In this document: positions 1 to 32,658 of the stretch, in pieces
Layout: each line of letters begins with the position of its first letter
Numbering within the stretch: the first letter of the stretch is position 1
Source: Candidatus Dojkabacteria bacterium
GTDB taxonomy: Bacteria; Patescibacteriota; Dojkabacteria; JAHIVN01
Assembly (NCBI GenBank): GCA_016932045.1
Contig: JAFGDO010000017.1
Span: forward strand, 1 to 32,658
Reading direction: 5' to 3'
Length of the DNA stretch: 32,658 bases
Program-made: the position numbers and the translations under genes
The notes under the pieces: model-generated
Database searches by the model: none
What the model was told of the DNA's origin: nothing
What the model saw: the letters and a program-made list of their open reading frames with translations, nothing else

Positions 1-44
1 ATTCTTAATTCTTAATTCTTAATTCTTAATCTTTCATCTCTAAT

Positions 45-1001
45 CTACCTCTCCCACAGCCATGGGTAGACCTCTCGAGCCTTAATTATTAATTCTTCTC
101 TTCTTAATACTCCAGCTTCAGTGATATACCCGGTTACATATTTTGAATCCACCTGTTCAAATGCAGGATTAATAATTTTCAGTCCCTTTGGAGCTTTATC
201 CCAAACCTCCGAAGACTCACGTTCCTCGATCCCCACCTTTTTAGGGTGGCTTTCTAAGCCTAATTTCAGTAGTGTTGTAGCAACGTAGAATTCATCAACC
301 CCTTCGTGAGCTGCTAATGCAATTGCAAAAGTTCCAACCTTATTGATAAATGAACCGTCTTTGAGAAGTTCATCACACCCAACAATAACTGCTCCAACAG
401 GTAAATACTTATCCTCTGTGATGAATGAAGCACACGCAGAGTCGACAATTTGAGTAACATCAAGTCCAGCCTCAAACAGCTCTTTTGCCGTCTTTCTTCC
501 CTGATACAAAGGTCTTGTTTCAGTAGCAACTACCTTCAAACTTTTGCCCTCAATAGTTTTTAGTTGGGCTACATTCTTAATAATAGTTATAGCACTGCTT
601 GAATGGCAATGAGTCAGTATAACATCCTCCTTTGCCAAAGCTTCTGTTCCAAACTTGATCATATCAACCTTTGCTTCGGCAAGCATACTCTCATAAGCTG
701 AGCATGCCGTCTCTACTTTACCCCTTAATTCATCTAGTTCCGAAGCTTTTATACTACTGGAAGCTTGTAAAACATATTTTACAGCATTCCTTGCTAAGGG
801 CTCATTATCTCTTGCCAGACTTAACATATCTCCAATCTCTTTTAACTCTTTCTTATATCCTGCCACCTTTCCGACATACCATTCAGAATAGAGTTTTATT
901 CCTTCAAGCGTGGCAAACGCTACATTGGTGGCACCCTGAATGCGAATTGACTTTATATCCTTTACAATTCCTTTTATTTTAGACAAGGCTTTTGCACCCA
1001 T
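45..1001 (-). CDS. eIF-2B alpha/beta/delta family protein, probable ribose-1,5-bisphosphate isomerase-like
   Basis: 318 aa ORF; N-terminal IKSIRIQGATNVAFATLEG, THCHSSSAITIIK and VGCDELLKDGSFINKVGTFAIALAAHE segments match the eIF2B-like/R15P isomerase/MtnA superfamily. Confidence 0.85.
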   Translation of the reverse strand: MGAKALSKIKGIVKDIKSIRIQGATNVAFATLEGIKLYSEWYVGKVAGYKKELKEIGDMLSLARDNEPLARNAVKYVLQASSSIKASELDELRGKVETACSAYESMLAEAKVDMIKFGTEALAKEDVILTHCHSSSAITIIKNVAQLKTIEGKSLKVVATETRPLYQGRKTAKELFEAGLDVTQIVDSACASFITEDKYLPVGAVIVGCDELLKDGSFINKVGTFAIALAAHEGVDEFYVATTLLKLGLESHPKKVGIEERESSEVWDKAPKGLKIINPAFEQVDSKYVTGYITEAGVLRREELIIKAREVYPWLWER

Positions 1002-1046
1002 GTATAACTGATAATAAATACAAATATCTTTGACAATAATAGTTTA

Positions 1047-2450
1047 CTACACTTCATACTCCTCTTTCCACTCGGGTATGATAGCAGAATAGCCATCTTT
1101 CTCCAACGATTCCTTTAGATTTCTTGACGTTTCTTCTTCTCCATGTACTAGAAATACTTGCTTAACATCTTTCTTATCCGTATGGCTTAGCCAATTTAGT
1201 AAACCTTCATGATCAGCATGAGCCGAAAACCCATACAGCTTTACTATTTCCGCCTTAACCCTAACCTTTTTGTCCTCTATCAACACTTCCTTTTTGCCAT
1301 CAATGATTTCCCGTCCTAGAGTTCCAGGCGCCTGAAAACCCACAAATACTATAGAGGATCTTCTATCATCAAGATTATCTCTCAAATGATATACTATTCT
1401 ACCTCCAGCGCACATTCCATGGCCTGCAACGATTATTGACCCCCTCCTTTTCCTTATACGCTTCGAAGCTTTACTATCCTCAGCGAAAACAAAGTTCGGA
1501 GAGTAAAAGATGGACTCGCCACTCTTATACTTCCGGACAACTTTTGGATTTAGATATTTAAAATATTTTTTATAAACTCCTGTAATATTTATAGCTAGAG
1601 GACTATCTAAGAATACCCTTACATCTCGAGAAATATTCCCTTTCTCTGTTAGGGATTTCAATAAGAAAAGTATCTCTTGGGATCTCTGGTAGGTAAAACT
1701 GGGAATTATAATATTTCCGCCCCTTGAGAGTGTTTTATTTATAACCTTTAGGAATTTCTCCTCTGTTAATGTCCTATCCTCATGGAACCTTCCTCCGTAT
1801 AAAGATTCCATTACAATATATTCAGCCTTCCTAGGAAAATTTAAAACGCTATCAAGTCTTGACCTTGGATTTCCTAAATCTCCTGAAAATATAAATCTTT
1901 TACCTTCAACGACTAAAAGCACACTTGCTGCACCAAGTGCATGACCTGCACGCAAGAATTTAGCCTGAATACCATTGTTTTCAAATTCTTCCCCAAATTT
2001 TTCTGTAGTACAAAGTTCTAAGAGCCCAAGAACATCTGTTGTATCATAAATAGGCCATTTTATGCTACTCTCCGCTAAATCACCATCCAAAAGAGTCCAT
2101 CCTTTATACTTCTTCCCCTCCCGACTCTCTCTGAACCTCAATTCTTGAACCTTTGCTGAATCTAAAAGCATAAACTCAATAATTGCCCTGGTCGGTGGTG
2201 TCATATATACTTTTCCCCTAAACCCTTCCTTATATAATTTAGGTAAAAGTCCGCAGTGATCCAGGTGTGAGTGGGTTAAGAAAACACAATTAATCTCTCT
2301 TGGATTAAATGCAAATTCCTCATAATTTAAATGCTCCACCTCTACTCCTTGAAACATTCCGCAGTCCACCAAGATCTGCATAGAATCAGTCTTTACTAAA
2401 AAACACGACCCCGTAACCTCTTGCGTTGCCCCTAAAAATTGTATCTTCAT
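1047..2450 (-). CDS. Metallo-beta-lactamase fold, beta-CASP RNA-processing exonuclease (CPSF/YSH1-like)
   Basis: 467 aa; LTHSHLDHCG (HxHxDH), SGDLGNPRS, GFSAHADHEGLLNWL and FLVHGEEE motifs. Confidence 0.9.
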   Translation of the reverse strand: MKIQFLGATQEVTGSCFLVKTDSMQILVDCGMFQGVEVEHLNYEEFAFNPREINCVFLTHSHLDHCGLLPKLYKEGFRGKVYMTPPTRAIIEFMLLDSAKVQELRFRESREGKKYKGWTLLDGDLAESSIKWPIYDTTDVLGLLELCTTEKFGEEFENNGIQAKFLRAGHALGAASVLLVVEGKRFIFSGDLGNPRSRLDSVLNFPRKAEYIVMESLYGGRFHEDRTLTEEKFLKVINKTLSRGGNIIIPSFTYQRSQEILFLLKSLTEKGNISRDVRVFLDSPLAINITGVYKKYFKYLNPKVVRKYKSGESIFYSPNFVFAEDSKASKRIRKRRGSIIVAGHGMCAGGRIVYHLRDNLDDRRSSIVFVGFQAPGTLGREIIDGKKEVLIEDKKVRVKAEIVKLYGFSAHADHEGLLNWLSHTDKKDVKQVFLVHGEEETSRNLKESLEKDGYSAIIPEWKEEYEV

Positions 2451-2465
2451 GTACTATTATAAAAC

Positions 2466-2510
2466 GTAAAAAAGACAATTAAGACGGCCGATTAAATCGA
2501 TTAATCGGCC
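2466..2510 (-). terminator. Possible Rho-independent terminator downstream of the CCA transferase gene
   Basis: Inverted repeat GGCCGATTA/TAATCGGCC (2486-2494/2502-2510), with a T-run on the minus strand about 11 nt beyond the stem. Confidence 0.45.
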
Positions 2511-2531
2511 TAATCGAATAAATCACCTAAA

Positions 2532-3977
2532 TCATTTTAATCTTCCCAAATAATTCTCCTTTACAACACCTAACAACTTCTCCTTGTCATTCATAGTTGG
2601 ATCTTCAATCACTATTTCTAAAAGTTCATTTAATATCTTACCCATTTGGGGACCGGGATCAATCCCGGCTTTTTTTAGATCATCACCATCTATATCTAGA
2701 TCAGAGATTTTAAGCGCCATATCCTTCTCTCTTACTTCTGCTATTCTTTTCTGCAAAGCAACAATCTCTTGTTCGTCAAAACTTCCCCTTGGATTTGCAG
2801 TTGCGTCAGCTATCCTGAGTTTTATAAGTTCATCAACTGCTTCTTCACCACCAACATTCCTCACAAAACGTCTAATTGCAGAATCTCCCCACTTCCCTAT
2901 TTCACTCCTTTTACGAATGATCTTCTTACCCTTTAATAGGTCTTCTTCGTCATAGGGAAAATAGAACATATGCCATCTAACCAAATTTGCAGTATCTTTT
3001 ATATCCTTCTTTGAAAATCTAAGTCGTTTCATTATTTGTTCAGTCATCAGTGCTCCTTCAATGTCATGACCATAAAAATGAGCTCCTGCCTTCTTTCTCG
3101 GTTTCCCGATATCATGGAAAAGTGCAGCTAGCTTCACACTGTCTTCAGCTCTATCGACAGTCCTCAGTGAATGTTCAAAGACATCAAAATAGTGATATTC
3201 AGGCTGTTCAATACCAACACCTTCTAGGAGCTCAGGGATCCATATTTTAAGTATTCCCGTGTCTTTCAAAAGCTTTAGTCCTACCGAAGGCTTTGGAGAA
3301 TCATGGATAATTTTCAGGAATTCATCTCGAATCCTTTCTGCTGATAAATTGTCAATCATTGAGAGTACTGACTCTATCGCATTCTTTGTTCTTGAATCAA
3401 TATTAAAACCTAATACTGAAGCAAATCTGCATGCACGAAGCGCACGAAGAGCATCTTCTTTGAATCTTTCCTCAGGATCACCGACAGCCTGAATAATTTC
3501 TTTTTTTATATCCTCCTGCCCACTAAAAGGATCGAAAATGACTTCTTCTCTCTCATGCTGGAGAGCTACAAGATCCACTGCAATGGCATTGATCGTAAAA
3601 TCCCTACGAGATAAATCTCCCTCAATGCTCGTGATAAATTCAACCTTACTTGGCCACCTTCCGCTTAGGTATTCCTCGGCTCGGTAAGTTGTAACATCAA
3701 CCGAATGCGGTTCTCCCTCACTGTCCTTTACAAGAACAATGATAGACCCAAACTTTGCCCCTGTAGCAACTGCTTTTGTAAATATTTTTGAGATCACTTC
3801 AGGGTGTGCATCGGTAGCGATATCATAATCTTTCGGCTTTCGCCCCATAAGCATATCTCTCACCCCACCACCAACCAGATATGCTTCATATCCCTCTTTT
3901 TGTAGTATACGAGAGACATCAAAAATATACTGTGGAATTTTTGTTTTAATTTCAGAAACATCCATAATCAAAAGCAA
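2532..3977 (-). CDS. cca: CCA tRNA nucleotidyltransferase / poly(A) polymerase family with HD domain
   Basis: 481 aa; YLVGGGVRDMLMGRKPKDYDIATDA, RRDFTINAIAVD, ALRACRFASVLGF, LFHDIGKP (HD). Real start may be the internal Met at about 3965. Confidence 0.93.
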   Translation of the reverse strand: MLLIMDVSEIKTKIPQYIFDVSRILQKEGYEAYLVGGGVRDMLMGRKPKDYDIATDAHPEVISKIFTKAVATGAKFGSIIVLVKDSEGEPHSVDVTTYRAEEYLSGRWPSKVEFITSIEGDLSRRDFTINAIAVDLVALQHEREEVIFDPFSGQEDIKKEIIQAVGDPEERFKEDALRALRACRFASVLGFNIDSRTKNAIESVLSMIDNLSAERIRDEFLKIIHDSPKPSVGLKLLKDTGILKIWIPELLEGVGIEQPEYHYFDVFEHSLRTVDRAEDSVKLAALFHDIGKPRKKAGAHFYGHDIEGALMTEQIMKRLRFSKKDIKDTANLVRWHMFYFPYDEEDLLKGKKIIRKRSEIGKWGDSAIRRFVRNVGGEEAVDELIKLRIADATANPRGSFDEQEIVALQKRIAEVREKDMALKISDLDIDGDDLKKAGIDPGPQMGKILNELLEIVIEDPTMNDKEKLLGVVKENYLGRLK

Positions 3978-4166
3978 TTATTACAGAGGAAAGTGAGGAA
4001 TGCAACTTGTAAGCTAGTTGCCATCAACAGTTCGCCACTCGTTTATTCTTAGATACTTTACTATTTGGCTATCTATCCAATCCTCCAGTTTTATATAAAT
4101 ATCTCAAACACATGGGAGTTAAAATATAAAAGCCTATCAATGTTCTTTACTTAGTTTGAATAAATT

Positions 4167-4796
4167 CTAAAAATTAGTTCTGCCTTCAAATGACTTCTTT
4201 AAGGTTGTTTTATCTGCATATTCCAAATCTGCTCCACTAGGCAATCCCCTGGCTAACCTGGTAATTTTCAAATCTCTTTTTCCAACTTTTAAGGCTTGAG
4301 AACTGAGATTCAAAATTTCCTGTTTGATATACATAGCAGTAGCTTCACCCTCAATATTCGGATTAGTTGCGATAATAATCTCTTTCACCTTGCCACCTTC
4401 TAATCTGTTTATAAGCTGAGCAATTGTTAAATCTTCGGGACCAATACCATTTACTGGAGATATGACCCCCCCAAGCACATGGTACTTTCCCTTAAAATCA
4501 GTCCCATTTTCAAATGCAAGAACATCAAGAGGATCTTCCACTACACAAATTATTGACTCATCTCTTTCTTGGCTATCACATATCTCACACGGTGTTGAAG
4601 AGGCAATATTAAAACACATTTTACAGTAAACTATCTCCTCCTTCAGATTTGCAATGACCTCGCCTAATTCTTTTGTATATCCTTTGGGACTCGTGAGCAA
4701 AAACATGGCAACTCTTGCAGCAGATTTAGGTCCAAGTCCGGGGATCCTCTGTAACAACTGCATCAACTTTTGAACGTTTGAAGGAAGAATATTCAT
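4167..4796 (-). CDS. recR: Recombination protein RecR
   Basis: 209 aa; RIPGLGPKSAARVAMFLL, C4 zinc finger CKMC..CEIC, TOPRIM CVVEDPLDVLAFE; next to ybaB and dnaX. Confidence 0.96.
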   Translation of the reverse strand: MNILPSNVQKLMQLLQRIPGLGPKSAARVAMFLLTSPKGYTKELGEVIANLKEEIVYCKMCFNIASSTPCEICDSQERDESIICVVEDPLDVLAFENGTDFKGKYHVLGGVISPVNGIGPEDLTIAQLINRLEGGKVKEIIIATNPNIEGEATAMYIKQEILNLSSQALKVGKRDLKITRLARGLPSGADLEYADKTTLKKSFEGRTNF

Positions 4797-4922
4797 AGTA
4801 TAAACAGTACTTTTGGATCGCTACTTAACCATCCGGCCATCCAACTAAATCTAGGAAATTGAACTCTTCAATATAATTTTAAATCTCTACTCGACTAAAT
4901 ACCAGATATCAATAACAAGCCA

Positions 4923-5228
4923 CTACACTCCTAGCATTCCTCTCATCTTATCCATATCCATGTCCTTCATCATTTCCCTTTGAAGTTTCTTATTCGCCAC
5001 CTTTAATGCCTGCTTAATGTCCTTAATTAGAGATAGTTTGTTATCACTTGATAACAAACTATCCTCTATATCCATGTCTACTAACTCATTTGTTCCATTG
5101 ATGCGTACAACTACATCACCATCTTTTGACTCCCCCTCAATGATAAGGGCCTTCATCTTTTTTTGCATAGCCCTTGCCTCTTTTTGTAGTTTATATATAT
5201 CCTTTACCTTCCCTAAATTAAATGCCAT
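4923..5228 (-). CDS. YbaB/EbfC family nucleoid-associated protein
   Basis: 101 aa, conserved size and position between dnaX and recR; YKLQKEARAMQKKMK N-terminus. Confidence 0.9.
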   Translation of the reverse strand: MAFNLGKVKDIYKLQKEARAMQKKMKALIIEGESKDGDVVVRINGTNELVDMDIEDSLLSSDNKLSLIKDIKQALKVANKKLQREMMKDMDMDKMRGMLGV

Positions 5229-5446
5229 TTTTTGCTAAATAATAACTTAAATATAATCTTCTGAAATGTAATTAAAACAATTATTTTATGAAATTACAAG
5301 GAGAGACATGTTTATATTTTTTGATTATTGGATATCTGGAAAGTTTGACACCTTGGCTGTTGTAAGTCATCTCACCTTAATTTGAAACAAACATCAAAGT
5401 TCGTGCGTAATATACTATCTGGGAAAAAAATCAGCTTAAAAATTTC

Positions 5447-6955
5447 CTACTCGATCATATCACCAAGCACCTCAACAACAATATTACTGTTCTCATACGA
5501 AGTTTCATCATCAATTCCTTCTATAAATTCTTCTTTTACTTCACAAAGGCAGGAAAGACCCTGACCAAAAATCTCCTTTGAGATTTGTGAAAAAATTTCC
5601 TGGGATGCTGAACTTTCGATTCTCTGCTTATGAAATTTAAATGGTACATTTAGCAACACGCATTCTCCTTTTACATCTACTGGCTGGGCTTTCTTGTAAA
5701 ATGCAAATAGGTGGTGATTATACGGTCTCACCTTTTCAACAATTTCATCCCAGCTAGCCCTTACATTTCCGATCTTTACTCTTGCTTCTTTTTTCTCCTT
5801 GATAGAAGACCTTATCTTATTCGGAAGCCGACTAATAGCACGTGTCACAATCCTCGGGATATTCTTTTGCACCTCCTGGCTTCTTGGATTATCATGAGCA
5901 GTATAAACCGAACCTTCTTCATTTGAGGTTATCTTTACAATTGCTACTTCAATAGGAAGCCTTTGTACTTGTGTATACTTCAGTTTACTCTCCGCCTCAG
6001 ATAATTCAGTAATTATCCTTAATAGGTCCTTTAAAGAAAAATCCCCCTCGGCCTTAGACACCTTCTGGATCAAAAGCAGCCGTGAATATTCTAATGTCTG
6101 CCTTAGAAACTGAAAAAGATTTACACCAGAAGAAACAATTTTATCAAAGATTTTTAGGCATGAATGCACATCCTTCTTAAGCAATTTTTGAACAAACTTT
6201 TTAACTTCAGTATCCTCCGCAAGCCCCAATATTTCTTTTACATCTTCCAGATCAATTCTCCTGTCCTTCAAAACCCCCATTCCGCCAAGCACTTTTTCAA
6301 GTATACTCTCAGCATCCCTGAAACTGCCTCCCGCATTTTTGTTAATCACAAGTAGTGCTTCATTCGTAATCTTCACCTTTTCCTGCTTGCAAATATATTC
6401 TAATCTTTTGGAAAGTGTTTCCTCGTCGACGAGATTAAAATTGAACCTCTGACAACGGGAAAGAATTGTCGTGGGCACCTTATCAGGCTCGGTTGTTGCA
6501 AGTATAAATATTATATGTGCCGGAGGTTCTTCTAAAGTTTTCAGAAGGGCGTTGAAGGCATCTTTAGTTAACATATGCACTTCGTCAATAATGTACACCT
6601 TATACTTACCTTCACTTGGTGAAAAATTTACCCTCTCCCTCAGTCGCCGGATCTCATCTATCCCACGGTTTGAGGCAGCATCAATCTCAATTAGATCTAA
6701 GAATCTTCCCTGTTCTATAGATTTACAGGAAACACACCTTTTACAAGGATTCCCTTTAGAAACTCTTTTGCAATTGACAGCCTTTGAGAGAACCCGAGCA
6801 ACACTGGTCTTTCCAGTACCGCGAGGTCCCGCAAACATATAAGCATGTCCAACTTTATCGTCCTCTACTTGCTTACTCAACACCTTAACTATTGGGACTT
6901 GCCCAAAAATTTGCTTAAAATCTTGTGGTCGGTACTTACGATAGAGAGTCTGCAT
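5447..6955 (-). CDS. dnaX: DNA polymerase III subunit gamma/tau
   Basis: 502 aa; MQTLYRKYRPQDFKQIFGQ, Walker A AGPRGTGKTS, zinc module CKRVSKGNPCKRCVSC, IIDEVHML. Confidence 0.97.
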   Translation of the reverse strand: MQTLYRKYRPQDFKQIFGQVPIVKVLSKQVEDDKVGHAYMFAGPRGTGKTSVARVLSKAVNCKRVSKGNPCKRCVSCKSIEQGRFLDLIEIDAASNRGIDEIRRLRERVNFSPSEGKYKVYIIDEVHMLTKDAFNALLKTLEEPPAHIIFILATTEPDKVPTTILSRCQRFNFNLVDEETLSKRLEYICKQEKVKITNEALLVINKNAGGSFRDAESILEKVLGGMGVLKDRRIDLEDVKEILGLAEDTEVKKFVQKLLKKDVHSCLKIFDKIVSSGVNLFQFLRQTLEYSRLLLIQKVSKAEGDFSLKDLLRIITELSEAESKLKYTQVQRLPIEVAIVKITSNEEGSVYTAHDNPRSQEVQKNIPRIVTRAISRLPNKIRSSIKEKKEARVKIGNVRASWDEIVEKVRPYNHHLFAFYKKAQPVDVKGECVLLNVPFKFHKQRIESSASQEIFSQISKEIFGQGLSCLCEVKEEFIEGIDDETSYENSNIVVEVLGDMIE

Positions 6956-7258
6956 AGTTGTTTATACAAGTGAAAGTGATTCATTATAGACAACCTTTTT
7001 TTAAACTGCAAATACTTTCCACTTAGACCCCATAGTACGCTCAACATTAACGAATATATTTCACATTCTCTTGATTACACTCCAAGAAGGACCCCTTAAC
7101 CCCCTACAGACTAACGAGCAATAGGCAAATAATGCTTAAAGAATTAGAACAGATGCGCTAGGATTTCGTTATTTAAATATTACATAAATTTATCTGCGAC
7201 AGACGGTCCTATAGACTCAATTGGAGTAGCATGTGGAGATATAAAAAAAGATAGTATT

Positions 7259-7471
7259 TTATAAACCTTTATTTCTCATTTTTCTTTTAGCCGATCTACT
7301 TCTCTTCTTCCTCTTTTTCCATTCTCGTTTTCTTTCACTCCGCTTTTCAGCCAGCTTCGTGAAATACCTTTTGTCATTAACTGTATTAAAAACGTTCTCT
7401 CTAATTGCTTCAGCATGCAATCGCTTCAGGGCATTATCTATTGGTTCGTTTTTATGGACAATAATTGACAT
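7259..7471 (-). CDS. rpsU: 30S ribosomal protein bS21
   Basis: 70 aa, MSIIVHKNEPIDNALKRL..., basic C-terminus. Confidence 0.85.
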   Translation of the reverse strand: MSIIVHKNEPIDNALKRLHAEAIRENVFNTVNDKRYFTKLAEKRSERKREWKKRKKRSRSAKRKMRNKGL

Positions 7472-7483
7472 ATAAAAATATTT

Positions 7484-8659
7484 CTAAAATAAATTTTTTA
7501 CAAAGTTTATTATTCTCGAAAAAACATCAAACTGGATTATGTCTTTTATGGTTATCAAAATAACAAACAAGGTTAGCACTACAAAGCCTATCCTTATCAT
7601 CCAATTCTGATACTTTTCAGGCAGTTTTTTCCCTGTTATCTTCTCTATGATTATAACTAGTAATGCTCCTCCGTCTAAAACAGGAAACGGCAAAATATTC
7701 ATAATTGCAATAGAAATATTTACCATCCCAAGTAGATTAAGCATTTCACCCAAATCACCAATCTTCACAATGTCTATGGTGGTATTTGCTAGTCCAACTA
7801 CACCTCCTACTCCTTCGGCTACAGGCTTTACAGTCTTTTCGGCAATTGAGATGCTTATAAGTTCCTGTAAAAGTTCAAGATTGTACCCCGTAAAGTTTAT
7901 ACTATGGAACAACCCCGAAAAAATCCTCGTTTTAGAATAGTTAAGGTTATAATAGGATGCCACGCCAGAATCAAACTTTACTCCAAGCAGGACCCCTTCC
8001 TCACTAGTTTCCCTTGGTGTCACCTTAACTTCTTGCCAATCTCCGCTTCCCCCGGTTTCAGTATCTATTGTCAATACCTTTATTATTATTTCCTCTCCTT
8101 TATGATCATATAAAGAACTTTGAAATTCCTCTGCACTCTTCACTTCTTCACCACCAATCTCCCAAATTATAGAATTAATGGGAAAATTGACTTCATATGC
8201 TGGTGTACCCTCAATCAAACCAGCTACAAACGGCTTATTATAAACCTCGACTTCGGTTCCAATAAATTTATAATCTGCATATCTAGGAAAAAGAATTTGA
8301 AAATTGTTTAAAATCAAAACAATGTAAAACGTAAAAATTGCCAAAAGAAAATTCATCACTACTCCTCCCACAATGACAACAGCCTTAGCCCAAACTGGCT
8401 TTGTTCCGAAACTACCCAGCTTCTTTGATTCTTCCTCTTCTCCCAACAGTTTGACATAACCACCATAGGGTATAAGGTTTATCCTATACTCTGTTGAGCC
8501 AAACTTTTTGGAAAATATCTTCTTCCCAAACCCAAGAGCAAACTCTTCAACCTTTACTCCGACAAGTTTAGCAGCAACAAAATGTCCGAGCTCGTGTATA
8601 AAGATCACAAGCCCAATAATCAAAATTAACCAAAGTGTTGCTTCTAGCAATATTAACAT
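7484..8659 (-). CDS. rseP: RseP-like site-2 zinc metalloprotease (M50B)
   Basis: 391 aa; HELGHFVAAKLVGVKVEEFALGFG, C-terminal NILPFPVLDGG motif, multiple TM segments. Confidence 0.94.
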   Translation of the reverse strand: MLILLEATLWLILIIGLVIFIHELGHFVAAKLVGVKVEEFALGFGKKIFSKKFGSTEYRINLIPYGGYVKLLGEEEESKKLGSFGTKPVWAKAVVIVGGVVMNFLLAIFTFYIVLILNNFQILFPRYADYKFIGTEVEVYNKPFVAGLIEGTPAYEVNFPINSIIWEIGGEEVKSAEEFQSSLYDHKGEEIIIKVLTIDTETGGSGDWQEVKVTPRETSEEGVLLGVKFDSGVASYYNLNYSKTRIFSGLFHSINFTGYNLELLQELISISIAEKTVKPVAEGVGGVVGLANTTIDIVKIGDLGEMLNLLGMVNISIAIMNILPFPVLDGGALLVIIIEKITGKKLPEKYQNWMIRIGFVVLTLFVILITIKDIIQFDVFSRIINFVKNLF

Positions 8660-8769
8660 CTGTTTAGCTTAGAGAACTATAACTTAACTAATATTCGAGA
8701 ATATCCTCTACTGTTTAAATTGCACCTTATTATTTCAAGTTGACTATAACATTTACTTCCTGAACCTTA

Positions 8770-9306
8770 TTAGATAGACATCAGTTCCTTTTCCTTTTTT
8801 TCCAGTTCATCTTCGACAAAGTCGTTAAACTCTTCTACTAAAGATTGCATATCCTTTTTCCCCCTTTCGAGTTCATCCTCAGAACAGCCCTCCTCTTCTA
8901 AATGATCTAGAAAATCTCTTCGTATTCTACGCATAGAAATTTTTGTATCTTCAGCTATCTTTTTTACAATCTTAACAAGTTCCTCTCGCCTCTCCTCGGT
9001 AAGAGAAGGCAGGGGAACTCGAACTATACTTCCATCAACAGATGGAACAACATTTAGATCAGCTTTCTCAACCGCTTTGCTGATTGCATCTGCGTTATTC
9101 TGATCCCAACATTGGACTGTTATCAGAGTCGGATCAACAACATTCACAGTTCCTAACTGTTTAATCGGTAACTTCGAACCATATACTTCAACCAATATAT
9201 CCTCAATTAAATGAGGATTCGCCCGACTTCCCCGTATCTTAGCTAATTCTCCTAAAAAATAATCCTTTGTCTTTTGCACCTTTTGTCGAGCTTTAGATAT
9301 ATTCAT
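8770..9306 (-). CDS. frr: Ribosome recycling factor
   Basis: 178 aa; RGSRANPHLIEDI, VRVPLPSLTEERREELVK, RRIRRDFLDHLE. Confidence 0.96.
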   Translation of the reverse strand: MNISKARQKVQKTKDYFLGELAKIRGSRANPHLIEDILVEVYGSKLPIKQLGTVNVVDPTLITVQCWDQNNADAISKAVEKADLNVVPSVDGSIVRVPLPSLTEERREELVKIVKKIAEDTKISMRRIRRDFLDHLEEEGCSEDELERGKKDMQSLVEEFNDFVEDELEKKEKELMSI

Positions 9307-9457
9307 CTGATACGTCTATAGTTAATAAATTATTGATGATAACGTGCTTTAAAATAAAAGCAATAAGAGAGCTTTCACATTTATCGTTATCAATTAAGTA
9401 TTACTTTAGATATTTTTAAAGTTCAATTAACTTGTATCAACAAAGCTACGTGATCTT

Positions 9458-10057
9458 TTAATCTTCCTCACCAAGTACTATTCTTACAAATTTTGAGATT
9501 TCAACTTTTTCACCAAATGATGCAACAGCCTCATCAACAAGATCTCTTATTCTTTTTTTATTGTCGCGTACATATGGTTGCTCAAGCAAGCAAACTTCTT
9601 CATAAAACTTACTCATTTGTCCCTCGACTATTTTGGCTAAAATATGTTCCGGCTTTCCTTCCTTTTTCAGCCTTTCCGCAATAATTTCCTTTTCCTTCTG
9701 TAAAACATCATTAGGTACATCTTCCCTTGACAGGTATAGTGGGCACTCTGCTGCGACATGAAGAGAAATCTCCTTAGCTAAAGATTGAAATTTTTCATTT
9801 CTCGATACAAAATCAGTCTCGCACACAAGCTCTACTAAAACTCCTATCTGACCGTTATGAACATACGATCCTATAAAACCATTAGCCGTCTCTCGTGATG
9901 CCCTCTTTTTGGCTTTAAGGATACCCTTCTTTCTCAAGAACTCAACCGCCTTTTCAAAATCTCCCTTACTCTGCTCCAAAGCCTCTTTACAATCCGCGAT
10001 ACCTATCCCTGTTTTACTTCTCAGTTCTTTTATTTCATCTAGTGTTATCTTTGCCAT
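9458..10057 (-). CDS. tsf: Elongation factor Ts
   Basis: 199 aa; IKELRSKTGIGIADCKEAL, ETDFVSRN. Confidence 0.97.
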   Translation of the reverse strand: MAKITLDEIKELRSKTGIGIADCKEALEQSKGDFEKAVEFLRKKGILKAKKRASRETANGFIGSYVHNGQIGVLVELVCETDFVSRNEKFQSLAKEISLHVAAECPLYLSREDVPNDVLQKEKEIIAERLKKEGKPEHILAKIVEGQMSKFYEEVCLLEQPYVRDNKKRIRDLVDEAVASFGEKVEISKFVRIVLGEED

Positions 10058-10085
10058 AATTTTAATATTATAGATTAAGATAGGC

Positions 10086-11045
10086 TTATTTTTTAGCCTT
10101 TGCTTTTTTAGTGCTCTCTTTCTTCACTGAAGTCTTCTTTCTTGGCTTCTTTTCAGTCCGAGTCTTGCTTGCTTTGCGTACTTTGCTTTCAGCCTTCTTT
10201 TCCTTCTCTTCTGTTCCCTCCTGTTTTGCACTTTTTGCTTCTTCCTTTTCTGCTTGGGCATTTCCACTCTCAGAATCTAGTTTTATACCAACATGAGAAT
10301 AGTCCCTGAAGACATGCCTTACTCCCTTCCCTTTATTACCTGCTAGTATTGCCTGAGCTATATACTTTACCATCAGTTCAACAGACTTAATAGCATCATC
10401 ATTGGCTGGTATAGGATATTCAATCCTTCGTGGACTTGTATTCGAATCAACTAAAGCCACAATTGGTAGACCTACCGATCGAGCCTCACGTACAACAATT
10501 TTTTCATACTTTGCATCAATTATCACAACAGCATCAGGCACTTTGTTAAGTTTTTTAATCCCTTGATAAAGCCTATCAAGTCTTCCCCACTCTCTTCTCA
10601 TAACAGCAAGTCTTTGTTGAGAATACTTTTTTATATCGCCACTTAGTTTCTCCTCTAAATCCTGAAGTTTTTTAATACTTTTGTGGACAGTATCATAATT
10701 CGAAATAAGCCCACCAACCCATCTATTTATGACAAAATGTGCTCCGCACCTTACAGCTTCCTCTTTTACGACATCTCTTGCCTGCCTTTTTGTACCAACT
10801 ATGAGTATATCCCCACCCTGAGCAGTCTTTGCAAGAAACTCCAAGGCCTCTTCAAACTTTTCTAAAGTCCTTTCTAAATTGATAATGTGGAAATTCTCCC
10901 TTTTTGTGTATATGAATTCTCCAAATTCTGGATCCCACCTTTTAGTCTCATGGCCAAAATGAACTCCAGCTTCGAGTAATTCTTTTACAGTGGGGAGTTT
11001 AATAGACGGCTCTTTGGCCGCTTTTTTTGCTTTTATGTCTGACAT
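10086..11045 (-). CDS. rpsB: 30S ribosomal protein uS2 with Lys/Glu-rich C-terminal extension
   Basis: 319 aa; LLEAGVHFGHETKRWDPEF, FVINRWVGGLISN, IVALVDSNTSPRRIEYPIPANDDA. Confidence 0.97.
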   Translation of the reverse strand: MSDIKAKKAAKEPSIKLPTVKELLEAGVHFGHETKRWDPEFGEFIYTKRENFHIINLERTLEKFEEALEFLAKTAQGGDILIVGTKRQARDVVKEEAVRCGAHFVINRWVGGLISNYDTVHKSIKKLQDLEEKLSGDIKKYSQQRLAVMRREWGRLDRLYQGIKKLNKVPDAVVIIDAKYEKIVVREARSVGLPIVALVDSNTSPRRIEYPIPANDDAIKSVELMVKYIAQAILAGNKGKGVRHVFRDYSHVGIKLDSESGNAQAEKEEAKSAKQEGTEEKEKKAESKVRKASKTRTEKKPRKKTSVKKESTKKAKAKK

Positions 11046-11376
11046 TGTTCTAACCTCCTTTTAAATGGTTAAAGAGAAATAACTTCTTTACCAACCTCCA
11101 CTTTCTGTATCTCGTAGTATACGAAACAAGGAAGCATAAATGTACAAAACCTAGATGTTTATGTACATTAGAAGAAAGTGTGCGTAATTGATAATGTAAA
11201 ACATATGGATAATACCATAAGTACTGCGTTATGGCAAATAATTCCCTTCGAGCATCCAGAGTTTCCATCTCTTATCTCAATTTCAACAATAAATAACCAC
11301 CGCTTACAAGGAAATAACAACTATCAGAACATCCAGCAATATATCAATCCACAATCTATAATCTTCAATTCTAATT

Positions 11377-12078
11377 TTATCTGCGATTAATTTTGATCCG
11401 TTTGCAAGTTGCGGCAGGCTGCTTTTTCTCCTTCAGATATCTCAAAACCTCGCTATCACTTAAATCGTGCCATTCTTCATAAGCAGATGCTACTGCAAAT
11501 GGAAGATTAGCAGGATGAACATAAAGAGAGACCAACTTGTCGACCTGGCAAGCGATTAGTTCAACGGCACTCTTTGAGGTTGTCGGAACAGCAACGATAA
11601 TTCTGTGCGGATTATATTTCCTAATCAATTTGGCAACTACAAACATTGAGTGTCCTGAAGCAAGTCCATCATCAGTAATTATCACATCACGATCTTCAAG
11701 CTCTGGAAAAGACCTTCCTTCTCTGAACCTCTTCTCTCTTTTTTTTATTTTTTTTATGGCTTTTTCAACCTGTGAGTCTATCTCTTCCTTTGTTAAGTCA
11801 GAATAATTCAATAACTTCCTATTCAAAGAGACTTTTACTTCCCCGTTAAGTACTACTGCACCAAAACCTGTTTCGGGGTCATCCGGGAATTCTATTTTTT
11901 TAGCAATGATAACATCCAGAGGAGCCCTCAAAACTTCAGCAAGTTTATAACCGACTGGCACACCGCCAGAGGGAATAGCAAGAACAATCGGCCGCATTAA
12001 ACTCATGCTCTTCATCTTCTCCCCCAGCTTTTCTCCCGCCTCTTCTCTGTTCTTAAAAAGAGTTGGACCGTATAACAT
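11377..12078 (-). CDS. Phosphoribosyltransferase domain protein (COG1926-like)
   Basis: 233 aa; VLAIPSGGVPVGYKLAEVLRAPLDVIIAKKIEFPDDPETGFGAV and VIITDDGLASGHSM PRPP-binding loop. Confidence 0.9.
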   Translation of the reverse strand: MLYGPTLFKNREEAGEKLGEKMKSMSLMRPIVLAIPSGGVPVGYKLAEVLRAPLDVIIAKKIEFPDDPETGFGAVVLNGEVKVSLNRKLLNYSDLTKEEIDSQVEKAIKKIKKREKRFREGRSFPELEDRDVIITDDGLASGHSMFVVAKLIRKYNPHRIIVAVPTTSKSAVELIACQVDKLVSLYVHPANLPFAVASAYEEWHDLSDSEVLRYLKEKKQPAATCKRIKINRR

Positions 12079-12146
12079 AATACTACTCAGAAAGAAATAT
12101 CAAGGAAAAGAATAACATATTAGGAGATTCAAGGAAATGTATAAGG

Positions 12147-12626
12147 TTATTTCGGGCCTGAGGCTATAATTATACTTGTCTTTTCGCCCGTTAAGATTTC
12201 TCCAAATGATGAGATATAGAGGGCATAAAGCGTATTCGTTTTTTCTTGAACAAATACAACTACCCCAGAATCATAAATTTTTTCCTTCTTAAAGCCCCCC
12301 TCCTCTATCACGTTATCATACCACTCAGATACATACTCAGCACTATCATTCGTAACATACCTGACTATACTTTTCTCTCTATTGTAGAAAACATTGTTTA
12401 TATCATCAGGAATCACATCTTTATCCCTGGTTGGTTCAATCTGAGATGACGGATACTCCGGAAGATCGCCATAGCCTTCTTGTGAGAATACTGCAACTTC
12501 TGAGGAATCTTCTTCCTTTTTGATACACTCCCGATCACCACAGATAACAACAAGCGAACTTACAACTATCAAGATTGTAATTATAAACCCTGAGGCTATA
12601 AAAATAAGATGTTTAGTCTTCATCAA
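12147..12626 (-). CDS. Hypothetical protein with N-terminal membrane anchor
   Basis: 159 aa; N-terminal hydrophobic helix LIFIASGFIITILIVVSSLVVI followed by a soluble domain. Confidence 0.65.
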   Translation of the reverse strand: MMKTKHLIFIASGFIITILIVVSSLVVICGDRECIKKEEDSSEVAVFSQEGYGDLPEYPSSQIEPTRDKDVIPDDINNVFYNREKSIVRYVTNDSAEYVSEWYDNVIEEGGFKKEKIYDSGVVVFVQEKTNTLYALYISSFGEILTGEKTSIIIASGPK

Positions 12627-13100
12627 GCTTTCATTAGAAGTATTTCCTATAACATAATAGCATAAATTTTATTTTTTGCTACCCCTTGTAGTCTAATAAT
12701 ATAAATACTTCATTGACTAAGGAAGTACCAGATCCAGGTCAAGATCAAACAGAAGATAAAATAGTCTGTCTGGATGAATTATCAGGTTCATTACATTAAG
12801 AGCTAGACCGGCAATGGACTCTGGAGCTACTCACGAAGGAACACTAGCTATATTAGGGCAAGGCGGAACTAGTGTAAACACAGAAGACGATTACTGAAGT
12901 ATCTTTCTAACTAGTATAAAAATCCTTTTTATAGAACAACGCTCTAAGTTCTACTTGAGTCCTAATTTATCCTTATTGGCAACTAAATTCACTTGAGTAT
13001 AACCTACCTGTAGTCCGTTTCTATGAGGAAAATTAGTTATGATCAACTTGCTCACCTTGACCACTTTGATCGTATCGATCACCATCTTTATTTAATCATA

Positions 13101-15317
13101 TCAAACAGCTTTTCTACCTTTAACCTTCTGCCTTCTACCTTTCCCATTCTTCCTGCCTTCAATATACCTACACTTCGGATAGCCAGAACAACCTGTAAAC
13201 GGCTTACCCCATTTCCCCCGCCTCTCAACAAGATATTCACCGCATTGAGGACATTTCTTTTTCAAAAGAAGTGGCCGAGCTTCCTTTATCTTGGGGTAAT
13301 CAGGATGTGCCCAGAACTTACCAAATCGTCCAATCTTCAGTATCATTTCTGTACCATCAGACGCTTCTGGAGCGGGTAAATATTTTGATTGAAACTCTTC
13401 TGATCTAACTTCCTTCTTGATTTCCTTACTTTTCTCCTCTTGAGTTTCACCTTCAATAGAGCGCATACCTTTACACTTAGGAAAATCCGGACAGCTCAAA
13501 AAGACTCCGTACTTCCCGATCTTCTTTACCATTCTTTTGCCGCACTCCGGACACTTATGCTCACTTTTTCCGAGAACAGTAAACTCCTCTCTTTCGATTT
13601 TTTTCTCACCATTCTCTACATCTTTAATGAACGGATTGAAAAATTCCTTAATCACTTCGACACCCTTTTCCCGGCCTTCTGCAATACTATCTAAATCTTC
13701 CTCCATTTCAGCAGTAAAGCCTGTATCAACTATTTTTTCAAAATATTTCGTCAGAAGTTTAGTTACTACTTTTCCGGTATCGGTCGGCACAAAGTATCTA
13801 CCTTCTTTGACAACATACTTACGCTGAAGAATTGTAGAAATAATTGGAGCGTAAGTTGATGGCCTACCAATACCATATTGTTCAAGCGTTTTAATTAGCG
13901 TTGCGTCCGTATAACGGGCAGGAGGAGAAGTAAAATTCTGCTGTCCGACTATCTTATGAAGATATAATTCCTGATTTAGCTTTATATCGGGCAGAATATT
14001 TTCTCCAATATTCTCATGATAGACTTTCAAAAATCCTGGGAAGAGAATAATTTGACCATGTGATTGGAACAAATATTGCTTTATCTGCACATCAAGTGTT
14101 GTACTTTCAAGTCTTGCAGGACTCATCTGACAAGCTAAAGTACGATTCCGGATTAAGTCATAAAGCTTTCTTGCTTCTCCGCCTAACTTTATGGCATTTC
14201 CACTCATTTTAATATTCGTTGGACGAATAGCCTCATGAGCTTCCTGAGCGGTTGAGGATTTCGATTTATAAACAGCCTCTTTTAAATTTAAAAACTTATC
14301 TCCATACTCAGACTTTATGAATGCCCTTACTTTTGCAAGTTCGCTCTTAACTATATTAAATGAATCCGTTCTCATATATGTTATTAGCCCCGATTCATAA
14401 AGTTTCTGAGCTATACTCATAGTTCTTTTGGCACTATATCCAAACATGTTTGAGGCTGTTCCCTGTAAGGTGCTTGTAATGAACGGAGGCTTGGGATATC
14501 TTCTCGTTTCCTTCTTATTAATATTACTTACGATCCACTTCTTTCTTCCAACATCTTCAAGAACCTTCTTTATCTCACTCTCCTTTTGAATTTTTACTCT
14601 TTTATCAAGAATTTTAGCAAGTTCAAACTTGATTCCCTTAAATTCTAATTTTGAATTTTCTAAAGATTCGCTCTTTAAAATTATCTTCTCAATCTTCCTT
14701 TGAATAGACTTAACAGACAGATCTGCAAAGATTTTCCAGTACTCTTCGGGTTTAAATTTGTCCCTTTCCTCTTCCCTATCTACAATGAGTCTTACAGCGA
14801 CTGACTGAACCCTTCCAGCAGAAAGACCGTATCTTATCTTTTTCCAAAGAAGTGGTGACAATTTATATCCGACAAGTCTATCCAGAATGCGACGCGCTTG
14901 TTGTGCATCTACAAGATTTAAATCTATATTGCGGGTATTCTTAATTGCTTCCTCGATGGCTTCTTTGGTAATTGAAGTAAAGACAATTCTTTCCAACTTT
15001 TTGCTCTTCACCCTACCCCTTTTGTCTATAACGCCTAATCTTTGAGCAACATGCCATCCGATAGCCTCTCCCTCCCTGTCCGGATCAGAAGCTATAACTA
15101 AAGTATCAATGCCCTTAAAATTATCGGTAAGTTGTTTTAGAGCTTTCCGATTCGATACAACATATTTGGGTTCAAAGTTCTTCTCTATATCAACACCCAA
15201 CTCCTTTTTCGGAAGATCAACTAAATGGCCCATTGAGGCTACAACCTTGTAGCCTTTACCTAAATATTTTGTTATTGTTTTCACCTTCGCAGGTGATTCG
15301 ACAACGACAAGTTTCAT
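13101..15317 (-). CDS. topA: DNA topoisomerase I
   Basis: 738 aa; TOPRIM MKLVVVESPAKVKTITKYLG, GLITYMRTDS, two zinc ribbons (CPECGKRM..., CPQCGEYL...). Confidence 0.97.
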   Translation of the reverse strand: MKLVVVESPAKVKTITKYLGKGYKVVASMGHLVDLPKKELGVDIEKNFEPKYVVSNRKALKQLTDNFKGIDTLVIASDPDREGEAIGWHVAQRLGVIDKRGRVKSKKLERIVFTSITKEAIEEAIKNTRNIDLNLVDAQQARRILDRLVGYKLSPLLWKKIRYGLSAGRVQSVAVRLIVDREEERDKFKPEEYWKIFADLSVKSIQRKIEKIILKSESLENSKLEFKGIKFELAKILDKRVKIQKESEIKKVLEDVGRKKWIVSNINKKETRRYPKPPFITSTLQGTASNMFGYSAKRTMSIAQKLYESGLITYMRTDSFNIVKSELAKVRAFIKSEYGDKFLNLKEAVYKSKSSTAQEAHEAIRPTNIKMSGNAIKLGGEARKLYDLIRNRTLACQMSPARLESTTLDVQIKQYLFQSHGQIILFPGFLKVYHENIGENILPDIKLNQELYLHKIVGQQNFTSPPARYTDATLIKTLEQYGIGRPSTYAPIISTILQRKYVVKEGRYFVPTDTGKVVTKLLTKYFEKIVDTGFTAEMEEDLDSIAEGREKGVEVIKEFFNPFIKDVENGEKKIEREEFTVLGKSEHKCPECGKRMVKKIGKYGVFLSCPDFPKCKGMRSIEGETQEEKSKEIKKEVRSEEFQSKYLPAPEASDGTEMILKIGRFGKFWAHPDYPKIKEARPLLLKKKCPQCGEYLVERRGKWGKPFTGCSGYPKCRYIEGRKNGKGRRQKVKGRKAV

Positions 15318-15393
15318 CTTTGTACTGTATGTTAATAATTACTATCTACAATCTTCTCACCATCTGCTGCTTTCAGTTTGTAGTTCTCAGTCT

Positions 15394-16506
15394 TCACTTC
15401 ACTATAAAATACTTGTTCCTATTATCTTTTGCAACTTTTTGTTCGATTTCCATCATAGTCAAAACCTGTAAGAGATGTGTAATCCTCCAATCAAGAGTAA
15501 GAGCAATCTCGTCAACTGTCGCAGGTTCTCTCAACAAGCAGTCAATTATTTTCTGTTCGTCAGAACTGTATCTGATCTTATCTGACTGATACCCAATATC
15601 CAATTTAAATCCATACTCTTCTAAAATATCACTCGCTTCTTGTACAAGTTTCGCATTGCCTTTCTTAATCAGAGAATTCGTCCCTTTGCCTTTTTCATTA
15701 AAAACGCTAGCCGGCACAGCAAACACATCCCTTCCTTGCTCAAGACCCTGATAAGCTGTAATCAACGCTCCACTTTTTTCACCAGCTTCTATTACCAGAA
15801 TTCCAACTGAAAGTCCAGCAATAATTCTATTTCGGGAAGGAAACATTCCAGGGGTTATGCTCCTATCACTATCATATTCGGAAACAACACAACCATTAGA
15901 AAGCACTTTTTCATAGATTCTGTAATTCGCTTTTGGACATGGTTCTTCTACCCCTCTGGATAAAACTGCAATCGTTCTCCCGCCGTTCTTCATGCTAACT
16001 TCATGTGCAAGTTTATCAATGCCAAAAGCCATGCCACTAACAATCACAAATCCTGCGTGAACCAAAGACTGCACAAGCTTCTTAGTAACCTCCTCTCCAT
16101 AGCTTGTACAATTTCTTGTCCCTACAACTGAAAAGCATCTCTTAAAATCATCGATACGAAAATCTCCCCTGTAATATAAGACAATGGGAGGATCATAAAT
16201 CTGTCTAAGTAATTCTGGATAATCTTGATCTAATATAGTCTTAAATGCTACTTCTTTCTCCTTTAAAATTTCCAAATACACTTTCACATCTTTCAGAGGA
16301 TCAAGAGTTTTCACCTCCCGAGCTAAAGAGGCTGGTACTACCTGAGATAATTCTTCAAATTGGGCACAAAAAATATTACTTACTCTTTTGAATTTATCAA
16401 GTAATTGAAGAAAACTGCGCGGACCTAACCCCTCAATCCTAGACAAAACCAGGGTCATTAAACGTTCTTCTGGGGAAGATTTAGGACTTTGTTGATCCTT
16501 AGGCAA
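15394..16506 (-). CDS. dprA: DNA processing protein DprA
   Basis: 370 aa; SVVGTRNCTSYGEEVTKKL, VSGMAFGIDKLAHE, FPSRNRIIAGLS; C-terminal winged-helix. Confidence 0.95.
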   Translation of the reverse strand: MPKDQQSPKSSPEERLMTLVLSRIEGLGPRSFLQLLDKFKRVSNIFCAQFEELSQVVPASLAREVKTLDPLKDVKVYLEILKEKEVAFKTILDQDYPELLRQIYDPPIVLYYRGDFRIDDFKRCFSVVGTRNCTSYGEEVTKKLVQSLVHAGFVIVSGMAFGIDKLAHEVSMKNGGRTIAVLSRGVEEPCPKANYRIYEKVLSNGCVVSEYDSDRSITPGMFPSRNRIIAGLSVGILVIEAGEKSGALITAYQGLEQGRDVFAVPASVFNEKGKGTNSLIKKGNAKLVQEASDILEEYGFKLDIGYQSDKIRYSSDEQKIIDCLLREPATVDEIALTLDWRITHLLQVLTMMEIEQKVAKDNRNKYFIVK

Positions 16507-16644
16507 GATGAGCTATTTATATCATAAGAGAAAATAAAGGGGAAGAAGATTATCTATTTGATCTAAATGAATTAATCAATCTAGTCGATTAATTCGAGCA
16601 TCTTTGTTGTATAGATCATTTAAATCAACCAGATCATTCATCCA

Positions 16645-18477
16645 TCAATTATACTCACCATCATACCAAAGAAGGAAATCCCTCATAACCTCGGCCGATT
16701 TATATCCCCAACCTCCAAATTCTAAATACACAACAAATGCATACTGTGGATCTTTGTAAGGGTAAAAACCTGTAATCCAAGAATGTCCCTGAGTTTCGTA
16801 GATATCTCCCACCTTCCGCCAAGCTTCTGCAGAACCTGTTTTAGCTGCAGGATCAGACTTAAGCCCCCTCAGAGGCCAGGCACTACCCCAAGAACCATTC
16901 ACAGCCTGGTGCATCCCTTCTTTGACTATCGTTAGATTGTTTCCGCTAATAGGTACTTCATGAATTATTTCAGGCTCGAAAACTTCAATATCTTCTCCAT
17001 TTTCATCTACAACTGCCATTGCTAAATGTGGTTTATAATACTTCCCATCATTTGCGATGGAAGCAATCCATGACACCATTTGTAATGGTGACACCCTTGT
17101 AATGCTTTGACCAATTGCAGTATTTGCAGTATCTCCAAGATACCAAGGCTCACACTGCATATTCTGTTTAGTCTCCTTTGACGCCATAATACCCGGCTGC
17201 TCTCCTATAAGATCAATCCCGGTCTTTTGTCCAAGCCCAAAGTCGTCAGTATATTCATTTAATTTATCAATTCCGTATTTCATAAGCGTTTTAGCAAAAT
17301 AGATATTACTTGATCTTTCATACGCTTTATAAATATTGATTTGACCGAAAGCGACCTTTCCAACCTCACAAAACTCGTAACCCGCGCCAAGATCCATACA
17401 GCCTTCGCTCTCAATAAGTGTAGATGGTGTAATAACCCCTTCCTCAAGACCAACTGCTCCAATAATAGTTTTAAGAGTTGATCCCGGCGGCTGAGTCATG
17501 GAAATCGCCCTATTGTAGAGAGGCAATCTAGCATCGTTGCTCAACTCAAGATACTGACTGTAAGTAAGTCCTTTGACAATTTCATTTGAATCAAAAGACG
17601 GAAGGCTGACAAGTGTTACTATTTCGCCAGTATGAACATCCATAATAATAGCTGCCCCTCCATCTGCATTTTCTCTCTCTATGCCAGCACCTAAGACCTC
17701 AGTCATCTTCTTCTGCATACTAGTATCAATTGAGATTCTTACACTTCTTCCCGACTCTGCCTCAATTGGCATAAGCTCGCGTACCTGTACCTCATCACGA
17801 TCAGTTTCAACAATTCTTTTTCCATTAACTCCTCTTAAGGTTGAGTCATAGTACTGCTCAATACCAATAGAACCTATCATGTCACCAATAGAATAATTAC
17901 TTTCACTTTCAAGTTCTTCTGCTGAAACCTCTCTTACATAACCAATAACATGAGCAAGTGCTGAACTATCTATATACTCTCTTGTAGTTCCCACTTCAAC
18001 AAAAACAGCGGGAAGCTCCTCGGAACGGGAATATATTGAAACAATCTTGTCACGGTCTACGTCATTCAGAAGTGTGATTTGAGAGATAGCTGTTCTTTCT
18101 GTACCCTCCCCATATACTCTACTTCTAAAGTCGCCTTGTAATTTATCATAATCAACCTCAAGAATCTCAGCCAGCAAACTAATTGTTTCTTCCTCTGATT
18201 CTTTCGGCAGAAGAGTCAGATCAAGGATAAGTTTAAAAGACGGCCGATTCACAACTAAAAGATTTCCCTCTCTATCATATATCAGCCCTCTTGGAGCCCT
18301 CACTACAACTTCAGAAGTCTTTAGCGTTGAAGACAAAAATAAATTCTCATTCCCTCGAACAATTTGTAGATTGATAAGATTAATTATAAGGATGCCAAAT
18401 AATGCAACAATAATCAGGTACACAAATGGAAACCTAGTATGAAGATCCTTTTTTCCTTTAAGAAATAAATTGGTCAT
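16645..18477 (-). CDS. mrdA: Penicillin-binding protein 2 (transpeptidase)
   Basis: 610 aa; TM plus PBP dimerisation region; SxxK (PPGSTLKT), SSN and KTGS motifs; adjacent to mreDCB. Confidence 0.93.
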   Translation of the reverse strand: MTNLFLKGKKDLHTRFPFVYLIIVALFGILIINLINLQIVRGNENLFLSSTLKTSEVVVRAPRGLIYDREGNLLVVNRPSFKLILDLTLLPKESEEETISLLAEILEVDYDKLQGDFRSRVYGEGTERTAISQITLLNDVDRDKIVSIYSRSEELPAVFVEVGTTREYIDSSALAHVIGYVREVSAEELESESNYSIGDMIGSIGIEQYYDSTLRGVNGKRIVETDRDEVQVRELMPIEAESGRSVRISIDTSMQKKMTEVLGAGIERENADGGAAIIMDVHTGEIVTLVSLPSFDSNEIVKGLTYSQYLELSNDARLPLYNRAISMTQPPGSTLKTIIGAVGLEEGVITPSTLIESEGCMDLGAGYEFCEVGKVAFGQINIYKAYERSSNIYFAKTLMKYGIDKLNEYTDDFGLGQKTGIDLIGEQPGIMASKETKQNMQCEPWYLGDTANTAIGQSITRVSPLQMVSWIASIANDGKYYKPHLAMAVVDENGEDIEVFEPEIIHEVPISGNNLTIVKEGMHQAVNGSWGSAWPLRGLKSDPAAKTGSAEAWRKVGDIYETQGHSWITGFYPYKDPQYAFVVYLEFGGWGYKSAEVMRDFLLWYDGEYN

Positions 18478-18956
18478 GAAAATCTGGACGTTTTATTATC
18501 TTGAACTAGTAAATTACCAAAGGCCAAGCCTAAAAATGCAACAACTATAACTGAAACTATAATCCGCTTCACAAGTGCAGAAATATCAAAAACACTATTT
18601 AAATATACTAAATGAACCAGAAAGTCAGAAATAAAAATAGAAATGCCTGTACTAAAAGCAGAAAACATTATCCTGCTTACTCTGCTCTCAATTTTTAAAA
18701 TGTTATCAAATAAACTTAGGATAAAAAGTGGAGCAAATATTGCAAGTAATGTTTCGCCAAGATGATTCTGCATTACTAAATCAATGATAAATCCAGCTAT
18801 TACTCCTATACCTACAGCATATCTATATTTCTTGAACCAAAAAAATAAATTTACAAGAATAAAAAGCAGAGCAATATGATTAAAAATCGAAATTTCCCTA
18901 AGTGAAATCTCAAAAAGTATTACGAATATAGTTAGAATAGTAACGAAAACGATCAT
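18474..18956 (-). CDS. mreD: MreD-like rod-shape membrane protein
   Basis: 160 aa, highly hydrophobic multi-TM, overlaps mrdA and mreC. Confidence 0.7.
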   Translation of the reverse strand: MIVFVTILTIFVILFEISLREISIFNHIALLFILVNLFFWFKKYRYAVGIGVIAGFIIDLVMQNHLGETLLAIFAPLFILSLFDNILKIESRVSRIMFSAFSTGISIFISDFLVHLVYLNSVFDISALVKRIIVSVIVVAFLGLAFGNLLVQDNKTSRFS

Positions 18957-19762
18957 TCCTGCTGTCCTCTTATCACAAAAATATAATCTAATTTACTAAA
19001 ATCTAATTGAATTTCCACATGAGCTTCCTGTGTGGTGTTTGCAGGATTGCTATCTACTTCGCTCACAATCCCAATAATTAAGTCCGACGGATAGTTACTG
19101 TTCACCCCCGAAGTAACAATTAATTCCCCTTCCTCAATTTTTTCGTCAGGTAATATATCGATCATATTCAAGGTCAAACCTACATCTCCCTGTATAAGAC
19201 CAACAGCGCGATTCTTTTGTCCTCGTACTGGTATATTACTCGCACGAGATGTGATCAAAAAGACTTTTGAGAAGTGACTGTCCGCCTTCTTTACTATACC
19301 TATAGCATACTTCCCATAGATAACCACATCCCCCTCTCTGACACCATCATCAGTTCCTACATTTATTTGCAAAACATTTTCATGTGATAGATCATAACTA
19401 ATAACTCTTCCTTCAACCATCCAGTCTTCTTTTTCTATCTCTAAGCCTAGTTCCTGCTTTAAAGAGTCATTTTCACTTCTTAACTCATCTAATTCTGATA
19501 ATTGTTCGATAAGCTCTTGATTCTTAACACGAAGTTCTTCGTTGTCCTTTTTGAAATCAGATATCTGAGCAAAGACCCCCAAAAGGTCATTCACTTTATA
19601 TGATAATTTATGCAATTCCAGCCTAACTGGAACGCTTACCAGGGAGGTCAGGCTGTATATACCTTTAACTACTCCTATGCTATCTAATAGGAGCAATAGG
19701 AAACTCAAAACTAAAATCACAATTAGCACAATTAACCTGTTTTTAAAATCTTGGAGGTCCAT
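18953..19762 (-). CDS. mreC: Rod shape-determining protein MreC
   Basis: 269 aa; N-terminal TM, coiled coil, VINVGTDDGVREGDVVIYGKYAIGIV beta domain. Confidence 0.93.
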   Translation of the reverse strand: MDLQDFKNRLIVLIVILVLSFLLLLLDSIGVVKGIYSLTSLVSVPVRLELHKLSYKVNDLLGVFAQISDFKKDNEELRVKNQELIEQLSELDELRSENDSLKQELGLEIEKEDWMVEGRVISYDLSHENVLQINVGTDDGVREGDVVIYGKYAIGIVKKADSHFSKVFLITSRASNIPVRGQKNRAVGLIQGDVGLTLNMIDILPDEKIEEGELIVTSGVNSNYPSDLIIGIVSEVDSNPANTTQEAHVEIQLDFSKLDYIFVIRGQQE

Positions 19763-19833
19763 AAAGAATATTTAAAGGAACTATCAAATAGGTTACTTCA
19801 ATGCCCGTGCAGTTTAGCAAAAGTTAATCTTTT

Positions 19834-20889
19834 CTAAATCAGATCATCTCCTGCAACTTGAGCTTTACTCAAAAGTTCAATATCTTCCAATACTTTACCT
19901 GCACCTCGTACTACACAGGAGATAGGGTCTTCAGCTATATTAACCGGCGTCTTAAGTTTCTTTGTGAAATACTTATCTATACCGCGCAATAGTGCCCCTC
20001 CACCAGCTAGTGTGATTCCTTTTTCCAGCAAATCAGAAAGCAATTCAGGAGGAGTTGACTCAATAGCATCTTTTATAGCGTCCGTTATTTGCCCAAGCGG
20101 CCTCATCAACACTTCCCTGACCTCGACACTGGTTACACGTATCACCTTGGGTAGTCCTGATACAAGATCTCTCCCCTTCATTGAGTATTCCTTTTCTTTC
20201 TTTAAAGATGATGCTGAACCGATAGCTATCTTTATATCTTCAGCAGTCTTTTCCCCTATCAAAAGATTATACTTATGTCTTGCAAAGTCGACAATTTCCT
20301 CATCCATCTCTGCTCCAGCAATTCTTATCGTCCTATCAACAACAATTCCTCCAAGTGAAATGACTGCGATATCAGTAGTCCCCCCTCCTATATCGACTAT
20401 CATATTTCCCGATGCCTCATCAATGGAAAGTCCTGCTCCAATTGACGCAGCCATTGGCTCCTCAATAACATATGCTTTCCTTGCACCCGCGGAAAGTGCA
20501 GCATCAATAACTGCTCTTGCCTCAACCTCGGTAACAATTGAAGGTATGCCAATAACTACACGAGGACGAGGAATCTTGAAAGCCCTACTCTCTCCTTCAT
20601 GAGCTTTCCTGATAAAATACCTTATCATAGCTTCCGTAGTGTCAAAATCGGAAATAACTCCGTCACTAAGAGGCTTAATAGCTACAATATTTGCTGGTGT
20701 ACGACCAATCATTCTTCTTGCTTCTGACCCAACAGCAAGAACCTGCTTATTCCTTTTATTCAGAGCAACAACAGATGGTTCTTTTATAATGATCCCTCTA
20801 CCTTTTACTGTAACCATAGTATTTGCTGTACCCAGATCTACCCCGATGTCATTAGTAAAAAAGTCCCAAATTGAATCAATAAAGCTCAT
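19834..20889 (-). CDS. mreB: Rod shape-determining protein MreB
   Basis: 351 aa; DIGVDLGTANTMV, PRVVIGIPSIVTEVEARA, IEEPMAASIGAGL, MIVDIGGGTTDIAVIS. Confidence 0.98.
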   Translation of the reverse strand: MSFIDSIWDFFTNDIGVDLGTANTMVTVKGRGIIIKEPSVVALNKRNKQVLAVGSEARRMIGRTPANIVAIKPLSDGVISDFDTTEAMIRYFIRKAHEGESRAFKIPRPRVVIGIPSIVTEVEARAVIDAALSAGARKAYVIEEPMAASIGAGLSIDEASGNMIVDIGGGTTDIAVISLGGIVVDRTIRIAGAEMDEEIVDFARHKYNLLIGEKTAEDIKIAIGSASSLKKEKEYSMKGRDLVSGLPKVIRVTSVEVREVLMRPLGQITDAIKDAIESTPPELLSDLLEKGITLAGGGALLRGIDKYFTKKLKTPVNIAEDPISCVVRGAGKVLEDIELLSKAQVAGDDLI

Positions 20890-21029
20890 GCACTATTACT
20901 TTAAGAAGTAATATTTAACACTCAGCCACTTCAAGAAGATTATACTACTTAATGATAATATTTGAGAAATAAAGAAAACTTCAGTATCTTTTGGATTTTG
21001 GGTAAATATACTTACTAAAGTCCCTTCAT

Positions 21030-21064
21030 CAAAAAAACAAAAAAGAAGGATGATTACAATCCTG
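21030..21064 (-). terminator. Rho-independent terminator downstream of rpmB
   Basis: Minus strand AGGAT-loop-ATCCT followed by TCTTTTTTGTTTTTTT. Confidence 0.6.
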
Positions 21065-21075
21065 AAAGGACGAGT

Positions 21076-21303
21076 TTAGGCCTTTGTTTGTTTTCTCAAT
21101 TTTTTATAACACTTCATGCAAACATCAACCTTTAGTTCTTTTCCGTCTTTTTCAATCTTTATCTTCCTTAGATTCGGATTATATTTCCTTGTAGTTCGCT
21201 GTGCTCTATATGCCCAACCACCGCCGTATTTATGCTTGCGATTACCACCAGCTTTTACACCTTTTTCACAGAAAAAACAGATCCTACTCATAACTGTGAT
21301 CAA
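21076..21303 (-). CDS. rpmB: 50S ribosomal protein bL28
   Basis: 75 aa; MSRICFFCEKGVKAGGNRKHK..., C-terminal CMKC; real start probably the MSRIC Met at about 21291. Confidence 0.92.
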   Translation of the reverse strand: MITVMSRICFFCEKGVKAGGNRKHKYGGGWAYRAQRTTRKYNPNLRKIKIEKDGKELKVDVCMKCYKKLRKQTKA

Positions 21304-21425
21304 ACTAAAATAAATCTTGAAAATCGTTGTATATTATAACACATAAACAAATAATTCAAATCTATATTCAAAAATGAATTAAATCGTAAAAACTTTTATA
21401 CTGCTAAATATTCTTTGTTACTCAA

Positions 21426-22598
21426 TTATAACTTGATCCAAAAAGTTGAACCGTGAGAATTACTAGAGAATTCAACTGTCCCTTTATATTCTTCGATAAT
21501 TTTTTTAGTTATTGCAAGACCGAGGCCGAAACCTCCTGATTTTCTGCTCCTTGACTTATCGACGCGATAAAATCTTTCAAATATTTTCTTTTGATGTTCT
21601 CTTGGAATTCCCCTTCCGTTATCTTTTATTGTAATTATTGCTTTGCCTTCTTTTCCTTTCGTCAAAGAATTTACAACACTTACTACAACTCTTGGTTTTT
21701 TCGCATCTTTTGAATATTTTATTGCATTATCTATGAGATTATATATAGCTTCTCCAAAAGCAAGTTTATCTACTTTCTTTATGACTTTATATTTTGGTAG
21801 TTTCACTTCTAGAGTTACACCATTACTATGAGCCAAGTTTTGTAAAGATCTAACCTGTTCTTTTACTACAACACGTAGATCGTAATCTTTTTTTAGGATC
21901 TGTTCCGGTCCTGATAATTCTAAAAGATAATTTGTTAACCGAGTCAAATTCTTTATACCTCTTAGAGCCTTTTTAATTGACTCTTTTAGTTCCTTCCTTG
22001 ATGAGTTTTTATCATCAAGGGCTGCATCTAGATTTGTTTGTACAATTGTAAGTGGTGTTCGAAGCTCATGTGATGCATCTTGAACGAATTGAGCTTGGGA
22101 ATCAAATGACTTTTTAAGTCTAAGCGACATCTCGTTAAAGCTTTTTACTAGACTTCCTATTTCATCATCTGAATCAACTTTAAGTTGCCTGCCCAAATGT
22201 TTATCCTTTAAATTATCCAATTGTAGTTTTAGGTTAGTAAGAGGGCGTAAAAAATTGCCTGAAACGTAATACCCGATAGCAAAACTTAAAAATGCAAGTG
22301 GTATAAGCGACATAACACTAAGTTTTTGGACGTTTTTCAAATCTTTATATCGTATCTCCCTAATTCTATCCCTTTCCTCTTGGGTAAGATTTGTATAGAC
22401 AACAGGCCCATGTGGTACTCCATGAAACTCTGTATTGCTCATAGTAATTGGTGGCGGATCTTTCCTAAGATAAAGATCAAGATAAATATTTATCCCAAGA
22501 ACAAACAGTGACGTAAAGAAAAACAGAATAAGCGAATAAAAAAGTGTCAATTCAAATCTGAGAGAATTATAAAATTTGGGTTTATTTCTCGATGACAT
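21426..22598 (-). CDS. Sensor histidine kinase with HAMP domain
   Basis: 390 aa; two TM, HAMP-like region, HELRTP H-box, DNGRGIP, GFGLGLAI. Confidence 0.95.
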   Translation of the reverse strand: MSSRNKPKFYNSLRFELTLFYSLILFFFTSLFVLGINIYLDLYLRKDPPPITMSNTEFHGVPHGPVVYTNLTQEERDRIREIRYKDLKNVQKLSVMSLIPLAFLSFAIGYYVSGNFLRPLTNLKLQLDNLKDKHLGRQLKVDSDDEIGSLVKSFNEMSLRLKKSFDSQAQFVQDASHELRTPLTIVQTNLDAALDDKNSSRKELKESIKKALRGIKNLTRLTNYLLELSGPEQILKKDYDLRVVVKEQVRSLQNLAHSNGVTLEVKLPKYKVIKKVDKLAFGEAIYNLIDNAIKYSKDAKKPRVVVSVVNSLTKGKEGKAIITIKDNGRGIPREHQKKIFERFYRVDKSRSRKSGGFGLGLAITKKIIEEYKGTVEFSSNSHGSTFWIKL

Positions 22599-23259
22599 AT
22601 CCTTTTCCTTTTATTGTTTTAATTATTTTTTTATCGGGATCCATTTTCTTACGCAATGTTTTAATATTTGTCCTAACAGTTTGAGTAAAAAGATCAATTT
22701 CTCTATCCCAAACATGTTCAAGTATTTCTTCCTGGCTCACTACCCTTCCCCGGTTCCTAACAAGATATTCAAGAATGCCAAGTTCCTTGTTATTTAAAGC
22801 AACACGATTCCCATTAACAGTTACTTTTAATGCTTTTACATCAAACTTTACATTGCCGATTCTAAATACTTCCATTTTATTATAACTATTCCTTCTTATG
22901 AGAGCACCTATCCTATAAACAAGTTCTTTTAAATCAAATGGTTTTGTTAAGTAATCATCAGTACCAGATTCAAATCCACTCAAAAGCGAATCATGGCCAG
23001 ATCTTGCAGTTAAGATAAGTATCGGAGTTGTGTTTTTATCCTTCCTTAAATTCTTTGCTATATCAAGCCCATCGAGATCCGGCAAATTTAAGTCAAGTAT
23101 AATACAGTCATATTCATTTAATAATGATTGAGCTAGACCCTTTTTTCCATTATCAATCCAATCAACTGCAAAATTTCGTCTCTCAAGAGCCTTAACTAAA
23201 GGTTTTGCAATATCTTGTTCATCTTCAATCAAAAGTAACCGCATAAAAACATTTATCAA
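22582..23259 (-). CDS. OmpR/PhoB-type response regulator
   Basis: 225 aa; RLLLIEDEQD, ILDLNLPDLDG, winged-helix VRTNIKTLRKKM; start probably MRLLLIEDE at about 23244; overlaps the kinase gene. Confidence 0.95.
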   Translation of the reverse strand: MINVFMRLLLIEDEQDIAKPLVKALERRNFAVDWIDNGKKGLAQSLLNEYDCIILDLNLPDLDGLDIAKNLRKDKNTTPILILTARSGHDSLLSGFESGTDDYLTKPFDLKELVYRIGALIRRNSYNKMEVFRIGNVKFDVKALKVTVNGNRVALNNKELGILEYLVRNRGRVVSQEEILEHVWDREIDLFTQTVRTNIKTLRKKMDPDKKIIKTIKGKGYVIEK

Positions 23260-23554
23260 AAAAATAAAATAATAAGTTGAATTATATAATTTTAATTGTG
23301 AAATTGGTATGAAATTTGGTCAGAGGCAAATAAATCTACAGAAACTAATAATCCCCTAAAGACGAATGAACCCTTGCGGCAAAGCATTGAGTTAATTACA
23401 TCTTTCTTCACGTTTCGAAGGAAGCATATAGCATATGGCAAAGAAGGACACAAAACACAGAGACTTTTAATTTCATGTATTTTTAGCCAACTTCACCATA
23501 ATTTCACACAAGTTAAGCTAAGATGGCCAAAGTTTATTTTAAAATATACGACAA

Positions 23555-24235
23555 ATGAGCCAAAAAAGAATAATCGTCGAAAATTTAGCAAAAAACTATA
23601 AAAATGGCAGAGCAAATTTGGTAGCTCTAGACAATGTTAGCTTTAGCCTCAACGAGGGCGAAGATATGGCAATCATTGGGCCTTCTGGAAGCGGAAAGAC
23701 TACACTTCTTAATCTAATTGGGGGACTAGACAGACCAACCAAAGGTAAAGTTATAATTAATAACCAAGACATTACAAGACTGAAGGATAAGGAGCTCTCA
23801 AAGTTTAGAAATCAAACAATCGGATTTGTCTTTCAATTTTTTAATCTTCAGGAATACTTAAAGGCTTACGAGAACGTAATGATACCGATGCTTTTTGCTG
23901 GTATAAAGCCGTCAAAGGCAAAAGAAAAAGCAGAGAAGCTAATAGAAAGTGTCGGGCTTGCAGATAGGGAAAATTATTACCCGCGACAACTATCTGGTGG
24001 TGAAATGCAAAGAATTGCCATCGCTAGAAGTTTAGCCAATGACCCGAAAATTCTTCTTGCCGATGAACCAACCGCCAACCTCGATAAAGAAAGTGCCCAA
24101 AATGTACTCGAAATCTTCGACAGAATAACAAAGGATAGTGGCGTAAGTGTTATTGTCATCACTCATGATCCAAATATTTGTAAAAAATTTAAAAATATCA
24201 TTCATATTAGAGATGGAAAAATTTCAAAAAAATAA
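23555..24235 (+). CDS. ABC transporter ATP-binding protein (LolD/MacB type)
   Basis: 226 aa; GPSGSGKTT, LSGGEMQRIAIARSLANDPKILLADEPTANLD. Confidence 0.96.
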   Translation: MSQKRIIVENLAKNYKNGRANLVALDNVSFSLNEGEDMAIIGPSGSGKTTLLNLIGGLDRPTKGKVIINNQDITRLKDKELSKFRNQTIGFVFQFFNLQEYLKAYENVMIPMLFAGIKPSKAKEKAEKLIESVGLADRENYYPRQLSGGEMQRIAIARSLANDPKILLADEPTANLDKESAQNVLEIFDRITKDSGVSVIVITHDPNICKKFKNIIHIRDGKISKK

Positions 24236-24253
24236 TTTTTTTAAAGTTTTATT

Positions 24254-26203
24254 ATGAATATTTTTCAGGCGCAAAAACTAGGACTTAAAAAAATTAAATT
24301 TAGTAAGGGAAAATCTTTGTTTTTAGTCATTCCAATTTGCTTAATGGTTGGCCTTATAGTCCTTGCATCCAGCGAAGCACAAAATCTTATTAAAGTAGCT
24401 CATTCAAGCATTTTTAGTCCAATAGAAGGTCAAAATGAGATACTTGAATTAACAAAAGTCAATAATATGGGGCCTCGTGATACCGAAGAAACTGGCTTTT
24501 CAGATACGGATGTTGACACTATTACTGACATTGAGAACGTCGAAAAGTCAAGTCTTGTAACCGAACTTCCAATTGAAGAGATACGGTCAAATGACACATT
24601 TGATGGCAAAACTATAAGCGTAGGCAGTTTGTATGGCCTTGATGAAGAGTACGCAAAAATTTACACAAACGAATCATTTGATTACAGCGAAGATTCACCT
24701 ATTCCAATTATTTTAAATGCGAATGATTTCTATGAAATTCATGAAAACTGGCAAGGTCAAACTTCGATAGAGATAAGTATGACAAGAGGAGCAGATGAAA
24801 CCGAGCTTGAAAATGCAATATCGCAGAGCCCTATAAACGTAAGAGCTTTAAGTTATGATCGAGATGAATTAATTGGGAAGGTTATAACAATACAATTTGG
24901 CGGGTTTTCCGAACTTTCGGATTATACACAAGACCGCACAAGTTCTGGCTTTGTTTACACAGTAAAAACCCAAGAGGAACTGAATAGTGAGATTGAAGCA
25001 AGAAAAGATGCAATTTCTTTATACTGGGATTATGACAAGATTTCAATGCCTCTTACTTATGAATTTATAATTGTTGGTATTTCTGAAGGCGAGGATAAGA
25101 CAAAAACATTTGTACCTTTAGAATTTGCTCAAAAACTTATACAGGATTATCTTTCTTATGAAATCACCGCTAGAAATGGGTCTGAAATCCCTGAAAGTGA
25201 AATGAATTCTACTTATATTGGACTTGTTTATGACGGCGTTACACTTGAGAGTGATACAACAGGTATTATGTTTGCAGGGATGAGAAAAGAAATGGGTAGC
25301 CAGGTTGAAGAGCAGTTTAGTGAGATCAACGAGCAGATTGAAGAACAAAATAGACAAATCAGTGAAGCAAATGAACAGAATAAACAGATAGTAGAAGAAT
25401 TTTCGAACGAGCGTCGTGCAGGGGGCCCTCCTCCACAAATGCCAGGTATGATTTCTATAGGTAGTGTCGAATCATTAAATGCAGGAAACATAAATGTATC
25501 ATTTCCTACATCAACTGACACATTTAATATTCCGGGATTAGTTTATGCAAAAGACAGCTCAACAAACGAATTAACAGGAGAATACACAAGCTTTGATTTT
25601 ACACAAGAGTTACCCCTTATAAGCAACTCAATTCTTGTAAAAATTAATGATGTTTCAAATAGAGAACAAGTCGTTTCAGACTTGAACACAAATGGCTTTA
25701 GCTTTCAAGATTATAGCAAGTATAAACAATTCGAAAAGTTAGAAAAGTATCTAAAAATAGCAATTGATGTCGCTTCGATTATATTTATGGTAATAACGGC
25801 TCTGTTTATACTTATCAATATGGCTAAATTTGTTTCCGAGGGAAGAAAAGAAATAGGTATTTTTAGAGCTATTGGGGCAAGCAAAGGCGATATAAGATTA
25901 CTTTTTATATTGCAGTCGTTATCTTACGCCCTTATCTCTATACTCCTAGGTGCTCTCTTGGGCATATCTGCGGTTTGGGCAATAAGTAATTTAATAGTAA
26001 ATTCAGCACAAAATCTTATTAATTCTACTATCGGTGAAACCATAGTGCTATCAAGTAATATTAGCCAGGCAGACTTTCTTAACCTAAATTACCAGATGAT
26101 TTTAATATACGCTGGTACATTGTTACTAGTGACACTTATCGTGTCGCTTATCCCTTCAGGACAAGCAACAAAAGTAAGTCCTGTAGAGGCGATAAGGAAT
26201 TAA
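24254..26203 (+). CDS. ABC transporter permease (MacB/FtsX family)
   Basis: 649 aa; N-terminal TM, large extracellular domain, three C-terminal TM with GRKEIGIFRAIGASKGDI FtsX signature. Confidence 0.93.
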   Translation: MNIFQAQKLGLKKIKFSKGKSLFLVIPICLMVGLIVLASSEAQNLIKVAHSSIFSPIEGQNEILELTKVNNMGPRDTEETGFSDTDVDTITDIENVEKSSLVTELPIEEIRSNDTFDGKTISVGSLYGLDEEYAKIYTNESFDYSEDSPIPIILNANDFYEIHENWQGQTSIEISMTRGADETELENAISQSPINVRALSYDRDELIGKVITIQFGGFSELSDYTQDRTSSGFVYTVKTQEELNSEIEARKDAISLYWDYDKISMPLTYEFIIVGISEGEDKTKTFVPLEFAQKLIQDYLSYEITARNGSEIPESEMNSTYIGLVYDGVTLESDTTGIMFAGMRKEMGSQVEEQFSEINEQIEEQNRQISEANEQNKQIVEEFSNERRAGGPPPQMPGMISIGSVESLNAGNINVSFPTSTDTFNIPGLVYAKDSSTNELTGEYTSFDFTQELPLISNSILVKINDVSNREQVVSDLNTNGFSFQDYSKYKQFEKLEKYLKIAIDVASIIFMVITALFILINMAKFVSEGRKEIGIFRAIGASKGDIRLLFILQSLSYALISILLGALLGISAVWAISNLIVNSAQNLINSTIGETIVLSSNISQADFLNLNYQMILIYAGTLLLVTLIVSLIPSGQATKVSPVEAIRN

Positions 26204-26302
26204 AGAAAACAGAAGGATGAAAAGTATTTTGTCTATAAGTTTTTAGGCAAGAATCAAAGGTAAAATGAAGAAATCTTTGTGTGTGAAGGATCAATTTGTG
26301 AA

Positions 26303-27046
26303 TTAGAATTGTTTCCGCCAAGTTTTGTAATAGTTTGAAAAGATTGTTTGTTGTTTCTTAATTCCATCTAGTTTTTTCTTGAATGTTGGAATGGCAATGT
26401 ATCTAAAATGTCCATAGAAGTACTGGGGAATTATGTATAACCACCCATCAAGTATTTTTAAGTGTCCTGTTTGTTTCCAGATCTCACTTATTGAAATCTT
26501 TCTAATTTCATTATTTGGCATACCAATCATAGACTTGGAATTTGTTCCCAGTTTATAAGCCCATTTAATTGAAATCTTAAGAGATTCGGAAATCTTTTTG
26601 GGAAGAAAGATGTGTGTATGTCCATGACGACAATAGTCCCAAATCATTTCAGCCTTATCCGAATATTCTTTAGGAAAAAAGTCACATAGGAAGGAAATAA
26701 AGGATTTCCTATTGTGGTATCCTCCGATATCGATATCAAGAGTCTTATTATTCTTAAGTATCTCTAATACAAATTCTTGATTTTTTAATTTTACTTTTTC
26801 AACTTCTTTTATTGAATTTTTATAAAGCTCCTCTCTTTGTGAGATCTCTTCTATGTACTCATAGGCGAAGTTAGATATAAAATCAAGCAGGCTTAGTATT
26901 AACATCATTACTGAAAAATTACTTCCAGCTTCGTGAGTATGAATGTTATATTCAAGAAGACGTCGGATGTCTTCAAATCCAAATTCTAACCATCCAAATA
27001 CCTCTTCTTTTTGACCATTAAATGTGCTTATTTCAAAACTATTAAT
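26303..27046 (-). CDS. Hypothetical protein; the track ORF (26303-26908) appears to continue upstream in frame
   Basis: In-frame, stop-free extension to 27049 reads ...INSFEISTFNGQKEEVFGWLEFGFEDIRRLLEYNIHTHEAGSNFSV before the first ATG; ATT at 27046 is a candidate start. Confidence 0.5.
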   Translation of the reverse strand: MNSFEISTFNGQKEEVFGWLEFGFEDIRRLLEYNIHTHEAGSNFSVMMLILSLLDFISNFAYEYIEEISQREELYKNSIKEVEKVKLKNQEFVLEILKNNKTLDIDIGGYHNRKSFISFLCDFFPKEYSDKAEMIWDYCRHGHTHIFLPKKISESLKISIKWAYKLGTNSKSMIGMPNNEIRKISISEIWKQTGHLKILDGWLYIIPQYFYGHFRYIAIPTFKKKLDGIKKQQTIFSNYYKTWRKQF

Positions 27047-27104
27047 ATTTTATAACTATAGCAAGACAGTCTTTTACAGTTAAAATTATTATACAAGTGT
27101 CTAA

Positions 27105-27141
27105 CAAAAAAGAGCAACTTGCGAACCATAAGTTGCTCTTT
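27105..27141 (-). terminator. Rho-independent terminator downstream of the 27166-27651 gene
   Basis: Perfect 11-bp stem AAGAGCAACTT (27110-27120)/AAGTTGCTCTT (27130-27140), then a T-run on the minus strand. Confidence 0.85.
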
Positions 27142-27165
27142 AAATGAAGAATTACTATTCGGGTT

Positions 27166-27651
27166 TTATTCTTCTTCCATAAACCCCATACCCCTTCCCA
27201 TACCTTTGCCTCTCCCCATTTCTTTACCACCCATTCTGAGAAACATCTTTGGGATATTGTTCTTTTCTGCCCAGTCTTCGATCTCTTCCCGAAGATCCTC
27301 CATTTTTGCCCTTCGCTCACTTGCAGTCAATTTTTCCTCATCTATAGCTTCCGCCTTCGATTCAATCTCGCCTCTCTTTTCGAGGATCAAATTCTTTTGA
27401 TCCTCTGTTATATCTCCATCTTCGACTGCTTCGTCAAGTCTTTCCTCAAAGTGCTGGTCACGGGTTTCCTCAAAGACAGCGTGAACATCATCCGGTTTTA
27501 AGCCAAATTTACCTGCAAGATTTTCGACTATTGTCGAATACTCACCTGAACTTGCAAGTACTTGTTTGACTGTAAAGCCCCCAAAAAATCCTACCACACC
27601 AACAAATACAACTGTCACAAGAGAAAGAACAGCTCTTCTACCTTTGCTCAT
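27166..27651 (-). CDS. Secreted/membrane-anchored helical protein with Met/Gly-rich C-terminus (DUF2680- or Spy/CpxP-like in architecture)
   Basis: 161 aa; signal/TM helix, charged helices, C-terminal MFLRMGGKEMGRGKGMGRGMGFMEEE. Confidence 0.7.
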   Translation of the reverse strand: MSKGRRAVLSLVTVVFVGVVGFFGGFTVKQVLASSGEYSTIVENLAGKFGLKPDDVHAVFEETRDQHFEERLDEAVEDGDITEDQKNLILEKRGEIESKAEAIDEEKLTASERRAKMEDLREEIEDWAEKNNIPKMFLRMGGKEMGRGKGMGRGMGFMEEE

Positions 27652-27856
27652 GATAAAAAATGATAAAAAATTAAATAATTAGATGCATGTTACTATTTAG
27701 ATTGTGAAAGTATCGTGAAAAATACATAAAGAAATAATCTCGGTTTCGAAACTTGAAAGGGTTCCCTTACAATCTTAACTAATCGAGCAAGGCCTGTATT
27801 ACAGGATAAAGTGGGACTGGTAGACCATTTCACATCTATAGAATTTATGGTATACT

Positions 27857-28020
27857 GAAAGTGCCCTATGTTATTCGATTTAAGCGGAAGTTTAAAATTG
27901 GGCGACACCTTTTTTAAGGGAGTTCTAGATAACTAAGTTATCTTTGTATAATTTGGTTGAGAACACCCACTTGGCTAAACGGCCAATTTACTTCCGTCCG
28001 CGGTAATATAGGGCACTTTC
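27857..28020. repeat. 164-bp near-palindromic element (MITE-like or structured RNA)
   Basis: Ends GAAAGTGCCCTAT.../...ATAGGGCACTTTC; five ordered complementary blocks; central AGATAAC-TAA-GTTATCT. Confidence 0.75.
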
Positions 28021-28162
28021 TAGTGAACCTCAACTTTTATTTTCCTTATAGCTACTGATTATGATATAAATAACGGATCTTGTAATTGGAAATTGACAAG
28101 TGTAAATTGTATAATACGTAGACAACGCTTAAGATCTTGTTTTTTAACAACTAATAGACCAA

Positions 28163-28237
28163 ATAGCTCCCCATAAAATTCCTTCGGAATTTACGGGGAA
28201 AGCAGATTAATACCTAGGGCTAATGCCAAGATAGCTC
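28163..28237 (+). repeat. ~70-bp tRNA-associated hairpin element, copy 1
   Basis: ATAGCTCCCCATAAAATTCCTTCGGAATTTACGGGGAAAGCAGAT...GGGCTAATGCCAAGATAGCTC; strong similarity to 30718-30794. Confidence 0.7.
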
Positions 28238-28257
28238 AGTGGTTAGAGCAACGGTTT
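28225..28257 (+). pseudogene. tRNA 5' half (tRNA-Thr-like), diverging at the anticodon loop
   Basis: gccaagatagctcagtggttagagcaacggttt matches tRNA-Thr(TGT) in D-arm and 5' anticodon stem; no anticodon 3' strand or T-arm follows. Confidence 0.6.
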
Positions 28258-28323
28258 GCCCATATCAGAACTTGTCTTGCATAGAAAAAACGTTGTTCGA
28301 CTGGGTCCTGAAAATCTAAACTT

Positions 28324-28396
28324 GCCGTCTTAGCTCAGTGGTTAGAGCAACGGTTTTGTAAACCGTCGGTCCTCGGTTCGAATCCGAGAGACGGCT
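28324..28396 (+). tRNA. tRNA-Thr(TGT)
   Basis: Cloverleaf: acceptor GCCGTCT/AGACGGC, anticodon stem ACGGT/ACCGT with loop TTTGTAA, TTCGAAT T-loop; no encoded CCA. Confidence 0.95.
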
Positions 28397-28546
28397 TTTC
28401 TAGGATAAGCGTCGGCCGTGAGCATGCCCCGAATACAAACAAAGTATGTTATTTGTGGGTTGAATTTCACTCTCGGCTTACCAGTTTTCAAGAACTCAAA
28501 ATGAATAACTATTCTTTGTTCATTTATAATTATTAGTTAAATGACA

Positions 28547-28629
28547 CCAGGGGTACCGAAGTGGTCAAACGGGGCAGACTGTAAATCTGCTGGCGTAAGC
28601 CTTCGCGGGTTCGAATCCTGCCCCCTGGA
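28547..28629 (+). tRNA. tRNA-Tyr(GTA)
   Basis: Class II tRNA: acceptor CCAGGGG/CCCCTGG, anticodon GCAGA-CTGTAAA-TCTGC, long variable arm, GCGGG-TTCGAAT-CCTGC. Confidence 0.95.
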
Positions 28630-28791
28630 CTCTATCAAATCGAAGATTTGCCAGTAAATATCTGGCAGGATGAGAACCCGGTACGAGTTCGCTCAATGAG
28701 ACTTGAACTTTTCAAATGAAGTACAGAAAAGTTCAAAGTCGAATTAGTCCACCGATTTTTTCCCGCGTAGGCGGGAATACTGCCCCCTGGA
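28618..28791. repeat. Direct repeat of tRNA-Tyr 3' end flanking a hairpin-rich segment
   Basis: CTGCCCCCTGGA at 28618-28629 and 28780-28791; four inverted repeats between them. Confidence 0.55.
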
Positions 28792-28895
28792 TTACGCTGA
28801 ACGTGAGGATCTCGCTCAACACAACATGACAACTCCCCCAACCTCACCCAGAAAGACTAAGAGAAAAAACATATAGTTACTTTTTAAGAAAAACC

Positions 28896-29138
28896 ATGTA
28901 CTGTATCTACGTTCTTCATAGCCTTAAAGATGGTAAACTTTATACTGGCTACACCGAAAATCTCCAAAGCCGAATAAAAGCTCATGAAGGTGGATTTGTA
29001 AGATCTACGAAATACCATAGCCACTTCAAGCTTATCCACTACGAAACTTTTATCTATAGAAAGGATGCAAAACGACGAGAGCTATATTTGAAAGGTGGAA
29101 ACGGGAAGAAGAAGCTTGAAATAATGTTAAGAGATTAA
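28896..29138 (+). CDS. GIY-YIG domain nuclease (UPF0213-like)
   Basis: 80 aa; CIYVLHSLKDGKLYTGYTENLQSRIKAHEGG. Confidence 0.92.
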   Translation: MYCIYVLHSLKDGKLYTGYTENLQSRIKAHEGGFVRSTKYHSHFKLIHYETFIYRKDAKRRELYLKGGNGKKKLEIMLRD

Positions 29139-29232
29139 TTTAGAAGACACAAATGGAAGAAATAAATTCTATTAAAATTTGCCATAACTACCAAAAACTA
29201 TATAATTCCTCTATAATCTTTATTTCTAAAAA

Positions 29233-29688
29233 ATGAAGAACATCTTTGAGATTATCTGTAAAAAGTGTGTGGGGAAATGCTGCAAAACAACTATATTCCT
29301 TACTCAAAAAGACATTGATAGACTAGAAAAGTATAAGGAAAAGTTTAGATTGATCCCTATGGAGAAAGATATGAAAGCACCCCCAGGATATATGGATCTG
29401 GTTGAAGGAAGTTGCCCTTTTCTTGAAGAAGAAAAAGGCTGCACACTGAGGCACGAAGAAAAACCATTTGACTGCAGGGTATTTCCTCTAGCTTTTATTT
29501 ACAAAGCTGGAGAAACAAAATTCTATCTCAATAAGAAGTGTCCCTACTATGATGAAATACCAGAGGAATGGATTCACAAGACAAAAATCTGGGCACAAGA
29601 AGAACTCAAAAATTGGTCTGAAGATGAAAAGCTTGCTTTCAGTAAAATGATAGAACGATACCAATCCAAACAGCTTATTCCTGTATGA
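29233..29688 (+). CDS. YkgJ-type cysteine cluster protein
   Basis: 151 aa; CKKCVGKCCK...LTQKDIDRL...CPFLEEEKGCTLRHEEKPFDCRVFPL. Confidence 0.85.
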   Translation: MKNIFEIICKKCVGKCCKTTIFLTQKDIDRLEKYKEKFRLIPMEKDMKAPPGYMDLVEGSCPFLEEEKGCTLRHEEKPFDCRVFPLAFIYKAGETKFYLNKKCPYYDEIPEEWIHKTKIWAQEELKNWSEDEKLAFSKMIERYQSKQLIPV

Positions 29689-29703
29689 AAATGTTACAAA
29701 GCC

Positions 29704-30177
29704 ATGAAAATCCTTGCCTACACATTCTACTCTGCACCGTTTAAGGAACAACTTCAAGACTTATTTGGAGATCTTTTTGTATTGAAAAAACTTACTCATG
29801 ACCTTCCCAAACTTCTCAGCCAAGTATTAGAACAGAAACCAGACTATTTAATTGGAGTTGCAAAATTCGGATATCGTTCACAATATGAGTCCGTTGCAAT
29901 TAACCAATTTCACAAAAATAAAAAGGTATCAAAAACAGGACCTTTCAAGTATAAACTTTTTATACCAAAATCAAAAAACTCCGTCATAAAAGTTGCCCAA
30001 AGACCATCTGATTCTTTCTGCAACTGGACAATGTATAAGATTAGCCACCTAATACAAGAAGAGAAATTAAAGACAAAATTAATCTTTGTACATTTAAATT
30101 CAAAACAGCTAACTCTTATCAAAGAACTTTTACAATTATTAAGAAAGAATGAAAATACTAAGAGCAATAAAAATTAA
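29704..30177 (+). CDS. Divergent pyroglutamyl-peptidase (C15)-like protein
   Basis: 157 aa; YESVAIN (Glu), SFCNWTMYKI (Cys), LIFVHLN (His) in C15 order. Confidence 0.5.
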   Translation: MKILAYTFYSAPFKEQLQDLFGDLFVLKKLTHDLPKLLSQVLEQKPDYLIGVAKFGYRSQYESVAINQFHKNKKVSKTGPFKYKLFIPKSKNSVIKVAQRPSDSFCNWTMYKISHLIQEEKLKTKLIFVHLNSKQLTLIKELLQLLRKNENTKSNKN

Positions 30178-30625
30178 TGCAGATAAATATTCAGTCGTTA
30201 AGTGGTTTAAATCTCTAAGCAGTTCCCCTGAGCTTTATAGGTTCGACTCACACCAAGGAATTTATCCACAAAAAGGCAAGATCGATCAGCCTGGAGCAAT
30301 TTTTGAAACTCGGGAAAAATTTTTATTCCTATTTATTAAGCTCAAATTCCAGACTATCAGAATAGTTGAAGATAAAGAGTTCATCTTTAGGCTTATTCGC
30401 CCCTTCTCTTTTCTTGATATTTATGGAAATTTTGAATACGAAGATTACTCTCCCAATTATATTACTCTTAAACTAAAAACTTTCCACAAGAATAATGACG
30501 GAAATGTTTTTAAGTCATTACTGGCCTCACTACTTTTTTACACCCCTATACGAATTCTTATATCAGGTCAACTTACAAAAGAACTTACTTTCATAAAGAA
30601 TAGCATAGAAAAGAATCTCAGTTAA
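30149..30625 (+). CDS. Hypothetical protein, overlaps the preceding gene
   Basis: 158 aa ORF on the same strand, 29-nt overlap with the upstream ORF. Confidence 0.6.
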   Translation: MKILRAIKINADKYSVVKWFKSLSSSPELYRFDSHQGIYPQKGKIDQPGAIFETREKFLFLFIKLKFQTIRIVEDKEFIFRLIRPFSFLDIYGNFEYEDYSPNYITLKLKTFHKNNDGNVFKSLLASLLFYTPIRILISGQLTKELTFIKNSIEKNLS

Positions 30626-30717
30626 TTACTCAGACTACTGTTTGCCAAATCTTTCTAATATAATATAATTCAATGTGTTGTTCCTTAAATCACAAAGTAC
30701 ATAGCTACAAAGCCGAG

Positions 30718-30794
30718 ATAGCTCCCCGTAAAATTCCTTCAGAATATACGGGGCAAGCAGATAAATTAAATCGCGGCTAATGCCGAGATAGCTC
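30718..30794 (+). repeat. ~70-bp tRNA-associated hairpin element, copy 2
   Basis: GCCGAGATAGCTC at 30712-30724 and 30782-30794 flank hairpin CCCCGTA...TACGGGG (30724-30753). Confidence 0.7.
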
Positions 30795-30858
30795 AGATGG
30801 TTAGAGCGCACCCATGGTAAGGGTGAGGTCCCGGGTTCGATTCCCGGTCTCGGCTCCA
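30782..30858 (+). tRNA. tRNA-Thr(GGT), CCA encoded
   Basis: Acceptor GCCGAGA/TCTCGGC, anticodon CACCC-ATGGTAA-GGGTG, CCGGG-TTCGATT-CCCGG, 3' TCCA. Confidence 0.95.
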
Positions 30859-30872
30859 GTTATACACGCGCA

Positions 30873-31430
30873 ATGGAAACGATACAACCAACTCCAAGAC
30901 GAAGACTTTATCAGTCTATTACCTCGGAAATAGAAGGTGATAAAAGAAGTTCTTCACCAAACATTGATGATCTTCCAGACGTTTCTCTCCCAGAAAGTCT
31001 TACTTTGGAAATGCAACCGCATGATTGGGAAGCTTGGTTAGGCGATCCTCCAGTTTTGCGGGACTCAGGAGCAGTACGAATATATATACCTAATCCCGAA
31101 GACCCCACACAATTTCTCGCATCAGCTAAAATCCATATAACGGCTGTAAGTTCTCCAACAGGCCAAATTTATAGATTCCTTGTCGGTGACAATTTTGCTG
31201 TCCGAGAAAATCTCCGCAACCGGGGCATTGGCTCTTATATACAAAGATCCCTTCAAGAAATGGTAGTTGATCTTGGAATTGATGCATTTATTGCCGAAGT
31301 AGGTCCTGCAAAGATAGCCGGTGCTAGAAGACATGAGTTCTACAAAAGAAACGGCTTTACTATTCTTGAAGCAGGAACTGGTGACAGAGGGATGTGTGCT
31401 ATTTATTGGCTTAATCCTCATAAGTACTAG
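30873..31430 (+). CDS. GNAT family N-acetyltransferase
   Basis: 185 aa; FAVRENLRNRGIGSYIQRSLQE acetyl-CoA motif, HEFYKRNGFTILEAG. Confidence 0.8.
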   Translation: METIQPTPRRRLYQSITSEIEGDKRSSSPNIDDLPDVSLPESLTLEMQPHDWEAWLGDPPVLRDSGAVRIYIPNPEDPTQFLASAKIHITAVSSPTGQIYRFLVGDNFAVRENLRNRGIGSYIQRSLQEMVVDLGIDAFIAEVGPAKIAGARRHEFYKRNGFTILEAGTGDRGMCAIYWLNPHKY

Positions 31431-31517
31431 AGTATTTTTCGAATTCACATCGTCCCCTAATTAATGTAAAATTAAGAACAGTTCAAATTTAAATCTTTAA
31501 CCTTATATCTACTTAAC

Positions 31518-32249
31518 ATGCAAATCGAAGGACGTAATCCCGTTACTGAGGCATTAAAATCAGATAGAAAGATTTCAGTAATTTACATACAAAATACCAC
31601 AACGGGTTCTGATAAAATTCGTGAAATAATATCTATGGCCAATAAGAAAGGAATACGCATCCGAAAAATCGGCAAGAACCACCTAGCAAAAATTACAAAG
31701 ACAAAAAATCATCAGGGAATTATTGCCAGTGTGAGATATGAATTCAACTCATTAAGAGATATACTCGAAAAACAATACGCCGAGAATAAAGACCCCTTTT
31801 TTGTGCTCATAAATGAAGTTCTTTACCAGCACAATCTTGGAGCAATCATCAGAACGGCAGAATGCGCTGGCTGCAGTGGAGTTATAATTCCAAAGAAAAC
31901 ACAACTAACTGAAAATGCAATCAGAACCTCAATGGGGGCAACTGAACATATTCCTGTTATAAAAGAGAATTTGTTCAACGCAATGAAATTACTCAAGGCG
32001 GAAGGGATCAGAATCATAGCCCTTGAGGCAACAGGAAAAGAAACAATTTATGATGAGAACTTAAAAGGACCAGTAGCAATAGTTATTGGAGGTGAGCATA
32101 GTGGAGTAACAAAATCTATACTTCCAAAATGCGATAAAGTACTAAGGATACCTTTATTAGGTAAAATAAATTCTTTAAATATGAGTAATGCTGCAGCAAT
32201 AATATTATTTGAAAAAGTACGTCAGGAAATAGTAAAATCTAAGGACTGA
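31518..32249 (+). CDS. rlmB: TrmH/SpoU-family rRNA (guanosine-2'-O-)-methyltransferase
   Basis: 243 aa; IEGRNPVTEALKS, HNLGAIIRTAECAG, VIGGEHSGVTKSI, IPLLGKINSLNMSNAAAI. Confidence 0.92.
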   Translation: MQIEGRNPVTEALKSDRKISVIYIQNTTTGSDKIREIISMANKKGIRIRKIGKNHLAKITKTKNHQGIIASVRYEFNSLRDILEKQYAENKDPFFVLINEVLYQHNLGAIIRTAECAGCSGVIIPKKTQLTENAIRTSMGATEHIPVIKENLFNAMKLLKAEGIRIIALEATGKETIYDENLKGPVAIVIGGEHSGVTKSILPKCDKVLRIPLLGKINSLNMSNAAAIILFEKVRQEIVKSKD

Positions 32250-32296
32250 CTTTCTAGAATGAGTGAATTCGATTTTAATATGTTAATTTAATAATC

Positions 32297-32467
32297 ATGG
32301 CAAAAAAAGGCAATAGACTCGTAGTTTTGCTTGAATGTGAAAAGTGCAAGGCCAGAAACTACTCAACAGTCATAAACAGGGTCAACCAAAGAGAAAAAAA
32401 GTTAAAGGTAAAAAAGCACTGTAAGCAATGCAAGAGCCACACAATGCATAATATGGTCAAAATCTAG
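32297..32467 (+). CDS. rpmG: 50S ribosomal protein bL33 (not in ORF track, 56 aa)
   Basis: Manual translation MAKKGNRLVVLLECEKCKARNYSTVINRVNQREKKLKVKKHCKQCKSHTMHNMVKI*; two CxxC knuckles. Confidence 0.92.
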   Translation: MAKKGNRLVVLLECEKCKARNYSTVINRVNQREKKLKVKKHCKQCKSHTMHNMVKI

Positions 32468-32518
32468 CAGATAAAAGTTTCTTCGTTACTCAGTCTTTGT
32501 CCATTGCTAATCGGTTAT

Positions 32519-32552
32519 AGGTCTGTAGTGTTAATGGTAGCATAACGGTCTC
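32519..32552 (+). pseudogene. tRNA 5' half (tRNA-Trp-like), diverging at the anticodon loop
   Basis: gtagtgttaatggtagcataacggtctc matches the downstream tRNA-Trp with 2 differences, then diverges. Confidence 0.6.
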
Positions 32553-32618
32553 TCCTAGAGCAATCTTTCTCACAAAGTGAGATTAGATGTTCAGGATTCT
32601 GTAAGACTAAAACTTTGA

Positions 32619-32658
32619 AGGAGCGTAGTGTCAATGGTAGCACAACGGTCTCCAAAAC
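32619..32658 (+). tRNA. tRNA-Trp(CCA), truncated by window end
   Basis: aggagcgtagtgtcaatggtagcacaacggtctccaaaac; anticodon loop CTCCAAA; follows rpmG as in the common rpmG-tRNA-Trp-secE arrangement. Confidence 0.8.

Follow-up and report, generated by a model that had tools for sequence, protein, structure and literature searches.

Several described systems bear on the locus analysed here. Some families of REP palindromes sit inserted inside other palindromes, and Rickettsia palindromic elements (RPE), mentioned in the same paper, are palindromic inserts within genes (PMC3733652). In sponge mitochondria, repetitive and double hairpin elements (RHE) act as lineage-specific genome invaders (PMC2800124). 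Sites of the Islander type combine an intact tRNA gene with a displaced fragment on the same strand, 5' fragments lying upstream and 3' fragments downstream, with subsites in the tRNA loops (PMC4383910). A further report describes prokaryotic tRNA gene fragments, partial and non-functional tRNA copies (PMC9897764). For CPR bacteria, a search of the open-access literature found no earlier description of tRNAs nested in one another or of tRNA copies broken by hairpins. In reduced genomes, tRNA genes are usually regarded as static single copies; RPE, for their part, are known mainly from protein genes. We report here broken tRNA copies that hold hairpins, and sometimes a whole tRNA, beside roughly one in four tRNA genes in an uncultured Dojkabacteria bacterium and its relatives.

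The window, meaning the whole stretch of DNA that was analysed (32,658 nt), is an entire contig of a fragmented 1.46-Mb assembly, referred to as G000. In the rlmB protein, its closest named relatives share about 62-64% identity; they are metagenome assemblies assigned to Candidatus Dojkabacteria and to other Patescibacteria, and the relatives titled as Dojkabacteria are likewise metagenome assemblies. The nearest relatives of G000 belong to the same family and to another genus; G000, G001 and G002 form one family, G013 represents a second and G003 a third. All 44 tRNAs of G000 were inspected together with their flanking DNA. Rfam matches of interest comprised tRNA, tmRNA and 6S RNA only, the latter (ssrS, RF00013, 27860-28018, plus strand, 52.1 bits) lying upstream of the tRNA-Thr locus and having surfaced with permissive filters after being missed by the whole-window scan. 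Seven contigs of G000, including the window, have tRNA genes at or adjoining their termini, the pattern that breakage of the assembly at tRNA repeats would produce.

The first-pass annotation had noticed a repeated hairpin ahead of tRNA-Thr sequence, and this observation holds: local alignment pairs 28163-28249 with 30718-30807, and BLASTN between the two stretches gives 86% identity across query nt 6-83. Each copy contains a palindrome of exactly 30 nt with CCCC/GGGG ends (CCCCATAAAATTCCTTCGGAATTTACGGGG in copy 1, CCCCGTAAAATTCCTTCAGAATATACGGGG in copy 2), and chance is far from explaining two near-identical palindromes of this length at one and the same site of a tRNA. The BLASTN comparison proposed in that annotation left the count at two: no third convincing copy was found in the 1.46-Mb genome, the two other matches (15-17 nt, E 0.4-0.7) being noise, and among 58 relatives the 83-nt unit retrieved, outside G000, just tRNA 5' ends and noise, so that a sequence search alone would call the element unique.

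The context of the hairpin reveals its nature. In copy 2, the 12 nt ahead of the palindrome (GCCGAGATAGCT) are nt 1-12 of the intact tRNA-Thr(GGT), and the palindrome is followed by CA, as the tRNA has after T12, before the sequences diverge. The heptamer ATAGCTC, repeated around the hairpin and previously suggested as a possible regenerated target, belongs in copy 2 to a longer duplicated stretch, GCCGAGATAGCTC, which corresponds to tRNA nt 1-13 and starts once at 30712 and a second time at 30782; the upstream ATAGCTC is therefore the 5' end of a broken tRNA-Thr copy and not a target-site duplication. Near the end of the copy 2 spacer, ATCGCGGC may be a decayed acceptor 3' strand, judging from its complementarity to GCCGAGAT at 7 of 8 positions. 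Copy 1 has the same layout, more decayed, and adjoins a broken tRNA-Thr 5' half that ends in the anticodon loop, ahead of the intact tRNA-Thr(TGT); only copy 2 adjoins an intact tRNA. The window element is thus a broken tandem 5' tRNA-Thr copy with a 30-nt palindrome in its D arm, at T12|C13, an AGCT|CA-type site where inserts of the same length were also found in G002, beside Val-gac and beside Asn, and in G013, beside Lys-ctt. As is the case for tRNA pseudogenes or fragments, ARAGORN and Rfam call just the intact genes (Table 1). Insertion at a tRNA 5' end with regeneration of a 7-nt target, as first proposed, is not supported, given this position inside a second, broken tRNA copy. Both window copies probably descend from one insertion, later copied from one to the other of the neighbouring loci Thr-TGT and Thr-GGT through duplication or gene conversion; the refutation foreseen in the annotation, two copies explained by a single segmental duplication, thus probably applies to the exact hairpin but not to the phenomenon.

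Table 1. Coordinates of tRNA genes, tRNA remnants and hairpin inserts in the window
Feature	Position	Strand	Evidence
Decayed tRNA-Thr remnant, nt 1-12 (GACCAAATAGCT vs GCCGAGATAGCT)	28157..28168	+	sequence
Copy 1, 30-nt palindrome at T12|C13	28169..28198	+	sequence; same site and length elsewhere
Spacer AAAGCAGATTAATACCTAGGGCTAAT, common to copy 2; its end is maybe a remnant acceptor 3' strand	28199..28224	+	alignment
5' half of outer broken tRNA-Thr, stops in anticodon loop	28225..28258	+	score 52, p 0.0007
Intact tRNA-Thr(TGT), apparently nested in outer tRNA-Thr	28324..28396	+	ARAGORN, Rfam
Probable 3' part of outer tRNA-Thr, GTGGGTTGAATTTCACTCTCGGCT	28455..28478	+	by eye, weaker
Intact tRNA-Tyr(GTA)	28547..28630	+	ARAGORN, Rfam
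Double-hairpin element E (~85 nt) in T-loop of tRNA-Tyr 3' remnant	28692..28776	+	model R1, 56.7 bits
tRNA-Tyr 3' remnant, ATACTGCCCCCTGGA	28777..28791	+	sequence
tRNA-Thr remnant, nt 1-12, GCCGAGATAGCT	30712..30723	+	sequence
Copy 2, 30-nt palindrome at T12|C13	30724..30753	+	sequence; fold -11.8 kcal/mol
Spacer with possible acceptor 3' strand, ATCGCGGC	30754..30781	+	7/8 complementary to GCCGAGAT
Intact tRNA-Thr(GGT)	30782..30858	+	ARAGORN, Rfam
Outer tRNA-Trp 5' half, stops in anticodon loop	32519..32552	+	sequence
tRNA-Trp 5' part, cut by contig end	32620..32658	+	sequence

Broken cognate copies are widespread around the tRNA genes of this family. With non-cognate tRNAs as null and a cut-off of p<0.01, 11 tRNAs of G000 have a cognate fragment nearby and the two sister genomes add 11 and 10, although the events in sister genomes are not all independent, some reflecting common ancestry. 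All of these fragments (32/32) lie on the tRNA's own strand, with 5' parts upstream of the intact tRNA and 3' parts downstream, 5' fragments being no rarer than 3' fragments and the spacing between tRNA and fragment ranging from 12 to 450 nt. Strong remnants, defined by a score of at least 42 in an alignment permitting long insertions at flat cost, were found within 500 nt of 11/44 tRNAs in G000, 11/44 in G001, 8/48 in G002 and 7/43 in G013, and at this score beside none of the 39 tRNAs of G003. The corresponding null counts were 1/264, 1/264, 1/288, 0/258 and 0/234, that is 3/816 pooled over G000-G002 and 3/1074 with G013 included. The feature is therefore strong in the first of the three families and also present in the second, whereas none was seen in the third at the threshold used. 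Tandem arrays occur in yet another family, in which a tRNA-Met has two upstream copies and a tRNA-Gln three downstream T-arm copies, each copy with a multi-hairpin insert. Overall, the hairpin class was seen in four genomes representing two families; a further family and other classes of Patescibacteria contain related cases.

Only segments scoring at least 14 were used to define the strict junctions of the inserts (n=56), since jump-alignment without segment thresholds yielded long spurious chains. The D, anticodon or T loop holds 40 of them against 19.2 expected (binomial p 1.6e-8), or 46 against 24.7 when loop edges are included, junction placement being ambiguous by a few bases and settled in favour of the loops, a latitude also granted to the expected values. 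About half of the junctions then remaining (five or more) are AGCT|CA at the border of the D stem, as in the window hairpins, and the insertion sites include 12|13, the D loop, 34-36 and the T loop. Insert lengths peak at 19 (6 cases), 20 (3) and 30 nt (10), with a longer class of about 80-120 nt. When the 20-nt CCTG..CAGG palindrome is excised in silico, the rejoined segments match the intact tRNA exactly for Glu, Gly-tcc, Gly-gcc and Ser-gct, and at least 8 of the 13 such palindromes in G000 lie within tRNA remnants. Orthologous tRNA sites hold differing hairpins. The 19-, 20- and 30-nt classes, together with the longer element E described below, occupy non-homologous sites as mobile hairpins do, which is not the case for the exact window hairpin. 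The initial suggestion of a small mobile, tRNA-linked hairpin hence survives as a feature class, that of hairpins of discrete length in tRNA-derived DNA, mostly at loop tips.

Whole tRNAs are also found within broken ones. A nearly complete tRNA-Thr of G001 holds in its anticodon loop an intact tRNA-Thr(TGT), which has the inverted-repeat flanks CCCGCCTGCC / GCGGGCAGG; Thr-cgt in G001 and Trp in G002 are nested likewise, and the loci orthologous to the window Thr-TGT are clearly nested in both genomes. When the inner tRNA was masked, ARAGORN called four outer tRNAs, compared with a mean of 0.3 in mismatched controls. The Arg-tct locus of G001 combines D-loop, anticodon-loop and T-loop insertions. 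For the outer Trp 5' half at the end of the window, matching 3' halves were located at the start of two separate contigs, after an intact Trp. A near-empty site is available in G002, whose Thr-cgt gene is the uninterrupted counterpart of the outer tRNA split in G001, and more distant relatives have clean, closely spaced Thr and Tyr genes, with a Thr/Tyr/Thr cluster at one locus and two adjacent Thr genes at another. Elsewhere, one tRNA-Trp inside an outer tRNA has a leader/trailer inverted repeat of about 15 bp, AGTAAACAAATTTGC / GCAAATTTGTTTACT. tRNA-Trp genes with strongly different acceptor stems occur within one genome, two of them in G001 and at least three in G002. At three loci, the sequence ahead of tRNA-Trp or tRNA-Tyr looked like a T-box leader to the eye, but it fell below the Rfam gathering scores and was discarded.

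The insert of the tRNA-Tyr remnant, element E, recurs elsewhere. Its layout is CTCAATGAG-hairpin-GAATTAG-hairpin over about 85 nt, both constant motifs being set by the search pattern and thus not evidence in themselves. The stem between the motifs covaries, with 87.5% of cells paired vs 66.8% in shuffles and a covariation score of 0.522 vs 0.163, and both pairing and score drop when the partner is slid. No Rfam family matched E. The exact pattern was found in 7/380 genomes, other classes of the phylum included, with one match probably due to chance; in these other classes, E sits in D or anticodon loops of tRNA remnants at six loci. A model-based whole-genome search recovered 25 copies in G000-G002, 20 of which have a tRNA no more than 500 nt away, against about one expected (counted from coordinates). 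Most copies in G123 and G148 are away from tRNAs, which makes E a general dispersed element, especially tRNA-bound in the family of the window. At seven loci of G123 and G148, E, when read on the opposite strand, ends just before a Shine-Dalgarno-like GAGGTG; it also adjoins a tRNA 5' end at three loci and a tmRNA 5' end at one. Placed in this way, E might be a leader element.

The presence of a tandem remnant and its polarity need only a tandem duplication that breaks inside the tRNA, or an equivalent event, whereas the inserts need more than duplication, being recurrent, discrete, self-complementary units at hairpin tips where the target is not duplicated. We consider it somewhat probable that mobile hairpin repeats insert in the loops of spare tandem tRNA copies, their mobility being putative. 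A tRNA gene region would duplicate in tandem, one copy becoming dispensable; hairpin repeats would move into the tips of existing hairpins, without target-site duplication and with tRNA arms favoured; selection would keep only the insertions falling in the spare copy, or those bringing or leaving a working cognate tRNA; and the dead copy would decay afterwards. A Y1 transposase (PF01797) was considered as the mover and appears improbable, being uncorrelated with the remnants: G000 gives four weak matches to this family, and G013, which has remnants, gives none. More tentatively, and in our opinion doubtfully, the transposing elements could include tRNA genes flanked by inverted repeats, intact tRNAs hopping into the anticodon loops of their cognates and replacing them through a putative enzyme that would recognise tRNA-like stem-loops in single-stranded or cruciform DNA.

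It is unlikely that the whole pattern results from tandem or segmental tRNA duplication and decay with immobile hairpins that arose on the spot, when replication slipped or switched template at tRNA hairpins. The polarity and the duplicated leaders of a Pro and a Met locus fit a duplication breakpoint within the tRNA, and the window hairpin consists of two copies inside one similarity stretch; however, tRNAs and genomes that are unrelated share the same palindromes, whose lengths are fixed and whose excision is clean, and E is a conserved covarying element. A functional tRNA leader or precursor, whose outer shell and extended arms would guide processing or regulate the intact tRNA with loop positions under selection, appears improbable. 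Such a role would agree with the recurrence of the nested form, which two or three genomes have at Arg-tct, Trp and Thr-tgt, with inverted repeats that prolong the acceptor stem of the inner tRNA and with nt 25 as a frequent remnant end; yet only a minority of tRNAs carry these structures, outer halves decay (Thr-tgt in G002), different hairpins stand at orthologous sites, and the clean clusters of relatives show that the architecture is not required. Leftovers of tyrosine-integrase islands, namely tRNA fragments displaced by islands since collapsed, are very improbable: although the orientation rule and the anticodon-loop and T-loop subsites are shared with Islander sites (PMC4383910), the intervals of 12-450 nt are too short for an integrase gene and far from the >2 kb of an island, no integrase lies between, 5' fragments equal 3' fragments in frequency, and the inserts lie within the fragment with the loop core not duplicated. 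RNA introns spliced out of functional outer tRNAs are hardly credible, even though the inserts sit in loops and some outer tRNAs, among them Thr-tgt of G001, are nearly whole, as each needed isotype checked in G000 has an intact gene (Trp being split over contig ends) instead of a sole interrupted copy, most remnants lack half the tRNA, the sites differ from the 37/38 or BHB position, and the stretches scanned with Rfam gave no match to an intron family.

Insertion of mobile hairpins into spare tRNA copies, the reading we prefer, would change the view of these loci: many tRNA genes here stand beside a graveyard of hairpin-filled cognate copies and several working tRNAs lie within a broken cognate, a pattern suggesting that tRNAs turn over frequently and that a class of mobile hairpins finds its targets by structure and not by sequence. 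Caution is needed, as such loci will make tRNA finders miscall and assemblers break contigs. Compared with the REP/BIME palindromes (GTAG/CGTC, RAYT-associated), the inserts are likewise short dispersed palindromes and behave in part like the REP families inserted in other palindromes, but their targets are tRNA arms and Y1 transposase does not correlate with them; neither window hairpin carries a GTAG/CGTC tag at its end, and two copies in 1.46 Mb do not amount to a REP-like copy number. By their description, RPE resemble them as palindromic inserts inside genes. Islander islands share the displaced same-strand fragment but differ in having an island and an integrase, where we find short spacing and hairpins within the fragment. 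With RHE, the common point is the hairpin and double-hairpin units, the present ones being bacterial and concentrated in the loops of tRNA copies, with whole tRNAs nested. Relative to prokaryotic tRNA gene fragments, the copies described here are distinguished by loop-specific hairpin insertion and by nesting.
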